This document shows, piece after piece, positions 1 through 64,000 of a stretch of 64,000 nucleotides of DNA. Within the stretch, counting starts at the first letter, position 1, and the number at the start of each line of letters is the position of its first letter. The notes beneath the pieces are model-generated. The model worked only from the letters and a program-made list of their open reading frames with translations. It had not been told where the DNA came from and did no database searches. Location of the stretch: positions 558,001-622,000 of the forward strand of contig NZ_CP027190.1 of the NCBI RefSeq assembly GCF_002970915.1. Direction: 5' to 3'. This stretch comes from Lactobacillus sp. CBA3605 (GTDB lineage: Bacteria > Bacillota > Bacilli > Lactobacillales > Lactobacillaceae). The translations under genes were made by a program, and so were the position numbers.

Positions 1-2036
1 GTCGTCGTATCATCGGTTTGGGCCGTATAAGCCACTGCTTGACTTCGAGACCGTGGTCGGACTGTCGTGACACCCTTCGCTGGTGTCGTCGTTAAGGCGC
101 CTTGTAGTAGCGCTTGTTCTCGGTCAACCGCTGATAAGCGATCAAAAGCCGTCGTTGTCAATTGTTGCGTCTGCGTATACACCAGCGGTAACGCGCTTTT
201 AGATGCTAACAGCACCGTGCCCGTATGATTACTCAACCCATATACAAATTGATCGGCGTAAATTTTAGGCAAGCCTTTAGCCGTCTTAACGACCCGATAA
301 CCAGCCGGTAGGGCTTGCCCTTTCAACTGATCTTCGCGAACAAACAGATAGCGCACCCCTAATAAATTACTTAAGGTCGTCCGTTGATCCAATGTTCCCA
401 ACGGTGAATTCATCGCATAATCCACATTACCTAAAGCTTGGCTCAATTGACCAACGTACGCATTTTGCACGGAAAAATATGATCCAACTGTGTGTGTGCC
501 TAAAACCATTGGAATATCACTTTCAGCCGAACGCATCGTATAGTAATTTGGACCTAATGCCGTGCGATAAAAGCCCTGTTTCGGTAAATTAGCTTGGGCC
601 CCGTCTAAGTATCCGTGAACCCACTTCAGCGCCGTGCCCTGCCGCAACTGTTCACTACTCCCCGAAGTCGTATTAATACTCAACCAACCCAAACCATTAT
701 TAGCCAAGTTCAGCGTGACCATCCCCATCAGGAGCCAATTAAATTGTCGGTGCGATAGTTTCAGACTCGTTTTAGCTAACAGTAACCCCATTAAAGCCAA
801 TAAAATCAGGTAAGTGGCAATGTCATGTTTACGAATATTTAAATAAAAGCCATTAATTAACCAGATGACACCTAACAAGCCACAACTGATTCCAGCGAGC
901 CATTTTAAATCGGCCGCTGTGAGGTGTGGTAACTGGTCAATAAAAATCATCGTGGCATAGGCGAACACCAACGTTGCCATCAATAACCAACGATTAGATG
1001 GTGTCGATAAAACATTGAAAACCGCCGCAAATGCCGGCACTAAAATTCCCACTAACATCGCCAGCAAGACCCAGTTCAAATAGCGGTAGCGTTTGAAATG
1101 CCGTAAGGTGTAAATCGCCCCGATGAAACTAATACTACTGAGTCCTAAAGTAACCCAATATTGCACGCTCCCGCCATTAGTTAATAACCGGTTCGGCAAA
1201 TTAACGTAATAGTTGATTGGATACGTCCACAGACCATTGGCAAAATCAAAGCTCGTTCGTGTCGCATGTAACATTGCAAAAATGGTGGGCACCAAAATCG
1301 CCCCCGCCATAGTCACGCCGAGCGTCACCGCTACTAATAACCGCCAGAACAGCCCCCAAAACGACCGGAGTTGCGCGCCACTCGACCGCAAATGACCATA
1401 GCGGACTAACGCATAAATCAAACTTCCTAACGCTAATAAATAAGCAAAGTAAAAGTTACTCATAATCACAATTGCGGTGATCAAACTCAATGGTAACCAG
1501 TGATGCCCACGTAAAACCCGTTCAATTGCCCAACAAAGGAGTGGAAACCAAATCATGGGTAACAAAAAGAAGGGATGATGCATGCCCACGTAAAATGTAT
1601 AGCCCGTAAACGTATACGTCAAAGTCCCGATCAAGCGACTGAGCCGACTGAAATGAAACTGCCGACTAAACCCTAAAAAGGCCAAACCGACTACATATAA
1701 TCGCAAAACAATTAACGCTTGATAGCCAAATTCTAGCTTGGCTGGTGGTATCAACGCCACCAAATAATTAAATGGATCACCGACGACATAATAAGCAAAC
1801 GTGGTTAATTGATCGGCACCTAACCCTAGGTTCCACGACCAACTAAACAAACTTTGCTGACCGCTTTGCAAGATATGCTGAAATTCCAATAGGATTGGAA
1901 AATGTTGCGCCATGCCATCGACTTCCCAAATCAAAGTCCGGCCGGCCAAAAACAAACTACCAAATGTAATCGTCGCAATGACTGCAAATAGACCTGTGTA
2001 CCACACCCATAACGGAATTTTTCGTAATTTAAGCAA
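1..2036 (-). CDS. YfhO-family multi-membrane protein (C-terminus cut by window edge)
   Basis: A reading frame with no stop runs from the left edge to a TTG start at 2034-2036, which has AAAGGGG 8 bases upstream. About 678 residues are present. The N-terminus is a short basic stretch, a membrane segment, then a luminal loop with VDGMAQHFP and WNLGLGADQ, which resemble the YfhO family of very large membrane proteins linked to glycosylation of cell-wall or lipoteichoic polymers. Many further hydrophobic segments follow, then a hydrophilic extracytoplasmic domain that begins in the visible part. YfhO proteins usually have about 850-900 residues, so roughly 200 are missing. Substrate cannot be told from sequence. 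It is separated from mutL by a terminator and has its own promoter region. Confidence 0.75.
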   Translation of the reverse strand, partial: MLKLRKIPLWVWYTGLFAVIATITFGSLFLAGRTLIWEVDGMAQHFPILLEFQHILQSGQQSLFSWSWNLGLGADQLTTFAYYVVGDPFNYLVALIPPAKLEFGYQALIVLRLYVVGLAFLGFSRQFHFSRLSRLIGTLTYTFTGYTFYVGMHHPFFLLPMIWFPLLCWAIERVLRGHHWLPLSLITAIVIMSNFYFAYLLALGSLIYALVRYGHLRSSGAQLRSFWGLFWRLLVAVTLGVTMAGAILVPTIFAMLHATRTSFDFANGLWTYPINYYVNLPNRLLTNGGSVQYWVTLGLSSISFIGAIYTLRHFKRYRYLNWVLLAMLVGILVPAFAAVFNVLSTPSNRWLLMATLVFAYATMIFIDQLPHLTAADLKWLAGISCGLLGVIWLINGFYLNIRKHDIATYLILLALMGLLLAKTSLKLSHRQFNWLLMGMVTLNLANNGLGWLSINTTSGSSEQLRQGTALKWVHGYLDGAQANLPKQGFYRTALGPNYYTMRSAESDIPMVLGTHTVGSYFSVQNAYVGQLSQALGNVDYAMNSPLGTLDQRTTLSNLLGVRYLFVREDQLKGQALPAGYRVVKTAKGLPKIYADQFVYGLSNHTGTVLLASKSALPLVYTQTQQLTTTAFDRLSAVDREQALLQGALTTTPAKGVTTVRPRSRSQAVAYTAQTDDTT

Positions 2037-2093
2037 ACTCTGGTCCCCTTTATTAATTGTGGCACGCCACAATCCCCATTCTAAATGCGTTAA

Positions 2094-2127
2094 AATAATG
2101 GTTTAATTTTACCATGAAACCATTATT
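2094..2127 (-). promoter_or_regulatory. inverted repeat over a candidate -10 of the YfhO-like gene
   Basis: An exact 11-bp inverted repeat (AATAATGGTTT at 2094-2104 and AAACCATTATT at 2117-2127) has in its loop a minus-strand TGG-TAAAAT (2106-2111), which reads as an extended -10 box. No good -35 is visible. The repeat could be an operator or a weak hairpin. Confidence 0.35.
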
Positions 2128-2185
2128 CGTCACTAATTTGCTGACAATCTTTAGGGTTTTCTACTGATTAAATTTCGTATGTAAC

Positions 2186-2220
2186 AAAAAACGAGTTTGA
2201 GCAGACCCCCAAACTCGTTA
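2186..2220 (-). terminator. intrinsic terminator after mutL
   Basis: Minus-strand stem AACGAGTTT / AAACTCGTT (2190-2198 with 2211-2219) followed by a T tract, ending 5 bases after the mutL stop. Confidence 0.85.
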
Positions 2221-2224
2221 CTGC

Positions 2225-4195
2225 CTATAATGGCTGTTGCGCATCGTGATTATCTTGAATGCGTTTGAACATTTTTTCCATATCGGAATTGGTAAAGTGA
2301 ACCGTCACTGGCCGACCATGCGGGCAGTTAAACGGATTCTCACAACTTGGTAATTTTGCTAATAACGCCTGTGCTTGCCGATCATCTAAATGATGATTGG
2401 CTTTAATGGCCCGTTTACACGACATCATAATCGCCGCTTTTTCGCGGAATTGAGCGACAGTTAGCTTATCGTCTTGGAGCAACCAATCCACCATCTCTTT
2501 AATCGTCTCGGTCTCTTGACCGGCTTTAAACCATGTTGGATGAGTATGAACAATAAAACTATTGCCCCCAAAAGCTTCTAGGTTAAGCCCTAGCTCCGCC
2601 AATAACGGCAACTTCTCTTGGATTTTCAGGACATCACTAGTCGGATAATCTAGAATAATTGGGACTAACAAGTTCTGCTGATTCGGACTGACCTCACCAA
2701 TTGCTTGCCGATAATACTCATAATTAATCCGCTCTTGTGCCGCATGTTGATCCAAGATATACATGCCATCTTCCGCTTCCGCTAATAAATACGTGCCATG
2801 CATTTGACCTAAATAGCGTAACGTCGGAAAACGCGCCGCAGCTGGGGCGGTCGTCGTAGCCGGTTGAATCGCAACCGTCGCCGGTTCAACCGGTTGTGGC
2901 TGCGCTGGTCCAAACGGTTGGACACTGGCCTCAGCCTGATACTTTTCATCAAACCGAGTGACCGCTGGCGTCGTTAACTCAGTCTGATCACTAATCATAA
3001 TCGGCGTGGTTGATGTCTCTGTGGCGGCACTCGTTGCCGCTGACGAAGTCGCACTGACCGGACTAGCTGCCGTCGCAGTCAGTGGCGTCGTCGAGGCGGT
3101 CAACTGGGGCTCATACTGCGAAGACGCCGCATTCAAGTCAATCGCTAATTGATCCGTATTCAGCCGTTCTCGTCGATGACTACCCAGATTAGTTAACGCC
3201 GATGGAATTAAATTAATTTGGGCTAACCGGTCGGTGATTGTTGTACTAATAAGTTTAGCTAATTCAGGTTCTTGGCTTAACCGGACTTCTTGTTTTGTCG
3301 GATGCACATTCACATCCACTAATAAGGGATCCATCGTCAAAGCGATGACCGCAATCGGGTAGCGACCGACCATTAATTTTGACCCATAGCCTTTAATAAC
3401 GGCCTTCGTTAACTGCTGATTTTTAATGGCGCGACCATTGATTAAAAGCGAAATATATTGCCGACTAGCACGGGTCAATTCAGGTAATGCAATGTAGCCC
3501 TTCACCTGATAGTCTGCCGTGGTGCCCTCAATGGCAACCATTTTACGGGCATTTTGGACGCCATAAATTCCGGCAATCACCTGTTGCAAATCACCACGTC
3601 CAGCTGTTTTCAGTAACTCTTTTTGATTATGCACTAATCGAAACGCTACCGCTGGATAGCTCAACGCTAACCGATTAACCACATCTAAAAGATTGGCTAA
3701 TTCAGTTTGCGGTGACTTCAAATATTTTAACCGCGCGGGCGTATTGAAAAACAACTCAGTGACCGTAATATCAGTGCCTTGACGCAATGGCGCTGGTTTT
3801 TGTTGTAGCAGTTTGCCCCCTCGATAATGAATCTGGGTTCCCGTCTCACCAGTACTCGTCTGCAAAACGACATCTGCAACTGACGCAATACTAGGTAACG
3901 CTTCACCCCGAAATCCGAGTGAGTGCACTCGAAACAAGTCTTCACGTGACGTGATTTTACTCGTGGCATGCCGCTTAAATGCCGTTAAGACATCATCAGC
4001 GGCGATGCCAGTGCCATCATCAATCACCCGAATGGATTGGACACCGGCTTCCGTCACTAAAACATCAATCCGCGTGGCCTGCGCGTCCAACGCATTTTCA
4101 ACCAGTTCTTTCACTACCGATGCCGGTCGTTCCACAACTTCCCCAGCGGCAATTTGATCCGCTAAAACGGATGATAATTCATGGATTTTTCCCAT
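2225..4195 (-). CDS. mutL: DNA mismatch repair protein MutL
   Basis: MutL couples MutS mismatch recognition to strand excision. The N-terminal GHKL ATPase is clear: the ENALDA motif, the DDGTGI motif and the GFRGEAL motif all lie within the first 110 residues. Residues about 340-440 form a Thr/Ala/Ser/Pro-rich linker. The C-terminal domain has [12 protein letters not shown] near residue 480, which matches the DQHA(X)2E(X)4E endonuclease motif, plus SCKRAIKA and NCPHGRP, so this should be a nicking MutL, as in most bacteria without MutH. At 656 residues it is of normal length. The gene lies 27 bases after mutS in the same direction and ends at a strong terminator, so mutS-mutL are very likely cotranscribed. 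Confidence 0.97.
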
Positions 4196-4222
4196 CGCAA
4201 TCGGCCTCTTTTTCTAAAAAAC

Positions 4223-6862
4223 TTACTTCTCTAATTTCTGTTGCCATTTATATAATTGTGTCATGACATCCATTGGCGTCATCGCCATCAGATTCAATGT
4301 CTTCATTTGTTGCAGTATCTTTTCACCCTTGGTATCCGTTAACGTGGGTTCACCAAACAGCGACAGTTGTGTCTCCGCAGCGGGGTCCGGGGTAACGACT
4401 GATGCTGACGCCGGTTCACTAACCGTTGGCGTCACGGACGCTACTGCTGTCGATTCAGCGGGTTCCGCTGTCGTCACCGTTGTGGCCTGACTTTCCAAGT
4501 GCGTCAAAATCGTGTTCGCCCGTTTGAGCAAGTTCGTTGGCATCCCCGCTAGCTTTGCAACGTGGACCCCGTAAGATTTATCGGCCGCACCGGGTTCAAC
4601 TTTATGCAAAAAGACTAACTCGCCATTTTGTTCCGTCGCTCCCACGTGCACGTTTTGTAACCCTGCCAGTTCCTGATCCAAGGTTGTTAATTCATGATAG
4701 TGGGTTGAAAATAACGTCTTAGCATGAATGTGATTATGCACAAACTCAATAATTGCTTGCGCTAACGCCATGCCATCATAAGTCGCCGTTCCCCGACCAA
4801 TTTCATCAAATAAAATCAAACTGTTGGCCGTCGCATGCTGTAACGCATTGTTCGCTTCTTGCATTTCAACCATAAAGGTACTCTGCCCAGAAATCAGATC
4901 ATCCGTCGCCCCAATCCGAGTAAAGATTTGATCAAATATCGGTAACTGTGCTTCTTTAGCTGGCACAAAACAGCCAATTTGTGCCATGATAACCATCAAA
5001 GCTAACTGCCGCATATAGGTGCTTTTCCCAGACATATTCGGGCCCGTGATGAGTAAGACGGTTTCGTCAGGCGTCATTTTGACATCGTTTGGCACATAGC
5101 TCTGATTCCCCATCACCTTTTCAACCACTGGATGCCGCCCATCAACAATCTGCAAATCATGCGACTTAGTCAACGTCGGCCGGACAAATTGATAATCTTC
5201 ACTCACAACCGCAAAACTTTGGAGCACATCAATTGCGGCTACCGCCTTAGCCAAGGTCTGAAGTCGTTTGATAGCCCCTTTAACCGTTTCACGAACTTTC
5301 GTAAAGAGTTCATACTCGACTTGGGTAGAATGGCTCTCAGCTTCTAAGATTAAGCTCTCGTGGGTTTTAAGCTCTGGTGTACTAAAACGTTCAGCGTTCG
5401 TTAATGTCTGTTTGCGTTCATAACGGTCGGCTGGTAGTTGGGCCAAGTTAGCCTTAGTCACTTCAATATAGTAGCCAAAAACCCGGTTAAAGCCAATCTT
5501 TAACGTTTTAATGCCCGTCGCTGCTCGCTCTTGGGCTTCAAGTTCGGCAATCCATTTCTTTCCATTATTCATGGCATCACGATACTTATCGAGTTGTGGA
5601 TCGTAACCGTCCTTAATCACACCGCCATCGGTAACCGATAAGGGGGCTTCTTCAACAATCGCTTGTTCAATTAAGTCAGCCACATCTTCGACCGGGTCTA
5701 ACCGACTCACTTCATCTTTAAAGACCGTCGCATCCAACTCAGATAAAATGTACCGTAATTTAGGGATTTGACGTAAAGAGGTCTTTAATTGAATCAAGTC
5801 GCGACCATTCACGCTCCCAAAAGCAACCCGGCCAGCCAGCCGTTCCAAATCATAAACTTTTACAAGTTCTTCTTGTAAATTACTACGTTCAAAATAATGA
5901 TCTAATAACGCCGCAACTTTATTTTGCCGAGTTTCAATATCCGCCTGCACAATCAGAGGACGTTCTAACCATTGCTTTAATAGCCGACCACCCATGGCCG
6001 TTTTAGTTTCATCTAACAGCCACAGTAAGGTCCCTTGCTTCTTCCCCGTCCGAATTGAGCGCATTAATTCCAAATTATATTTAGAATTATGATCTAATTT
6101 CAAGAAATACGACGGTTCATACGCAATTGCTTTTTGTAAGTGCGCTAAGCTACGTTTTTGCGTCACGTTGATATACATTAGCAAGTGCGCAACCACTTGT
6201 TTTTCAAGTTCAATCGTCAAATCTTGAGTTAAGTAACTTAACTCTGCCTGTAGTTCAACTTGATTTTGTTCAGAAATCAAAATATCAAGGGCTTTAATCT
6301 GTTGCCGCAACGGGGTTGTGACCGAATCGTCCACCACAATTTCTTTCGTCTGTAAACTAGTCAACTCATTGATTAAGGCGTCATTCGTCGTTAACAAGCT
6401 AGTTTTAAGTTCCCCCGTCGACAAATCGGCATAGGCAAACCCATATTGGTCTTCCGCTTGCACCAAGGCTGTCAAGTAATTATTGGACTTGGCCTGTTCG
6501 GCACCACGTTCCAACGTCGTACCAGGCGTCACTAATTGAATGACTTCCCGTTTAACCATGCCCTTAGCAAGCTTAGGATCTTCCATCTGTTCACAAATCG
6601 CAACTTTATAGCCCTTATCGACTAAAATATCAATATAATTTTGAACCGCACGATGTGGTACCCCACACATAGGGATTGGGTTGGCCGCCGAATGATTTCG
6701 CGTCGTCAACGTTAACTCTAAGAGCTGGGCGCCTTTAATGGCATCGTCAAAAAACATTTCATAAAAATCACCGAGCCGATAAAACAAAAATGCATCTGGG
6801 TATTGGTCTTTAACCGCAAAGTATTGGCGCATCATCGGGGTATCTTTGGTTTTTTGTGGCAC
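4223..6862 (-). CDS. mutS: DNA mismatch repair protein MutS
   Basis: MutS recognises mispairs and short loops. The mismatch-reading Phe-x-Glu is in GDFYEMF near residue 35. The ABC-type ATPase has Walker [10 protein letters not shown] at about residue 606 and downstream DEIGRGT and STHYHEL motifs. After the ATPase a stretch of roughly 45 residues rich in Thr, Ala, Val and Pro precedes a QLSLFGE segment, the beta-clamp-binding type of motif, and a short C-terminal helical region. At 879 residues it fits the MutS1 family. Translation begins at GTG (6860-6862) behind AAAGTAGG. It follows ymdB by 26 bases and precedes mutL, forming a ymdB-mutS-mutL transcription unit. Confidence 0.97.
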
Positions 6863-6888
6863 TGTTGTTCCTACTTTCTATTTGAAAA

Positions 6889-7695
6889 TTAATCATCAAA
6901 ATATGGGTGATCAGGATTAATTAAAATACGTTGAATCTTTTTCGCATGCCCCGTTTTACCATCCACATCAATCAAACAACCAGATAAGACGGCGGGACTA
7001 TCTTCTTGTACATTAAAACGTGTCGGCATCTGTTCCAAAAAGCGACCAATGACATTTTCACGTGTCATCCCTAAAATTCCATTATAAGGACCTGTAAAGC
7101 CAACGTCACTTAAAAAGGCTGTTCCGGCTGGTAGGACCCGATTGTCACTCGTTTGAACGTGGGTATGCGTCCCAATAACCGCACTAACTTGCCCATCGAG
7201 ATACCACGCCATCGCTTCTTTTTCACTAGTTGTTTCCGCATGCAAGTCGATAAAAATATTGGGCGTCTGTTCCCGTAATTCTTTAATGAGTGGTGCCACA
7301 GTCAAGAATGGATTCGCAAGATTTTGTCCCATAAAAACATTGCCTTGTAAATTAATAACGGCTAATTTTTCCGTATTGACGTTCACCATCGTATAACCGG
7401 TACCAGGGGTCGTTGCGGTCGGGAAGTTCAACGGCCGTACTAACTTTTTCGCATCGCCAATGAAGTCAAAAATTTCATCATTATCCCACGTGTGGTTTCC
7501 CATCGTGATTACGTCGGCGCCTGCCGTTAGAAAGTCCTTGTAAACTTCCCGATTAATGCCACGTCCACGAGTAGAATTTTCACCATTCACAATGGTCACT
7601 TGGGGCTTGTAACGTCGCTTCAGTTTTGGCAAATACGTCTCAATTGCCGCCTGACCGACATTACCCATTACATCACCTACAAATAGAATTCGCAT
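6889..7695 (-). CDS. ymdB: YmdB-type metallophosphoesterase (2',3'-cyclic-nucleotide phosphodiesterase)
   Basis: This 268-residue protein belongs to the TIGR00282/YmdB family, dimetal phosphoesterases that hydrolyse cyclic nucleotides and, in Bacillus, influence the fate decision between motility and biofilm. The metal-binding motifs are in the expected order: GDVMGN at the N-terminus, NGENSTRGRG, GNHTWDN, DLHAE and GTHTHVQTSD. Length is normal. In Bacillus ymdB directly follows rny, and the same order is seen here, though an intrinsic terminator separates them. It is the first gene of the unit that continues into mutS and mutL. A weak extended -10 (TGC-TAAAAT, minus strand, 7727-7732) could drive the unit. 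Confidence 0.92.
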   Translation of the reverse strand: MRILFVGDVMGNVGQAAIETYLPKLKRRYKPQVTIVNGENSTRGRGINREVYKDFLTAGADVITMGNHTWDNDEIFDFIGDAKKLVRPLNFPTATTPGTGYTMVNVNTEKLAVINLQGNVFMGQNLANPFLTVAPLIKELREQTPNIFIDLHAETTSEKEAMAWYLDGQVSAVIGTHTHVQTSDNRVLPAGTAFLSDVGFTGPYNGILGMTRENVIGRFLEQMPTRFNVQEDSPAVLSGCLIDVDGKTGHAKKIQRILINPDHPYFDD

Positions 7696-7778
7696 AAATT
7701 GCTCCCTTGTTTAAGTTATACCAATTATTTTAGCATTAATTTCCATCGAAAAGTGAATTCATTCTTTGGCTTTGGGGC

Positions 7779-7816
7779 AAAAAAAATAAGTTTAAGACAA
7801 AATTGTCTTAAACTTA
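7779..7816 (-). terminator. intrinsic terminator after rny
   Basis: Perfect 13-bp stem (7787-7799 with 7804-7816), 4-base loop, then a T tract on the minus strand. It lies 9 bases past the rny stop. Confidence 0.9.
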
Positions 7817-7824
7817 CTGCCAAA

Positions 7825-9384
7825 TTATTTAGCGTAATCAACTGCACGAATTTCACGAATCACAGTCACTTTAATGTGACCTGGATATTCAAGTTCATTT
7901 TCAATTTGCTTTTTAATATCGTGTGCCAAAACAGTTGCCTGTAAATCAGAAATCTCTTTTGGTTTAACGATGACTCGAATTTCACGACCAGCTTGAATGG
8001 CATAGCTCTTCTTGACGCCATCCTCATCATTCGCAATCGCTTCAAGTTTTTCAAGTCGATGGATATAATTCTCCAACGACTCACTTCGAGCCCCTGGACG
8101 CGCTGCAGAAATAGCATCCGCAGTTGCAACCAAGACCGCAATAATTGATTTTGCTTCAACATCCCCATGATGTGACGCAATCGTATTGATTACAGTTGGA
8201 CTTTCTTTATACTTAGTTGTCAATTCCACGCCAATTTCAACGTGAGAGCCTTCGATCTCATGATCGACGGCTTTACCAATATCGTGTAATAACCCTGCGC
8301 GTTTCGCTACAGTAACATCTTCACCAAGTTCAGCGGCCAAAACGCCCGCCAACTTCGCAACTTCAATTGAATGATTTAATACATTTTGACCATAACTAGT
8401 CCGATAATTCAATCGGCCCACCATCTTAATCAAATCAGGATGCATCCCATGCAAGCCTAAATCAAAGACAGTTTGTTCCCCGGTCTCACGAATCTTTTCA
8501 TCCATTTCTTTCCGGGCTTTTTCAACCATCTCTTCAATCCGTGCCGGATGAATCCGACCATCTTGAATTAATTTTTCGAGCGCAATTTTAGCAATTTCGC
8601 GTCGAATTGGGTCAAATCCACTCAAAACAACCGCTTCTGGGGTATCATCAATAATTAAATCAATCCCCGTAAGCGTTTCAAGCGTCCGAATATTTCGACC
8701 TTCACGACCAATAATCCGGCCCTTCATGTCGTCATTTGGCAAGGAAACCACTGAGACGGTGGTTTCAGAAACCATATCCGCCGCACTTTGCTGAATCGCT
8801 TGCACGATTAAGTTTTTGGCTTCCTTTTCAGATTGCGATTTAACTTCGTCCGTACTTTCTTTGATCATCACGGCTCGCTCATGCGTTAATTGATCCCGCG
8901 TTTGCGTTAAAATCCGTTCCCGCGCCTGGTCTTGTGACAAGGCGGCGACCTTTTCTAATTCAGCTTGACGTTGCGTGATTAGTGAAGCTGCACTTTGTTG
9001 CTGTTGTTCAACCCGTTTTTGCTCATTGGCAATTTTATCTTCCTTTTTGCCTAAAGCGTCCTCGCGTTTTTCAAAAGTATTCTCTTTGTGGTCCAAAGTT
9101 TCTTCGCGCTGTAACAACCGGTCTTCCTGCTTTTGCACTTCATTCCGGCGTTGCTTCAACTCGTTTTCTACTTCAGATCGATAACGGTGACTCTCTTCTT
9201 TGGATTCGAGAATCTTTTCCTTTTTTTGAGTCTCCGCTGCTCTTTTAGCCTCAGAAATAATACCTTCGGCGGTGTTCTTGGCCACGTCCAACTTTTTCTC
9301 TTGGACATTCTTACGAACATAATAACCAATCCCATAGCCGACAACAATTGCGATGACTGCGAGGATTATACCGAAAACATTCAT
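7825..9384 (-). CDS. rny: ribonuclease Y
   Basis: RNase Y is the membrane-anchored endoribonuclease that starts much mRNA turnover in Firmicutes. The protein has 519 residues, the usual size. It begins with a membrane helix (about residues 3-22), followed by a long charged coiled coil rich in Lys, Glu and Gln to about residue 200, a KH domain with [10 protein letters not shown], and an HD domain with HDIGK near residue 367 followed by HEIEGSH. The ATG start is preceded by a GGAGG site. It has its own promoter (9473-9502) and its own terminator, so it appears monocistronic, with recA upstream and ymdB downstream. Confidence 0.97.
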
Positions 9385-9472
9385 GTTTCCACCTCCGCAT
9401 CACCAAAATCCAGTTAACATAAAATCAACTACAAATTTTCAGATGTTATATTTTGATTACTTACACACTTGT

Positions 9473-9502
9473 TATTCTAATGTTTGAAACTAGCAGTGTC
9501 AA
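9473..9502 (-). promoter_or_regulatory. sigma-A promoter of rny
   Basis: Minus strand: TTGACA (9497-9502), 18-base spacer, TAGAAT (9473-9478). It lies about 90 bases upstream of the rny start, so the mRNA has a moderately long leader. Confidence 0.75.
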
Positions 9503-9693
9503 CTTAAAGTCTTATGTGAAGCCATTAATTTCCCGGTCATCCGCTCATCAATGACCAATTAATCAGCCACTAAATCCGATTCTTCATCACTTGTGTGTCG
9601 ACTAAAGCAACGCTACTTGTCCCCAAACATCGTCGCTACCTCTGGCTAATAGTTCGTTTTAATTGCCCTAGTACTGGCATCAAATTTTTGCAC
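9503..9693. other. non-coding gap between recA terminator and rny promoter
   Basis: About 190 bases with no open frame with a ribosome binding site, no repeat and no recognisable RNA. I see nothing here. Confidence 0.5.
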
Positions 9694-9730
9694 AACAAAA
9701 AAAGACGCTTGAAAATTTATCCAAACGTCT
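9694..9730 (-). terminator. intrinsic terminator after recA
   Basis: Short imperfect stem on the minus strand (AGACG 9703-9707 with CGTCT 9726-9730, extended by TTG/CAA) followed by a T tract, 12 bases past the recA stop. Confidence 0.7.
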
Positions 9731-9741
9731 CAGGTTTAACT

Positions 9742-10869
9742 TTATTTATCTTTTTTAGTGTCATCTAAATCGAGCTTAATGGCCGCTTTTTTGTCCGGTG
9801 CTTTACCCGCAGCTTTATCATTAGCTGCCTTCGGGTCAGTCCGCTTACCATCCACGGCTTCAGTCTCTTCATCGGCAGAAGCATCCATCCCATAAGCATT
9901 CCGAACTTTCTGACGAATTTCGGTCATGACATCTGGATGTTCAACCAAGTATTTCTTCGCATTTTCACGGCCTTGACCAATACGGTCTTCACCATAAGAA
10001 TACCAAGAGCCACTCTTCTTAACGATGTCTTTATCAGCAGCCATATCCACGATTTCACCCGTTTGTGAAATCCCATGACCGTACATAATATCGACTTCAG
10101 CACGTTTGAATGGTGGCGCAACCTTGTTCTTGACAACTTTGATCCGAACTCGGTTCCCAATAATATCGGTCCCGTCTTTAATCTGTTCCGCACGCCGAAC
10201 TTCCAAACGAACGGTTGCATAGAACTTCAAAGCCCGACCACCTGGGGTAACTTCAGGATTACCGAACATAACCCCAACTTTTTCACGAATTTGATTAATA
10301 AATAAGGCAATGGTTTTAGTCTTATTCAACGTCCCAGATAATTTCCGTAACGCTTGTGACATTAAACGAGCTTGCAACCCAACGTGCGCATCACCCATTT
10401 CGCCTTCAATTTCAGCACGTGGCACCAAGGCTGCAACTGAATCGACGACTAAAATGTCAACTGCCCCACTAGAAACTAAGGCGTCCGCAATTTCGAGCCC
10501 TTGTTCACCAGTATCTGGTTGTGAAAGCAATAAGTCATCAATGTTAACGCCTAAATGTTCCGCATAAACGGGATCTAACGCATTTTCAGCATCAATATAC
10601 GCAGCCGTCCCGCCTTGCTTTTGCACTTCTGCAACTGCGTGCAACGCAACGGTCGTCTTACCAGAACTTTCAGGACCATAGATTTCAACGATGCGGCCGC
10701 GGGGATACCCACCAACACCTAAAGCATCATCGAGGGCTAGGGACCCACTAGAAATGGTCGAGATTGCTGTATTAGCAGCATCCCCCATTCGCATAATGGC
10801 GCCTTTACCGAAGTTCTTTTCAATTTTTTTTAAGGCAGCATCTAGTGCCGCTTGCCGTGCATCAGCCAA
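9742..10869 (-). CDS. recA: recombinase RecA
   Basis: RecA forms the ATP-dependent filament for strand exchange and stimulates LexA and UmuD-type self-cleavage. Walker [10 protein letters not shown] is at residues 65-73 and the MAW/L2-type segments [14 protein letters not shown] and [13 protein letters not shown] are intact. The C-terminal 40 residues form a charged tail rich in Lys, Asp and Ala. Length 375 is normal. Translation starts at TTG (10867-10869) behind AAAGGAGG. Upstream lie a promoter and a perfect 14-bp LexA (DinR) box, so recA has its own SOS-controlled promoter although cinA lies just upstream in the same direction. Confidence 0.98.
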
Positions 10870-10907
10870 ATTATTTCCTCCTTTGGTTCTCGCTCTTAAC
10901 TCTTAAT

Positions 10908-10936
10908 ATCATAGCGGTTCATTTACATAAATGCAA
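10908..10936 (-). promoter_or_regulatory. promoter of recA
   Basis: Minus strand TTGCAT (10931-10936), 17-base spacer, TATGAT (10908-10913). The -35 lies 8 bases downstream of the LexA box, so bound LexA would block polymerase. Confidence 0.75.
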
Positions 10937-10944
10937 GCAAAAAG

Positions 10945-10958
10945 CGAACAAAAGTTCG
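10945..10958. promoter_or_regulatory. LexA (DinR) operator of recA
   Basis: CGAAC-AAAA-GTTCG is an exact match to the Gram-positive SOS consensus CGAACN4GTTCG. It sits between the cinA stop and the recA promoter and is the only such site I found in the window. Confidence 0.85.
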
Positions 10959-10960
10959 GT

Positions 10961-12223
10961 TTATTTTTTAGTCCCTTGATCAGCTGCTAATGTCCGCCGT
11001 AATAAATCAAGTCCGGCCATCACACTACGCTCGCGAATCTTTTGGCGATCCCCCGCAAAATGATATTGCTTGGCAATCGTTGGTTGATCACGGTAAGCTA
11101 GGCCAATCCAAACCGTGCCAGCTGGCTGACCTTCAAGCTCATCAGGACCAGCAACGCCCGTAAAACTTAAGGCGACAGCCGTATTCAGTTGGGCCCGGCC
11201 ACCAACCGCCATTGCCATCGCTGTTGCTTCTGATACCACCCCAGCTTGATCAATCGTTGCCTGTGGCACCCCTGCTAATTGATGCTTAGCAGTATTGGCA
11301 TATGTCACCAGGCCACCGGGAAAGATGGCTGAAACCCCTGGAATACTGCCAATAGTACTCTGGAACAATCCCGCCGTCAGACTTTCAACTGCCGTCAGAC
11401 TCAGCTGCCGCGCAATCATCGTCTCAATAACGACTTGTGCCAACGAGTTGTCATCACCGTACCCATAAAAGTAGTCGCCAACCTGGGTCTTAATTTGGGC
11501 TTCCACCGCATCTAAAGCAGCGGTTGCATCCGCTTGAGTCGCAGCTTGCGCACTCAAACGGAGCGTGACCTCATTGGTTTTTGCATAAGGTGCAATTGTG
11601 ACCGCTTGTTGGGTCGCAATCAAATCCTGTAATTCCGTCACTAATTGCGATTCACCAATGCCGAAAAAGCGTAACACTCGGGAATAGATTTGGGCTTGCT
11701 GTCCATACGCTTGCTGGAGTCTAGGCTTAGCTTCCGTATCAAACATCTTCTTCATTTCTCGTGGTGGTCCTGGTAATAAGACAAAGTCCGCGGTATCCGG
11801 ATTTTGATAAAAGGCCCCTACGGCTAACCCATTATGATTAGTCAGCGGTTGTGCGCCTTGGGGATAAAGTGCTTGCAACCGGTTATTTGTCGTCATCACT
11901 TTACCCGTTTGGGCAAACCGCTGTTCAATAACTTGCATCGCTGGGTCATCTTCAACTAATGGAACGCCTAGATAGGCCGCCAATGTTTGCTTCGTTAAAT
12001 CATCCTTAGTAGGCCCTAATCCCCCCGCTAAGATAACAAGATCGTTGCGTTTCGCCGCAATGGCAATCGCAGCTGTTAGGCGGGCGGGATTGTCACCCAC
12101 TACCGTTTGATAATAGCTGTCAATGCCTAATTCAGCTAATCCCTGTGCAATATGGGTACTATTGGTATTCGTAATCTGGCCGAGTAAAATTTCAGTACCG
12201 ACCGCAATAATTTCTGCTTGCAT
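10961..12223 (-). CDS. cinA: CinA: competence/damage-inducible protein with nicotinamide-nucleotide amidase domain
   Basis: The protein (420 residues) has the standard two-domain layout. The N-terminal MoCF-biosynthesis-like domain (about 1-170) carries GTEILLGQITNTN and GGLGPTKDD and in other CinA proteins has ADP-ribose pyrophosphatase activity. The C-terminal PncC domain (about 255-415) has ESLTAGLF, a GGLVTYAN segment and the FTGVAGP motif; PncC deamidates NMN for NAD recycling. Start ATG has AGGAGG 11 bases upstream. It lies directly before recA, as in streptococci and bacilli, where the two are coinduced in competence. A possible -10 TATAAT (minus, 12267-12272) lies upstream, with no clear -35. 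Confidence 0.95.
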   Translation of the reverse strand: MQAEIIAVGTEILLGQITNTNSTHIAQGLAELGIDSYYQTVVGDNPARLTAAIAIAAKRNDLVILAGGLGPTKDDLTKQTLAAYLGVPLVEDDPAMQVIEQRFAQTGKVMTTNNRLQALYPQGAQPLTNHNGLAVGAFYQNPDTADFVLLPGPPREMKKMFDTEAKPRLQQAYGQQAQIYSRVLRFFGIGESQLVTELQDLIATQQAVTIAPYAKTNEVTLRLSAQAATQADATAALDAVEAQIKTQVGDYFYGYGDDNSLAQVVIETMIARQLSLTAVESLTAGLFQSTIGSIPGVSAIFPGGLVTYANTAKHQLAGVPQATIDQAGVVSEATAMAMAVGGRAQLNTAVALSFTGVAGPDELEGQPAGTVWIGLAYRDQPTIAKQYHFAGDRQKIRERSVMAGLDLLRRTLAADQGTKK

Positions 12224-12320
12224 TAATTCAATGGCCTCCTGGTAACCCGTTTTTGTGGTTACATTAATTATATACGAAATTAATTTGATTCGACACTCAA
12301 AGGATTGGGTGTATTGACCG

Positions 12321-12358
12321 AAAAAGTTCCGTTAAGCCAGTCTGGCCCAACGGAACTT
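12321..12358 (-). terminator. intrinsic terminator after pgsA
   Basis: Minus-strand stem AACGGAACTT-type arms (12349-12358 with 12324-12333) followed by a T tract; separates the pgsA unit from cinA-recA. Confidence 0.85.
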
Positions 12359-12366
12359 CCATATTT

Positions 12367-12951
12367 TTATTTAAATCCGTCGGCAAAAACGTCACGATTC
12401 TGGACAAAATAATCAATGCCCGAATAAATCACGAAGAAGAGACAGATGTACAACATAATGCTAGCAAACGGAATATTAATCGCCGCAAACAAGACATTGT
12501 TTAACAGTAAAAAGATAATCGCAATCATTTGCGTGGTTGTCTTAATCTTACCTGGCATGGCAGCAGCCATGACCTGACCATTATTTTCAACGATTAAGAG
12601 CCGTAATCCAGTCACAGCTAATTCCCGGCACATAATAATGGCCACGACCCAATCGGGGGCCATGTTCAAGCGAACCAGCACAATAAACGCAGTCATCACT
12701 AGCATTTTGTCGGCCAAGGGGTCTGCAAATTTCCCAAAATTAGTCACTAAGTGGTTGCGTCGTGCAATCTTACCATCCGCTAAATCAGTCAATGATGCCC
12801 CAGCGAAAATAATCGTTGCGATAACTTGGGTCACTGGAATCGTGGTGCCCGCCCATACAACTTGGCCCCAACTTAATGGTAGAACCATAATTAATAAGAA
12901 GACAGGAATCAAGATAATGCGAAAAACGGTTAATTTATTGGGTAAATTCAA
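12367..12951 (-). CDS. pgsA: CDP-diacylglycerol-glycerol-3-phosphate 3-phosphatidyltransferase
   Basis: PgsA makes phosphatidylglycerol phosphate, the committed step to phosphatidylglycerol and cardiolipin. The CDP-alcohol phosphotransferase signature DG(X)2AR(X)8G(X)3D(X)3D is intact, beginning at DLADGKIARR and ending at FADPLADK. Around it are five to six hydrophobic segments, as expected for this integral membrane enzyme. At 194 residues it is of normal size. It follows the RodZ-like gene by 22 bases and ends at a terminator; this ymfF-ymfH-rodZ-pgsA order is common in Firmicutes. Confidence 0.95.
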   Translation of the reverse strand: MNLPNKLTVFRIILIPVFLLIMVLPLSWGQVVWAGTTIPVTQVIATIIFAGASLTDLADGKIARRNHLVTNFGKFADPLADKMLVMTAFIVLVRLNMAPDWVVAIIMCRELAVTGLRLLIVENNGQVMAAAMPGKIKTTTQMIAIIFLLLNNVLFAAINIPFASIMLYICLFFVIYSGIDYFVQNRDVFADGFK

Positions 12952-12973
12952 AATACTAGCTCCTCTACAACGT

Positions 12974-13867
12974 TTATTTAATGGTTAAAGTAATCGTCCG
13001 AACTTGGGTCGAACTGTTCTTGGGATTAAAGTTAAACTGCTTGCCGTTGATGGTCACTGACGTCGCCGCAGCGTTCCCAAATTGGAACTTAACCGTGCTG
13101 GCATTCGTTGGTAACGTCAACGTATGCGTGCCATCTGCAGTCAAGGTGCCTTGCCAAGTTTGGGTGCCATCAGTCGTAACTGAGGTCCAAGCGGCTTTGC
13201 TAGCCTTAACAACGACTTTGTTTTTATCCGCGCCATTTGTCAACGTATAAGCAGTATCACTGCTCCCATTGGCCTTAATCGTTTGTTCAGTCGTTGACTT
13301 TTTGGAACTATCCTTCGCGGCACGACTACTACTAGCAGCTTTTTTAGCGCTAGCGGCCGCTTGCTTACTGCTAGTATTCTTCGAGCTAGAAACCTCGACA
13401 GATGAACTGCTAGCAGTATCGGCTGAACTGGCCCCCACATGAGTCCGGACGGCCATAAACCAGATGAATAGTAAAATTAAAACAACAATTGCCGTTACAA
13501 TAATCGTTGGCAAATAGTTGCGCACCCGACTACCCGTACTGGTGGGTTGTTCTCGTGATTCAGTCCGTGTTGGTTGAACCTCATCAACATTTTGCACAAA
13601 AGTTTCGGCATGGGTCTTTGGTAATTCATCGCGATATTCTTCCAATAACGCATTCCCATCTAAATCGACCGTGTCGGCGTATTGTTTAATAAAAGCCCGG
13701 ACGTAAAAATCGCCTGGTAACTTATCGAACTGTTCGTCTTCAATCGCAATCAAATAACGTTTTTGAATCTTGGTGATTTGTTGTAAATCATCAATCGTCA
13801 AACCTTTCGTTGTTCGTGCGGCCTTTAAACGGGCCCCAATCTTGCTTTTTTCTTCATTTTCACTCAT
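12974..13867 (-). CDS. RodZ-like helix-turn-helix membrane protein (YmfM family)
   Basis: The 297-residue protein has a cytoplasmic HTH_25 domain (about residues 8-70), a short linker, one membrane helix (about 120-140), a low-complexity Ser/Ala/Lys-rich stalk (about 145-195) and a C-terminal extracytoplasmic beta domain of the DUF4115 type. This is the layout of RodZ, which links MreB to the membrane in rod-shaped cells. Its neighbours (two M16-family peptidases and pgsA) match the Bacillus ymfM locus. In this position the HTH is more likely a protein-binding than a DNA-binding module, though that is inference from RodZ. The mreBCD genes lie 10 kb away in this window. Confidence 0.88.
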   Translation of the reverse strand: MSENEEKSKIGARLKAARTTKGLTIDDLQQITKIQKRYLIAIEDEQFDKLPGDFYVRAFIKQYADTVDLDGNALLEEYRDELPKTHAETFVQNVDEVQPTRTESREQPTSTGSRVRNYLPTIIVTAIVVLILLFIWFMAVRTHVGASSADTASSSSVEVSSSKNTSSKQAAASAKKAASSSRAAKDSSKKSTTEQTIKANGSSDTAYTLTNGADKNKVVVKASKAAWTSVTTDGTQTWQGTLTADGTHTLTLPTNASTVKFQFGNAAATSVTINGKQFNFNPKNSSTQVRTITLTIK

Positions 13868-13973
13868 TTGACTTTTTTCGCCACCCTAAGTCTAGTTTTC
13901 AAAATCTTTCGCTTCATAGTATATCACAGCCAACTCAATAGTCGACTAAGACGAAACGAAATTTCACGGTTCC

Positions 13974-15275
13974 TTAACCCTTCGTTGCTGGTCGGATTTG
14001 ATATTCGCTAATTGCTTGCGACGTTAGCAGTTGGGACGCAATTGCTTCGATATCAGTTAACGTCAAGCTGTCGATAATTGCGGGTTCATCAAAAATTGTT
14101 GCCGGCCCATAAAGTCGTTGATCATAACGACTCGCAATTGCTTCCAATGAGTTAGCCATAAAAACGACCCGTCCAATCATTTCTTGCTTCACAATGGCTA
14201 ATAACTCGGTTTGGTCCATAACTGCCGTTTGCCAATGTTCAATGACCTCAATAATGGCGGCATCAAACGCGGCAGGATCGTCAGTTTCACCACTAAACGT
14301 AATGAAGTTAAAGCCATTTTGTAGCTCAAAATCATACCCAAAGGTATCATCAATAATACCTTGGTCGTATAAGCGCAAATAATTTTTCGAGGTATCGCCA
14401 AATAATAATTCTAATAAAACGTTAACCCCCGCACGATATTTAAGCGCTGCTAAGCCAGGCTCAATCGGTGTTAACCCTTTCACACCAACAATAGCTTTTG
14501 CCCGGTTAACTGGCATATCAATGGTCCGATAAGGAATAATATCATGTCCATCCGTGGCAGTTGCTGGAATCTTCCGTTCAATTGGTTGGAAATCATCAAA
14601 ATGCTTAGCCGTTTGATTAGTCGTAATCCAGTCTAAAACTTCATCGGGGTCTAACTTACCGACCACAAATAATGTCATGTTTTCAGGATGATAAAAGGTC
14701 CGATAAGCAGCATATAAATCATCCGCCGTAATTTTAGCGATGGATGCAGCCGTACCAGCAATATCGTATTGGAGTGGATGATTAGGATACAAGTTGCCAA
14801 TCATCCCAAAGTACAACCGCCAACTAGGATCGTCATCATACATTTCAATTTCTTGTCCAATGATGCCCTTTTCCTTATCAACCGTAGCCGGCGTAAAGTA
14901 TGGCGCTTGCACAAAATCAAGCAAGGTGACCAAGTTTTCACGTAAGTTTTGTGTCGCAGAAAACAAATAACTTGTCCGAGTAAAACTTGTAAAGGCATTG
15001 GCACTAGCGCCGTATTGCCCAAACGTTTGGAAAGCATCATGGTCCGCTTTTTCAAACATTTTATGTTCAAGAAAGTGGGCAATGCCATCTGGGAAACGGT
15101 GCATTTCAGTGTCACCGGCTGGGACAAAAGTATTGTCAATTGAGCCATAATTGGTCGTAAACGTTGCATAAGTCTTATGGAAATCTGCCTTTGGTAACAG
15201 CATGACCGTCAAACCATTAGCGAGTTTAGTTTGGTAACTCACTTCATTAAATTGCTCATATTTTTTTACTTGCAT
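13974..15275 (-). CDS. ymfH: M16-family zinc metallopeptidase YmfH
   Basis: A 433-residue insulinase/processing-peptidase family protein. The inverted zinc motif HxxEH is present as HFLEH at residues 67-71, so this is the catalytic partner of the pair. A second M16 half-domain fold follows, giving the usual two-lobed chamber. The gene overlaps the end of ymfF by 10 bases, implying translational coupling and equal production of the two halves. Paired M16 proteins, one active and one not, normally form a heterodimer that degrades peptides. The physiological substrate in Firmicutes is not clear. Confidence 0.9.
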   Translation of the reverse strand: MQVKKYEQFNEVSYQTKLANGLTVMLLPKADFHKTYATFTTNYGSIDNTFVPAGDTEMHRFPDGIAHFLEHKMFEKADHDAFQTFGQYGASANAFTSFTRTSYLFSATQNLRENLVTLLDFVQAPYFTPATVDKEKGIIGQEIEMYDDDPSWRLYFGMIGNLYPNHPLQYDIAGTAASIAKITADDLYAAYRTFYHPENMTLFVVGKLDPDEVLDWITTNQTAKHFDDFQPIERKIPATATDGHDIIPYRTIDMPVNRAKAIVGVKGLTPIEPGLAALKYRAGVNVLLELLFGDTSKNYLRLYDQGIIDDTFGYDFELQNGFNFITFSGETDDPAAFDAAIIEVIEHWQTAVMDQTELLAIVKQEMIGRVVFMANSLEAIASRYDQRLYGPATIFDEPAIIDSLTLTDIEAIASQLLTSQAISEYQIRPATKG

Positions 15276-16537
15276 GCTGTCGCCCCACTTAAAAAGAAGC
15301 CTTGGTTTAAGGTAACTAACTGCGCAACGGCCTTAATTTGGTCACGAGTGACGGCCTTAATTTGGCGTAACCATTCCGCATCCGTCACCGTCCGTTGCGT
15401 CAAATCATCAATCAAAGCCTGAACGGCAAAAGTCCGTTGACTGTCTAGGCTTGACTCAAAATCATTAATCAAGCCGAGCTTCACTTGTGCCACTAACTCA
15501 TCCGTAAAGTCCCCGGCTTGAATCGCCGTTAATTGGGCTGCAATAATGGCTAAGACTTGATCATGGTTTTGCCCGTCAATACCGGCCTGCACCTTCATAA
15601 CGCCCCGAAAGGTATCTAATGAGCTACTTGCGTAATAGGCTAAACTGGCTTTTTCCCGCACGTTCATAAAGAGCTTGGATAACGGCGAGCCACCAAATAG
15701 TTCATTAAAGACTAGTGCGGCATAATAATGCTCATCACGATAAAAGACCGGTAGATCATAACCTAAGTTTAACTTAGCTTGACTCAAGGCTTGAACCTCA
15801 CTGGTTTCCACGTAAGTCCCCGTATTCTGGTGGCGATAAAAGGCAGCGGGTTTGGTTGTCACTGGTCGATCTTGAAAACCAATTGCTTGCCATTGAGCTA
15901 AGACTGCAGCTTCGTCTAGGTCACCCATCATGATAATATCCACTTGATCAGTCGCTAACAGCTGCTGATAATACGTGTAGACACCCGTTGCTGTTAAGGT
16001 CGCTAAATCTGCAACTGTTCCATAACTCGGCATCTGTTGTGCAACATCATCTGCAAATAGGGCCGCATTCAATTGTTGTGCCGCATAATACTGCTTGTCA
16101 TCATCGACTGACTTGATTGAAGCTTTCAAATTCGTCACTTGGCGGGCAAACGTCGGCTCATCAAAATGACCCGCTTGCGCTAAAGGCCGAAAAATCACAT
16201 TCTGTAAGAATTGAATCGCTTGCGCAGTTAACGGCTGTTCGGTCGCTAAGAAACGCTCGTTGGGTACTGTAATGGCTAATTGTAAGCTGTGGGTCGGTCC
16301 TTTGCGACTGACACCAGCACCAAATGCCGCACCATACATACCGGCTAAGGCATGGGCCAACGCCCGTTGATCGGGATAGTCTGCGGCGCTCGTTTCTAAT
16401 AAGTTGGCTAATAACGCCCGTTGGGTAATTGTCGCCCGATTAATGGGCGTTCGAAAATTAACAATAATTTGATTGGTTTTGAATTGATGACTCATAACGG
16501 TCGTCAATTGTACCCCTGCTGCTAACTGAGATTGCAA
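15266..16537 (-). CDS. ymfF: M16-family peptidase-like protein YmfF (inactive partner)
   Basis: This 423-residue protein has the M16 fold but no HxxEH motif in the N-terminal lobe: the equivalent region reads around RALLANLLETSAADYP without the His and Glu ligands. The C-terminal half carries NELFGGSPLSKLF, a typical M16 segment. It is therefore likely the non-catalytic, substrate-holding partner of YmfH, encoded immediately downstream with overlapping frames. Start TTG (16535-16537) is chosen because GGAGG lies about 8 bases upstream. It is the first gene of the ymfF-ymfH-rodZ-pgsA run and is divergent from the aspartokinase gene. Confidence 0.88.
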   Translation of the reverse strand: MQSQLAAGVQLTTVMSHQFKTNQIIVNFRTPINRATITQRALLANLLETSAADYPDQRALAHALAGMYGAAFGAGVSRKGPTHSLQLAITVPNERFLATEQPLTAQAIQFLQNVIFRPLAQAGHFDEPTFARQVTNLKASIKSVDDDKQYYAAQQLNAALFADDVAQQMPSYGTVADLATLTATGVYTYYQQLLATDQVDIIMMGDLDEAAVLAQWQAIGFQDRPVTTKPAAFYRHQNTGTYVETSEVQALSQAKLNLGYDLPVFYRDEHYYAALVFNELFGGSPLSKLFMNVREKASLAYYASSSLDTFRGVMKVQAGIDGQNHDQVLAIIAAQLTAIQAGDFTDELVAQVKLGLINDFESSLDSQRTFAVQALIDDLTQRTVTDAEWLRQIKAVTRDQIKAVAQLVTLNQGFFLSGATACK

Positions 16538-16583
16538 ATTAAAATCCTCCTTGCATATGTACTAAATAATAAGCGAAAGGCTC

Positions 16584-16652
16584 TGCCGACGCAACTTTCC
16601 ACTTTGAAACACCAGCTAAATCATTTAGTTGCAGTGGTCAGCGGCACTTTTT
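16584..16652. other. unassigned hairpin in the ymfF-lysC divergent gap
   Basis: Arms TGCCG-AC-GCAACT (16584-16596) and AGTTGC...CGGCA (16627-16646) can pair with a bulge; on the plus strand a T tract follows at once. It could be an attenuator-like terminator before lysC or a leader structure of ymfF. It lacks the conserved lysine-riboswitch sequence. Confidence 0.4.
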
Positions 16653-16688
16653 ATTTGAATATGAGATTTTTATGAGTCGAGAATAACA

Positions 16689-16717
16689 TTGCAAACTCGG
16701 GGTTTGTCTGCTATTCT
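16689..16717 (+). promoter_or_regulatory. promoter of the aspartokinase gene
   Basis: TTGCAA (16689-16694), 17-base spacer, TATTCT (16712-16717). It would give a leader of only about 28 bases. Confidence 0.55.
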
Positions 16718-16751
16718 TTTCAGTATTGATATAATCGAGGAGCGATTTAAT

Positions 16752-18107
16752 GTGAAAGTAATTAAATTTGGTGGCAGTTCGCTTGCCAACAGTACCCAAC
16801 TGAAAAAAGTGCTGTCAATTGTCAAAGCTGATGACCAACGGCGTTATGTGATTGTTTCGGCCCCAGGTAAACGGTTTGACGGCGATACCAAAGTAACTGA
16901 TTTGCTTATCCAATACGCGCGCTTGACGATTCATCATCAAGCCACAGCTGCCATTGTCCAGACTATTATTGACCGCTACGCCGAAATTGGTCATGGATTC
17001 AACGTGCCAGAAGCCCAATTGACCCCCATCTTCACGACCATTAAGAATTTACCGAACCAGACCTACGCCGACAATACGTATTTAATGGCAGCCTTTAAGG
17101 CCCACGGTGAACGACTTAATGCCCAACTGGTTGCCGCTGTGTTCCAACAAATGGGCCTCAATGCCCGTTACTTAGATCCTAAGGATGCTGGGATGGTTGT
17201 CACCGACGTCCCTGATGATGCCCAGCTTATTGCTAGCAGCTATGCTAACCTGGCAAAATGGGCAGCTAGTGAACAGATTCTAGTCATTCCTGGCTTCTTC
17301 GCTTACAATCGCAATGGGCAGATTTGCACGTTCTCACGGGGCGGCTCTGATATTACCGGGGCAATTGTTGCACGTGGGGTGCAGGCTGACCGGTATGAGA
17401 ACTTTACTGATGTAGATGCCATTTATGCGGTTAATCCGAAGCTGGTCCACCAACCAGCTGCCATCAGTGAAATGACATTCCGTGAAATGCGGGAACTCTC
17501 CTATGCAGGTTTCTCAGTTTTTCATGACGAGGCTTTAATTCCGGCCATTGAGGGTAACATTACAGTCAACGTCAAGAATACCAATCATCCGGAAGCCCCA
17601 GGAACGCTAATTAAGTCGACCCGGGCCTGCAATACCGCTTATCCGGTGACCGGGATTGCAAGTTCTTCAAGTTTTTGCTCATTATATTTACGAAAATACC
17701 TTTTAAACAAGGAAGTTGGCTTTGGTCGCAAAATTCTAACAATTTTAGAAGACCACCATGTTAGTTATGAACATATGCCATCTGGGATTGATGACTTAAC
17801 GATTATCTTCGATGAGCATCAGTTAACGACTGCCTTAGAGACCGAATTAACGGCCGAGATTGCCGCTGCCGTGCAGCCAGATGAGCTCTATTTCACCCAT
17901 GACTATTCCATTTTAATGCTAGTTGGAGAAAACATGCGCAACCGGGTCGGCATTATGTCACGCGCCGCAACGGCCCTCGCTCAACATGGCATTAAACTAA
18001 TCATGGTTAATCAAGGCGCCTCTGAAATTTCAATTATGTTCGGTGTTCATGATCGTGATGCCGACCAAGCGGTTATTGCCTTATATCATGAATTTTTTAA
18101 AGCTTAG
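16752..18107 (+). CDS. lysC: aspartate kinase
   Basis: Aspartokinase phosphorylates aspartate, the first step to lysine, threonine, methionine and diaminopimelate for peptidoglycan. The kinase domain starts with VIKFGGSSLANS and contains a FSRGGSDITGA segment and NFTDVDAIYAVNP; two ACT-type regulatory regions follow (about residues 300-450), so feedback control is expected. I start the gene at GTG (16752-16754), behind GAGGAGCG and in the conserved VIKFGGSS position; an in-frame extension upstream lacks conservation and a ribosome binding site. At 451 residues it is of monofunctional size, with no homoserine dehydrogenase domain. It stands alone, divergent from ymfF. Confidence 0.92.
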   Translation: MKVIKFGGSSLANSTQLKKVLSIVKADDQRRYVIVSAPGKRFDGDTKVTDLLIQYARLTIHHQATAAIVQTIIDRYAEIGHGFNVPEAQLTPIFTTIKNLPNQTYADNTYLMAAFKAHGERLNAQLVAAVFQQMGLNARYLDPKDAGMVVTDVPDDAQLIASSYANLAKWAASEQILVIPGFFAYNRNGQICTFSRGGSDITGAIVARGVQADRYENFTDVDAIYAVNPKLVHQPAAISEMTFREMRELSYAGFSVFHDEALIPAIEGNITVNVKNTNHPEAPGTLIKSTRACNTAYPVTGIASSSSFCSLYLRKYLLNKEVGFGRKILTILEDHHVSYEHMPSGIDDLTIIFDEHQLTTALETELTAEIAAAVQPDELYFTHDYSILMLVGENMRNRVGIMSRAATALAQHGIKLIMVNQGASEISIMFGVHDRDADQAVIALYHEFFKA

Positions 18108-18164
18108 CTAAAAGCCGATTCGTTTACTTTTGGGACCCGTTTTGGTCCACCTGATGATCAATGT

Positions 18165-18212
18165 AAAACAGTCGCCACAAGAAGTTAACTTCTTGCAGCG
18201 ACTGTTTTCTTT
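18165..18212. terminator. bidirectional terminator between lysC and the ABC transporter
   Basis: Stem AAAACAGTCG / CGACTGTTTT (18165-18174 with 18199-18208), with an inner CAAGAAGTT/AACTTCTTG hairpin and T tracts on both strands. It serves the converging lysC and transporter units. Confidence 0.85.
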
Positions 18213-18253
18213 TGTCCAAAGCTGGTCCTCGTTTAGTTAAGCCTGCAAGTCCG

Positions 18254-19081
18254 CTAATTAGTGGTACCGAACCATTTTTCATTGATTTTAGCCAAGGTGC
18301 CATTCGCCTTCAAGGTCTTTAGACCAGCATTGATTTTACTTTTCATCGTCCGATCACCTTTACGGAGACCGACTGCAAAGTCTTCGGACTTAAAGTTACC
18401 TTGGGTCTCTTGGTAATTCGCTGAGTTGGCTTCGTGCTTAATATAATAATTGGCATATACGTTATCAATCAGTAACCCTTGAATCCGACCAGCATTTAAG
18501 TCTAAGAAAGCATTATTAAAGGTATCATATTGTACCGGTGTTTTTTTAGCAATTTTGTCTTTTAACAGTTTGGGGTTATTTTCGAGTGATTCATAACCCG
18601 ATGACCCCGACTGAACCCCTAGTGTCTTTCCCGTCATATCGTTGAAGGAACTAATTTTATTTTTCTTCAATGAAACTAAAATCTGCTTATTCTTTAAATA
18701 AGTATTGCTAAACGCAACCACTTTTTCACGTTGTGGATTCTTCGTGTAACCATTCCAAATCAAATCAATCGTGCCATTGCGAAGTTCCGTTGCATTCATC
18801 GACCAATCAATCGTTTGGAAATTCACTTTAATCCCATATAACTTGAAGACTGCCCGGGCTAAATCAACGTCATAACCGACTAGCTTCCCAGACTTTTCGC
18901 GAAATCCCATCGGCACAAAACTATCATCTAAGCCGACAATCACGTACCCACGCTTCTTAACCTTCGCCCAAGTATCCTGAGTGTTAGCGCGTTGTGTCAC
19001 ACTCTGACAACCAGATAAGGTCCCAACAACCCCCACCAACATGACCACGAGTAAGCACATTGAAATTATTCTTTTTTTCAT
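18254..19081 (-). CDS. polar amino-acid ABC transporter, substrate-binding lipoprotein (HisX-like)
   Basis: A 275-residue solute-binding protein of the SBP_bac_3 family. The signal peptide ends in LSGC with the lipid-bearing Cys at residue 25. The family motif is seen as VGLDDSFVPMGF and GYDVDLARAVF near the N-terminus. It lies 11 bases after the ATPase gene and is the last gene of a permease-ATPase-binding protein operon. The operon is led by a T-box whose specifier reads CAC, so histidine is the likely cargo, and the layout matches the predicted HisXYZ histidine importers of lactobacilli; glutamine or another polar amino acid remains possible from protein sequence alone. Confidence 0.88.
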   Translation of the reverse strand: MKKRIISMCLLVVMLVGVVGTLSGCQSVTQRANTQDTWAKVKKRGYVIVGLDDSFVPMGFREKSGKLVGYDVDLARAVFKLYGIKVNFQTIDWSMNATELRNGTIDLIWNGYTKNPQREKVVAFSNTYLKNKQILVSLKKNKISSFNDMTGKTLGVQSGSSGYESLENNPKLLKDKIAKKTPVQYDTFNNAFLDLNAGRIQGLLIDNVYANYYIKHEANSANYQETQGNFKSEDFAVGLRKGDRTMKSKINAGLKTLKANGTLAKINEKWFGTTN

Positions 19082-19092
19082 GCCAAGGCCCC

Positions 19093-19734
19093 CTATTTGG
19101 TCGTATTTGGTTCAACGTGTAACACATCATCCGCAATATTTTGTGCAAAGGTTAAATCATGGGTTACGACAATTTGCGTCATACCGTCAGCTTTTAAGCC
19201 TAAAATTAATTTTTCAACTTCTTGACGCAAATTTGGATCTAATGCTGACGTTGGTTCATCATAACAAAGAATGTTAGGCTTCATTGCTAAGGCCCGGGCA
19301 ATCGCAACGCGTTGTTGTTGCCCACCAGAGAGTTGGTATGGATATTGATCAGCGTGATCGCCTAAGTCCAATCGGTCCAATAACTTTTGTGCTTGCTGAT
19401 TGGCTGCCGCAGCATTTTCTTTTAGGACCATCGTCGGTGCTAACGCAATGTTTTGCAACACGGTCAAATGTGGAAACAATTCAAAATTTTGAAAAACTAC
19501 TCCAATCACACTCTCATTACTCCGATTCGTATACGGATCGAATGCTTGACCATCCACTAAGAACTGACCACTATCGACTTGTTCCAACCCGGTAATACAC
19601 CGTAACAAAGTTGTTTTACCAGCCCCTGAAGGCCCTACGATACTTAGGATTTCCCCATCTTTAACGGTCAAATCCAATTGCTTGATAATAGTCCGATTTC
19701 CAAAACTCTTTGTGATTTGTTTAAGCTCTAACAT
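19093..19734 (-). CDS. polar amino-acid ABC transporter, ATPase (HisZ-like)
   Basis: A 213-residue ATPase of the PAAT (GlnQ/HisP) type. Walker A GPSGAGKTT is at residues 34-42, the signature LSGGQQQRVAIARAL and Walker B ILCYDEPTSALD follow, with a switch His in VVTHDLTFA. It is somewhat shorter than the usual 240 residues, with a short C-terminus after the H-loop. It powers import through the adjacent permease. The start follows a GGAGG site, and the gene lies 12 bases from the permease, indicating one transcript. Confidence 0.92.
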   Translation of the reverse strand: MLELKQITKSFGNRTIIKQLDLTVKDGEILSIVGPSGAGKTTLLRCITGLEQVDSGQFLVDGQAFDPYTNRSNESVIGVVFQNFELFPHLTVLQNIALAPTMVLKENAAAANQQAQKLLDRLDLGDHADQYPYQLSGGQQQRVAIARALAMKPNILCYDEPTSALDPNLRQEVEKLILGLKADGMTQIVVTHDLTFAQNIADDVLHVEPNTTK

Positions 19735-19746
19735 GGCAAGGCCTCC

Positions 19747-20388
19747 TTATTTCCAGTAACTGTAACGTTTTTCGACTTGACGTAACACAAAGGTCGTCAC
19801 CCCAGTCAGTAACAAATAAATGATACCAACTAAAACTAATGGTACTAAGGTCACGTCCCGAGCGGTTGCGACGTTGCCGGCTCGTAATAAGTCGCCCAAG
19901 CCAATGACATAAACCAACGATGAATCCTTGACCAAGTTAATCACTTCATTACCCACGGATGGCAAGACAATCTTAACTACTTGTGGAATGATAATCTTAC
20001 GAATCGTTTGTGGATAACTCAACCGTAAGACCCGGGCACTCTCATACTGACCATTATCGATTGATTGCAAGCCACCACGGAAAATTTCTGCGAAGTAAGC
20101 CGCATAGTTTAGGATAAAGGCAAACAGTGCCGCATCATAACGTTGGAAGACAACTCCGATTAGGGGTAATCCATAAAACACGAAGATTAATTGGAGTAAC
20201 AATGGTGTTCCTCGCATCAGCCAAACATAAAAAGTCAACAGCCATTGTAATGGTTTAATATTTGAAATTAATCCCAAACTAATTAATAACCCCAATGGAA
20301 TCGATCCGATTAGCGTCCAAATAAAAATCTGTAGCGTCATGCCGGCGCCGGATAATAATGATGGCAAAATTTCTGAAATATAATGCAT
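19747..20388 (-). CDS. polar amino-acid ABC transporter, permease (HisY-like)
   Basis: A 213-residue membrane permease of the HisMQ/GlnP type with about five hydrophobic segments and the EAA-like loop around ESARVLRLSYPQTIRKIIIPQ that contacts the ATPase. The start chosen is ATG at 20386-20388, behind GGGAGGG; a longer in-frame reading upstream would run into the leader terminator and is not real. It is the first gene after a long regulatory leader with two T-box-type terminators, so expression should rise when its cognate tRNA is uncharged. Confidence 0.9.
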   Translation of the reverse strand: MHYISEILPSLLSGAGMTLQIFIWTLIGSIPLGLLISLGLISNIKPLQWLLTFYVWLMRGTPLLLQLIFVFYGLPLIGVVFQRYDAALFAFILNYAAYFAEIFRGGLQSIDNGQYESARVLRLSYPQTIRKIIIPQVVKIVLPSVGNEVINLVKDSSLVYVIGLGDLLRAGNVATARDVTLVPLVLVGIIYLLLTGVTTFVLRQVEKRYSYWK

Positions 20389-20422
20389 AAGCTTAACCCT
20401 CCCAAATTTAATTAACAGTAAC

Positions 20423-20485
20423 AAAAAAGTCCCCTTGAGAAAAAATCTCAAGAGGACGTCTATGCGCGGTGCCACCTCACTTCGC
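20423..20485 (-). promoter_or_regulatory. second, partial T-box module (antiterminator plus terminator)
   Basis: Downstream of the complete T-box lies a second T-box sequence on the minus strand (GAGGTGGCACCGCGC, 20464-20478) followed by its own terminator stem (20428-20456) and T tract ending 35 bases before the permease start. Only about 45 bases separate it from the first terminator, too few for a Stem I, so this module has no specifier of its own. Confidence 0.75.
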
Positions 20486-20525
20486 AGCAACCTCACAGTC
20501 ACTGCCTCAGGGAGTTTAGTGATAA

Positions 20526-20790
20526 TAAAAAAATCGTCCCTAGGTCTAAAACCTAAGAGGACGATTAATATCGCGGTACCACCTCAACTTTATCAATTGC
20601 TCACGCAACTGAACTCAGCGAGTTTATCACTAAACTCCACCGCTAACGAGGCCAACCGGAACAGCTTACTTCGTTCAGCCATTCAACTCACAGATGTGGT
20701 TCGTTGTTTAAACGTGATCGACTTTCCAGCGCCGTCGACTCTCTGCTCACCGTCTAACCAACTACTCTTCTGTTCTTTGTTTTTTAATGT
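20526..20790 (-). promoter_or_regulatory. T-box riboswitch, specifier CAC (His)
   Basis: The minus-strand leader has the T-box hallmarks in order: AGAGTA of Stem I, AGAGAGTCG of the AG-bump region, a specifier loop GAA-C-CAC-A (CAC at 20696-20698), CTGTGAG, the T-box GAGGTGGTACCGCG (20571-20585) and a terminator stem (20534-20566) with a 7-base T tract. The specifier was located by comparing with the two other T-boxes here, where the same GAA-N-codon-purine rule gives GTA before valS and ATG before metN. It predicts antitermination by uncharged tRNA-His. Confidence 0.85.
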
Positions 20791-20797
20791 TGTTCTC

Positions 20798-20826
20798 ATA
20801 TTAACCAAAACTTAACGCATCGTCAA
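20798..20826 (-). promoter_or_regulatory. promoter of the T-box-controlled transporter operon
   Basis: Minus strand TTGACG (20821-20826), 17-base spacer, TAATAT (20798-20803), directly upstream of the T-box leader. Confidence 0.75.
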
Positions 20827-20833
20827 GTCTTTT

Positions 20834-21640
20834 TTATTTATTTCGATGAAAAATACCAGTAATCCGTGACCAGACCCCTGGTTTTTTGGTTTCAAGATTC
20901 ATTAAAGGTACCGTCTCGCCCTCTAAACGCCGCGCAATATTTCGATAACCTTGTGCAGCCGCATTTTTAGGATCTAACACAATAGGTTCCCCATTATTAG
21001 AGGTCCGAATCACTGCATCATCGTCAAAAACAATTCCTAACAAATCAATGGACAAATGATGGGTAATCTCATCAATATCCATCGTTTCACCATCTTGCAT
21101 CATCCGGCGCCGAATCCGATTAATCACTAACTTAGGCGCTTCTGCTAATGGATATTGTTCCAATAAGCCCACGACCCGATCAGCATCACGAATGGCCGAG
21201 ATTTCAGGCGTTGAGACAATAATCGCCGCATCAGCCCCAGCAATCGCGTTCATAAAGCCGCGTTCGATCCCAGCCGGACAGTCTAACAAGACATAGTCAA
21301 AATCAGGCTTCAATTCCTCAACCAATGCTTTAACTTGGTCCGGATTCAAAGAATCCTTATCCGCATTTTGAGCCGCTGGTAGTAAGAACAATAAGTCGTC
21401 AAAACGTTTATCTTTAACTAATGCTTGTCGTAACTGAGCCCGATTTTCAACCACGTCGACAATATCATACAAGATTCGATTATCAAGGCCTAAAATGACG
21501 TCTAAATTACGTAACCCAATATCTAAATCAACTAGGCACACTTTTTTGCCCATTAAGGCTAACGCCGTCCCGAGATTGGCCGTCGTAGTTGTTTTACCAA
21601 CACCGCCTTTACCTGAGGTAACGACAATTGCTTTTCCCAT
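20834..21640 (-). CDS. minD: septum-site determining ATPase MinD
   Basis: MinD is the membrane-bound ATPase that positions the MinC inhibitor so that FtsZ rings form at mid-cell. The deviant Walker A KGGVGKTTTTANLG is at the N-terminus, and the last residues (around PGVWSRITGIFHRNK) form the amphipathic membrane-targeting helix. I choose the ATG at 21638-21640, which overlaps the minC stop as TGATG; a TTG one codon upstream is possible. At 268 residues it is of normal length. It is the last gene of the mreB-mreC-mreD-minC-minD run. No MinE or DivIVA gene is in the window. Confidence 0.96.
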   Translation of the reverse strand: MGKAIVVTSGKGGVGKTTTTANLGTALALMGKKVCLVDLDIGLRNLDVILGLDNRILYDIVDVVENRAQLRQALVKDKRFDDLLFLLPAAQNADKDSLNPDQVKALVEELKPDFDYVLLDCPAGIERGFMNAIAGADAAIIVSTPEISAIRDADRVVGLLEQYPLAEAPKLVINRIRRRMMQDGETMDIDEITHHLSIDLLGIVFDDDAVIRTSNNGEPIVLDPKNAAAQGYRNIARRLEGETVPLMNLETKKPGVWSRITGIFHRNK

Positions 21641-22308
21641 CAAAGATGTCCTCCATTCCGCGTGAATAATTTTGGTCGTACACGTTTGAGTTGATTCAAG
21701 GGTTGATAATCAAGCACCTGAATATCGTTAATATAAACAACATTCGTGCCGGTCACAATCTTCTCTAAATCAACCAATTCTAATAATTCACCAACCCGCA
21801 CCCGAGGAACGGTTGCTAAGTCGCTCACAATCACGGCATCATTATGATCAGGATAGCCAGCCTCTAATGCACCAGCCACTTCACCCATGACAAAAATACT
21901 ACCGGTTGCGCGTAAGATACCACCTTCGTGAATCTTACCGAAAAATAACACGTCCCCCGTCACAGCAATCACTTGCCCATTACGGATAATTTGATTCACT
22001 AAGTGGACCGTATTGCGATCAATCATGGCTAAGGCATCCGCCGTCACAATAACATCAGCCGTTAATTTATGAATACTAAATAACGGATAACGATTGACCA
22101 GCTGAGTCACTTGCTTAGTTTGGTCGGCCGTTAACAACCGACCTTCAGTACTCATATCAAAAGAAATTTGTTTTTCAGTCGTATTGTCAACTTGCATCCG
22201 GGTTAACAAGGCCTTCAGATCAACCATGATTTCATCGAAACTGGCGGCTTGCCGAAAAATCAAGTCATAGCCATCATTGCTGGCTTTTAAAACCACACTT
22301 TGCTGCAT
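21640..22308 (-). CDS. minC: septum-site determining protein MinC
   Basis: MinC inhibits FtsZ assembly away from mid-cell. This 222-residue protein has a divergent N-terminal FtsZ-binding domain (about 1-100) and the C-terminal right-handed beta-helix domain (about 110-210), seen in repeats such as GDVLFFGKIHEGG and GSIFVMGEVAGALEAGYP that typify MinC and mediate dimerisation and MinD binding. The stop codon overlaps the minD start. It follows mreD by 23 bases, as in Bacillus, where mreBCD-minCD form one operon. Confidence 0.93.
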   Translation of the reverse strand: MQQSVVLKASNDGYDLIFRQAASFDEIMVDLKALLTRMQVDNTTEKQISFDMSTEGRLLTADQTKQVTQLVNRYPLFSIHKLTADVIVTADALAMIDRNTVHLVNQIIRNGQVIAVTGDVLFFGKIHEGGILRATGSIFVMGEVAGALEAGYPDHNDAVIVSDLATVPRVRVGELLELVDLEKIVTGTNVVYINDIQVLDYQPLNQLKRVRPKLFTRNGGHL

Positions 22309-22331
22309 GTTAATTCCTTTCCACCGACTAC

Positions 22332-22850
22332 TTAATTAACCCTTAGATACAACTGCCGTACCGGATAATACAAAACAACGAAAATAGCTAAGTTGACGGC
22401 AATCGTCGGGCCTAGCGTATAGACCGCAAAGTCAGTTATGTTACTGGTAATCACTTTCCCAATTAAGTACCAAATGTACACAAATGATTCAACAATCGTC
22501 AAATTGATAATGTAAACCATCAGCATGGTCAAAAAATTTAAATCCAACCACGGCTTAAATTGACGACACAAGTACACCACTAATGGCAAGGCCAGTAGGT
22601 AGACGCCAAAAACGCCTGTATAAAACCAATCAAAAACCAAGCCGGCAAAAGCCGACCAGATTCCAATGGCCAGTTCATTCCGATCATCTAAAAAGACAGC
22701 GAACACAATCCATAGTAGGACTAAGTGCAACACACTGGAATATGGATATTTAAATAAACTGCCAGCAAACACGTTGGACAATGACCCATCTAAAAACAAG
22801 GCAATGAATAGGCCCACCGGAAAGATTATTTTTAACCGTGAATACCTCAA
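22332..22850 (-). CDS. mreD: rod shape-determining protein MreD
   Basis: A 172-residue membrane protein with about five hydrophobic segments. MreD family members are poorly conserved; identity rests on size, hydrophobicity and position between mreC and minC. MreD takes part in the elongasome that guides lateral peptidoglycan synthesis with MreB, MreC and RodA. Translation starts at TTG (22848-22850) behind GGGGAGGG. The gap to mreC is 16 bases. Confidence 0.9.
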   Translation of the reverse strand: MRYSRLKIIFPVGLFIALFLDGSLSNVFAGSLFKYPYSSVLHLVLLWIVFAVFLDDRNELAIGIWSAFAGLVFDWFYTGVFGVYLLALPLVVYLCRQFKPWLDLNFLTMLMVYIINLTIVESFVYIWYLIGKVITSNITDFAVYTLGPTIAVNLAIFVVLYYPVRQLYLRVN

Positions 22851-22866
22851 TATGATGGCCCTCCCC

Positions 22867-23712
22867 TTATTGTTCGGCGACCGTTACGACCGTCAAATCA
22901 CTAAGGTCAGCAGCGGGGGTTATCTCAACTTCAGAAGCTAACCCATAATCATCTTGTTTAACTTTGGCAACGGTGCCGACGTATAGGCCTTTAGGGGTAA
23001 TCCCACCAAGCCCACTCGTGACAACCTTGTCACCTTTTTTAATCTTAACTTTAGACGTCACTGAACCCATTTCAAGTAGATTGGTACTCTTATCATAGCC
23101 AGAAACGATGCCATTAACAGTTGCGCCTTTGCTATTCGTAATCTGAATGGCAAACTTATCGGCCGTCGAACTCGTATTTGAAATTAGTTCCACTTTAGAA
23201 TTGGTCTGATTAACTTCAACGACCCGGCCAATTAAGCCAGTTTGTGACATGACTGGCATATTCTTCTTGACCCCCGCCGTAGCACCTTTTGAAATCACCA
23301 ATTGGTTCATCCAAGACGATGGCGTCCGGGTTAAGACATTTGCGGTCACAGCCGTATAGTTAGTCAGTGAGTCATTCAATTTTAGTTCTTTACGTAACTG
23401 TTTATTTTCAGCAGTCGTCGTTTGAGCAGTGACCTTAGCTTGCGCTAACTGATCAACTTGCTTCTTTAACTTTTGATTTTCTTGATAAGTGTTCAATAAG
23501 TCAGACACTGAATTAGTCGCGCTTTGTAACCCATTGACCGGCCAAGCAATGACTCGGTCAACTGCCCCCGCCACATCGTTCCCAAATTGTTGGACTAATG
23601 GCGGCGTTGACTTACGGTCACGAACAGCGACAGAAACGCTCATCAAGCCGAAACTGATAAGTAATAAGATGATAACAATCACCAATTTACGGTTAGAGAA
23701 AAACTTTTGCAT
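22867..23712 (-). CDS. mreC: rod shape-determining protein MreC
   Basis: MreC is a bitopic elongasome protein. The 281-residue product begins with a cytoplasmic basic stretch and a membrane helix (about residues 9-27), then a coiled coil (about 60-105, rich in Leu, Lys and Gln) and two beta-barrel domains. I start at ATG (23710-23712), behind GGGGG and just before the basic MQKFFSNRK; a longer in-frame version has no ribosome binding site. It follows mreB by 70 bases. Confidence 0.94.
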   Translation of the reverse strand: MQKFFSNRKLVIVIILLLISFGLMSVSVAVRDRKSTPPLVQQFGNDVAGAVDRVIAWPVNGLQSATNSVSDLLNTYQENQKLKKQVDQLAQAKVTAQTTTAENKQLRKELKLNDSLTNYTAVTANVLTRTPSSWMNQLVISKGATAGVKKNMPVMSQTGLIGRVVEVNQTNSKVELISNTSSTADKFAIQITNSKGATVNGIVSGYDKSTNLLEMGSVTSKVKIKKGDKVVTSGLGGITPKGLYVGTVAKVKQDDYGLASEVEITPAADLSDLTVVTVAEQ

Positions 23713-23782
23713 AATGAACCCCCGGTCGAAAATCCTATGATTTAACAATAAATAAGCGGGAAGTCATCTTCCCGCTCACCTG

Positions 23783-24796
23783 TTATCGCTTTTTCATAAC
23801 GTCGATGCTCTTGAGTGATTCTCCAGTCCCAACGGCCACACAATCGAGTGGTTCATTAGCAATGAATACTGGCACTTTAGTTTCGTCAGCAATCACTTCG
23901 GAAAGATTCTTTAATAAGGCACCACCACCGGTTAACACAATCCCATGATCAATTACATCAGAGGCAATTTCGGGAGAGGTCTCTTCCAAGGTCTCTTTAA
24001 TGGCTGAAACCATTTCAGAAACAATTTCTTGGATGGCTTCGGCAACGTCAACTGCGGAAATTTCAACGGTTTTTGGTAAGCCTGAAATCAAATCACGGCC
24101 ACGAATCGTTGATCCTTCAATGTCAGCTGCAGCTTCTAATGAAGCAGAACCAACGTCGATTTTCAATTGTTCGGCAGTCCGTTCACCGATTAACAAGTTA
24201 AATTTTTGACGAACATGATAGATGATTGAATCATCAATCTTATCGCCAGCCATTCGAATGGACCGACTTGACACAATTCCACCTAATGAAATGGTCGCAA
24301 CATCTGTCGTTCCGCCACCAATATCAACAACCATGCTACCGGTTGGATCCATGACTGGCAAGCCAGCCCCAATCGCTGCGGCAAATGGTTCTTCAATGAC
24401 GTAAGCGTCACGCGCACCAGCGACCCGAGTCGCATCAATAACGGCCCGCTTTTCAACTTCCGTCACACCACTTGGTACACAAACCATGACATATGGTTTA
24501 CCGTTTGAACGGCCCAATGTCTTCTGAATAAAGTATTTCATCATCGCAACGGTGGTATCATAATCCGCAATGACCCCATCTTTCATTGGTCGAATTGCCA
24601 CGATACTTGCTGGGGTTCTCCCGATCATATCTCGTGCTTCTGAGCCAACTGATACAATTTCGCCAGTTTTCGTGTTCTTCGAAACTACGGATGGTTCCCG
24701 TAACACGATTCCCTTGCCGTCAACATACACGATTGTATTGGCCGTACCGAGATCGATCCCGATATTTTTTGTCCCAAATCCGAACACTACATTCAT
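23783..24796 (-). CDS. mreB: rod shape-determining actin homologue MreB
   Basis: MreB forms membrane-associated filaments that orient cell-wall elongation. The 337-residue protein has the actin-fold phosphate-1 motif [10 protein letters not shown], the phosphate-2 motif [12 protein letters not shown] and the adenosine motif [11 protein letters not shown]. Two hydrophobic residues at the N-terminus (VVFGFG) fit a membrane-inserting end. It is the first gene of the mreBCD-minCD operon. A strong extended -10 (TGC-TATAAT, minus strand, 24845-24850) lies about 50 bases upstream. Confidence 0.97.
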
Positions 24797-24844
24797 CCCT
24801 TCATCATTTACAATTTAATTTATTTATTAGTCATAATAGTAAGT

Positions 24845-24873
24845 ATTATAGCATAGTAGCTCAGCATTAAAAA
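24845..24873 (-). promoter_or_regulatory. promoter of the mre-min operon (extended -10)
   Basis: TATAAT on the minus strand (24845-24850) preceded by TGC; the -35 at 17-base spacing (TTTTTA) is poor, as is common with extended -10 promoters. Confidence 0.55.
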
Positions 24874-25009
24874 TACTGCCTGAATCCTAGCATACCGTAA
24901 TCTATAAAAAAATACAGTCCCATTATTGAACTTAGATAAAATTTAACAAAAAAATGGCGCTAAGTCGAGTGATTACCCGTCCTAACCCCATTTATTTTAA
25001 CACATTATA

Positions 25010-25651
25010 TTATGAACCTATATTACAATTTAATAAGCCTCGCTCTGCAAAACTAATGTAATCCGTCGCTCCCACCACAAAACTATCCAATACCGGCACT
25101 CCCAATAAATTGCCGCTAGCCACTAAGCGTTGGGTAAATTCCGTATCTTTTGACGATGGTTCTGGATCACCACTCGGATGATTATGGGCAATCACAATTC
25201 GTGCCGTTGGACTGTCTAACGCCACGCGAAAAATTTCACGTGGATGGACAGGACACGCATTCAAGGTGCCTTGAAACACAATTTTCTGTTTAATAATTTG
25301 ATTTTTAGTATTCAAACATAATAAAACTAATTGTTCTTGGTCAAGCCCTGTAAACTCCTGTATCAATTGCGCCCCTAGTTGCTGGGTTCCGTAAACTTGA
25401 CCGAACTTAATGCGGGATGATGGTTGTTGTAACAACTGACCACACCGAATTGCCACTAGTAAGCTTTGCCACAGCGGCTCAGTAGCAGGTTGCAGCACCC
25501 ATTCATCCACCTTTTGTGCCGGATAAGCCGTTTCAAACGCAACGGTCGACCTTTGCGCTGCGGCAGGCGCCAAAAAGCCATTGAAAAATTGTTGAATTAG
25601 CGCGTGAATCTGAGTCAGTTGTGCGTCGGTTCGATTGGTTAATAAACTCAT
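25010..25651 (-). CDS. radC: RadC-family JAB1/MPN domain protein
   Basis: A 213-residue RadC homologue. The C-terminal MPN domain carries the JAMM metal motif in HNHPSGDPEPSSKD, preceded by the FQGTLNACPVHPREIF segment typical of the family. The N-terminal helix-hairpin-helix part is short and divergent, making the protein a little shorter than the usual 220-230. The name comes from an old misassigned radiation phenotype; the function is unknown, with a role in DNA handling or competence only suspected. It lies between mreB and folC in the same direction, as in many Firmicutes. Confidence 0.92.
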   Translation of the reverse strand: MSLLTNRTDAQLTQIHALIQQFFNGFLAPAAAQRSTVAFETAYPAQKVDEWVLQPATEPLWQSLLVAIRCGQLLQQPSSRIKFGQVYGTQQLGAQLIQEFTGLDQEQLVLLCLNTKNQIIKQKIVFQGTLNACPVHPREIFRVALDSPTARIVIAHNHPSGDPEPSSKDTEFTQRLVASGNLLGVPVLDSFVVGATDYISFAERGLLNCNIGS

Positions 25652-25695
25652 CTAAAAGCCCCCTATTCGATATAGGTCAACTCCGTAACATCAGT

Positions 25696-27009
25696 CTATT
25701 CTGCTTTAAAGTAAGCCCGCACAGCCGAAATAAAATAAAGCGATCCCGTCATTAATAACACATCATCACTCGACATCTCACTAGTGACATGTACCAAGGC
25801 CGACTGCCAATCAGCAAAGATTGGTGCCGTATAACCCGATGGTAGTTCTGCTTCTAAGGTTGCGGGCGCCGTTACTTGGCGGGCATTTGGTCCTGCAAAT
25901 TGGGTCAATATTAATTGCACATTGGCAAGCTGCGCCAACGTCTGAATCATTTTAGTGTGTTGTTTATCTGCTAAAACCGCAAAAATGACATACACCGTTT
26001 GTTGCTTAAAACGGCTCTTTAAGGTCGTCGCTAATTCTTGAACAGCTGGTTCATTATGCGCACCATCGATTAGAATCAACGGTGACTCATTCAGCCGTTC
26101 AAAACGACCCGGCCAAATTGTTTGTGACAAAGCTTGGCGAATATCGCGGGCTTGAACAGGTAATGATTGTTGCTGATGATACGTCAAGTAAGCTGCGAGG
26201 GCGAGGGCCGCATTATCTACTTGATAATCACCCAACAATGGGGTCGTTAATGCTTTAAAATGCTGATCAATCCCATTAAAATCAAACCGCTCTTCCCAGC
26301 CCTGTGGTGGTAACAGTCGCGTCGTAAAGTCTTGTCCCAATGTTTGCAGGGGTGCAGCTTGCTTAGCGGCCGTATCAACCATGACTGCCTGTGCTTCTGC
26401 GGGCAAGCGGCCAACCATGATTGGCACGCCAGCTTTAATAATCCCCGCCTTTTGGGTCGCAATCGCTGTTAAGGTGTGACCGAGAATCTGCATATGATCG
26501 TACCCAATCGTGGTAATAACACTTACTTTGGGCGTGAAGACATTGGTCGAGTCGTACAGCCCTCCCAACCCCACTTCAACAATGGCAATATCAATCGGTT
26601 GGGTCGCAAAATAACAAAACATCATGGCAGTGATAATTTCAAATTCCGTCGGGCCCCCAGTTGGTAACTCAGCATCCAACTTTGCAACCACTGGCTGAAT
26701 CATTTGAACTAATTCAACCAAATCAGCATCACTAATCGGTTGACCATCAACACTAATCCGTTCATTGAAGCGGGTAATAAATGGCGAGGTAAAGGTCCCC
26801 ACCGTCAAGCCATCGGCCATAAACAACTCGCGCAAATTGGCGACGGTCGACCCTTTGCCATTAGTCCCCGCCACATGAATGCCATTCACCTTTAATTGCG
26901 GATCACCAAGCTCGTGTAAAAATCGGCGCATCCGATCTAAAGTCGGCAACTTTTTAAACTTAGTGCGTCCATGAATAAACGCTAATGCCGTTGTATAATC
27001 GGTTATCAT
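25696..27009 (-). CDS. folC: folylpolyglutamate synthase / dihydrofolate synthase
   Basis: FolC adds glutamate to folates, and in folate-making species also to dihydropteroate. The Mur-ligase-like ATPase has GTNGKGST near residue 48 and downstream FTSPFITRFNERI and EVGLGGLYDSTN motifs; the C-terminal domain has IDGAHNEPAV. Start ATG at 27007-27009 follows GGGAGGG; a longer in-frame reading is not supported. Length 437 is normal. It is 78 bases after valS, with a terminator between, matching the valS-folC order of Bacillus and lactobacilli. Confidence 0.94.
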   Translation of the reverse strand: MITDYTTALAFIHGRTKFKKLPTLDRMRRFLHELGDPQLKVNGIHVAGTNGKGSTVANLRELFMADGLTVGTFTSPFITRFNERISVDGQPISDADLVELVQMIQPVVAKLDAELPTGGPTEFEIITAMMFCYFATQPIDIAIVEVGLGGLYDSTNVFTPKVSVITTIGYDHMQILGHTLTAIATQKAGIIKAGVPIMVGRLPAEAQAVMVDTAAKQAAPLQTLGQDFTTRLLPPQGWEERFDFNGIDQHFKALTTPLLGDYQVDNAALALAAYLTYHQQQSLPVQARDIRQALSQTIWPGRFERLNESPLILIDGAHNEPAVQELATTLKSRFKQQTVYVIFAVLADKQHTKMIQTLAQLANVQLILTQFAGPNARQVTAPATLEAELPSGYTAPIFADWQSALVHVTSEMSSDDVLLMTGSLYFISAVRAYFKAE

Positions 27010-27033
27010 TACTCTTAATCCCTCCCACACTTA

Positions 27034-27080
27034 GCAAAAAAGGCCCCGCGACACCTTCCAGTGACCCGTAGCCTTTTTTG
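27034..27080 (-). terminator. intrinsic terminator after valS
   Basis: Minus-strand stem starting AAAAAAGGC and closing GCCTTTTTT with an inner GGGTC/GACC-type pairing, T tract after; directly downstream of the valS stop. Confidence 0.75.
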
Positions 27081-27086
27081 TAAACT

Positions 27087-29756
27087 TTAAGCTTGCGCTT
27101 TAATGTCAATTAATCGTTGCTTTGTAGCAGCTAACTTAGTCTTATTATCAGCTAACTTAGCTTGTTCACTAGCGACAACATCCGCTGGTGCATTTGACAC
27201 AAACCGTTCGTTGCCTAACTTCTTAGTTGCCCGGGTAACTTCACCTTCAAATTTTGCTTGTTCTTTTTCAAGTTTTGCAATCTCATCATTTAAGTCAACC
27301 AGTTCAGCTAATGGCATGTAAACTTCGGCGTCACTAATCACTTGCGTCATGGCTAACTTCGGTGCCACCACCTTTGCGCCAATCGACAAACTCTTAGGAT
27401 GAGCAAAGCGTTGAATATAATCTTCATTAGTCTTGAAGACTGTCTGTAAACGTGTGCTATCAGTCTTAACCAGGATATCAACTGCTGATGACAACTTAGC
27501 GTTGGCTTCGGCCCGAATACTCCGAACCGCTGTAATCAATTCGATCAAGGCTGCCATGTCTGTTTCAGCAGTAGCGTCGTCAAAGTCAGGATGATCTACT
27601 GGATAAGCGGCGACCATGAGGGATTTACCCTCGTGTGGCATTGATAACCAGATTTTTTCTGTGACAAATGGCATGATTGGTTGTAGTAAGCGGAGCACCT
27701 GGTCCAAGACATAGGCTAAAACATTTTGCGTATTTTGCTTTGCTTGGGCGTCGTCACCCGTTAAGATGGCTTTACTCATTTCAATGTACCAATCACAGAA
27801 ATCATTCCAGATAAAGTTATACAAAGCCCGACCGGCTTCACCAAAATCAAACTTTTCAAAGGTCACCGTAACTTGTTTGACCGTCGTATTCAAGCGGCTT
27901 AAAATCCACTTATCTGCTAAGGTCCAGTCTGCTTTAGCGGGTAAAGTTGGCACCGTCATATCACCTAAGTTCATGATAACGTAACGGCTGGCATTCCAAA
28001 TTTTGTTAATGAAGTTCCAAGCTGCGTCCATCTTCGTATAACTGAAACGCACATCTTGCCCCGCAGTTGACCCATTCGATAGGAACCAACGTAAGGCATC
28101 CGCGCCATACTTTTGAATAACATCCATCGGATCAATCCCATTACCTAAGGATTTACTCATCTTACGCCCTTGTTCATCACGAATTAAACCATGCAATAAG
28201 ACGTGTTGGAACGGCCGTTTGCCAGTGAATTCCAGGCTTTGGAACATCATCCGTGAAACCCAGAAGAAGATAATATCATAACCGGTAACTAATGTATTTG
28301 TTGGGAAGTACCGCTTGAAATCAGCAGCATCTTCATCCGGCCAGCCCATGGTTGAAAATGGCCACAATGCACTTGAAAACCAGGTATCAAGCACATCGGG
28401 ATCTTGTTCCCAGTTTTCAATATCCTTTGGTGGTTCAACATCCACGTAAGTCTCGCCAGTCTTTTTATTGTACCAAGCTGGAATCCGATGTCCCCACCAA
28501 AGTTGCCGTGAAATAACCCAGTCATGAACGTTTTCCATCCATTGATTAAAGGTCTCTTCAAAACGATCAGGCACAAAATCAACTTTATCAGCGGTCTTTT
28601 GGTTCTTCAATGCTTGTTCAGCTAATGGCTGCATCTTCACGAACCATTGCGTTGATAACCGGGCTTCAACTTGAACCCCAGTCCGTTCAGAATGACCAAC
28701 ACTATGCACAATTGGGTCAATCTTAAGCATTAAGTCTTGGGCTTCCAAATCCTTAACCATGGCTTTACGTGCTTCAAAACGATCCATACCGACGTATTTA
28801 CCGGCATTTTCATTCATGGAGGCATCTTCATTCATGGTATTAATCCGCTTTAAGTCATGCCGATTTCCTACTTTAAAGTCATTAGGATCATGTGCAGGCG
28901 TGATTTTAACCATCCCAGTCCCAAATTCAGGATCAACATAAGCATCCGCAATAATCGGAATTGCCCGGTCTGCTAGTGGCAAAATAACTTGCTTACCCAC
29001 GAGTTCCTTATAGCGATCATCACTCGGATTAACCGCTACCGCAGTATCGCCCATCATGGTTTCTGGCCGAGTTGTTGCAATTTCGATATAGTGCTTGCCA
29101 TTGAACGTATAATCTTGATCTGCAAAGGGATACTTCACATGATAAAAAGCACCTTCGTCATCCTTATGAATAACTTCAATGTCAGACAGCGCTGTTCGCG
29201 CCTGTGGATCCCAATTAATAATGTATTCGCCCCGATAAATCAGGCCCTTTTTGTAGAGGGTGACAAAGACTTTTTTAACAGCCGCTGACACGCCTTCATC
29301 CATCGTGAAACGTTCACGTGAATAATCTAATGATAAGCCCATCTTTGACCATTGTTGCTTAATAATGCTGGCATATTCATCTTTCCAGTCCCAAACTTGC
29401 TGAATAAACTTTTCCCGGCCAAGGTCATAACGACTGATGCCCTGTTCACGTAATTTAGCTTCAACTTTAGCCTGCGTGGCAATTCCAGCATGATCCATCC
29501 CAGGCAACCAGAGTGTGTCATAGCCTTGCATCCGTTTTTGGCGAATAATAATATCTTGTAAAGCCGTATCCCAAGCATGGCCTAAATGTAACTTACCCGT
29601 GACATTGGGTGGGGGTAAAACGATGGAATATGGTTGTGCTTTTTTATCACCCGAAGGCTTAAATAAATCTTCATCGAGCCAAGTCTGATACCGACCTGCT
29701 TCCACGGCAGTCGGATCATATTTAGTTGGCATATCAGTCGTAACTTCTTCTGACAT
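27087..29756 (-). CDS. valS: valyl-tRNA synthetase
   Basis: A class I synthetase charging tRNA-Val. The HIGH-type motif HLGH is at residues 57-60 in [14 protein letters not shown], and [10 protein letters not shown] supplies KMSKS in the second half of the catalytic core; an editing domain with the [10 protein letters not shown] segment lies between. The C-terminal 70 residues are a coiled coil, as in other ValRS. Start ATG (29754-29756) is chosen for its spacing from AAAGGA; GTG three codons upstream would overlap it. Length 889 is normal. Expression is set by the T-box leader with a GTA (Val) specifier. Confidence 0.97.
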
Positions 29757-29785
29757 ATGGAACACGTCCTTTCATTTTTGGGACA

Positions 29786-30160
29786 AAAAAAGGCCACTCC
29801 TCCTAGAAATACTAGGACGAATGGACTTCGCGGTACCACCTAATTTTGAAGAGCGCTCTGAAAGGCGTTCAGCTGCTGAGCATAGCCTAACTAATCGCCT
29901 GATGCGGTTTTAGCATCCGGTGATTAGTGTAGCTAGCACAAGCCGCTGCCTTTCATAGCGCGTTTCGACTATTCAGTCAAAACCTCTTCACACTTAAACT
30001 TTATTGTTAACGAACGTGTTATCCGTCCGGTCACCCCTACTACTAATTCAGGGCAACAGCTCGCAAGCTACCTTCACCTAAAAGTCGCCGAAAACTTCCA
30101 ATCCCGTTTTCTTTCTGAAGACGTCTTTTTAAGCTACTCTCTTGCTCATTGCTGGCTGAC
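29786..30160 (-). promoter_or_regulatory. T-box riboswitch of valS, specifier GTA (Val)
   Basis: The minus-strand leader has AGAGTAG, a specifier loop GAA-G-GTA-G (GTA at 30069-30071), the Stem I closing CTTGCGAGC, the T-box AGGTGGTACCGCG (29829-29841) and a terminator hairpin (29789-29823) with a 7-base T tract. The codon agrees with the downstream gene. Confidence 0.92.
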
Positions 30161-30163
30161 ACT

Positions 30164-30192
30164 ATTGTAATGAATTTAATCACTATCGTCAA
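30164..30192 (-). promoter_or_regulatory. promoter of valS
   Basis: Minus strand TTGACG (30187-30192), 17-base spacer, TACAAT (30164-30169), immediately beyond the tpx stop. Confidence 0.75.
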
Positions 30193-30195
30193 TGA

Positions 30196-30690
30196 TTATT
30201 CAAATTGTTTTAGAGCGTCTAAAGCCGCCACATAGTTTGGTTCATGACTTAAATCAGGCACGATTTCATGATAAACAATCTTCCCAGCCGCATCAGCCAC
30301 ATAAATGGCCCGGGTTAATGTCCCGTTATTTGGCAAGTAAAGGTTGGTTGCATACCCAAAAGAAAGGTCTTCATCTGACACCACGGTCAAATTTTTGACG
30401 CCTTCTTTAGCACACCAGCCAGCTTGATCGGCAATCGCGTTATTTGAAATGGCTAAGAAGCGGACCCCGGGATACTGGTCGGCTTGTTGGTTAAACTTCC
30501 GCGTTTGGATTGAGCAAACCCGAGTATCAATATCTGGCATCACACTAAACAAAACTGGTTTACCTAATAAATCTTTGGTTTTTAGCTTTTCATCGTGGGT
30601 CGTAAACACTTTAAATTTTGGCAACTGGTCGCCATCGGCTAATGGTTCCCCGACTAAATCTAACGGCTGATCATGAGATAATACTTGCAC
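30196..30690 (-). CDS. tpx: thiol peroxidase (atypical 2-Cys peroxiredoxin Tpx)
   Basis: Tpx reduces hydrogen and alkyl peroxides with thioredoxin as reductant. From the chosen start the peroxidatic Cys is residue 59 in DTRVCSIQT and the resolving Cys is residue 93 in GWCAKEG, the normal spacing. The start GTG at 30688-30690 has AAGGGG 8 bases upstream and gives 164 residues, as in typical Tpx; GTG and TTG codons further upstream are too close to that site. It precedes valS, from which it is independently controlled. Confidence 0.94.
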   Translation of the reverse strand: MQVLSHDQPLDLVGEPLADGDQLPKFKVFTTHDEKLKTKDLLGKPVLFSVMPDIDTRVCSIQTRKFNQQADQYPGVRFLAISNNAIADQAGWCAKEGVKNLTVVSDEDLSFGYATNLYLPNNGTLTRAIYVADAAGKIVYHEIVPDLSHEPNYVAALDALKQFE

Positions 30691-30790
30691 ATCCAACACC
30701 CCTTCATAACTTGATTACACTGACACATACTAGTTTCAGTTAGCATAAGTTAAATGTACCGCAAAGTGGCAGGAGTCGCAAATAATAACT

Positions 30791-32071
30791 TTAGGAATTG
30801 ATGAATTTTTGATTAATTTTAGCTGAATTCAAGGTCTGTTTTTGAGCGCGTTTCGCAAAGGCAGTCGCGATAGTCTGCTGGTTTTGGCCTTGAATCAATT
30901 GCCACCATTGACCAGCCACCGTTTGACTGGGAGTCCTTAACTGACCTGCTAAGCGACGCAATAAGGGCTCATAACCAGGCAATTTAAATTGCTGGACCAC
31001 GGCTTGCAGCGTTTGCATCAACCAATGGCCTTCCGTGCTAAAATGCATCGGCGCTAATGGTGCTGTCAGCGCCGTCTGTTGATTGCGTTGGTCACCAACA
31101 GCCACCCAGTCATCGGCTGTTTTAGGTTCATCTAAAATCAACATGGTGATGAGAAATAGTTGCAAGAATTGTACTTGTGCCAGACTAATCCCGGTCACTG
31201 TCAAGGGATTCAAATCCAAATGTCGGATTTCCAAATATTGAACGCCCGTCCGCTTAACATCGGCGACCTGCTGACCACCACGCAACCGCACTGCGCCATA
31301 AAATTCTTGCATGCCACTTAGCTTACCTTGATCAACTAACGCCTGTAAGTCATCCCAATAATGATTAAATGACGCATAAGACACCTTAACTGAGGGGTGA
31401 TTATGATACCCATAATGACTATTACGAATACTGCGGACGGGTTCTTTGGGGCCGGTTTGCGGGTCGAAAAAATGGGTCTCACTAATCGGCGTCGCTCCGA
31501 ATAAATAGGTCACAAACCAACGATACCGTAAATAGTTGCGCGCCATTTTTAAATACATCGCCGTCTTAAAAGCAGATAAAGTCGCATAGTCCGTTTGTTG
31601 CTGAAATAACTGGTTCATCAAAAATGGTGAAAATTCATAGTTAAAGTGCACCCCACATAACATTTGTCGTCGCCGACCGTACACCTGCGCTAAATGTTGA
31701 CGATAAGCGACGGCTTGGAAATCGGCCAACTGCGCAATGGGAATGTTTTGCGTCAGTCTTGGTAACGCCGGTGGCATGCTCAACGGCCAAATCAGTTCAT
31801 CTGGTGCTAAGACGCATTGCGTCGTTTGATGTAACTGCATCAAGCTAGCCATGAGGGCCGTGGGTGACGTCGTGATGGGTGTGACTAACTCTAATTGCGA
31901 TTCTGCAAAATCACGACCAATCCCCAATTCAGTCTGTAACTTTGTGGGAAAGGCCGTCATCGCCAATTGCCCGGCCGGGGTTATCCGCTGGCCTTCCCGC
32001 TCAACACCGAAACGACCAGCTAGTAACGTCGCTGCAGTTGCCTTGGCCCGTAACAACGGTTTAAAGTTCAT
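30791..32071 (-). CDS. gshA: glutamate-cysteine ligase, monofunctional (GshA type)
   Basis: Forms gamma-glutamylcysteine from Glu and Cys with ATP. The 426-residue protein matches the N-terminal ligase domain of GshF/GshAB enzymes, and the residues I expect for catalysis are present: GVEREGQRI near the N-terminus, DFAESQLELVTP with two metal-binding Glu, ELIWPLSMPP, GVHFNYEF, an IRNSHYGY segment and YLEIRHLDLNP. The start ATG (32069-32071) is 8 bases from GGAGG. A second, fused relative lies at 39846-42095 and lacks several of these residues, so this may be the working ligase of the strain. Confidence 0.88.
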   Translation of the reverse strand: MNFKPLLRAKATAATLLAGRFGVEREGQRITPAGQLAMTAFPTKLQTELGIGRDFAESQLELVTPITTSPTALMASLMQLHQTTQCVLAPDELIWPLSMPPALPRLTQNIPIAQLADFQAVAYRQHLAQVYGRRRQMLCGVHFNYEFSPFLMNQLFQQQTDYATLSAFKTAMYLKMARNYLRYRWFVTYLFGATPISETHFFDPQTGPKEPVRSIRNSHYGYHNHPSVKVSYASFNHYWDDLQALVDQGKLSGMQEFYGAVRLRGGQQVADVKRTGVQYLEIRHLDLNPLTVTGISLAQVQFLQLFLITMLILDEPKTADDWVAVGDQRNQQTALTAPLAPMHFSTEGHWLMQTLQAVVQQFKLPGYEPLLRRLAGQLRTPSQTVAGQWWQLIQGQNQQTIATAFAKRAQKQTLNSAKINQKFINS

Positions 32072-32263
32072 CCTCGCCACCTCCGTATCCTACTCAGTAG
32101 AAATTAATGACATTATTTTATCATTTTTCAGCTATAACTTTAGTAATATTGCACTAATTAGCCGGACTTGGTTTAGCGAACGAAAAAACTGCTTAGTTAA
32201 CAACCAATACCGCAGCAAGCTCAAGTTGGCCCAGCTAAGTCATACCTTGGAAAATAAATTCAA
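32072..32263. other. gshA upstream region
   Basis: About 190 AT-rich bases upstream of gshA. A minus-strand TGA-TAAAAT near 32120 may serve as an extended -10. I see no gene or known RNA. Confidence 0.35.
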
Positions 32264-32301
32264 GTAAAAAAAACGAGCTCAGGATTATCCCAAGCTCGTT
32301 G
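32264..32301 (-). terminator. intrinsic terminator beyond the repeat array
   Basis: Minus-strand stem AACGAGCT / AGCTCGTT with an 8-base T tract. It lies downstream of thiI and the repeat array, so thiI transcripts could include all five repeats. Confidence 0.85.
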
Positions 32302-32341
32302 CTTAAACGTTTAAATTAGTGTGGTCACCATGTCCTGCATT

Positions 32342-32806
32342 GCCGAAACGTGCTCACCACCACTGCCCCTGTGCTTAGGGACGTCACGAGCACCATGCTT
32401 AGAACCGCATGATACTCGAACCCGATGGTGCTTTTTTGCCGAAACGTGCTCACCACCACTGCCTCCTGTGCTTAGGGACGTCACGAGCACCATGCTTAGA
32501 ACCGCATGATACTCGAACCCGATGGTGCTTTTTTGCCGAAACGTGCTCACCACCACTGCCTCCTGTGCTTAGGGACGTCACGAGCACCATGCTTAGAACC
32601 GCATGATACTCGAACCCGATTGTGCTTTTTTGCCGAAACGTGCTCACCACCACTGCCTCCTGTGCTTAGCTACGTCACGAGCACCATGCTTAGAACCGCA
32701 TGATACTCGAACCCGATTGTGCTTTTTTGCCGAAACGTGCTCACCACCACTGCCTCCTGTGCTTAGCTACGTCACGAGCACCATGCTTAGAACCGCATGA
32801 TACTCG
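32342..32806. repeat. five tandem copies of a 97-bp non-coding repeat
   Basis: Copies begin (GCCGAAAC) at 32342, 32438, 32535, 32632 and 32729; periods 96, 97, 97, 97. Copies 1-3 carry GTGCTTAGGGACG, copies 4-5 GTGCTTAGCTACG; junctions after copies 1-2 read GATGGTGC, after 3-4 GATTGTGC. The last copy is cut after GATACTCG. 97 is not a multiple of three, so open frames here are artefacts. In minus-strand RNA each unit contains a 12-bp stem CGAGTATCATGC / GCATGGTGCTCG with two G-U pairs and loop GGTTCTAA. Confidence 0.9.
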
Positions 32807-32834
32807 TGACTAGGCTATGCTCGGAAGCAACCCG

Positions 32835-32847
32835 TGGTGGTGAGCAC
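32835..32847. repeat. 13-bp inverted partner of the repeat motif
   Basis: TGGTGGTGAGCAC here is the exact complement of GTGCTCACCACCA found in each repeat copy (copy 5 at 32737-32749). It lies 8 bases beyond the thiI stop. Confidence 0.8.
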
Positions 32848-32854
32848 TCTTGTT

Positions 32855-34072
32855 TTACAACAATTCCGCAAAAACATCTTCTTGGGCATTCATATAATTC
32901 TCACCCGGTTTAATTTCGCTAATCTTAATCCCGTCCATGGCCCGTTGCATTAAGCCTGCCACGTCAATCCGTTCTTCATATGAACGTGACCGGTCGAGCT
33001 TAGGATGCGTCTTAGGTGCTGGTGGTGCAAAAATCGTACAGCAGTCTTCAAATGGCATGATTGATAAGTTATACGTATCAATCTTTTCCGCTACTTTAAT
33101 GATTTCAGTCTTGTCCATTGAAATCACTGGTCGCAATACAGGAAGTGCCGTCACGTCATTGATGGCAATCATACTGTCCATCGTCTGTGAGGCCACTTGA
33201 CCTAAAGATTCGCCATTAAAAATAGCCTTACCATGGCGTTCCCGCGTAATGGCATCCATTAGACGCATCATTAACCGTCGTTGAACCGTCATTAAATAAC
33301 CTTCAGGAACCTTTTCTTTGATTTCTTCTTGGATTTCCGTAAATGGAATCTGGATAAACTTCACACTACCGGAATAGCTCGCTAACGTTGAGGCCAATTG
33401 CTTGGCTTTGGCTAACGCTTGTTCACTCGTATATGGCGGACTAAAGAAGTGCACCATCTCCATATCAACACCACGCTTCATGCCTAAGTATCCGGCAACA
33501 GGTGAATCAATCCCACCAGACAGCATCAACATTCCTTTGCCAGCAGTTCCAACCGGCAAGCCCCCAGCACCGTTAATGGTCTCAGAAGATAGGAAAATGC
33601 CATTCATGCGAACTTCTACCCGAATGACGATATCGGGATGTTGCATCTTCACTTGAATACCAGCAACATGATCTAGAATTTGGCCACCTAACATGTCATT
33701 GATTTCGTTCGTGTCGTATTCAAAATGATGATCAGAACGACGAGTATTGACCTTAAACGTCATCCCTGGTTTGAATTGCGCCTGCACCATGGCAATCGCC
33801 GTAGCATAAACCTCATCCATATCTTGAGCGACCCGAATACTGGGTGAAAAGTTTTGAATCCCAAAAACCAATTGTAAACGATCCATGACACCTTGTGCAT
33901 CTTCATCATGTAATGAGATATGCATCCGGTCACGGTCAGCATGTACTTTTAACGTGGGAAAGTCGTGGAGCGCTTTGCGGACGTTACGGCCTAAGCTATC
34001 AATAAAGTTGCGGCGATTCTTGCCCTTAGTTGATAGTTCGCCATAACGCACCATAATTTCAGTATATTGCAT
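32855..34072 (-). CDS. thiI: tRNA 4-thiouridine synthase ThiI
   Basis: ThiI adenylates U8 of tRNA and transfers sulfur to give 4-thiouridine. The 405-residue protein has an N-terminal ferredoxin-like plus THUMP region (about 1-170) and a PP-loop ATPase with [19 protein letters not shown]. It lacks the rhodanese domain of enteric ThiI, as in Bacillus, where a dedicated cysteine desulfurase supplies the sulfur directly. That desulfurase gene lies 17 bases upstream. The repeat array begins about 50 bases after the stop. Confidence 0.95.
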
Positions 34073-34089
34073 TAACAGGTTCCTTTCAG

Positions 34090-35244
34090 TTATGCGTCAG
34101 CATTGATCTTAGAAAATTTCTGATATAAGTTATCGAAGACACGATTAAATTCATCCGCTTCGGCCAACGTATTGTTCTCATCTAAACTAATCCGAATGGC
34201 ACTCGTGGCAATCGCTTCTGGTACTTGCATGGCCATTAGCGTACTAGAAGCCAAATGTTTTTTAGATGAACAGGCACTCGTCGTCGAAATGTAAATGCCT
34301 TGGTCTTCGAAAGCATGCACGATAGTTTCACCACGAACCCCATTAATCGTAAAACACAAAATATGGGGTGCAAACCCAGTCGTTGGTTGACTAAAAATAG
34401 TGACTTTCGGCAGATCTTTGATATGGTCATAGACCCGTTGCTTGATGGCTCGTTCACGGGCAACTTTAGTCGTTTCATCCGTTAATAAGAGACGTAAGGC
34501 TTTCGCCATTCCTGCAATTGCTGGCACATTTTCCGTGCCTGAACGCCAATTATCTTCTTGACCGCCACCCGTCATTAATGGCGCTAATTTGCGACCTTGG
34601 CGGGCATAAATAAAGCCCACGCCGCGGGGCGCATGAAACTTATGCCCCGAAAAAGTGACGAAATCAACTCGATCATTCATAATCAAGTTTTGAATTCCTT
34701 TGCCAATTCCTTGGACAGCATCCACATGAAAATGAATCTTAGGATAGGGTTTTAAAATCTCAGCTACATCTAACAACGGTTGAATCGTGCCAATTTCATT
34801 ATTGACAGCCATCACTGATACTAAAATCGTATCGGGTCGAATCGCCGCTTTTAAGTCGGCGGGATTAATCCGGCCCTCTTGATCGACCGGTAAGTACGTA
34901 ATATCAAAACCTAAATCAGCCAATTGTTCCATTGAATTATGAATCGCCGGATGTTCAACCGCTGTGGTAATGAGGTGTTTCCCAAAACTCCGCTTTTCAA
35001 TGGCGGTACCTTTAACGACCCAATTATCGCCTTCAGTTCCCCCAGAGGTAAAGAAGATTTCACTCGTTTTCGCACCAATTAAATCCGCAATTTGATGCCG
35101 CGATTGTTCCAATAAATGAAACGCATTTTCACCAAAATTGTGTAAACTTGATGGGTTACCCCACACCTTTTGCGACACCTTAGCATAGGTTTCAACCACT
35201 GCTGGAGCAGCTTGCGTCGTCGCACTATTATCAAAATAAATCAT
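34090..35244 (-). CDS. cysteine desulfurase (IscS/NifZ type), ThiI partner
   Basis: A PLP-dependent class V enzyme of 384 residues that takes sulfur from cysteine. The Schiff-base Lys is in [11 protein letters not shown], the N-terminal [10 protein letters not shown] and the active Cys loop STTSACSSK are intact. The start ATG (35242-35244) is chosen at the conserved IYFDN position, 9 bases from AAGG. Its place before thiI and after ezrA equals Bacillus nifZ, which serves tRNA thiolation and thiamine rather than general Fe-S assembly. No iscU or suf genes are nearby. Confidence 0.92.
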
Positions 35245-35394
35245 ACATGAGCCTTCACTTTCCAAAAAAGTAGCGCTAAGCACTTACTTTCGATAAGAAT
35301 TCTTTGCAATTATACCAAATAATCACGTTGAAACAAGTCCTGCTGTCTGGCCGTTCACCAGTCCGGCCACCAACTAAGCCACCATTATCCCAAT

Positions 35395-35420
35395 AAAAAA
35401 CCACCGTCACCGGTGGTTTT
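35395..35420 (-). terminator. intrinsic terminator after ezrA
   Basis: Stem AAAACCACCG / CGGTGGTTTT (35397-35406 with 35411-35420), loop TCAC, T tract on the minus strand. Confidence 0.88.
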
Positions 35421-35422
35421 GC

Positions 35423-37132
35423 TTACTCAACATCATCTTTCTTTTGCGCATAATAACTATCTTCAATTCGTTTATAAGCACCTGGATCGACCTTGTCAAT
35501 GGCCGTCGCAATCACTTCTAAACTGTGGGCATAGTCGTGGTCCTCATTAAATAATTGTTGTGCAGATACACTAGCCGCTTGAATCTCTTCATGATTCGTT
35601 TTATAGCGATTCGCATACTGCAGTAGTTGTTCGGCTAAAATCGCTGAATCCATTAAATCAGTTGTTTTTTCTTTTAAGGTTGCCAAGTCAGCTTGAATCA
35701 CAATCAACTGTTTCGTAATATCATCCATATTAATCACTAACTTATTAATATCGTGATCTAAGCGTTCGATTTCTTTGCTGACAACAAAAAAATAGTCCAA
35801 ATAAGCTTGCGGTAACCCTGGCAAATTGAGATTTTCCACTTGCCGTTTAATGGCATGAATTTCGAAATCAAAGCGTTGTAACGTTGATTGGGCTTTTGAT
35901 TCTTCAGCCGCTAAGCCAGCGACACCCTTATCAATTGCAACTTGCTCTTCCTCAATCCCCTTTAATTGCGTTGCTTGATCAGTATAATGCGCCGCAATTT
36001 GGCTATAGACTGCTTGCTTACTCGTGATAGCCGTGACATCGGCTTGATAAACAGACTCAATATTTTTCAACTGTTCATTAAGTTCCCGCGTGCGTTCAAC
36101 TTCATGGTCATTCAACGTATAGCTTTGTGCTAACCGATCCAATTCAATCTGTAACCGATGATTTTGATTCATCGCATGCGTTAGAAATTGACTGATTTCA
36201 GCTTGTTTTTCATCAACAACCGCTTTCGCATCAATCTCGACCTGTAGCACATCGTAGATATGATCAATCCGCTTCTCAATGGCATGGTTACCGGCTTCAG
36301 CCTCGGCGACCTTTAACTCGCCAAGCAACGCTGTGTTCGCATCAATCGCTTGCTTCAAGGATTGAATTTCAGGCTCAATCGTGGCAACTTCGAAATGAAA
36401 ATGTTGGTCAACTAATTGCTGATATCCCGTCGCCAATTCCTTGATTTGATCTGGAAAGCCAGTGACCAAATCCTTATAAATTGGTGGAATCCGGTCAATA
36501 TCTGCTTCTAAAGCACTCGTATCATGCCGCAACTGGTCTAATACTTGTTCAGCCGCATCATGATCGCCCGCTTTCGCTAACTGTGAAAACCGATCAAAAT
36601 CACTTTCAAGATTAGCAAGGCGATCTTCTAATTGGTCGATACTTGGCCCAAACGAAAAGTTTTGTGATAACAAGGTTTTTCGTAAATTCTGATATTTCTT
36701 TTCTAGTTGTGCGACTGCTTGCCGATGCGCTTGATCAGCGTCATCTAACGCTTTCAATCCTTGTCGTGTCTCATCAATACTTGTTTTGATGATGGCTAAG
36801 GCTTGGCTGGCTTTTTTCAGATTCTGCCGGGCCTCGACGAATTTGATTTTGCGCGTCAATTCTTTGGTTTGCGTCAACTGTTCACTGACCGCTGGTAACC
36901 GATCATTTTGAACCACTTGATCGTCATTTTGGAGCGTCGCTAACTTTTCTAACGAGCCACCGGTTAATCCCAGTCCTTCGATTTTTTCAAAATCAGTTGC
37001 TTGTGCAGCGGCGACTAACGCTTGCTGCTGCGACGTTAGCTGCTGAATTTGTTTATCTATGTACAGTTGAAATCCTTTGATCGCAGCGTAAATCACAATC
37101 GCGACAACCACAATACCGATTGCTACTTGCAT
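35423..37132 (-). CDS. ezrA: septation ring formation regulator EzrA
   Basis: EzrA is a membrane-anchored negative regulator of FtsZ ring formation. The 569-residue protein has one N-terminal membrane helix (about residues 4-20) followed almost wholly by long helices of the spectrin-like repeat type, rich in Leu, Gln, Glu and Lys. The size is that of the family. It lies between the divergent methionine-sulfoxide reductase gene and the cysteine desulfurase, an order shared with Bacillus. It ends at a clear terminator, so it is probably monocistronic. Confidence 0.94.
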   Translation of the reverse strand: MQVAIGIVVVAIVIYAAIKGFQLYIDKQIQQLTSQQQALVAAAQATDFEKIEGLGLTGGSLEKLATLQNDDQVVQNDRLPAVSEQLTQTKELTRKIKFVEARQNLKKASQALAIIKTSIDETRQGLKALDDADQAHRQAVAQLEKKYQNLRKTLLSQNFSFGPSIDQLEDRLANLESDFDRFSQLAKAGDHDAAEQVLDQLRHDTSALEADIDRIPPIYKDLVTGFPDQIKELATGYQQLVDQHFHFEVATIEPEIQSLKQAIDANTALLGELKVAEAEAGNHAIEKRIDHIYDVLQVEIDAKAVVDEKQAEISQFLTHAMNQNHRLQIELDRLAQSYTLNDHEVERTRELNEQLKNIESVYQADVTAITSKQAVYSQIAAHYTDQATQLKGIEEEQVAIDKGVAGLAAEESKAQSTLQRFDFEIHAIKRQVENLNLPGLPQAYLDYFFVVSKEIERLDHDINKLVINMDDITKQLIVIQADLATLKEKTTDLMDSAILAEQLLQYANRYKTNHEEIQAASVSAQQLFNEDHDYAHSLEVIATAIDKVDPGAYKRIEDSYYAQKKDDVE

Positions 37133-37304
37133 ATAAATGCCCCTTACTTAATTTAAATTACTGTATAATAGTTTAGTTGTTAGTTCACCCTGTCGAACTG
37201 CAACCTTGCATTTTGCTACCATTCCAATTAAAATCTAACACAAATTATAGCATAGTCGCAATTATCAAACAGTATGAATTTATTAACTTCTAGGAGGATT
37301 TTTT

Positions 37305-37766
37305 ATGTCAACGACCGAAACATCACTTATGAACCAACAATTAGATGCCCTACTCTATGAAGAAACCAACTTAATCGCGAATTTAGCGAACGCCAGTGCC
37401 TTAATTAAGACGACCGATACTGGCCTTAATTGGGCCGGCTTTTACTTATATAATAGTGAGACCGACCAGCTTGACTTGGGCCCATTCCAAGGTAAAGTCG
37501 CTTGTATGCATATCAAAGGTGGTGCTGGCGTAGTCGGTACCGCCTTTGACGAACAAACTAGTCGTCGGGTCGCTGATGTTCATCAATTCCCGGGGCACAT
37601 CGCCTGTGATAGTGCCAGTAATTCAGAATTAGTCGTGCCCATCACAAAAAATGGCCGTAAAATTGGCGTTTTAGACTTAGATTCACCTGATCTCGATCAT
37701 TTCAGTGCTGCCGCTGAAGCTGAGATGGTAGAATTTGTCGCTATTTTGACGCAACACATTGACTAA
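37305..37766 (+). CDS. free methionine-(R)-sulfoxide reductase (GAF domain)
   Basis: A 153-residue single GAF-domain protein of the fRMsr (YebR/MsrC) family, which reduces free Met-R-O. Conserved parts are LNWAGFYL, LGPFQGKVACMHI and DVHQFPGHIACDSASNSE. Two of the usual three Cys are present, Cys67 and the nucleophile-type Cys101, but the middle one (usually in GVCGTA) is Val77 here. Start ATG follows AGGAGG. It lies directly before rpsD, the same neighbour as Bacillus ytsP. The rpsD promoter overlaps its 3' end. Confidence 0.88.
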   Translation: MSTTETSLMNQQLDALLYEETNLIANLANASALIKTTDTGLNWAGFYLYNSETDQLDLGPFQGKVACMHIKGGAGVVGTAFDEQTSRRVADVHQFPGHIACDSASNSELVVPITKNGRKIGVLDLDSPDLDHFSAAAEAEMVEFVAILTQHID

Positions 37767-37788
37767 TGAGGTCTTTGCATGCTATGCT
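37759..37788 (+). promoter_or_regulatory. promoter of rpsD
   Basis: TTGACT (37759-37764), 18-base spacer, TATGCT (37783-37788) preceded by TGC (extended -10). Transcription should start close to 37796, at the first base of the leader stem. Confidence 0.6.
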
Positions 37789-37797
37789 ACTCATTGT

Positions 37798-37935
37798 GTA
37801 AAATAATGCAGCAGTAAGTGGTAAGCTCGTCAACAGATTGGTGCCAGTTAATGGTCAGTTAGTAACCTGCGGCTGCAATGGTGAAAACTGCAGTCTAATC
37901 TGAACGAATATCGAACTTACATCGGATTATTTTAC
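37798..37935 (+). promoter_or_regulatory. S4 autoregulatory leader of rpsD
   Basis: A perfect 10-bp long-range stem GTAAAATAAT / ATTATTTTAC (37798-37807 with 37926-37935), continued by AGTAAGT / ACTTACA, encloses a structured 120-base region just upstream of the rpsD ribosome binding site. Bacillus rpsD is autoregulated by S4 through such a leader; assignment here is by position and structure. Confidence 0.65.
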
Positions 37936-37966
37936 TCCAACTAAAATTTATTGGAGGATACAACAT

Positions 37967-38575
37967 ATGTCTCGTTATACAGGTCCAAGTTGGAAGATCT
38001 CCCGTCGTTTGGGAATGTCTCTTTCAGGTACTGGTAAAGAATTAGCTCGTCGTCCTTATGCTCCTGGTGATCATGGTCAAGGTCGTCACCCAAAGCTTTC
38101 TGAATACGGTACGCAATTACGCGAAAAGCAAAAGTTACGGATGATGTACGGTTTAACTGAACGTCAATTCTCTAACTTATTCCTTAAAGCTGGTAAGATT
38201 CGCGAAGGTAAGCATGGTGTTAACTTCATGATCTTACTCGAACGTCGTTTAGACAACATGGTTTATCGTTTAGGTTTGGCTACTACTCGTCGCCAAGCTC
38301 GTCAATTGGTAAACCATGGTCACATCACTGTTGATGGCAAACGTGTTGACATTCCTTCATACGAAGTTAAAGTCGGCCAAGTTATCTCAGTTCGTGACAA
38401 GTCTAAGAAGTTAATCGTGATTACGGGTGCTGTTGAAGCCGTCGTTTCACGTCCTAACTTTGTTTCATTCGATGCTGATAAGCTCGAAGGTTCATTGACT
38501 CGTTTACCAGAACGTGAAGAACTTGAAGCAGATATCGACGAATCACTTATCGTTGAATACTACAACAAACTTTAA
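37967..38575 (+). CDS. rpsD: 30S ribosomal protein S4
   Basis: A primary 16S rRNA-binding protein and assembly initiator. The 202 residues show the S4 N-terminal domain and the S4 RNA-binding domain with [28 protein letters not shown]. Codon use is strongly biased, as for a highly expressed gene. Start ATG follows TTGGAGGA. It stands alone, away from the main ribosomal operons, which is the norm in Firmicutes, and is preceded by a structured leader. Confidence 0.98.
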
Positions 38576-38587
38576 TTTCCGGTCGTT

Positions 38588-38619
38588 AAAAACACGTCGC
38601 ATTTGCGGCGTGTTTTTTT
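38588..38619 (+). terminator. intrinsic terminator after rpsD
   Basis: Stem AACACGTCGC / GCGGCGTGTT (38591-38600 with 38605-38614) and a 7-base T tract. Confidence 0.9.
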
Positions 38620-38624
38620 GCGTC

Positions 38625-39239
38625 CTAGGCTTCTAAAGCCTGCATAATCGCCATATAAATTGGGCTTAACGTCACCAGCGTCTGCTTTAGGCACGCTAAC
38701 TGGTCAGCGTCATTTTGCAATAATGGTGAGGCTAACATTAAGCTACGCCCGGTGACTAATTCACTATGACGATACTGGTCAAACTTCGTAATCGTCTTCG
38801 TGATATTGTTCGGTGTAGCCGGTTCGGTCTGAGCGACTGCATGATTATGACTAATCACATAATCAGCGGATAACGGTGCCAACCAGGCCTGTAAGTCAGC
38901 TGGCGTCACTTGTGCTTGTAGCGCCGTCTTCCCCTCATCCAATAAATCTAAATAGATAAAAAGTCGATCCGGCCATAATCCTAGTTCGAAATGCGGTAAC
39001 GCTTTATACCGCCGATGATCATCACTAAAGGCCACCCAAGTATCGACCGGTGGATTTTTATACCGCCGCAAATGTTGGGCCACGTGAGCATAAAATGGTC
39101 GCCCAGTTTGCGTCGTCAAAGTTGGGATTAGTTGAGCGGCTATGGCCTCAAACTTTGGATCGATGACCGTTTTAATTAAGTGCATCCGGCCCGCTAAAGT
39201 CGGCTCATCAAAAATCTTAAAATCACTTGCTGTAAACAT
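38625..39239 (-). CDS. UPF0637/DUF1054 family protein
   Basis: A soluble 204-residue protein of the DUF1054 (Bacillus YktB) family, recognised by FTASDFKIF at the N-terminus, the HVAQHLRR region, the VDTWVAFSDD segment and the GLWPDRLFIYLDLL strand. No catalytic residues are known and function is unassigned. It converges on rpsD, whose terminator separates them, and is divergent from the YueI-like gene. No signal peptide or membrane segment. Confidence 0.85.
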   Translation of the reverse strand: MFTASDFKIFDEPTLAGRMHLIKTVIDPKFEAIAAQLIPTLTTQTGRPFYAHVAQHLRRYKNPPVDTWVAFSDDHRRYKALPHFELGLWPDRLFIYLDLLDEGKTALQAQVTPADLQAWLAPLSADYVISHNHAVAQTEPATPNNITKTITKFDQYRHSELVTGRSLMLASPLLQNDADQLACLKQTLVTLSPIYMAIMQALEA

Positions 39240-39318
39240 GTTTATCCCCCTCTATCCATCGCTTTTGCCTACAGAACATGCTACAATATTATGATAATCG
39301 GAGAAAGGATGTTTGACA

Positions 39319-39780
39319 ATGGCTGACACAGATAAGCAACCCGTTGATCGACTACAAACCGCGATGCATGGGACCCCTGAACTGCATCCAGATCAACAAC
39401 ATAAATATTTAGGCACGTTTCGCGAGCGGGTTGAAGTTGCCGTCACCGTCTACCAAATCAAGCGCCATCACTACGTTGATCAATTGAATCAAGCGTTTCA
39501 GGCGCACCCAGATTATCGCCTCTTAATTAATGGCAATCTTGACCAAGATATTCTGGGTCCTTATCTAAGGGCAGTTGCCCAGACGGATGTGCAATTCACC
39601 ATCAAAACGGACGCTGTTTATCGGACTGAGGATACCAACTATGCCCTCGTCTTTGCCGCGCCGACCGCGATTAATCAAGCAAATATTGATATTGACCAGT
39701 GTTATCAACCGATCAATGACACCCCCAACAAACCCACTAAATCAACTGGTTTGTTAGGACACTTTAAAAAGTTACTTTAA
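39319..39780 (+). CDS. YueI-family protein (DUF1694)
   Basis: A 153-residue soluble protein matching the YueI family, seen in KYLGTFRERVEVAVT near the N-terminus, the LLINGNLDQDILGPYL segment and a closing GLLGHFKKLL. The fold is thought to resemble tRNA-binding or L7Ae-like proteins, but no function is known. Start ATG (39319-39321) has AGAAAGGA 9 bases upstream; TTG two codons earlier is less well spaced. It is followed by a terminator shared with the converging GshF-like gene. Confidence 0.82.
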   Translation: MADTDKQPVDRLQTAMHGTPELHPDQQHKYLGTFRERVEVAVTVYQIKRHHYVDQLNQAFQAHPDYRLLINGNLDQDILGPYLRAVAQTDVQFTIKTDAVYRTEDTNYALVFAAPTAINQANIDIDQCYQPINDTPNKPTKSTGLLGHFKKLL

Positions 39781-39783
39781 CAA

Positions 39784-39819
39784 AAACAAGCTTGGGTTGC
39801 GCCCAGGCTTGTTTTTTTG
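39784..39819. terminator. bidirectional terminator
   Basis: Stem ACAAGCTTGGG / CCCAGGCTTGT with T tracts on both strands, between the converging YueI-like and GshF-like genes. Confidence 0.85.
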
Positions 39820-39845
39820 GCTCTAATTTGATTTTAAGTCACCGC

Positions 39846-42095
39846 TTACGCGGGAAATAATTGATCTAATAATTGGGTCGCAACTGGTTGCGCCGTCCCA
39901 AACATGGGAAAACAATGCGGATAAAGAAACGGTGCTGCATGGATGCCCAAGTAAACAGCCATTTCCGGATGCTCCGGCGTTAGTTCCGCATAGAGATTGG
40001 GAATCATGACATCAATCCCAGCGACTTGTAGCTTCAAAGCTGCCGCCAACGCTTCCACCGCATCAATGTAGGACTGATGCATATCAGCCGTAGCATCTAG
40101 GCCATCTGCGCCGTTACCAAAAGTTGCATCTTCCCGCAACAAGATTTGGGTGCCCCGACCAACGACTTGATCTAAATCCAAATGATAAGATGCTAACCGA
40201 TACCGTTCGACCGTCCCCAACTTAAGCGTTGATTGCGGCGCTTTAAATGCTGGTCCCCGTAATGCCCGTGCATTTTTACGATCTAATAACATTTGTACCG
40301 TTGCGCGACCATCGCCGACAATATTGGCCGGAATCCGTTCAAGGATTGCGGTGACGCGGCCGCCAATCACCATAAACCGATAACTTGACCCCACTACTAA
40401 TTCTTCAGCCATCACACTTTTAGTTTGTTCGAATAGCTGCTGGACAACTTGTTCAAATAATTGCCGTTCGGGCATGATTCGAAAAGCGACTACGGCATGG
40501 GATTGATCGGTCGCTTTCAAGACAATTCCGCCACCACGAACATAGCGATCATAATCTTTAATCAATTGATTAGCGGTGTGATAAGTTTGCGATGCGGGCA
40601 CCGCCACGCCCTGCTCCGCCATGATTTGCTTGGCCGCGACTTTATGTGTTAAAACGGTTGTTAACGCTTGGGGATTCAAGTCGGTTCCACTCCCATTAAC
40701 TACTAATTTGGCCCGATCACCTTGGGTCAATCGTAATATATCAGCTGTGGTCGAGACCACATCCACCTTAATCCCACGCGCCAACGCTAGCTCGATTAAT
40801 AATTGACTCGATAAACTCAAGTCCGTAAAACCAGGTAATTCGAACGGCGTCGTTTGCGTCGCAGCCTGATAAGTTTTGGCCTGCTCAAGGGCCCAAGCTA
40901 AGGTATCCGGTGCCATGGCAATTTGGGCACTCAATGTCTGCTTCGGGTCCGCAATGCGTGGCTTTAAAGCCGTTAACATTGCAACATCACTAGCTGGTAA
41001 CCCTTGGGCCGTGGCAAAATCCCGTAACGCATCTAAAACTTGTCGGGCCGGTTCCGCTTGCACACTCGCCGTCGTCGGATTTTCAGCAGTCACTTGCGTC
41101 ATTAGTTTGTCCGCTTGTGTGTTGACCTGGCTAACCATGGCCGTTGGTAAGGCTGGCATCATCACAAAGTAACTGGCTAATAACCGCATAAATGCCAACG
41201 CTTGGGGATTAACCCCAGTTGCTTGGGTCGGGTCTAAATCTAGTCCTCGAAATTCTAAATAGTATACCCCCTGTTGACCAAGATCGGTTAATTGACCATT
41301 ACTTCGTAACCGGACTGGCCCCGCAAAATCCCGGTCCGTCGCTAGTTGTCCTTGCCGAACCGCTGCTTGAATCTTCGTGACGTACCGGTCAATTGAACTA
41401 TAATCGCCAACAACCTGATTGAGCCGGTTATGTGGCGCCTGCACACTCGTTCGTTGCCGTTTCGACTGCGTATCTGTCACCATCAAGGTTGGGGTGGCAC
41501 CGAATAGGTACTGAATCAGCCAGTCCATTCGCACAAAACCTTGGGCAACTTTCAAATAAATGGCATTGCGAAATTCAACATAACTAGCATACTGTTGGTG
41601 AAACTTTTCGGTATATAAACGCATAAATAATTGTTCATTAAAGCTTAAATTAACATGGACACCAGTCGTCATCAGTTTCGTTATGTCACTGGTCTTTGCC
41701 TGCGCTTGACGGCGATTGAAGCCGGCCACGTCCGCATCGGCCAACGGAATCTGCGTCTGATCTGCTGGCAAAATTGGCGTACTGGATAATGGCCATAGAT
41801 ACTCATCCGCCGCCAAAGCCCGGCGTGCCGTTGTATTCAGCCCCTTCAAGTAAGCCATCAATGGGGTAATAGCGGCAAAAGCTGGCGTGGTTACCTTTAA
41901 TTGGGTTTGCGCAAAACCATTATGCAACTGCCGGTTCTTTCGCTGATTGCCAAACGCAGTGGGATAAGGCTGAGTGCTTAACTCCCCTTGACCATTGATT
42001 CGTTGCATCGTGACTTCTAAGCCTAAGTTCATCTGGTGTACCAGGGGCACTAATTGATACTGCTTAATCGCTTGCCCAACTGCATCTAATTTCAT
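39846..42095 (-). CDS. GshF-like (GshAB) protein with divergent active sites
   Basis: At 749 residues this has the GshF layout: an N-terminal glutamate-cysteine ligase-like domain (about 1-370) and a C-terminal ATP-grasp domain (about 480-749) with LERIPANIVGDGRATV. However, residues expected for catalysis differ. The ligase motif DFxESQLELxTP reads GFAQTQLKVTTP, losing two metal-binding Glu; the RNSxxGY motif reads RTSVQAPHN. In the ATP-grasp domain, the family ending ExNxNP reads GIHAAP, losing Glu and Asn metal ligands. The monofunctional gshA 8 kb away keeps the ligase residues. It may therefore be an altered or dead enzyme. Motif comparison is from memory of the family. Confidence 0.78.
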   Translation of the reverse strand: MKLDAVGQAIKQYQLVPLVHQMNLGLEVTMQRINGQGELSTQPYPTAFGNQRKNRQLHNGFAQTQLKVTTPAFAAITPLMAYLKGLNTTARRALAADEYLWPLSSTPILPADQTQIPLADADVAGFNRRQAQAKTSDITKLMTTGVHVNLSFNEQLFMRLYTEKFHQQYASYVEFRNAIYLKVAQGFVRMDWLIQYLFGATPTLMVTDTQSKRQRTSVQAPHNRLNQVVGDYSSIDRYVTKIQAAVRQGQLATDRDFAGPVRLRSNGQLTDLGQQGVYYLEFRGLDLDPTQATGVNPQALAFMRLLASYFVMMPALPTAMVSQVNTQADKLMTQVTAENPTTASVQAEPARQVLDALRDFATAQGLPASDVAMLTALKPRIADPKQTLSAQIAMAPDTLAWALEQAKTYQAATQTTPFELPGFTDLSLSSQLLIELALARGIKVDVVSTTADILRLTQGDRAKLVVNGSGTDLNPQALTTVLTHKVAAKQIMAEQGVAVPASQTYHTANQLIKDYDRYVRGGGIVLKATDQSHAVVAFRIMPERQLFEQVVQQLFEQTKSVMAEELVVGSSYRFMVIGGRVTAILERIPANIVGDGRATVQMLLDRKNARALRGPAFKAPQSTLKLGTVERYRLASYHLDLDQVVGRGTQILLREDATFGNGADGLDATADMHQSYIDAVEALAAALKLQVAGIDVMIPNLYAELTPEHPEMAVYLGIHAAPFLYPHCFPMFGTAQPVATQLLDQLFPA

Positions 42096-42185
42096 TTTAT
42101 CAATCCTTATCTATTTTATAATTTTACTGATAACCTCTGTCCCCAACATTAAACCGAATCTTTCAGGGTATCCACCCTTAAATGT

Positions 42186-42191
42186 TATAAT
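42186..42191 (+). promoter_or_regulatory. extended -10 of rarA
   Basis: TGT-TATAAT 39 bases before the start; no good -35 at 17-18 base spacing. Confidence 0.5.
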
Positions 42192-42229
42192 AGTTGGGAC
42201 TAGTTTTGCAAGAACAAGGAGGAGAACGG

Positions 42230-43510
42230 ATGCAACAACCATTAGCTTATCGCATGCGACCCCAAACCATTGAAGAAGTTGTTGGGCAACGCCAACTGGT
42301 TGGTCCCGGTAAGATTATTGCCCGAATGGTCACGGCCAAACGCCTCTCATCAATGATTCTATACGGTCCACCCGGTACTGGCAAGACCAGTATCGCAAGT
42401 GCCATCGCTGGTTCAACCAAATATGCCTTTCGCATGTTGAACGCCGCAACCGATAGTAAAAAACAATTACAAATTGTTGCTGAAGAAGCCAAAATGAGTG
42501 GGACCGTCATTTTATTACTAGATGAAATCCATCGGCTCGATAAAACCAAACAAGATTTTTTATTGCCACATTTAGAAAGCGGCCGCATTATTTTAATCGG
42601 CGCCACGACGGAAAATCCTTACATCAGCATTAATCCGGCGATTCGCAGTCGGACTCAGATTTTTCAAGTGACGCCATTAACACCAACTGACATTGAAATT
42701 GCCGTTAAGCGGGCGCTACAAGATGATAAGCGTGGACTAGGTCAATATCACGTAGATCTCGATCCAGCCGCCTTACATCATTTGTGTACCGCTACGGATG
42801 GTGATTTACGAAGTGCTTTAAACGGCTTAGAACTGGCCGTCTTATCATCGTCCCCCACGGAACAGGACCATCGTGAAATTACGCAACCAATTATTGAAGA
42901 ATGTTTACAGAAAAAGGCCCTCTCCGCTGATAAAGATGGCGATGCACACTATGATGTCATCTCAGCCTTCCAAAAGTCAATTCGGGGGTCAGACGCTAAT
43001 GCCGCCTTGCATTACATGGCGCGGCTCGTTGAAGCTGGTGACTTAAAAAGTTTGACTCGCCGACTGCTGGTCATCGCTTATGAAGATATCGGCTTAGCCA
43101 ACCCGCCTGCATGCCAGCGAGCAGTCGCTGCGGTTCAAGCTGCCGATCAATTGGGCTTTCCAGAGGCCCGGATTCCATTGGCTAACGCCGTCATTGAATT
43201 AGCGTTATCACCAAAATCCAATTCAGCGATGACCGCCATTGACAGTGCCTTAGAAAAAGTCCGCGCTGGTCACTTTGGTGATGTTCCAGCCGACTTAAAA
43301 GACGCGCACTATGCCGGTGCTGCTAAGTTAGGCCATGGGATTGGTTACGACTTTCCCCATGATCATCCTGGTGATTGGGTTGCGCAACAATATTTGCCAG
43401 ACGCCATTAAACACGCAGAGTATTATCAGCCCAAAGCCAACGGCCGCTTTGAACCGGCCTTAGGTGACCAATATCATAAATTGCTTAAAGCCAATCAGCG
43501 TAACCGTTAA
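42230..43510 (+). CDS. rarA: replication-associated recombination protein RarA (MgsA)
   Basis: A clamp-loader-like AAA+ ATPase acting at stalled replication forks. The 426-residue protein has Walker A GPPGTGKTS at residues 46-54, Walker B LLLDEIHR, sensor 1 GATTENP, and a C-terminal tetramerisation domain with ARLVEAGDL and PKSNSA segments. Start ATG at 42230-42232 follows AAGGAGG; a longer in-frame reading lacks support. It is followed by the likely 6S RNA gene, a neighbourhood also found in Bacillus. Confidence 0.95.
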   Translation: MQQPLAYRMRPQTIEEVVGQRQLVGPGKIIARMVTAKRLSSMILYGPPGTGKTSIASAIAGSTKYAFRMLNAATDSKKQLQIVAEEAKMSGTVILLLDEIHRLDKTKQDFLLPHLESGRIILIGATTENPYISINPAIRSRTQIFQVTPLTPTDIEIAVKRALQDDKRGLGQYHVDLDPAALHHLCTATDGDLRSALNGLELAVLSSSPTEQDHREITQPIIEECLQKKALSADKDGDAHYDVISAFQKSIRGSDANAALHYMARLVEAGDLKSLTRRLLVIAYEDIGLANPPACQRAVAAVQAADQLGFPEARIPLANAVIELALSPKSNSAMTAIDSALEKVRAGHFGDVPADLKDAHYAGAAKLGHGIGYDFPHDHPGDWVAQQYLPDAIKHAEYYQPKANGRFEPALGDQYHKLLKANQRNR

Positions 43511-43533
43511 CATGATTATGCCTAGGGCCATCG

Positions 43534-43562
43534 TTGCAACTTTAAAGCGAATATGCTAGACT
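43534..43562 (+). promoter_or_regulatory. promoter of the 6S-like RNA
   Basis: TTGCAA (43534-43539), 17-base spacer, TAGACT (43557-43562) preceded by TGC. Transcription would start near 43569. Confidence 0.6.
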
Positions 43563-43589
43563 AATAGTCGAAATTACTAAGGTGTGCGC

Positions 43590-43765
43590 ATTGCTCTAAA
43601 AAAAGTGTTGCCGAACAATTAATACTACTTTGGGACTAACTTTAGCTAGTTATCATAACATGCCTTATCATTTGGTAGTTAGAGGGCTAGACAGCCGGTC
43701 CCACCTGCCTTGAAGCGGGTCAATACTGAAGAGCGATTAACGGCACCACTAGTTTTTCCGGAAGC
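43590..43765 (+). ncRNA. ssrS: probable 6S RNA
   Basis: The region downstream of rarA has no open frame but has 6S-like structure. A closing stem pairs AGTGTTGCCG (43604-43613) with CGGCACCACT (43741-43750) and is flanked by A-rich and T-rich strands that extend it. Inside are TGGGAC/GTCCCA and CTAAC/GTTAG pairings and a small hairpin CCTGC-CTTGAA-GCGGG, like the one in the 3' strand of the central bubble of Firmicutes 6S RNA. 6S RNA binds the sigma-A polymerase and is often next to rarA. Exact ends are uncertain. Confidence 0.6.
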
Positions 43766-43775
43766 TTGCTTCCGT

Positions 43776-43803
43776 GGGTCAGGACTTGTTCCTGGCCCTT
43801 TTT
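43776..43803 (+). terminator. intrinsic terminator after the 6S-like RNA
   Basis: Stem GGGTCAGGA / TCCTGGCCC with 5 Ts, between the RNA gene and the small membrane protein. Confidence 0.75.
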
Positions 43804-43845
43804 GTTTATGCCACCCTACTAAATCTAACTTTCGGAGGTTTCGTT

Positions 43846-44127
43846 TTGATTACCTTATTACTCAGCGTCTATACTTTAATTGCGGCCTTACTCGGGGTCT
43901 ACTTAGTTCGGCATCAAACCAAGGCATTTCTAACCTTTGATCCGACTAAATCCCCGGCCGTTCATCATATTGCTCGTTACGGTGGCAGCCTGATGTTACT
44001 GGTTGCCCTCGGCAGTATCATCACAATCTTTTATCAAAACATCGTCTTAATTGCCTTAGTTTTAGCCAGCGGTTGCTTGATTATGATGGCAATTGCCCTA
44101 CTTCTGATGACTTTTATGCAAATCTAA
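43846..44127 (+). CDS. small membrane protein of unknown function
   Basis: A 93-residue protein with three hydrophobic segments: residues about 1-22, 46-66 and 69-92, joined by a short basic loop (RHQTKAF) and a DPTKSPAVHHIARYG segment. Start TTG (43846-43848) is chosen because GGAGG lies 7 bases upstream and the preceding terminator excludes longer readings. I do not recognise a family. It lies between the 6S-like RNA and the universal stress protein, in the same direction as both. Confidence 0.7.
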   Translation: MITLLLSVYTLIAALLGVYLVRHQTKAFLTFDPTKSPAVHHIARYGGSLMLLVALGSIITIFYQNIVLIALVLASGCLIMMAIALLLMTFMQI

Positions 44128-44193
44128 GAGAAAACGCTTTTTATTTTTTACGAAAACCTTTACAATATAAGTATCAAGTATTGAGGGGTGAGA

Positions 44194-44679
44194 ATGATGT
44201 TACAACAATACAAACACATCTTAGTTCCCGTTGACGGTTCTTACGAAGCGGAATTAGCATTCAAAAAGGCCGTCGCTGTTGCGAAACGAAATGGACCAGA
44301 CGCTTCAGTTCATATGGTACATGTCGTGGATACTCGGGCTTTCCAAAACATTTCTAGTTTCGACACAACCATGGTTGAACAAGTTACTGACACCGCACAA
44401 AAGACTTTAGACAAGTATGTTGCTGAAGCCAAAGCGGATGGACTTAACAATGTCGACTATTCCATCGAATATGGCGCACCCAAGACGATTATTGCACGCG
44501 ATGTGCCTAAGGATTTAGGCGTTGACCTCATTATGATCGGTGCGACTGGTTTAAACGCCGTTGAACGGTTATTAATTGGTTCAGTTACCGAATATGTCAC
44601 TCGGATGGCCGTTTGCGACGTCTTAGTCGTTCGGACTGACTTAGAGAACAAACCAGCACCAAAACCAAAGAAAAAGTAA
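44194..44679 (+). CDS. universal stress protein, UspA family
   Basis: A 161-residue cytoplasmic UspA-domain protein. It begins with the strand YKHILVPVDGS and has the ATP-binding signature G(X)2G(X)9GS in GATGLNAVERLLIGS, so it should belong to the nucleotide-binding subgroup. A basic tail PAPKPKKK follows the domain. Start ATG (44194-44196) is 5-6 bases from GAGGGG; the next codon is also ATG. A TACAAT (44161-44166) upstream may be its -10. Followed by its own terminator. Role is general stress tolerance; no specific one can be read from sequence. Confidence 0.9.
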   Translation: MMLQQYKHILVPVDGSYEAELAFKKAVAVAKRNGPDASVHMVHVVDTRAFQNISSFDTTMVEQVTDTAQKTLDKYVAEAKADGLNNVDYSIEYGAPKTIIARDVPKDLGVDLIMIGATGLNAVERLLIGSVTEYVTRMAVCDVLVVRTDLENKPAPKPKKK

Positions 44680-44712
44680 CTTCACTGACTTAAAGTGAAT
44701 CGTTCCAAGCCT

Positions 44713-44766
44713 AATTGACTGGTAACCTGGTGACAGCTGTCATCCGTTTGCCAGTCAATTTTTTTA
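44713..44766 (+). terminator. intrinsic terminator after the usp gene
   Basis: Stem AATTGACTGG / CCAGTCAATT (44713-44722 with 44751-44760), inner TGACAGCTGTCA hairpin, 7-base T tract. Confidence 0.85.
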
Positions 44767-44770
44767 TCCT

Positions 44771-44805
44771 AAAAAGCACTTAAACGCAATGTTTAAGTGC
44801 TTTTT
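44771..44805. terminator. terminator at the end of the zinc-ribbon gene cluster
   Basis: Perfect 15-bp stem (44771-44785 with 44791-44805), loop GCAAT. T/A runs are within the stem, so it can act on both strands; it lies 4 bases past the lipoprotein stop. Confidence 0.85.
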
Positions 44806-44809
44806 AGGA

Positions 44810-45694
44810 CTATTGTGGATCACCTGGTGCTTTGACTGTACCATCAGCTCTAACAATCCAACAAAGTCCGTCTGGCGTGACAAAAGTCCAGCCGCCAGTT
44901 GAACCTTGGTCGATTTTCAACTCATCCATTGAATAGCCCCCAAAATCCCCACCCGCAGGAAAAGCCGCAATTAACGCCGCCTTCGCTTGGTCTTCAGTTA
45001 AGCCAGTTGAACTGGATGCACTACTACTGCTAGCCGCAGTCCCACGCGTACCAGTGCTAGTTTCGGAATTTGACGCTTCATCAGTGGTCGTCGATGCGTC
45101 GTCGTCAGCATCAGTCGACGAGTCAGTCGTTGTTTCTTCATCACTGTAACCACTCACCGATTTATTAGCCGCAATCAATTTTTTGTTTTTCAGATTACTC
45201 GACTTGGCAACCCCATTCTTAAAATCAGCATAGGCCAATTTATTCGCTTTATTCAAGTATTCGATAATCCCACTACCCAAAGTACTTTGCTCAGGAATTG
45301 TCGTGAAGAGCTGATCAACACTCTGAGTTTGACCAGCTTTAACCTTTAGGACGCCACGCTTTTTTGATAATTTTTTGTCGCCATCTAAGATAAAGACAAA
45401 CTTGGTCCGGTTAAATTTGATTGTCTTCTTTGATCCATTAGTGACCTTCATTGAAACCACGTAAACTGGATCCGCATAATTATCCTTGGTCTCATCTTGA
45501 TCCAGCTTAAATTTAAATTTGACCTTGGCTTTATCGCCCTTTGTCAAATTTTGATAATACACCGTTTCAGTCTTCGTTGCTGTTTTTGTGGTGGCTTTTT
45601 TTGTCATCAGAGCACCACTATGCTTAAAACTACAACCGACTAACAACCACACACTCCCAATGACCATCACAGCTAATTCGATTTTACGTTTCAT
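44810..45694 (-). CDS. putative lipoprotein with Ser/Thr/Asp-rich linker
   Basis: A 294-residue exported protein. The signal peptide ends in LLVGC, giving a lipobox Cys near residue 21. Residues about 50-165 form a beta-rich region with YVVSMKVTNGSKKTIKF, like the DUF4352-type immunoglobulin-like domains of Firmicutes lipoproteins. A linker of about 50 residues rich in Thr, Ser, Asp and Glu follows (about 185-235), then a small C-terminal domain ending in WTFVTPDGLCWIVRADGT. Start ATG (45692-45694) follows GGAGGATA. It is the last gene of the zinc-ribbon cluster, which suggests an extracytoplasmic partner. Function unknown. Confidence 0.75.
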   Translation of the reverse strand: MKRKIELAVMVIGSVWLLVGCSFKHSGALMTKKATTKTATKTETVYYQNLTKGDKAKVKFKFKLDQDETKDNYADPVYVVSMKVTNGSKKTIKFNRTKFVFILDGDKKLSKKRGVLKVKAGQTQSVDQLFTTIPEQSTLGSGIIEYLNKANKLAYADFKNGVAKSSNLKNKKLIAANKSVSGYSDEETTTDSSTDADDDASTTTDEASNSETSTGTRGTAASSSSASSSTGLTEDQAKAALIAAFPAGGDFGGYSMDELKIDQGSTGGWTFVTPDGLCWIVRADGTVKAPGDPQ

Positions 45695-45730
45695 CACAGT
45701 TTATCCTCCAAAATTGCTGGTCCCCCGGCG

Positions 45731-46408
45731 CTAATCATTAAAATCATAAATAACCGTCCCATTTTCAACAATGTACAAATACCGATCCTCATTCTCAGGA
45801 TTGACTAACTGAACTTTGACATCATGATCCTTCGTCGGCATTTTGTCGGCCATTTCCTCAGAGATTTTTTTGAATTTTTCCAGATAAGTTGAAATAATGC
45901 CATTACTGTCATCGTAAGTAATCACATCCTCAACGGCCTGATAAAGCTTGGAATCATAATCTGGAATCACTCGAATTGAGTTCGTGCGTTTTGAGTAATA
46001 AACTTCATTGCTTGAACCGAGGTGCTCGGTAACTACCGTTTGACTAATATCAGCAATCGCCTGTTCCGACAAATGGTTCCGCTGATAAGTATCATAGCCA
46101 TACTTCCCCAAACCAACCACGATAACCAAGACAATCACGCCAATAATAATTGATAAACTACTGTGACTAGCTGGCGCTGTGGGTGCGGACTGACTGGTTG
46201 CTTGATTGACCGGTGGGACATCAGCAACTGGCACTGATTGCTGTGGCTGCGTTGCCGACGTTACCGGTTCAGATTTGCTGACCGCACTTGCCGGCGCAAC
46301 AGCCTGCGGACTTGGCTTTTCAGACCTTGCCGGTTGCTTCGTCCCGCAAAACGGGCAAAATTCAGAATCAGCTTCAATTTTTTGACCACACTTAATACAA
46401 AATTTCAT
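45731..46408 (-). CDS. zinc-ribbon membrane protein, unknown C-terminal domain
   Basis: A 225-residue protein. It opens with a double CxxC zinc ribbon (Cys 4, 7, 18, 21: MKFCIKCGQK then EFCPFCGTK), followed by a Pro/Ala/Ser/Gln-rich linker, one membrane helix (about 84-106) and a C-terminal domain of about 115 residues outside the membrane. The topology resembles the TcaA-type zinc-ribbon proteins, but I do not recognise the C-terminal domain. The start is immediately after the stop of the serine hydrolase gene (adjacent bases), implying coupling. Confidence 0.75.
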   Translation of the reverse strand: MKFCIKCGQKIEADSEFCPFCGTKQPARSEKPSPQAVAPASAVSKSEPVTSATQPQQSVPVADVPPVNQATSQSAPTAPASHSSLSIIIGVIVLVIVVGLGKYGYDTYQRNHLSEQAIADISQTVVTEHLGSSNEVYYSKRTNSIRVIPDYDSKLYQAVEDVITYDDSNGIISTYLEKFKKISEEMADKMPTKDHDVKVQLVNPENEDRYLYIVENGTVIYDFND

Positions 46409-47662
46409 TTAGTTATCCTCCAAAATAGCCTGATACAGCTTGGTCCCCAGACTGTTCATTGCTGTAACTTGTTCGGTTTCATCACCATCTTGTGATAAGA
46501 CCACGACAACAAATGCCCCCTGCGTATTCTTGATAATCGCCGCATCATTTTGAACGCCATAATCCCCATACTCACCGGTTTTGTTATAAACAATCGCATC
46601 ACTTGGTAAATCATGCGGTAATTTAGCATGATTCGCATTTTGGCGCATGATTGTTAGCATGGCCTGATCCGCAGTCCGCGAAATCAGCTTGCCTGAGTAC
46701 ATCTTAGTTAAAACCGTCGCAACATCAGTCACTGAAGTGTAGTTATCCTTGCCATCAGCCAATGCAGCTGTATCCATCATCTTTCGTTCTAGTTGTGTTT
46801 CACTTAAATCTAATCGTTCAATTTCAGCATTAATCGTACTAATACCGCCAACTTTATCAATCATGATATTTGCTGCCGTATTATCACTTTCATCCATCAT
46901 GCGCTTCAAGATTTCACGATAACTTAACTTACTACCAGTCGGCAGCCCTTGGAGCGTCCCCGTGCCACCAACTTTGTCGTTAGCCGTTAACGTATAACTC
47001 TCATCCAAGTTTAACTGGTCTGAATCAACTTGATGGTAAGCTGTAATCAAAATAAACAGTTTAATCAAGCTTGCGGCCCGTTGGGACTGGTCGTTTTGGA
47101 CCACTTTGGCCGAACTATCCGTTGCGGCTACGGCTACTGACGTTGTCCCCTTTAGCCCCGACAAGCTCGTATTAATCGCCTGTTTAATGCTTGCTTTCGG
47201 AAATGACGTTTTAGTTGCCACCGATGACGACTGCTTTTTAGTTGATTGACTTGATTGTGCCGCCGTTTTTTTAGCAGTCGCCGGCGTGGCCTTTTTCGCT
47301 ACTGTCATTGACTTGGATTGACTGTGATGCGTTATGACCGCATAGGATGCGCCGCCAACGATTGCGACCAGAACAATAATCACAATGATTAACCACCAAT
47401 AATGCTGCTCGGGCGGCTTTTTCACCGTTGAACGTTGTGGCGCATTGCCCGTTGAATCAGCTTGGCCGGTCGCTGACGTTTGACTTGCACTGGTTGCAAC
47501 CGAATCACTGCGTTGTGCTTGACTAGTGGTTACGTCGGCACTACTTGATTCAGTTGCTGCTAGTTGTGATTTAGGCGGCACTACTTTGCTAAGTGGCTGA
47601 CCACAGTTACGACAAAAGCGTGCTTCCGCTTGATTTTTTGTCCCACAGTATTTACAAAACAT
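46409..47662 (-). CDS. zinc-ribbon, membrane-anchored class A beta-lactamase-like serine hydrolase
   Basis: A 417-residue protein with three parts: a zinc ribbon (Cys 3, 6, 17, 20), a Ser/Thr/Gln-rich linker and membrane helix (about 89-111), and a C-terminal domain of the beta-lactamase class A fold (about 155-417). The catalytic motifs are intact: SLIK (Ser198, Lys201), SDN (259-261) and KTG (361-363), with a Glu in the omega-loop region (about 292). Such proteins without a signal peptide may act on cell-wall peptides rather than drugs; that is inference. Start ATG at 47660-47662 is preferred; the ATG three codons upstream is only 2 bases from GGAGG. Confidence 0.82.
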   Translation of the reverse strand: MFCKYCGTKNQAEARFCRNCGQPLSKVVPPKSQLAATESSSADVTTSQAQRSDSVATSASQTSATGQADSTGNAPQRSTVKKPPEQHYWWLIIVIIVLVAIVGGASYAVITHHSQSKSMTVAKKATPATAKKTAAQSSQSTKKQSSSVATKTSFPKASIKQAINTSLSGLKGTTSVAVAATDSSAKVVQNDQSQRAASLIKLFILITAYHQVDSDQLNLDESYTLTANDKVGGTGTLQGLPTGSKLSYREILKRMMDESDNTAANIMIDKVGGISTINAEIERLDLSETQLERKMMDTAALADGKDNYTSVTDVATVLTKMYSGKLISRTADQAMLTIMRQNANHAKLPHDLPSDAIVYNKTGEYGDYGVQNDAAIIKNTQGAFVVVVLSQDGDETEQVTAMNSLGTKLYQAILEDN

Positions 47663-47684
47663 TGCACTCATTTCCTCCAAATTT

Positions 47685-48779
47685 TCAATCTGTCTGCCCC
47701 TGTTGCAACGTCTTAATTTCCCGTAAACCTGCATCAATCAGCACCAATATAATGACCCACGCAATAATAATCAAAATGGTGTACTTTTCCATATTAAAAG
47801 ATAACGGTGCATCCCAAGTGGCGTGCAAGGCGATTGCTAATAAGAAAAATCGAATAAAACGGCCATTCTGAAAAACACTGGTTGAAAGTGGCGCCGATCC
47901 CTTGGCTAGCGCTAAGGCAGCACCAACAATGGCACACCATAAGGTATGAGTCCCCAATGCCGTAACACCCCGCAGTAGCAATACGGATACCCCTAATTCA
48001 CCGGCGTAACCAGCTGTTTCAAACGTCGCAAAGCCAGCACCGATGGCCGCGCCAATCAACATGCCATTTAAAATAAACTTGGTATTAATCCGATTAATAT
48101 AGTAAGCAATCATGATTAACTTACCAGTCTCTTCAATTACGGCGACAATGGCCGCTGTCACAATTGACATTTGACCAATTTCAACAAATTGATATAATCC
48201 CAACGTAGCCAATAGTGAAGCCACACCACCCACCATGAAAATCTTAGTGACTTTAAAAATACTAATATTTTTAAACGTATTAATCTCAAAAAACATAATT
48301 AATAGGGAAAACGGCACTGCTAATGAGCTAATCGAAATCAACCCAACGTACATCTTTTGCCCATTTAAAACATAGAGACTGCCGACAAGTAAGCTAATCG
48401 TTAAAATAAATAACGCTAACACGCGTGAAAATAACCACGGTTTCACCGGTGAATCACTCACCTGTGCCAAAGTTGGCGTCGTTTGGCTAGTCCCAACAAT
48501 GAAGAGCGCTTCGGCTTCCGTTTCAGAATGCGATTTAAAAACTTCACTGAACATGGTGCCCAAATGAATCGGTACCTTCTTCTGTTCACCGGTCCAACTG
48601 TTTAACTTTTCCGTCGCCGAATCAAACAAATTTTGCGTTGGATGAGCAGCTTGTGCTTGCTGCTGATTCGTCGCCGCAGTTACGTGCATGTCACTGACAT
48701 TAAAACCACAATTAGTGCAGAACTTGGCCCCATCAGCCAATGCCTGACCACATTTGGGACAAAAACTAACATTATTCAT
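47685..48779 (-). CDS. zinc-ribbon PrsW-family intramembrane protease
   Basis: A 364-residue protein: zinc ribbon (Cys 7, 10, 21, 24), about 90 residues of linker, then seven to eight membrane segments. The PrsW (glutamic-type, CAAX-protease-like) motifs are present: EETGK at 216-220, FATFE at 250-254, His278 and HATWD at 319-323. Bacillus PrsW cleaves the anti-sigma factor RsiW; no anti-sigma gene is visible here, so the target is unknown. The gene lies 11 bases after the DUF805 gene and 22 before the serine hydrolase gene. Confidence 0.85.
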   Translation of the reverse strand: MNNVSFCPKCGQALADGAKFCTNCGFNVSDMHVTAATNQQQAQAAHPTQNLFDSATEKLNSWTGEQKKVPIHLGTMFSEVFKSHSETEAEALFIVGTSQTTPTLAQVSDSPVKPWLFSRVLALFILTISLLVGSLYVLNGQKMYVGLISISSLAVPFSLLIMFFEINTFKNISIFKVTKIFMVGGVASLLATLGLYQFVEIGQMSIVTAAIVAVIEETGKLIMIAYYINRINTKFILNGMLIGAAIGAGFATFETAGYAGELGVSVLLLRGVTALGTHTLWCAIVGAALALAKGSAPLSTSVFQNGRFIRFFLLAIALHATWDAPLSFNMEKYTILIIIAWVIILVLIDAGLREIKTLQQGQTD

Positions 48780-48790
48780 ACTAAAATCCT

Positions 48791-49330
48791 CTATTCAAAC
48801 CGATTGGCTTGGGTATCCCCACGACGACATAACAAAACAAGTAAATAAATCCAACCTACAATTGGTAGTAGCATCCACCAGTAATTGGCAAATGACCGAT
48901 TGCCATCATGCAAGCGGCGACTAACCGCCGTCAATGATGGCAAACAAAAGACCGCCGAGAAAATAGTCAGTAATAACTGACCTAGTTGCGCATCAAACAA
49001 CAGATAAATAGCCATCAACACCAAATAACATAACTCATAGGCTAGGATTGACCACCAGTAGTTTGCACGGCTCATTCGACCACGGAACTGCGCATATTTA
49101 CTAAAGTATTCCTTAAAGGCCCCCACCAATCCCAAATTCGATTGATAATCAATATTGGGTGTTGCTTGATTACGTGTCACTTGCGGTTGCGCTGGATTCA
49201 TAGTGGGCGTTACTGGTGGCGTTACTACAGTACTCTCATCAGTGCTAATCTGACTTAAATCTAAACCACAGTTTGGACAAAAGCGGGTCTCACGATCAAT
49301 CTTCGAACCACATCTAGGACAAAAACTCAT
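48791..49330 (-). CDS. zinc-ribbon DUF805 membrane protein
   Basis: A 179-residue protein with a zinc ribbon at the N-terminus (Cys 4, 7, 18, 21 in MSFCPRCG and RFCPNCG), a Thr/Pro-rich linker, and a DUF805 domain with FRGRMSRANYWW, RRLHDGNRS and about four membrane segments. DUF805 proteins are widespread small membrane proteins of unknown role. The start ATG (49328-49330) follows GGAGGAAT. This is the first gene of the cluster, divergent from an XRE regulator with a 286-base gap between starts. Confidence 0.82.
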   Translation of the reverse strand: MSFCPRCGSKIDRETRFCPNCGLDLSQISTDESTVVTPPVTPTMNPAQPQVTRNQATPNIDYQSNLGLVGAFKEYFSKYAQFRGRMSRANYWWSILAYELCYLVLMAIYLLFDAQLGQLLLTIFSAVFCLPSLTAVSRRLHDGNRSFANYWWMLLPIVGWIYLLVLLCRRGDTQANRFE

Positions 49331-49616
49331 TATAATTCCTCCAAAGTGTATCACTTTTGCGAACGTCGTTACCTAACTAGCTAGTATCGCAAATGTCACA
49401 ACTGCTGATTCCATTGCCTTTCTCGACTTTGCAAATGACTTACCTGCAGTTGTTTCCCACTTTAACTAACAAATTAATAAACGTATTCACATATTCCTAT
49501 ACAAAATTATAATTATATCGTTTTACTTTAGCAAGCACTTTTAGCAATATCATCCACCTATCAGTATAGAATCCCTGCTTCCATTGCTATACTAATGTGA
49601 TACAAGGGGTGATTTT
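49331..49616. promoter_or_regulatory. divergent control region of the zinc-ribbon cluster and the XRE gene
   Basis: AT-rich 286-base gap. A minus-strand TATAAT near 49520 may be the cluster -10. Copies of GTGATACA lie just before each start, in opposite orientation (49347-49354 minus, 49597-49604 plus). AGTATAG/CTATACT (49563-49569, 49587-49593) flank the likely XRE promoter (TGC-TATACT). Confidence 0.45.
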
Positions 49617-50288
49617 TTGGTCGACAAAACCTTTGGTAGTCGTTTAAAAGAACTTAGAATGCAAAAAGGCTATTCCGTACGCAGAGTCGCTCTTTATGGC
49701 GGTATTTCTTCTTCCTATTATTCACAAGTTGAAAATAATAAACGTAAAATTCCAAAACCAGAAACCTTAAGAAAAATTGCAACGGGACTACGTATTTCTA
49801 CTAATACAATCTTCGAACTAGCAGGACTTCTACCTGAGAATTCAAACCCGGAGCTTAACTTGTCACCGACTCAAACAGCACACAAAATTTCACTGATTGG
49901 CGCCAATGATCAAATCATCTTACCCACCAATCAGCGCGTCTACACCCAACTCCCACCATTAGGGGCCAGTCATCAAACACACTATTATTGGTTGCGCATT
50001 ACCGAGGACAACATGCACAGTGAAGGTATTTTACCTGGTGATTTAGCAATCATTAGTACCAATCCAAAACTAAGTTTGTTTTCTGAAATTCATCGTAGCC
50101 GGCTAGTGGCTGTCAACTTAAAGCATCAATATAACACCGTCATTCGCCGCGTCCTTTGGATTACAGATGATCACTATTTCATTATCAATCCACGTGAAAG
50201 TGAAGAACCACTCGTAATAACTGGCAGTGAATTTAAAACAATCTTTACTGGGGTCGTGATTAACGTGCACCGCGCAATCAACGGCTGA
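49617..50288 (+). CDS. XRE-family regulator with protease-dead S24 (LexA/CI-like) domain
   Basis: A 223-residue regulator with an N-terminal HTH_3 (about residues 6-65, GGISSSYYSQVENNKRKIP as recognition region) and a C-terminal S24 peptidase-like fold (about 95-220). The usual GDSM with the nucleophile Ser reads EDNMHSEG, and the usual T(I/V)KR(L/V) with the catalytic Lys reads TVIRRV, so self-cleavage is unlikely. It may keep only the dimerisation role. Start TTG (49617-49619) follows AAGGGGTGA. It is divergent from the zinc-ribbon cluster and is its likely regulator. Its AT-rich codon use at the 5' end is somewhat unlike its neighbours. Confidence 0.8.
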   Translation: MVDKTFGSRLKELRMQKGYSVRRVALYGGISSSYYSQVENNKRKIPKPETLRKIATGLRISTNTIFELAGLLPENSNPELNLSPTQTAHKISLIGANDQIILPTNQRVYTQLPPLGASHQTHYYWLRITEDNMHSEGILPGDLAIISTNPKLSLFSEIHRSRLVAVNLKHQYNTVIRRVLWITDDHYFIINPRESEEPLVITGSEFKTIFTGVVINVHRAING

Positions 50289-50309
50289 GCCTGAATTTGA
50301 ACGCATCAA

Positions 50310-50352
50310 AAAAGCGCTAAGCTTTCCTAAATTTGGAAAGCTTAGCGCTTTT
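50310..50352. terminator. bidirectional terminator
   Basis: Perfect 18-bp stem (50310-50327 with 50335-50352), loop TAAATTT, A/T ends on both sides, between two converging regulator genes. Confidence 0.9.
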
Positions 50353-50362
50353 GATTAATCAC

Positions 50363-51259
50363 TCAGGCTTCTTTAGCCACTTGCAATGGTGCAATGTGAT
50401 AATTGGCCATTTCTTCGGTGATTTTTTGGGTTAAAGTCGCATTATGCGTCACTAGGCTTAAGGCATAGGCCACATAATAATGGTCATGGGCCGCTTGAAT
50501 ATCGTTTAAAACAACTTCATTGGCCGCTTTTTGTGCATACAAGCGATCTAGCAAGTATAATGATTGACTTTCTTGTGCTTTCTTCAACGCTAAATCAATG
50601 AGCTCTAAGGCTGCTTCTGGAAAATTAATTTTAGCATATAATTGTGCAGCGGACGCATAGATTAAGATTTCATTTTGTAGATAATCATCATCACCAATGG
50701 GCAACGCTTCGGCATCCATGTTATCCAAAGTTGCCACCGCTTGCTTTACAAAAATTTCAGCTTTGTCGTAGGATTGCTTGCGTTCGTAAGCCAAGCCTGT
50801 GCCTAAAGTCGCTAAAATCGCAAACATATCATGACTTGATTTGACAAATTGATTTAATAACATTCCAAAGTTAAAAATAGCTTCATCCGCATTGTCACCT
50901 AACATCAATTGTAAGTAACCTTCATAATAATAATATTGTTTTTTATCAGTAATACTCCGTAACTGTTTCGGTCGGATTTTTGTAAAGGTCGTATTCGCCG
51001 CTTCCAAATTATCCTGCCGAATTAATAAATTAATCTTTTTAAAAGTCCGATATAATTGATCATCATTTTCAATGATGACTTCTGACAATCGAATGCCCAA
51101 ACGATTACAAATTTTCATCATAATTTTCATGCTGGGAATCTTACTTTTTTTCTCAATTAAACTAATCGTGGCCTGGGTACAAATACCCTCCGCCAATTCC
51201 TTTTGCGACATGCCTTTTCGCTTCCGAAATTGCCGAACTTTCTCTCCCAATATTCTCAT
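50363..51259 (-). CDS. XRE-TPR transcriptional regulator (Rgg/PlcR-like layout)
   Basis: A 298-residue protein with an N-terminal HTH_3 (about 4-58: RQFRKRKGMSQKELAEG then ATISLIEKK) and about 230 residues of helical repeats that look like TPRs. This layout is shared with peptide-responsive regulators of the RRNPP group (Rgg, PlcR) and with many uncharacterised lactobacillus regulators. No small peptide gene is evident next to it. Start ATG (51257-51259) follows GAGGGG; longer readings upstream lack a ribosome binding site. It converges with the S24-type XRE gene. Confidence 0.8.
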   Translation of the reverse strand: MRILGEKVRQFRKRKGMSQKELAEGICTQATISLIEKKSKIPSMKIMMKICNRLGIRLSEVIIENDDQLYRTFKKINLLIRQDNLEAANTTFTKIRPKQLRSITDKKQYYYYEGYLQLMLGDNADEAIFNFGMLLNQFVKSSHDMFAILATLGTGLAYERKQSYDKAEIFVKQAVATLDNMDAEALPIGDDDYLQNEILIYASAAQLYAKINFPEAALELIDLALKKAQESQSLYLLDRLYAQKAANEVVLNDIQAAHDHYYVAYALSLVTHNATLTQKITEEMANYHIAPLQVAKEA

Positions 51260-51721
51260 CTTAAACCCCTCTTTATGTCTGTTGCCTTTCAACCTAACAC
51301 TAATTTGATCACCATTTAGTCCGACCCCACTCGCAACCTAAATGTCGTTAACCACCTTATCAATCCCCAATAGACCAATTCAATAATTGGACTGCCCACT
51401 TTTGATAAATTGGACAATACCAATTACGCATATTATTATATTCAGATAATACATAATACGCAAGAAATAAGAGTAATTCTTATTTAATATTAAGTTATAT
51501 CATGTTTTATACCTGCATTCACTCATTAATCACCAGCAGTTCCAATTAGTTCACCAAACTTATCTACGTAAAGTTTGGTGACTCACCAGACTGTCGAAAG
51601 CGATTTAAAGTGGATAAGACCAGGATTTATTTTCGTCAAGCAACCTCACATCTCATTACCGTTTAGCGCACATCACGGCCCCTCATGCCATCATTAACTT
51701 TCTCATGCAACCCACAATTAA
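51260..51721. other. 462-base AT-rich gap upstream of the XRE-TPR gene
   Basis: No open frame with a ribosome binding site. It holds an exact 11-bp inverted repeat TCACCAAACTT / AAGTTTGGTGA (51551-51561 with 51571-51581) without a T tract, a short AATAAGAGTAATTCTTATT palindrome near 51465-51485, and two ATTGGAC copies near 51376 and 51408. These may be regulator binding sites. Confidence 0.5.
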
Positions 51722-53278
51722 CTATAACCAACCCATTAACCAATTAATGAGCTGATAGCCATAGTAATGTTGTGGTCGTTTTTGTAACTGCCGTAATCGA
51801 CCAGGCTGATTGGTAATCAGGCCGGTTGCACCACTAACTGCCAACCGGCTTAGGGCTAGCCGGCGGTCCACCGTCCATAAATAAACGGCTTTATGTTCAC
51901 GGTTAGCGGCTGTCAGTTGTTCACGGGTGACCGTCAATGCTTGTAACGAGTAAAAATCTGCCTGATTAGGCGCCAAGTTAGTTAAATAAAATGGCATGAT
52001 ATACCCCACCCGTAATTGCGGTGTGTGCTGTTTCAACCGCAGTACCACTTGATAATCTAACGAATGCACCGCATCGTGCCGCTGCTCGATTGTCGCCGCA
52101 TAACGGTTAGCGAATGGCGTCATTAACGGTGCGACGTTGCCAACTGCCTTGATTTCAACAAGTAACGGTTGCTTCAACTGTTTCGAAGTTGCCAAATAAT
52201 GATCAAAGGTACTTAATTCACCACGGTGCCCATGCTCGCGCAACGGTAACCCGGCGAGTTGATCTAACCGATAATCAGCAACTGGCCCCGGTCGCCGTGC
52301 TAAATTAGTCAAAGTGGCATCATGCATCACGACCCAATGACGATCAGCGGTCGGTTGAATGTCCATCTCGACCATCGTCGGTTGGGCCGCCTTAACCGTC
52401 CGTTTTAGCGCGCTAGTTGTATTTTGAACACCATCGGGTCCATTAACACCACGATGAGCAATTACCGCTGGTGTTGTCTTAGGTGGCGTTTGAAGCCACC
52501 AAGTTGCATAGCCCAAATTAAGGCCAACTAACACCAGCATTAAATAACGCCCAAGTCGCTGGCGCTGTGGTTGCATCGGTGCGACCAGCAGTCCCCAACT
52601 TCCGGCTAACACTAGCCAGACACCACTCTGCAACGTTGCTAAACTAACAATTGCCATCAAGCGCCCGGCAGTCACATTTAGCTGTTCAATCCCAAATGTT
52701 AAGGCTACCAGGAGGCTACTAGCTAAGATTCCCCAGCCAATCAAAGGGACCAGGCCTCGTAACAGCCGTTTGATGACTGACCACCAACTCGTCTGCCAGC
52801 CCATTGTCCACCAGGCGCGCCACGTCGTTGGCTGGCGTAATTGTTGTCGCCAACTTGGTAACCACTTAAAGGCAACCAACCATAAGCATAGCCACCCACC
52901 ACCGACCCACGGTCCCCAGTCGTAACGTGTCATAAACAGGCTATTCTGTAATGGCACCGCTAACCGGATACTGGCTTGTAGTGTCGCTAAATAGCCACCC
53001 CAACCTAAAGGTAGCCAAATTAACCCTAATAAAAGTTGTAAGGCCCAAATCAACCGACGCTGTCGCCAAGACCAAGTCCGTGCCGCTGATTTTTCAGCTA
53101 ACCACGGCAACCAGCAACTCAGTCCTAATAGACCAAATAAACTAATCATCCCGCCAAACTGAATACCTAAAACTTTGACACCCAGCGCAACTGCCAAGCC
53201 ACCACTCCACCAAAGTGTCAGTGGCCCCTGTAACTGTTGTACGCCCCGGTTGATTACTTGCCAGCCCCGTGATCGCAT
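51722..53278 (-). CDS. membrane-fused glycerophosphodiester phosphodiesterase
   Basis: A 518-residue protein with about six membrane segments in the N-terminal half (GDPD membrane domain) and a C-terminal catalytic domain from about residue 270. The catalytic elements are VIAHRGVNG, MVEMDIQPT and VVMHDATL, giving the His, Glu, Asp and His used by GDPD enzymes. Such fused forms are typical of lactobacilli and streptococci and may act on lipoteichoic acid or lipid-derived glycerophosphodiesters outside the cell. Start ATG follows AAGGAGA. Trp and Gln are very frequent in the membrane part. It follows the antiporter at 139 bases. Confidence 0.9.
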   Translation of the reverse strand: MRSRGWQVINRGVQQLQGPLTLWWSGGLAVALGVKVLGIQFGGMISLFGLLGLSCWLPWLAEKSAARTWSWRQRRLIWALQLLLGLIWLPLGWGGYLATLQASIRLAVPLQNSLFMTRYDWGPWVGGGWLCLWLVAFKWLPSWRQQLRQPTTWRAWWTMGWQTSWWSVIKRLLRGLVPLIGWGILASSLLVALTFGIEQLNVTAGRLMAIVSLATLQSGVWLVLAGSWGLLVAPMQPQRQRLGRYLMLVLVGLNLGYATWWLQTPPKTTPAVIAHRGVNGPDGVQNTTSALKRTVKAAQPTMVEMDIQPTADRHWVVMHDATLTNLARRPGPVADYRLDQLAGLPLREHGHRGELSTFDHYLATSKQLKQPLLVEIKAVGNVAPLMTPFANRYAATIEQRHDAVHSLDYQVVLRLKQHTPQLRVGYIMPFYLTNLAPNQADFYSLQALTVTREQLTAANREHKAVYLWTVDRRLALSRLAVSGATGLITNQPGRLRQLQKRPQHYYGYQLINWLMGWL

Positions 53279-53375
53279 GTCCCCATCTCCTTCGTTATCT
53301 TAAACTAAAGCTCTCTCAGTCTATCTTATGTGAATTTACCGCTAATTAAAAGACCCGCATCCCAATTTTCAGCAA

Positions 53376-53409
53376 TCAAAAAGGTCCCTCAAATCACTCT
53401 GAGAGACCT
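53376..53409 (-). terminator. intrinsic terminator after the antiporter
   Basis: Minus-strand stem AGGTCTCTCA / TGAGGGACCT (53400-53409 with 53382-53391) and a T tract. Confidence 0.8.
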
Positions 53410-53417
53410 AACTTGTA

Positions 53418-55001
53418 CTAGACCATCCGACTGTATGGGTCAACGACTAGCGCTTCCGACATCAACACTTCCGTATAAATATCGTGGATAAGATCAACCG
53501 CCACCACATGTTGATGCGCCTGCTCAGCTAAAAAAGCACGTTCACTTGCAAAAGCCTGCATCATAGCCCAGCGCTGATCACGACTCTGAATAAGACTAAC
53601 CGCTTCAGTCCGACTCGTCATTCTTCGCCAGCGCCGCACAAAAGCCCCCAATGGATTATTTTTTGTCTGGTCCTGCAAATCATAAATAACCGTTTTTTTT
53701 AGCTCGGGAGTTAAATTTAGCGCCTCTACCCGGGCAATTCCAACTGCCGTCATTTCGCGTCGTAAATGTGCTAATACCATCGGCTTATTCAACGCGTCGC
53801 CATCGCGTGGCAATAGCCATTTAAAGGCAATTGTGGGTACCAACATACTCACAATAATAACCACCGTCTCGACCAGAATAATCTGGTCAAATTGAGCCGT
53901 TGTCACAACGCCTGAAATCGAAAAAGTCATCGCGAGGGTAACTGCACCGTGGACACCGCCTAAAGCAAATAACCAACTTGCTTGCCAGTGCCGTTTAGTT
54001 ACGAAAAGATAAGCATATCCTAGACGGCAAATGACTAATAAACCGTAAATAGCTAATCCTAGCCATAACCACCGTAACGAGACAAACATCTGCTGATATT
54101 GCGCCCGAAAGATCCGTTCAAGACTAATTCCTAAAATAACAAAGACACTACCATTTAAAATTTCTGAACCAAAATTCATTAATTCTGTGCCGAAATACAT
54201 TTGGCGTGGGACCGTGAATCGACTACTATTGGCCTCTCCATTATGGATTAAACCAGCGACTACCACCGCAATAATCCCCGAAACCATTAGTTTCTCAGCA
54301 ATTAAGTAAATAATAATCGGCGTTAACAAATAAATAAGCGTTTGTGATGAAACCACATTCGATTCTGTCCGGGCAAAGGCTTGTCGAAACAACATAAAGC
54401 CCAAAGCAAGTCCACCACCTACGATGACCCCACCAATCGCTGACACGAGTAACCGCCCTATATTGCCGGCTAAAGCAAGCTGGCTCGTTTTAAGCCATAA
54501 CACACCGGCTTCCAGCAGAATTAGCCCAGTCGCATCATTAAAGAGTGACTCCATCTTCAAATGATCAACCAAGCGTTCACTGAACTTTCGGCCAGAAATA
54601 ACCGATTCAAAGGCAGTCGCATCCGTTGGTGTACTGATTGCCACCATTATCAGCGCCACAGGAAGACCAATTGCAAAGCCCTTACTCAACCCTAAAGTTG
54701 CCACGATTGCTGACGCAATTGCCAAAATGAACGCAGTCCCTAAAATACTAGGAATCCCTTTACCAACCTTAACCATTGGTGTGACTTGACCTTCAAAAAA
54801 CAACAGGGGTGCCAATATCAGCAACATAAAGACATCATTTTCAAAATTCGGAACTAATTGATTTAAACTCGGAATCATACCAATGATGATCCCCGCAAAT
54901 AATGCCAAATACGTTTTTGAAATTTTAGGTAACCATTGTGCAACCAGGTTGGTTAATGCCACCGTGATAGCCAAAACAAAAATTGAAATAAGCAGTGCCA
55001 T
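53418..55001 (-). CDS. Na+(K+)/H+ antiporter, CPA1 family
   Basis: A 527-residue membrane protein with about 11-12 hydrophobic segments in the first 390 residues and a hydrophilic, helical C-terminal tail of about 130 residues. Typical CPA1 features are LFNDATGLILLEAG, an ISTPTDATAFESVISG segment with the paired Asp-type ion site, and HGAVTLAMTFSI. The family exports Na+ (or K+) in exchange for protons and regulates pH. Start ATG follows AGGAGG. Terminators flank it on both sides, so it is monocistronic. Confidence 0.92.
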   Translation of the reverse strand: MALLISIFVLAITVALTNLVAQWLPKISKTYLALFAGIIIGMIPSLNQLVPNFENDVFMLLILAPLLFFEGQVTPMVKVGKGIPSILGTAFILAIASAIVATLGLSKGFAIGLPVALIMVAISTPTDATAFESVISGRKFSERLVDHLKMESLFNDATGLILLEAGVLWLKTSQLALAGNIGRLLVSAIGGVIVGGGLALGFMLFRQAFARTESNVVSSQTLIYLLTPIIIYLIAEKLMVSGIIAVVVAGLIHNGEANSSRFTVPRQMYFGTELMNFGSEILNGSVFVILGISLERIFRAQYQQMFVSLRWLWLGLAIYGLLVICRLGYAYLFVTKRHWQASWLFALGGVHGAVTLAMTFSISGVVTTAQFDQIILVETVVIIVSMLVPTIAFKWLLPRDGDALNKPMVLAHLRREMTAVGIARVEALNLTPELKKTVIYDLQDQTKNNPLGAFVRRWRRMTSRTEAVSLIQSRDQRWAMMQAFASERAFLAEQAHQHVVAVDLIHDIYTEVLMSEALVVDPYSRMV

Positions 55002-55060
55002 TTATTCTGCCTCCTATCAGGAGCCCTTATTGGTCCGACTCCCCCACTTTAAAACCATTA

Positions 55061-55092
55061 AAACGAGCCTAGGCCATCTTGCCTAAGCTCGT
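55061..55092 (-). terminator. intrinsic terminator after ddl
   Basis: Stem ACGAGCCTAGGC / GCCTAAGCTCGT (55063-55074 with 55081-55092) followed by TTTTAA on the minus strand. Confidence 0.8.
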
Positions 55093-55124
55093 CTGCAACG
55101 CTCAAATATTCGATTACCACTACG

Positions 55125-56237
55125 TTATTCGGCGTCTAAACTCACAAAATCATAATGAATTTCTGATTGACGCTTGAATTCATCAAAACCGAGTTGAATC
55201 AACCGGTCGATTAAGTCGGCATAGCCAATTCCAGAAACTTCCCACAACTTAGGATACAAGCTAATGTTTGTAAACCCAGGTAAAGTGTTGATTTCGCCCA
55301 AATAAGGTTCGCCATCTTCAGAAACTAAGAAGTCCACTCGTGCCATCCCTTTTAAGCCTAACGCTTTAAAGGCATCCAAGGACATTTGTTGAATCCGTTT
55401 CGTTAAATCATCAGGTAACTCAACAGGCAATTCAAAGGTCACGCCACTAGCGTCCACGAACTTATTATTATAATCATAAAAAGTATCAGACTTAGGCACA
55501 TCTATAGCGCCTAACTTCGAGGCCTTCGCATCTTCATTACCTAAGATTGAACATTCAACTTCACGGGGATTATCCACAGAAGCTTCCACTAAAATCTTGT
55601 AATCATACTTGAAAGCATCCGCTAAACCGGCCAAGTAGTCTTGTTCATTTTCAGCTTTATGAATGCCGACTGATGACCCTTGGTTGGCTGGCTTAATGAA
55701 CAAATGATCACTCACATTTTCACGCAAATACGCATAAGTCATCTGATCCCGATTTTCCGGCGTCACCACCACATATTTCGTGTTTTGAATATGATGATGC
55801 GTCAAAATCTGCTTCGTAATATCCTTGTCAAAGCTGGCAGCCGACGCTAATACACCACTGCCGACGTACGGTTTTTTCAATAACTTGAATAACCCTTGCA
55901 ACGTCCCATCTTCACCTAAATTCCCATGTACGACGGGATAAAAAATATCAATATCCTTAGCCGCTGCTAAGTTCTTGATGGGCGCCAATGGATCACTCAT
56001 ATCGAGTTTTGGCAGTTCGGTCGCCACAACTTGGTCTTCGGGCTCGCCATTAAAGACGCGTCGTGTTGCAGCGTCACTTAAAACAATCCCGTCCTTCGTT
56101 AATAAGAACAAATCGATATCATACTTCGTTTTGTCCATGGCATCGTAAATATTGTGCGCTGAACGCTTTGAAACATCATGTTCCGAAGAGTTCCCGCCAA
56201 ATAACAAGCCAACATGGATCTTTGTTTGTGTCTCCAT
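55125..56237 (-). CDS. ddl: D-alanine-D-lactate (D-Ala-D-Ala) ligase family
   Basis: An ATP-grasp ligase joining D-alanine to a second D-residue for the peptidoglycan stem. The 370 residues show LLFGGNSSEHDVSKRSA, YPVVHGNLGEDG, FIKPANQGSSVGI and EINTLPGFT. The specificity position reads YDYNNKF with Phe at about residue 260, where D-Ala-D-Ala ligases have Tyr (YDYEAKY). In Leuconostoc and lactobacilli this Phe is the known mark of D-Ala-D-Lac activity and intrinsic vancomycin resistance. Start ATG (56235-56237) is chosen because the upstream ATG lies inside the AGGA site. Confidence 0.93.
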   Translation of the reverse strand: METQTKIHVGLLFGGNSSEHDVSKRSAHNIYDAMDKTKYDIDLFLLTKDGIVLSDAATRRVFNGEPEDQVVATELPKLDMSDPLAPIKNLAAAKDIDIFYPVVHGNLGEDGTLQGLFKLLKKPYVGSGVLASAASFDKDITKQILTHHHIQNTKYVVVTPENRDQMTYAYLRENVSDHLFIKPANQGSSVGIHKAENEQDYLAGLADAFKYDYKILVEASVDNPREVECSILGNEDAKASKLGAIDVPKSDTFYDYNNKFVDASGVTFELPVELPDDLTKRIQQMSLDAFKALGLKGMARVDFLVSEDGEPYLGEINTLPGFTNISLYPKLWEVSGIGYADLIDRLIQLGFDEFKRQSEIHYDFVSLDAE

Positions 56238-56337
56238 TATTAAGTTCATCCTATCAAGATTTATTTCATACTACGGCTTATCTAATTCTACAATATCTCA
56301 TCACGATTGAAAACATTTTTGCAATGTTTAATCACAA

Positions 56338-57366
56338 TTAAGCCTCAAAATCAGTCGTTAAGACTAATTTACCAAGCATCTGCCCCGTTTCGACAATCTG
56401 ATGGGCTTGCTTTAAGTTGGCTGCATTCAGCCCGGTTATGATTTGCTGCGTTGTGGCTTGCAAGTCACCGTCATCCGCTAATTGGGCGACCCGAGCCAAC
56501 ATCATGCCTTGGGTCGCTAATTCTGGCAATTGATACTGCGACTTAGTAAACATGAACTCCCAAGCAAAGTTAAGTCCTTTATTTTTTAGCAATGCCATTG
56601 GTAACGGCTGAGCATTCGTTACCACGGCAACAATCGTACTTAGCGGCCGCATTAACGGGGCAACCAGTGGTAAATAACGATCAGTTGAATGCAATAATAG
56701 CGCACTATCCACGGTAGTAATCCCGTGAGCTTGCAACTGTGAGCCCAAGTCTTCATGATAATCCAACACCACATCAGCACCTAAGTTTTGCACCCAGGCT
56801 TTCGTTTTAGCTTGCCCGGCCGTCGTAATCACCGTCAAGCCGGCCCACTTCGCTAACTGAATGGCGATTGACCCAACCCCACCGGCTCCATTGATGATTA
56901 ACACCGAGTGACCCTGATTAGCCTGAGCTTGAGCCTGCCAACCTAGCTTTTCGAAGAGGGCTTCCCACGCTGTCAGTGCAGTTAATGGTAACCCAACGGC
57001 ATCCGTAATTGACCACGTTTTGGGTGCTAGCGCAATTAACCGTTCATCGACTAACTGATACTGGGCATTACTCCCCGGACGGGTCACATCACCCGCATAA
57101 TAGACCACGTCATCCGTCATTATGGTCGTCACCGTTTCACCAACCGCAATGACCTTACCAATGGCATCAAATCCCAGGATACGTGGGATTGCCGTGGCAG
57201 ATTGTCCCTGCCGTTGTTTCGTGTCAACCGGATTGACAGCGACCGCTTGAATTTCAACTAACACGTCGCGACCAGTCGGCGCTGGCACCTCAATCGTGAC
57301 ATCTTTAAAACTAGCTGGATCACTAATGGGTAACCCGACATAACTGCCTACTGCTTTTGCTCGCAT
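56338..57366 (-). CDS. zinc-independent MDR-family quinone oxidoreductase/alcohol dehydrogenase-like
   Basis: A 342-residue medium-chain reductase. The N-terminal GroES-like domain includes VAVNPVDTKQR and FDAIGKVIAVG; the Rossmann domain has INGAGGVGSIAIQLAKWAGL for NAD(P)H. The Cys and His zinc ligands of true alcohol dehydrogenases are absent, so this is closer to the zeta-crystallin/YogA-type 'zinc-type alcohol dehydrogenase-like' reductases acting on quinones or enones. Substrate not known. Start ATG follows GGAAGGA. It is 16 bases after the DUF2785 gene, in one transcript. Confidence 0.88.
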   Translation of the reverse strand: MRAKAVGSYVGLPISDPASFKDVTIEVPAPTGRDVLVEIQAVAVNPVDTKQRQGQSATAIPRILGFDAIGKVIAVGETVTTIMTDDVVYYAGDVTRPGSNAQYQLVDERLIALAPKTWSITDAVGLPLTALTAWEALFEKLGWQAQAQANQGHSVLIINGAGGVGSIAIQLAKWAGLTVITTAGQAKTKAWVQNLGADVVLDYHEDLGSQLQAHGITTVDSALLLHSTDRYLPLVAPLMRPLSTIVAVVTNAQPLPMALLKNKGLNFAWEFMFTKSQYQLPELATQGMMLARVAQLADDGDLQATTQQIITGLNAANLKQAHQIVETGQMLGKLVLTTDFEA

Positions 57367-57382
57367 CGAACTAGCTTCCTTC

Positions 57383-58357
57383 CTAACCTAAAAATTCCAA
57401 TTCATCATCTAGATAATCCACCACTGACGTTGGAAAATCATCATGCAGTGCCATGGCTTCTAATAACCGATTGCGATTAAAAACTCGCGTCCAAGCAGCT
57501 TCCGTCGCTGGTGCCGGTTGCATCACTAATTGTTGATGCCAACGTTTAAACGCCAACAACAAATAATCCGCATACAAGTCATCACGACTGGTAATGGCAG
57601 CTAAATAAGTCGCTAAGCGCTCTGGTTCGCCAAAAATCAATGGCGTCGATAAGCGCTGATACCGTTCAATCAAGACGGCCAGCATCATCAACTTATCCGC
57701 CCGCGCCAACTTCTGTTCATCGCCTAATTCATCTAATAAGTTACCAATATGGGTATAAGCATGCGCCCAACCCGATTGGCCGATAAAGCCCCGCGTATCA
57801 CGTTCTAAAACCATGTAAACGATAAATTGTTGAACTAACTGTTCTAACCGTGCGGCCGTCATAAATGATAGCCCGGCGTGGTCCGCATAGACTAAAATCG
57901 ATAAAATTAAAATACTAAAGGACCGTTGATAAACGGCATCATTTTCAGTTTGATCAATGTGGGCAAATAACTGTTGATCTTGAATGACTAAGTCAAAGAT
58001 AACGCCCAGTTGCGTCGCCGTTAATAATTGCTGTTGTAACGATTCATTTAATAAATAATAACACCCACGGTCACGAACTGCGGGATTCAATGAGCCTAAA
58101 TGTTCAATTAATTGTTGGAGCTGTGCATCTGTAATTTCAGTTAACGTTCCGGCTTCTAAGCCATCGTGTAGTTGCTTAATTAATGTTAAGACTTCACCAT
58201 CATCCGGTATCGTTACCGTAGTGGCTGGTTCGACTGGGACTTGATTGATTAAATAGCCCAGTCGTTGCGGCAATGATTGGTAGAGTTCGCCGGCACGCAA
58301 ATGCTGTCGTAATTTCAAAACATCAGCTTTTAAAGTTGCTAATTTTTGTGTGTCCAT
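57383..58357 (-). CDS. DUF2785 family protein
   Basis: A soluble helical protein of 324 residues matching DUF2785, recognised by DRGCYYLLNE, LERDTRGFIGQSGWAHAYTHIGNLLDEL and the regular helix spacing of an alpha-alpha repeat. The family is found in Firmicutes without known function. No signal peptide. It is the first gene of a pair with the MDR reductase and is preceded by a terminator that belongs to the hicD unit. Confidence 0.82.
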   Translation of the reverse strand: MDTQKLATLKADVLKLRQHLRAGELYQSLPQRLGYLINQVPVEPATTVTIPDDGEVLTLIKQLHDGLEAGTLTEITDAQLQQLIEHLGSLNPAVRDRGCYYLLNESLQQQLLTATQLGVIFDLVIQDQQLFAHIDQTENDAVYQRSFSILILSILVYADHAGLSFMTAARLEQLVQQFIVYMVLERDTRGFIGQSGWAHAYTHIGNLLDELGDEQKLARADKLMMLAVLIERYQRLSTPLIFGEPERLATYLAAITSRDDLYADYLLLAFKRWHQQLVMQPAPATEAAWTRVFNRNRLLEAMALHDDFPTSVVDYLDDELEFLG

Positions 58358-58439
58358 AAATAACCTCGATTGCTTAGTTTAACCTTCATTTTAGCATGAT
58401 TACCCCGCAAATCACATTAGTTACACGTTCTAACCAGCT

Positions 58440-58483
58440 TAAAAAAAGAGTTACTTTAGCCTCAAATGGCACTAAAATAACTC
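58440..58483 (-). terminator. intrinsic terminator after hicD
   Basis: Minus-strand stem GAGTTATTTTAG / CTAAAGTAACTC (58472-58483 with 58448-58459) and a 7-base T tract. Confidence 0.85.
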
Positions 58484-58501
58484 CACTTTCGTTCAAAATG
58501 A

Positions 58502-59416
58502 CTATTGCGGTAAAACATCCACATTTGACTTGATGAACTTGGCTGAAGCGGTTAGAGCTGCTTGTTCATCCGCCGTTAAGTCCAAATGAATCAATGATTC
58601 CACACCATTTTTACCAATAACTGCCGGCATTCCCACATAAGTCCCAAATTCAGGATCAAATGCGGATACCGGACAAGCCAACTGCGCATCGGCACTGACG
58701 GCTTCTGCCAACCGTACGGCACAAGTCGCAATGGCGAAGTTGGTATAATGCTTGCCGTTCATCACAGCAAAAGCGCCTTGGCGTGCATCTTCTTCTAACT
58801 GGTCCAAATCCAACCCTTTGAAATTCTTAATTGGTTGACCATTAACACTGACTGTTGACCAAGCGACAAACTGAGAATTACCATGCTCGCCATAGACATA
58901 ACCGGCGACATTCTTACCATTCGTACCAACTGCCTGGCCGACATATTTCTGCATCCGCGCCGTATCTAAGAACGTCCCCGTTCCAAAGACCCGGTTCCGA
59001 TCAAAGCCGGTCATCCGTTGTAAATAATCAGTCATAACATCACAAGGATTCATAATATCAATGAGAATGCCCTTAAAACCAGAAGCCACAATTTTTGGTG
59101 CAATATCTCGGACAATGGCTTGATTAGAATCATATTCACCAAAGCGGCCCTTAGGACTGTTCATATCAATGGCTTTAATGTTCCCAGAGGCAACGATTAA
59201 AACTTCAGCATCAAGCAACGCCGCATAATCGTTCAAAATAATTTTCGTCGTTGAGGCTAACCGCGCTGAAGCATCATCTAAATCAAGTTTTTGGGCTTGC
59301 GCCAAAGCTTCATTATGATCAATTAAGACCAACTCATCGACAATCCCTTGTTGAACCAACGTATAAGCCACCGTTGCGCCCACTTGACCCAGACCAATCA
59401 CACCGTATTTACGCAT
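58502..59416 (-). CDS. hicD: L-2-hydroxyisocaproate dehydrogenase (LDH/MDH superfamily)
   Basis: A 304-residue NAD-dependent 2-hydroxyacid dehydrogenase. The N-terminal GLGQVGATVAY dinucleotide motif, the acidic end of strand 2 (LVLIDHNE), IDIMNPCDV, GTGTFLDTARM and GEHGNSQF (catalytic His) are intact. The active-site loop differs from lactate dehydrogenase and fits L-HicDH, which reduces branched 2-oxo acids from leucine and similar amino acids. Start ATG (59414-59416) follows GGAG at 8 bases. It lies between the DUF2785 gene and metQ with its own terminator. A generic L-lactate dehydrogenase is less likely from the loop sequence. Confidence 0.85.
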   Translation of the reverse strand: MRKYGVIGLGQVGATVAYTLVQQGIVDELVLIDHNEALAQAQKLDLDDASARLASTTKIILNDYAALLDAEVLIVASGNIKAIDMNSPKGRFGEYDSNQAIVRDIAPKIVASGFKGILIDIMNPCDVMTDYLQRMTGFDRNRVFGTGTFLDTARMQKYVGQAVGTNGKNVAGYVYGEHGNSQFVAWSTVSVNGQPIKNFKGLDLDQLEEDARQGAFAVMNGKHYTNFAIATCAVRLAEAVSADAQLACPVSAFDPEFGTYVGMPAVIGKNGVESLIHLDLTADEQAALTASAKFIKSNVDVLPQ

Positions 59417-59515
59417 CTTGCTAACTCCATTCTGCAATTTATTTTCTTTAGTTTAGACTACCTTGCAGCCCCCGCAAAGTCAAGCTAGACAGCGTCTAAT
59501 CCCTAGTTTGACGCA

Positions 59516-59551
59516 TAAAAAAGCCGATCAATTTTTTAATTGACCGACTTT
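59516..59551 (-). terminator. intrinsic terminator after metQ
   Basis: Minus-strand stem AGTCGGTCAATT / ATTGATCGGCT with G-U pairs and a T tract (59516-59522). Confidence 0.8.
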
Positions 59552-59566
59552 TGCCTGAACTAAGTT

Positions 59567-60397
59567 TTAGTTGGTTTTCGTCACTGGTAAGATGGCCCCT
59601 TTGTAATGGCTCTTAATCCAGCTTTGCGTACTCTTAGAACGTAACGCCTTCATCAATTTTTTGATAGCCGGCTTATTCTGATCACCCTTACGAACCGCCA
59701 CAATATTAGCGTATGGTGAATCTGACTTTTCAAGGGCAATGGTATCCTTACGAGGATCAAGGCCTGCTTGAACCGCATAATTAGCATTAATAACGACGGC
59801 ATCGCCTTCGTTATTCTTGTAAAATTGTGGCATGAGCTTGGCTTCATACGAATGCTTGAACTTCAAGTTCTTCTTATTCGTCTTAATGTCATCAAAGGTC
59901 GCTGACGTAATATCAGTCCCCTTCTTCAAAGTAATCAAACCAGCGTCTTTAAAGAGGGTTAAGACCCGGCCATAATCGGCCACGTTACTGCTGACTAAGA
60001 CTGTCGCACCATTCTTTAAATCCTTTAGATTTTTGACTTTCTTCGAATAAACCCCGATTGGTTCCAAATGTACGGCCCCCGCTGAAACTAAGGTCCCATT
60101 GTTTTCTTTATTCCAATTATTTAAAAATGGCACGTGCTGGAAATAATTTGCATCTAATTCTTTAGCCGCCAATGCCTTATTTGGCAAGACATAATCTTGG
60201 AAGACTTTGATTTTTAAGTTGATGCCTTCTTTTTTCAGTTGGGGCTGAATGTGCTTTAAAATCTGCGCATGTGGCACTGATGACGCCCCAACCGTAATCG
60301 TTGTCGTCCCCGTTGAAGATGACGTCTTCCCACAACCGACCAACAAGATAGCCGTCGCAGCAACTGCTAATAGCCCTAAAATTCCTTTTTTTCGCAT
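59567..60397 (-). CDS. metQ: methionine ABC transporter, substrate-binding lipoprotein MetQ
   Basis: A 276-residue NLPA-family lipoprotein with a signal peptide ending LLVGC (Cys at about residue 22). The family features are VGASSVPHAQIL, LDANYFQHVPFLNNW and the HLEPIGVYSKK segment. It delivers methionine to the MetI-MetN importer. It is the last gene of metN-metI-metQ, 20 bases after metI, and is followed by a terminator. Expression is expected to rise on methionine shortage through the Met T-box. Confidence 0.94.
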   Translation of the reverse strand: MRKKGILGLLAVAATAILLVGCGKTSSSTGTTTITVGASSVPHAQILKHIQPQLKKEGINLKIKVFQDYVLPNKALAAKELDANYFQHVPFLNNWNKENNGTLVSAGAVHLEPIGVYSKKVKNLKDLKNGATVLVSSNVADYGRVLTLFKDAGLITLKKGTDITSATFDDIKTNKKNLKFKHSYEAKLMPQFYKNNEGDAVVINANYAVQAGLDPRKDTIALEKSDSPYANIVAVRKGDQNKPAIKKLMKALRSKSTQSWIKSHYKGAILPVTKTN

Positions 60398-60417
60398 ACT
60401 AAGTTTCCTCCTAAATT

Positions 60418-61110
60418 TTAATTCGTGCGTTTATCAATCCGTTTAACCGCAAAATCCCCGATAAATTGGAAAATAAAGACAATCAATACAATGATGACCG
60501 TGGCAACTAATGTGATGGCATTGTTATTGGATTGGAAACCATCTTGATACGCCAGGTTACCTAAGCCCCCAGCCCCAATGGCCCCCGCCATCGCCGTATA
60601 CCCAATCAATGAGATTGTGGTCACAGTAATTCCGGAAACCAAAGCCGGCATACTTTCTGGCAGTAACACTTTACGAATAATCTGCCACCGCGTCGCCCCC
60701 ATGGATTCAGCCGCTTCAATCACCCCGTGGTCCAATTCATGAAACGCTAACTCAACCATCCGGGCGTAAAACGGCGCGGCGGAAATAATCAATGAAGGTA
60801 GCGCTGCCCGTGGGCCAATGATGGTCCCTACTAACTTTTGGGTGATCGGTAACAGCAACACGATTAAGATGATAAATGGAATCGACCGGAAAACGTTCAC
60901 AAACAAGGCAACGATGCCATTTAATAGCTTAACCAACGGGTTATGACTGTTCGTTGTTTCGAATAATAGCAACCCTAACGCAATGCCTAAAATAGCCACC
61001 ACAATCATGGAACCAATGGTTAGCCACAAGGTTTCCCAAGTGGACGTCAACATGTTCCCCCAATCCACATTTGAAAATTTAAAATACGACGCTAATCCTT
61101 GACTATTCAC
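60418..61110 (-). CDS. metI: methionine ABC transporter permease MetI
   Basis: A 230-residue membrane permease with five hydrophobic segments. The EAA-type loop contacting MetN is in EAAESMGATRWQIIRKVLLPE, and AMAGAIGAGGLGNLA is typical of MetI. It overlaps the metN stop by 8 bases and so is translationally coupled. Together with MetN it imports methionine. Confidence 0.95.
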   Translation of the reverse strand: MNSQGLASYFKFSNVDWGNMLTSTWETLWLTIGSMIVVAILGIALGLLLFETTNSHNPLVKLLNGIVALFVNVFRSIPFIILIVLLLPITQKLVGTIIGPRAALPSLIISAAPFYARMVELAFHELDHGVIEAAESMGATRWQIIRKVLLPESMPALVSGITVTTISLIGYTAMAGAIGAGGLGNLAYQDGFQSNNNAITLVATVIIVLIVFIFQFIGDFAVKRIDKRTN

Positions 61111-62134
61111 GATTTAAGACCTCCGTTTCAACGCGCATTTTTTGTAGGTAGCCGAGGGCCCCGTCGATTTGGTCTGGCTCACCGGTAATCTGAATATACA
61201 GCGACCCAATGGCTCCCTCTTGAGTTTGATGAATGGCACCTTCAATAATATTTAAATCTAATGGGTATTGTTTCAACATTTCAGAAACAATCGGTAATTT
61301 TGCTTGGTCCCCATGAAAGGTCAATTGAACAATTGTTCCTTTAGGATACTTGGTCAGTAATTGATCCACGACGGCGGTGGTATCCGTCAATGACGGTGTC
61401 ACTTCTTCGTTAACAAACCGCTTGGTAACCGCCTGTTGTGGCCGTTTAAAGACCTCTAAGACGGGGCCATGTTCGACAATCTTCCCGTTTTCCATCACGG
61501 CAACGTGGTCCGCAATCTTACGAATAACGTGCATTTCATGCGTAATCAGTACCACGGTGAGATTCAGCTTTTTATTAATATCCAATAACAAATCCAACAC
61601 TTCATCCGTCGTCTGCGGATCTAACGCACTGGTCGCTTCATCTGACAATAAAATCTGAGGATCATTCGCTAAAGCGCGGGCAATCCCAACCCGTTGCTTT
61701 TGACCACCGGAAAGTTCTGATGGATAAGCTTGTTCCCGACCAGCTAAGCCAACTAAGTCTGCCAAGTGTGCCGCCTTTTGCTTAGCTTCAGCCTTGCTTA
61801 ACCCAGTTAGTTCTAACGGAAACATGATGTTTTGCAACACGGTCCGGGACCACAATAAGTTAAAGTGTTGGAAAATCATCCCAATTTGATGCCGTTGCTG
61901 CCGTAATTTTGCCCCACTCAGAGCAGAAATTTCAACATCATCAATCGTGACATGGCCACTGGTTGGGGTTTCAAGACCGTTTAACATGCGTACCAAAGTA
62001 CTCTTACCGGCACCGGAATAGCCCACAATCCCATAAATATGCCCATCTTCAATTTTTAGATTGACGTCTTGCACCGCGTGAACAGCGCCTTGTTTACTGG
62101 CAAACGTTTTGGTCACGTCTTTAAATTCAATCAA
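61103..62134 (-). CDS. metN: methionine ABC transporter ATPase MetN
   Basis: A 343-residue ATPase. Walker A GYSGAGKST, signature LSGGQKQRVGIARAL, Walker B ILLSDEATSALD and a switch His in LITHEMHV are intact. The C-terminal NIL domain (about 265-343) senses methionine and inhibits transport in MetN proteins. Start TTG (62132-62134) follows AAGGAGG. It is the first gene after the Met T-box leader. Confidence 0.95.
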   Translation of the reverse strand: MIEFKDVTKTFASKQGAVHAVQDVNLKIEDGHIYGIVGYSGAGKSTLVRMLNGLETPTSGHVTIDDVEISALSGAKLRQQRHQIGMIFQHFNLLWSRTVLQNIMFPLELTGLSKAEAKQKAAHLADLVGLAGREQAYPSELSGGQKQRVGIARALANDPQILLSDEATSALDPQTTDEVLDLLLDINKKLNLTVVLITHEMHVIRKIADHVAVMENGKIVEHGPVLEVFKRPQQAVTKRFVNEEVTPSLTDTTAVVDQLLTKYPKGTIVQLTFHGDQAKLPIVSEMLKQYPLDLNIIEGAIHQTQEGAIGSLYIQITGEPDQIDGALGYLQKMRVETEVLNRE

Positions 62135-62153
62135 TTTATTTCCTCCTTATGCA

Positions 62154-62462
62154 CAAAAAAAGCTTCTCATCCCACTGGTAAAAATGATCTCAAATCATCA
62201 TCACCAATAGGACGAGAAGCATAGTCTCGCGGTACCACCCATCTTTGTCACTTGCTCACGCAAGTCACCTCAAGAGTTAGTTCTAACTCAGCACAATAAT
62301 GGGTGCTACCCAAGTCTGGTTAACCGAAGCTCACCAAACTACATTAATTCAAGACCATCTTCCATTTCACGATTAATCTCTTTTACACCGACCAGAGACT
62401 CTCTTGGTAATCGTAGCCATGTACTCATCTTTTCAAAATGACATTTTTTTAATGATTTATTA
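62154..62462 (-). promoter_or_regulatory. T-box riboswitch of metNIQ, specifier ATG (Met)
   Basis: On the minus strand: GATGAGTA, AGAGAGTCTC, specifier loop GAA-G-ATG-G (ATG at 62356-62358), T-box GGGTGGTACCGCG (62228-62240) and a long terminator stem (62160-62220) with a 7-base T tract just before the metN ribosome binding site. A second in-line GAAATGG also contains ATG, so either reading gives Met. Confidence 0.92.
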
Positions 62463-62470
62463 ATGTATCG

Positions 62471-62499
62471 AGTATACCGAGGGCTTATAAAATTGTCAA
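62471..62499 (-). promoter_or_regulatory. promoter of metNIQ
   Basis: Minus strand TTGACA (62494-62499), 17-base spacer, TATACT (62471-62476); it overlaps the downstream end of the GcvH-like gene region. Confidence 0.8.
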
Positions 62500-62509
62500 G
62501 CCCATGGAA

Positions 62510-62806
62510 TTAGTCCACGTCGATTAACCAAGCTTCGCCATCGACTGAACTATTCAAGACCGTGAAATCAGTCTTTAGCGCTGGATTAACGGCAATTACG
62601 GTACCGCTAATTGGGCAGTTGAACTCCGAAACTGCTTTGGTCGCTTCAATGCTTAAAAAGGCCATTTTTTGACTAACTTTGTCGCCGATTGCCGGTAATT
62701 CAGCGTATTTCACTTCACCCAAGGCTTCGTGGGCCGCTTTAGTTAACCCAATACGGGTATGACCATCAGTATCTTTTGTCCAAAAATAGGCTGCATCTTC
62801 ACTCAT
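62510..62806 (-). CDS. stand-alone GcvH-like lipoyl-carrier protein
   Basis: A 98-residue biotinyl/lipoyl-domain protein of the GcvH family, shorter than the usual 125-130 residues. The lipoylated Lys is Lys57 in SIEATKAVSEFNCP, followed by GTVIAVNPAL; the family motif is SVKA(A/V)S. No glycine-cleavage genes (gcvP, gcvT) are nearby. In bacilli a lone GcvH serves as the lipoyl relay to the 2-oxoacid dehydrogenases, which is the likely role here. It lies 28 bases downstream of the rodA-like gene, probably cotranscribed. Confidence 0.88.
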   Translation of the reverse strand: MSEDAAYFWTKDTDGHTRIGLTKAAHEALGEVKYAELPAIGDKVSQKMAFLSIEATKAVSEFNCPISGTVIAVNPALKTDFTVLNSSVDGEAWLIDVD

Positions 62807-62834
62807 TTAAACCACCATGCTTTCCTTGACTACG

Positions 62835-64000
62835 TTACTCAAACCGATTGTTACGACTAAACATATAAGACTTGAAATGGAACCGCATGGACATCATTAG
62901 CCCAATACCGGCCATATTGGCAATCAATGCCGAGCCCCCTTGACTAATAAATGGCAAGGGAATCCCCGTCATTGGTAATAGACCAATACTCATCCCAATG
63001 TTTTCAAAGACATGGAACAAAATCATCATAATAACCCCGGTCGAAATGTACGCATAAAATTCATTTTTCGTATCAAAAGTGACCCGAATCATTTGATAAA
63101 TTAATAAAAAGTATAATAACACCACAACCGTACAACCAATGAAGCCAAAGTTTTCACCGATGACGGAAAAAATCATATCAGATTCACGAACAGGCACGGT
63201 GACGTGCGACACATTGAATCCGCGCCCGGTAATTTGCCCAGACCCAATCGCCTTCATACTTTGCCAAACTTGATAAGCATTATTCGATGTATCTGTAGCG
63301 GGATTTAACCACGTATCAATCCGTGCGAACTGATACGCCTTAAAGCCAACTGCTTCTAGCACTTGCCGACCACTGGTAGAAATCACCAGATATAAGACCG
63401 TGCCAGCAAACGCTGCAACTAGCGTGAAAGCCGGTGCTAATAACCGCCAAGAAATTCCCGAAACAATAATCACACCACCTAAAATGGCAAAGAACACTAA
63501 CAACGTCCCAAAGTCATTTTGTAGCTTCAATAATACGGCAACGGGGACCGTGTACGCAATCAACTTACCAATTAACTGCCAATCCCCAGCCATGCTATGC
63601 ACAGGATGTTCGGTGTTGTGCATCGTAACGACCCGACCTAACATTAAGATAAAGGCCGGCTTCATTACTTCCGATGGCTGGAACGTCAAGCTCCCAACGG
63701 CAAACCAACTTTTGGCACCGGTACTATTAAACATTGCTTTACTATAAAGAACTAACACAGCAACTAGTAGAAAGATGCCAAACCAATACGCAATTGGTGC
63801 CACCCGCCATAATTGTTCCGAATCAAATTGCATGATAATAACCGCTAAGGCCGTCCCAATGACAAACCACATAATCTGACTAACGACTTGTTTAGTTACA
63901 CTAACGACACTTGAATCATGGGTAGCTGCGACATAAATCGACGCCAACCCAATCAAGCCCAACATCATTACTGAAAATATGATACCGTAATCAACACGTG
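62835..64000 (-). CDS. rodA: FtsW/RodA/SpoVE peptidoglycan polymerase, RodA type (5' end beyond window)
   Basis: A SEDS-family membrane protein with about ten hydrophobic segments. The open frame continues through the right window edge (the segment RVDYGIIFSV precedes the first internal Met), so the N-terminus is missing by perhaps 10-20 residues. The C-terminal signature TGIPLPFISQGGSALIANM and the NDFGT segment of the polymerase are intact. RodA makes lateral-wall glycan strands with its PBP2 partner. The MreBCD, RodZ and MinCD genes in this window serve the same process. Confidence 0.93.
   Translation of the reverse strand, partial: RVDYGIIFSVMMLGLIGLASIYVAATHDSSVVSVTKQVVSQIMWFVIGTALAVIIMQFDSEQLWRVAPIAYWFGIFLLVAVLVLYSKAMFNSTGAKSWFAVGSLTFQPSEVMKPAFILMLGRVVTMHNTEHPVHSMAGDWQLIGKLIAYTVPVAVLLKLQNDFGTLLVFFAILGGVIIVSGISWRLLAPAFTLVAAFAGTVLYLVISTSGRQVLEAVGFKAYQFARIDTWLNPATDTSNNAYQVWQSMKAIGSGQITGRGFNVSHVTVPVRESDMIFSVIGENFGFIGCTVVVLLYFLLIYQMIRVTFDTKNEFYAYISTGVIMMILFHVFENIGMSIGLLPMTGIPLPFISQGGSALIANMAGIGLMMSMRFHFKSYMFSRNNRFE

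Follow-up and report, generated by a model that had tools for sequence, protein, structure and literature searches.

The closest published precedent for the gene cluster described here is the zinc operon llmg_0524-0525-0526 of Lactococcus lactis, as presented in the part of the report available to us (PMC4628341). There, a CX2CX10CX2C motif binds zinc, a PhoA fusion places the N-terminus of a ribbon protein in the cytoplasm, and deletion of the motif disturbs growth and the response to lysozyme. The zinc site is stable to stress, and its authors read the ribbon as stabilising rather than sensing; by that part of the text, envelope stress did not induce the operon (PMC4628341). Beyond this work, we found in the literature no experimental study of this kind of system in lactic acid bacteria. 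A preliminary description of our locus had known of no account of its gene combination; we found none in the literature either, but the kind itself was described in 2015.

We analysed a window of 64,000 nucleotides from Lactobacillus sp. CBA3605. Four adjoining genes on its minus strand encode proteins with a common N-terminal ribbon spacing, CX2CX10CX2C, and are followed by a lipoprotein gene and a hairpin:

48791..49330, minus strand: DUF805 membrane protein with N-terminal zinc ribbon, 179 aa (PF05656 72.1 bits, cut-off 25.7; PF13240 32.9 bits)
47685..48779, minus strand: PrsW-type intramembrane protease with N-terminal zinc ribbon, 364 aa (PF13367 73.6 bits, cut-off 23.5; PF13240 33.9 bits)
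46409..47662, minus strand: SerH, with zinc ribbon, linker, one transmembrane (TM) helix and extracytoplasmic class-A-fold serine hydrolase, 417 aa (PF13354 188.4 bits; PF13240 31.5 bits)
45731..46408, minus strand: Zr4, with zinc ribbon, disordered linker, one TM helix and small alpha/beta extracytoplasmic domain, 225 aa (PF13240 29.4 bits)
44810..45697, minus strand: lipoprotein without ribbon (from the translation; lipobox LVGC by eye)
44766..44810, no strand assigned: predicted bidirectional hairpin terminator with a 20-pair stem and A/T tracts

All four ribbons exceed the PF13240 (Zn_Ribbon_1) cut-off of 25 bits, and the same profile search gave no ribbon match in the lipoprotein. The preliminary description had proposed four consecutive ribbon genes, the DUF805, PrsW and class-A-fold modules and a ribbon-less lipoprotein as last gene, and the Pfam profiles and the translation bear it out on each point. 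It had also put the gaps at 0-40 bases and a terminator 3' of the set: the gaps are 11, 22, 0 and 33 bases in gene order, the 22 being measured to the SerH ATG, and the hairpin is a strong one (-33.4 kcal/mol over an 81-nt stretch, z -7.6). We took this ATG as the SerH start; the longest open reading frame begins further upstream, at a TTG. Operons of the L. lactis kind hold two or more such ribbon genes; the putative operon here has four consecutive ones, 0-22 bases apart. The hairpin at 44766-44810 was not among the features reported by the pattern scan of the window, and it fits a bidirectional terminator common to the operon and a convergent uspA-like gene. As the nucleotide sequence establishes, the genes of four ribbon-bearing membrane proteins and a lipoprotein are tightly packed in the same orientation, with a single promoter-like region ahead of them and a single terminator behind.

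In four of the five proteins the ribbon is followed by a linker and a TM helix, recognised by hydropathy in orthologues and as a long helix in the Zr4 model. Five genes of this genome carry a ribbon above the cut-off and four of them are these neighbours, for which the chance is of the order of 1e-8 if 2,400 genes are assumed; the grouping is therefore beyond chance. The N-terminal tag is probably zinc-binding, and by analogy with L. lactis we infer both zinc binding and a cytoplasmic N-terminus for the ribbons of the window.

The PF05656 score places the first protein, which we aligned with 8 orthologues, in the DUF805 family. The second belongs to the PrsW family by its PF13367 fold and by the motifs EExxK, FExxxY, H and HxxxD, conserved in 39 of 39 distinct aligned sequences, but it reaches only 44.7 bits, against a cut-off of 225, with NF033739, the NCBIfam equivalog for RsiW-cleaving PrsW. 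The solved structures nearest to SerH are 4ewf and 4hes, and its SxxK, SDN and KTG motifs are conserved in 21 of 22 sequences (the window and 20 of 21 homologues). Class A beta-lactamases deacylate through an ExxLN motif. This position reads ETQLE in the window, its variable acid being D in 17 of the 22 sequences and E, K, Q, G and N in one each; SerH thus has the SxxK, SDN and KTG of a class A beta-lactamase but not its ExxLN, and scores 113.4 bits where the NCBIfam cut-off is 200. Zr4 was aligned with 8 relatives, one of which (L034, 26% identical) diverges in the outer part. Its AlphaFold model has a mean pLDDT of 69.6, with block means of 79-90 in the ribbon and 67-90 over residues 111-210. 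The lipoprotein is 54% identical to its homologue in L034, which matches DUF5067 at E 0.0076, under the cut-off; members of the same family occur on plasmids near ribbon PrsW genes, one of them 42% identical.

A regulator gene diverges from the operon. This gene and the operator-like sites within 49331-49616 were absent from the preliminary description:

49617..50288, plus strand: XRE-type regulator with degenerate S24-like C-terminal domain (HTH_3 47.0 bits)
49534-49506, minus strand: promoter-like TTGCTA-17-TATAAT of the ribbon operon (pattern scan)
49519..49532, minus strand: operator-like site 1 (RCWAAAGTRAWACR), overlapping the -35 of that promoter-like site
49347..49360, minus strand: operator-like site 2, immediately upstream of the ribosome-binding site of the DUF805 gene
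49591..49604, plus strand: operator-like site 3, with one mismatch, ahead of the regulator gene (at the threshold used, seen only in G000 and G019)

The Peptidase_S24 score of the regulator (21.6 bits) is under the cut-off of 23.3, and neither Ser nor Lys occurs in 12 sequences at the aligned positions that we take to be those of the Ser-Lys dyad. It does not have the marks of an autocleaving repressor of the LexA/CI type, and this CI-like regulator is probably non-proteolytic. In 12 of 12 regulator loci the operator-like sites are paired; both are exact in nine, and in the other three one of the two deviates by a single mismatch; the motif was derived from 11 intergenic regions, and the counts on those 11 are not independent of it. 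Independent of the derivation are a 13th regulator locus (G072), where both sites are exact and 164 bp apart, G260, where one site is exact and its partner has a single mismatch, the 14 remaining alleles of the locus, which lack the regulator and have no exact site, and the loci of 13 weaker regulator matches, among which an exact site occurs only at L151 (G040). The commonest regulated core is DUF805 plus a single-pass ribbon protein. SerH is missing from 11 of the 13 regulator loci, G072 lacks PrsW, and G007, which has the lipoprotein and different ribbon genes, is without DUF805, PrsW and SerH. Judged by sequence, the regulator with its paired operator-like sites travels with the ribbon gene set.

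Ribbon-tagged proteins were present in 21 of 21 Lactiplantibacillus-group genomes searched. Of the 138 ribbon genes of 21 congeneric genomes (150 of 152 ribbon matches, merged by a 300-bp rule), 85 lie within 2.6 kb of another, where random placement expects 1.6 and gave at most 12 in 5,000 runs; this count and the partner counts that follow are uncorrected for shared ancestry. TcaA-like ribbon proteins are present in other ribbon clusters of the genus. Across the Lactobacillaceae, PrsW proteins were sorted by match start: of 113 rows, two whose match began beyond residue 100 were dropped, and a start at residue 13 or earlier marked the ribbon sort, to which G290, starting at 13, belongs doubtfully. 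Another ribbon lies within 1.5 kb in 29 of 38 ribbon-PrsW loci (39 less G290), against 0 of 17 for ribbon-less PrsW, these 17 being mostly the best-scoring of 72, from few genera, and lacking ribbons both at their own N-terminus and in the surrounding 1.5 kb; the remaining 55 of the 72 were classed by match start alone. SerH lies within 300 bp of PrsW in at least 17 of 39 loci of the ribbon sort, the pairs showing two gene orders and coming from seven genus groups, and in 0 of 72 of the other sort among candidates scored, the counts being lower bounds because at most four candidates were scored per genome. At G131 a SerH-like gene accompanies a ribbon-less PrsW at a distance of 2.1 kb, beyond the 300-bp limit. 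Nine of the 38 ribbon-PrsW loci have no other ribbon within 1.5 kb; at L093 and L095, two of those nine, the next gene is a ribbon-bearing SerH with its ribbon further away.

In all 21 genomes of the genus the locus has fixed flanks but variable content; SerH stands alone there in seven (one copy without ribbon) and is broken in one. Since PrsW, SerH and the lipoprotein come and go and SerH is often alone, a fixed complex is unsupported. The joint system for which the preliminary description had proposed a gene-neighbourhood check survives in part: ribbon genes cluster and a ribbon on PrsW predicts ribbon or SerH neighbours, but the membership of the set varies. Two ribbons of the same operon resemble each other no more than shuffling predicts (likeness 0.40 vs 0.39 shuffled, p 0.16; 0.52 by gene), and we thus see no sequence sign of mutual recognition.

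Clustering, partner preference and the regulator with paired sites fit a ribbon that may serve as the shared handle of a co-regulated module, and we consider it likely that the gene set works as a functional joint module. The fuller reading that we prefer, a self-regulated cell-envelope module built of ribbon-tagged membrane proteins, we rate a little short of an even chance. It draws in addition on the tagged sets that recur on plasmids, on the conserved catalytic motifs of PrsW and SerH and on the published results for the L. lactis ribbon. On this reading the CI-like regulator would act as a repressor of the operon, bound at site 1 over the -35 and at site 2 next to the ribosome-binding site, and relief of repression would let the proteins be made together. 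The ribbons, cytoplasmic and zinc-bound, would be small docking or stability heads that gather membrane proteins of differing function; that they dock proteins is an evenly balanced call. SerH would be an active-site-serine acyl-enzyme of penicillin-binding fold, acting outside on wall stem peptides, with the lipoprotein and the outer domain of Zr4 as putative surface partners. PrsW may trim or shed single-pass ribbon proteins, namely Zr4 and perhaps SerH. RsiW, a known PrsW substrate, is N-in, one-TM and C-out, a plan that Zr4 and SerH would resemble; cleavage of a ribbon partner by PrsW is a tentative idea that we lean against. The preliminary description had cast the ribbon as an assembly or sensing handle in an envelope-stress or wall-remodelling response. 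The handle of a co-regulated module fits the clustering and the regulator, but sensing is disfavoured by the L. lactis work; as far as the available text goes, the operon there was not envelope-stress induced, while an effect on the wall is published (PMC4628341).

It is improbable, in our estimate, that the ribbon is a zinc-dependent address label, such that ribbon-PrsW would recognise like-folded ribbons and cleave single-pass ribbon proteins, the freed ribbon-linker piece signalling to the CI-like regulator at its paired operators. If true, Bacillota would possess a circuit that signals by proteolysis and needs neither sigma nor anti-sigma factors, put together ad hoc from whichever membrane proteins have gained the tag.

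The cluster could instead be just a gene family that has spread as genes duplicated in tandem and modules were shuffled, with a ribbon that is a folding or stability cap and members that share a locus but not a function. Ribbons that group by gene rather than by operon, a SerH often solitary at the same locus and the nine ribbon-PrsW loci without another ribbon in 1.5 kb (two adjoining a ribbon-bearing SerH) argue for this, as does the stabilising role preferred by the L. lactis authors in the available text (PMC4628341). However, the parts behind the ribbons match different Pfam families or none, so that tandem duplication alone cannot make the cluster; ribbon-less PrsW goes without these partners in the sets examined (0/72 among scored candidates, 0/17), and the core is accompanied by a regulator with paired sites. 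We hold this account to be somewhat unlikely. Very unlikely, in our view, is a mobile cassette of accessory genes with a role in competition or self-protection, akin to bacteriocin immunity or lysogenic conversion, to which the variable content between fixed flanks and the CI-like regulator would lend themselves. A close copy in another genus (PrsW 90% identical) lies near genes that look transposase-like by eye, and copies occur on plasmids; one from Staphylococcus carnosus brings together, in a span of 4 kb, a double-ribbon PrsW, a further ribbon-bearing protein and a DUF805 protein with ribbon. In addition, the DUF805 protein aligns along its length with a PHROG that bears the label moron membrane protein (E 5e-27), and five unannotated Listeria or Staphylococcus phage records hold PrsW relatives (42-45% identity over parts of residues 50-327). 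Yet the DUF805 protein has no match in phage records at E 1e-3, viral contigs gave only ribbon-sized matches (four with the DUF805 profile, one with PrsW), and PADLOC, besides HTH models on the regulator, returned a single weak match, to the Zr4 linker and TM helix (E 5e-4).

Two further explanations centre on PrsW. On the mode of action of BlaR1 one may model a split sensor of beta-lactams or wall damage, with SerH acylated outside and PrsW supplying the membrane protease. The adjacency of SerH and ribbon PrsW across gene orders and genus groups speaks for it, as do the conserved SxxK, SDN and KTG and the altered ExxLN; against it, SerH is missing from most regulator loci, is often solitary and still has the acidic residue in 18 of 22 sequences, and we find such a sensor quite unlikely. 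Regulated intramembrane proteolysis as in Bacillus subtilis would cleave a zinc-binding anti-sigma factor and free an ECF sigma factor, PrsW being the established site-1 protease of RsiW in the texts available (PMC3482391, PMC4602095). The PrsW fold and motifs are there, but the equivalog score is low, and a zf-HC2 anti-sigma domain was not found in this genome at E 0.1, the B. subtilis control being positive. The matches to sigma-70 region 2 are a 380-aa ORF of main-sigma size, an ORF in an rpmG-secE-nusG neighbourhood, presumably sigH-like and with no anti-sigma-like neighbour seen in 3.2 kb, and a weak 210-aa ORF under the cut-off. This reading is already weak, and we consider it highly improbable.

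These results make a testable rule of the scattered label "zinc ribbon domain-containing protein": a ribbon on PrsW is associated with ribbons on its neighbours, across genera and on plasmids. They offer candidate PrsW substrates in a genome without a detected zf-HC2 anti-sigma factor, and the predicted promoter with its regulator provides a defined read-out for the inducing signal. Re-use of the tag by relatives in varying gene sets hints at a little-known assembly route for cell-surface machinery.

Several known systems resemble parts of the locus. The strain-specific gene table of Ligilactobacillus saerimneri M-11 has zinc-ribbon, zinc-ribbon and PrsW genes at consecutive accessions, but in the available text the discussion covers PrsW only and leaves the ribbon genes unlinked (PMC12737469). 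PSP/Lia envelope-stress systems, for example with YdjG, likewise put zinc ribbons on membrane-associated proteins of one operon, as far as the available texts describe them (PMC11237479, PMC9239133); PspA, PspC, Toastrack and SHOCT were unmatched in the five proteins (Pfam, E 1). B. subtilis PrsW, as described in the sections available, shares the intramembrane protease fold and catalytic motifs (PMC3482391, PMC4602095), whereas the PrsW of the window is ribbon-tagged, far under the equivalog cut-off and in a genome without a zf-HC2 match (E 0.1). Staphylococcus aureus TcaA has, in the available part of its report, a predicted N-terminal intracellular zinc finger, one TM helix and a large outer part, with effects on the wall (PMC10328498). 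The window proteins have no match at E 1 to its second and third/fourth outer domains (PF22813, PF22820), and with the NCBIfam TcaA model they reach at most 16.5 of 550 bits among the matches listed (for SerH, the best 25 of 97). The L. lactis operon has two ribbon proteins only, with a 64-aa hydrophobic protein between them, and the available text does not mention PrsW, a serine hydrolase, DUF805 or a divergent regulator; like our locus, it joins membrane proteins bearing the same CX2CX10CX2C motif, two in its case, in one operon, and it affects wall integrity (PMC4628341).

Four successive minus-strand genes, each opening with a C-x2-C-x10-C-x2-C zinc ribbon that scores above the PF13240 cut-off, are followed by a lipoprotein gene, as the preliminary description had it:

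49330-48791, minus strand: DUF805 gene, opening with this ribbon
48779-47685, minus strand: PrsW gene, opening with this ribbon
47662-46409, minus strand: SerH, serine hydrolase gene, opening with this ribbon
46408-45731, minus strand: Zr4, single-pass protein gene, opening with this ribbon
45697-44810, minus strand: lipoprotein gene, without ribbon

The gaps, from DUF805 to the lipoprotein gene, are 11, 22, 0 and 33 bases. At the 3' end of the operon, a stem of 20 pairs with A/T tracts (44766-44810) fits a terminator common to the operon and the convergent uspA-like gene. The feature first delimited ended at 49330; beyond that limit, divergently upstream of DUF805, sits a regulator gene (49617-50288) encoding an XRE helix-turn-helix and a degenerate S24-like domain. 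No Ser or Lys occupies the dyad positions of this domain in 12 aligned sequences, so the regulator is probably not autocleaving.

The operator-like motif RCWAAAGTRAWACR occurs at 49519-49532, overlapping the -35, and at 49347-49360, directly ahead of the DUF805 ribosome-binding site, with a one-mismatch copy close to the regulator start (49591-49604). Searching 397 genomes of the Lactobacillaceae with the regulator gave 25 matches in 23 genomes, and we took as regulator loci the 12 best-scoring ones (E at most 6.3e-27) plus L035. Sites are paired in 12 of 12 loci examined, with starts 122-178 bp apart (both exact in nine; one exact and one with one mismatch in three), and in the thirteenth (G072), which lay outside the motif derivation, both are exact and 164 bp apart. 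The 14 regulator-less alleles of the window locus hold no exact site and a single one-mismatch match. The window genome has six exact sites, two of them at the operon, against one for the backward control pattern; none of the remaining four resembles a regulon promoter. For the 13 weaker regulator matches, an exact site is present at L151 only. There (1459-2872), a ribbon membrane protein gene lies immediately behind an XRE gene and an ImmA-like gene (HELGH, by eye), an arrangement resembling prophage immunity regions. On contig 10 of G010 (L150, about 5.4-6.6 kb), a ribbon gene lies ~0.9 kb from one of the weaker matches, and an exact site is absent.

The content of the window locus is variable. 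In all 21 genomes of the genus (taken as Lactiplantibacillus) it is flanked by a uspA-like gene and an XRE-TPR gene, one per side. Regulator and ribbon operon lie between them in seven (G000, G002, G003, G004, G007, G018, G019), with SerH in G000 and G019 only; seven others have an intact lone SerH (G006, G008, G011, G012, G015, G016, G020), ribbon-less in G015; in G005 SerH is broken by several stop codons (L244:1471-2569); and six have neither (G001, G009, G010, G013, G014, G017). Twelve of the 13 regulator loci combine DUF805 with a single-pass ribbon protein at the Zr4 position, so this pair is the usual regulated core and the other genes are optional. The G002 protein in the Zr4 place has an outer part that is not clearly related (26% identity overall). 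PrsW is present in 11 of the 13 and missing from G072; the G007 locus has another ribbon gene, the lipoprotein gene and a short ribbon ORF. L036:11787-16109 and L041:11805-16254 lack the lipoprotein; there, a series of secreted-looking proteins comes after the operon, and three of these are repeats of a single kind.

Ribbon genes cluster beyond chance. All 21 genus genomes have them, and 85 of the 138 have another no more than 2.6 kb away; under random placement the expectation is 1.6, and the highest count in 5,000 placements was 12. The placements used rounded genome sizes and draft assemblies and are a weak null where genes may duplicate, but the modules downstream of the window ribbons belong to different Pfam families or have no match. 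Four of the five ribbon genes above cut-off in the window genome form the operon. The fifth (L102:5740-6165; 141 aa, two predicted TM helices) has no ribbon neighbor. Other Lactiplantibacillus have five successive ribbon genes (L087:5535-10567, L104:5428-10456, L223:5999-11084, L224:6047-11098), two of them TcaA-like in L087, one with DUF6574; these runs are a second ribbon cluster, containing TcaA.

A ribbon on PrsW predicts its neighbors. PrsW matches at E 1e-40 occur in 95 of 397 Lactobacillaceae genomes and are of two sorts, with the ribbon (match starting at residue 13 or earlier) and without. SerH lies within 300 bp of 17/39 of the ribbon sort, spread over seven genus groups, versus 0/72 of the other (Fisher 1e-9, kinship uncorrected), and another ribbon within 1.5 kb of 29/38 versus 0/17. 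The gene set is not fixed, SerH standing alone at the window locus in 7/21 genomes. In three genus groups (L196, L207, L208), PrsW, SerH, further ribbon genes and a lipoprotein with some similarity to that of the window (30-40%) occur together. Several SerH-PrsW pairs are preceded by the gene of a one-TM protein roughly 221-247 aa long; the sole copy scanned (L197:3026-3712) has three C-terminal ribbons, the opposite of the usual layout, and those of L194, L195, L198 and L211-L213 resemble it by N-terminal sequence. Across the order, 52 of 395 genomes match PrsW at E 1e-30; outside the family, only the matches of G541 and G629 begin at residue 4, the rest at residue 40 or later.

Three of 15 plasmid records with a PrsW relative were inspected. 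Those of L. argentoratensis and Pediococcus damnosus each have a PrsW with ribbon, an IS30-type transposase (the P. damnosus copy is broken), a ribbon-less single-pass piece and then a lipoprotein gene, in this order (L251:6986-10809 and L253:6986-10795). The L251 piece and the single-pass protein of G002 are related (42%), and the L251 lipoprotein is 42% identical to that of the window; the L253 lipoprotein is in two pieces. The Staphylococcus carnosus plasmid combines a PrsW with two ribbons (40% identical) and a further ribbon protein; its opposite strand encodes a DUF805 protein with ribbon (28% where aligned). A search of plasmids for SerH at E 1e-30 gave no match. In another genus, G023 has a near copy of the operon (L185:4779-10843; PrsW 90% identical) with one operator-like site, no regulator and, judged by eye, both a short remnant resembling a lipoprotein and nearby genes resembling transposases. 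This copy likely came by horizontal transfer.

The PrsW motifs EExxK, FExxxY, H and HxxxD are kept in 39/39 sequences, and SxxK, SDN and KTG in 21/22 SerH. The class A motif is ExxLN; window SerH reads ETQLE there, and the acid position across 22 sequences is D in 17 and E, K, Q, G and N in one each. The closest solved chains are 4ewf and 4hes. With its motifs kept but ExxLN altered, SerH reads as an acyl-enzyme with the penicillin-binding fold and at most a putative beta-lactamase. No zf-HC2 anti-sigma domain was found in the window genome at E 0.1, so the classical PrsW route would lack its usual substrate here.

Anatomy, conservation, operator-like sites and catalytic motifs are direct observations, around which a mechanism can be proposed. 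The regulator would repress the ribbon operon through the operator-like sites; the ribbons, which would be cytoplasmic and bind zinc, may serve as docking and stability heads; SerH would act on the cell wall, and PrsW might trim ribbon partners of the single-pass kind. The cytoplasmic location, the zinc and the effect on the wall are carried over by analogy from a Lactococcus lactis operon (PMC4628341). The same study counts against the ribbon as a sensing handle, as had been suggested. Ribbons within an operon are no more alike than under shuffling, and thus give no sequence sign of ribbon-ribbon recognition.

The literature searched holds no description of this gene combination or its regulator, and the view that the combination is undescribed stands. 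The PSP literature places zinc ribbons in YdjG and PspC fusions (PMC11237479, PMC9239133), one listing has zinc-ribbon, zinc-ribbon and PrsW genes in succession (PMC12737469), and PrsW was proposed as a toxin export protease in a paper where a search for zinc ribbon gave no hit (PMC3482391). CX2CX10CX2C membrane proteins encoded in one operon, as in the window, were described in L. lactis in 2015 (PMC4628341), and TcaA is a known case of the same kind (PMC10328498). The novelty is therefore at the level of a variant: ribbon membrane-protein operons are already known, and this combination with its regulator is the new part.
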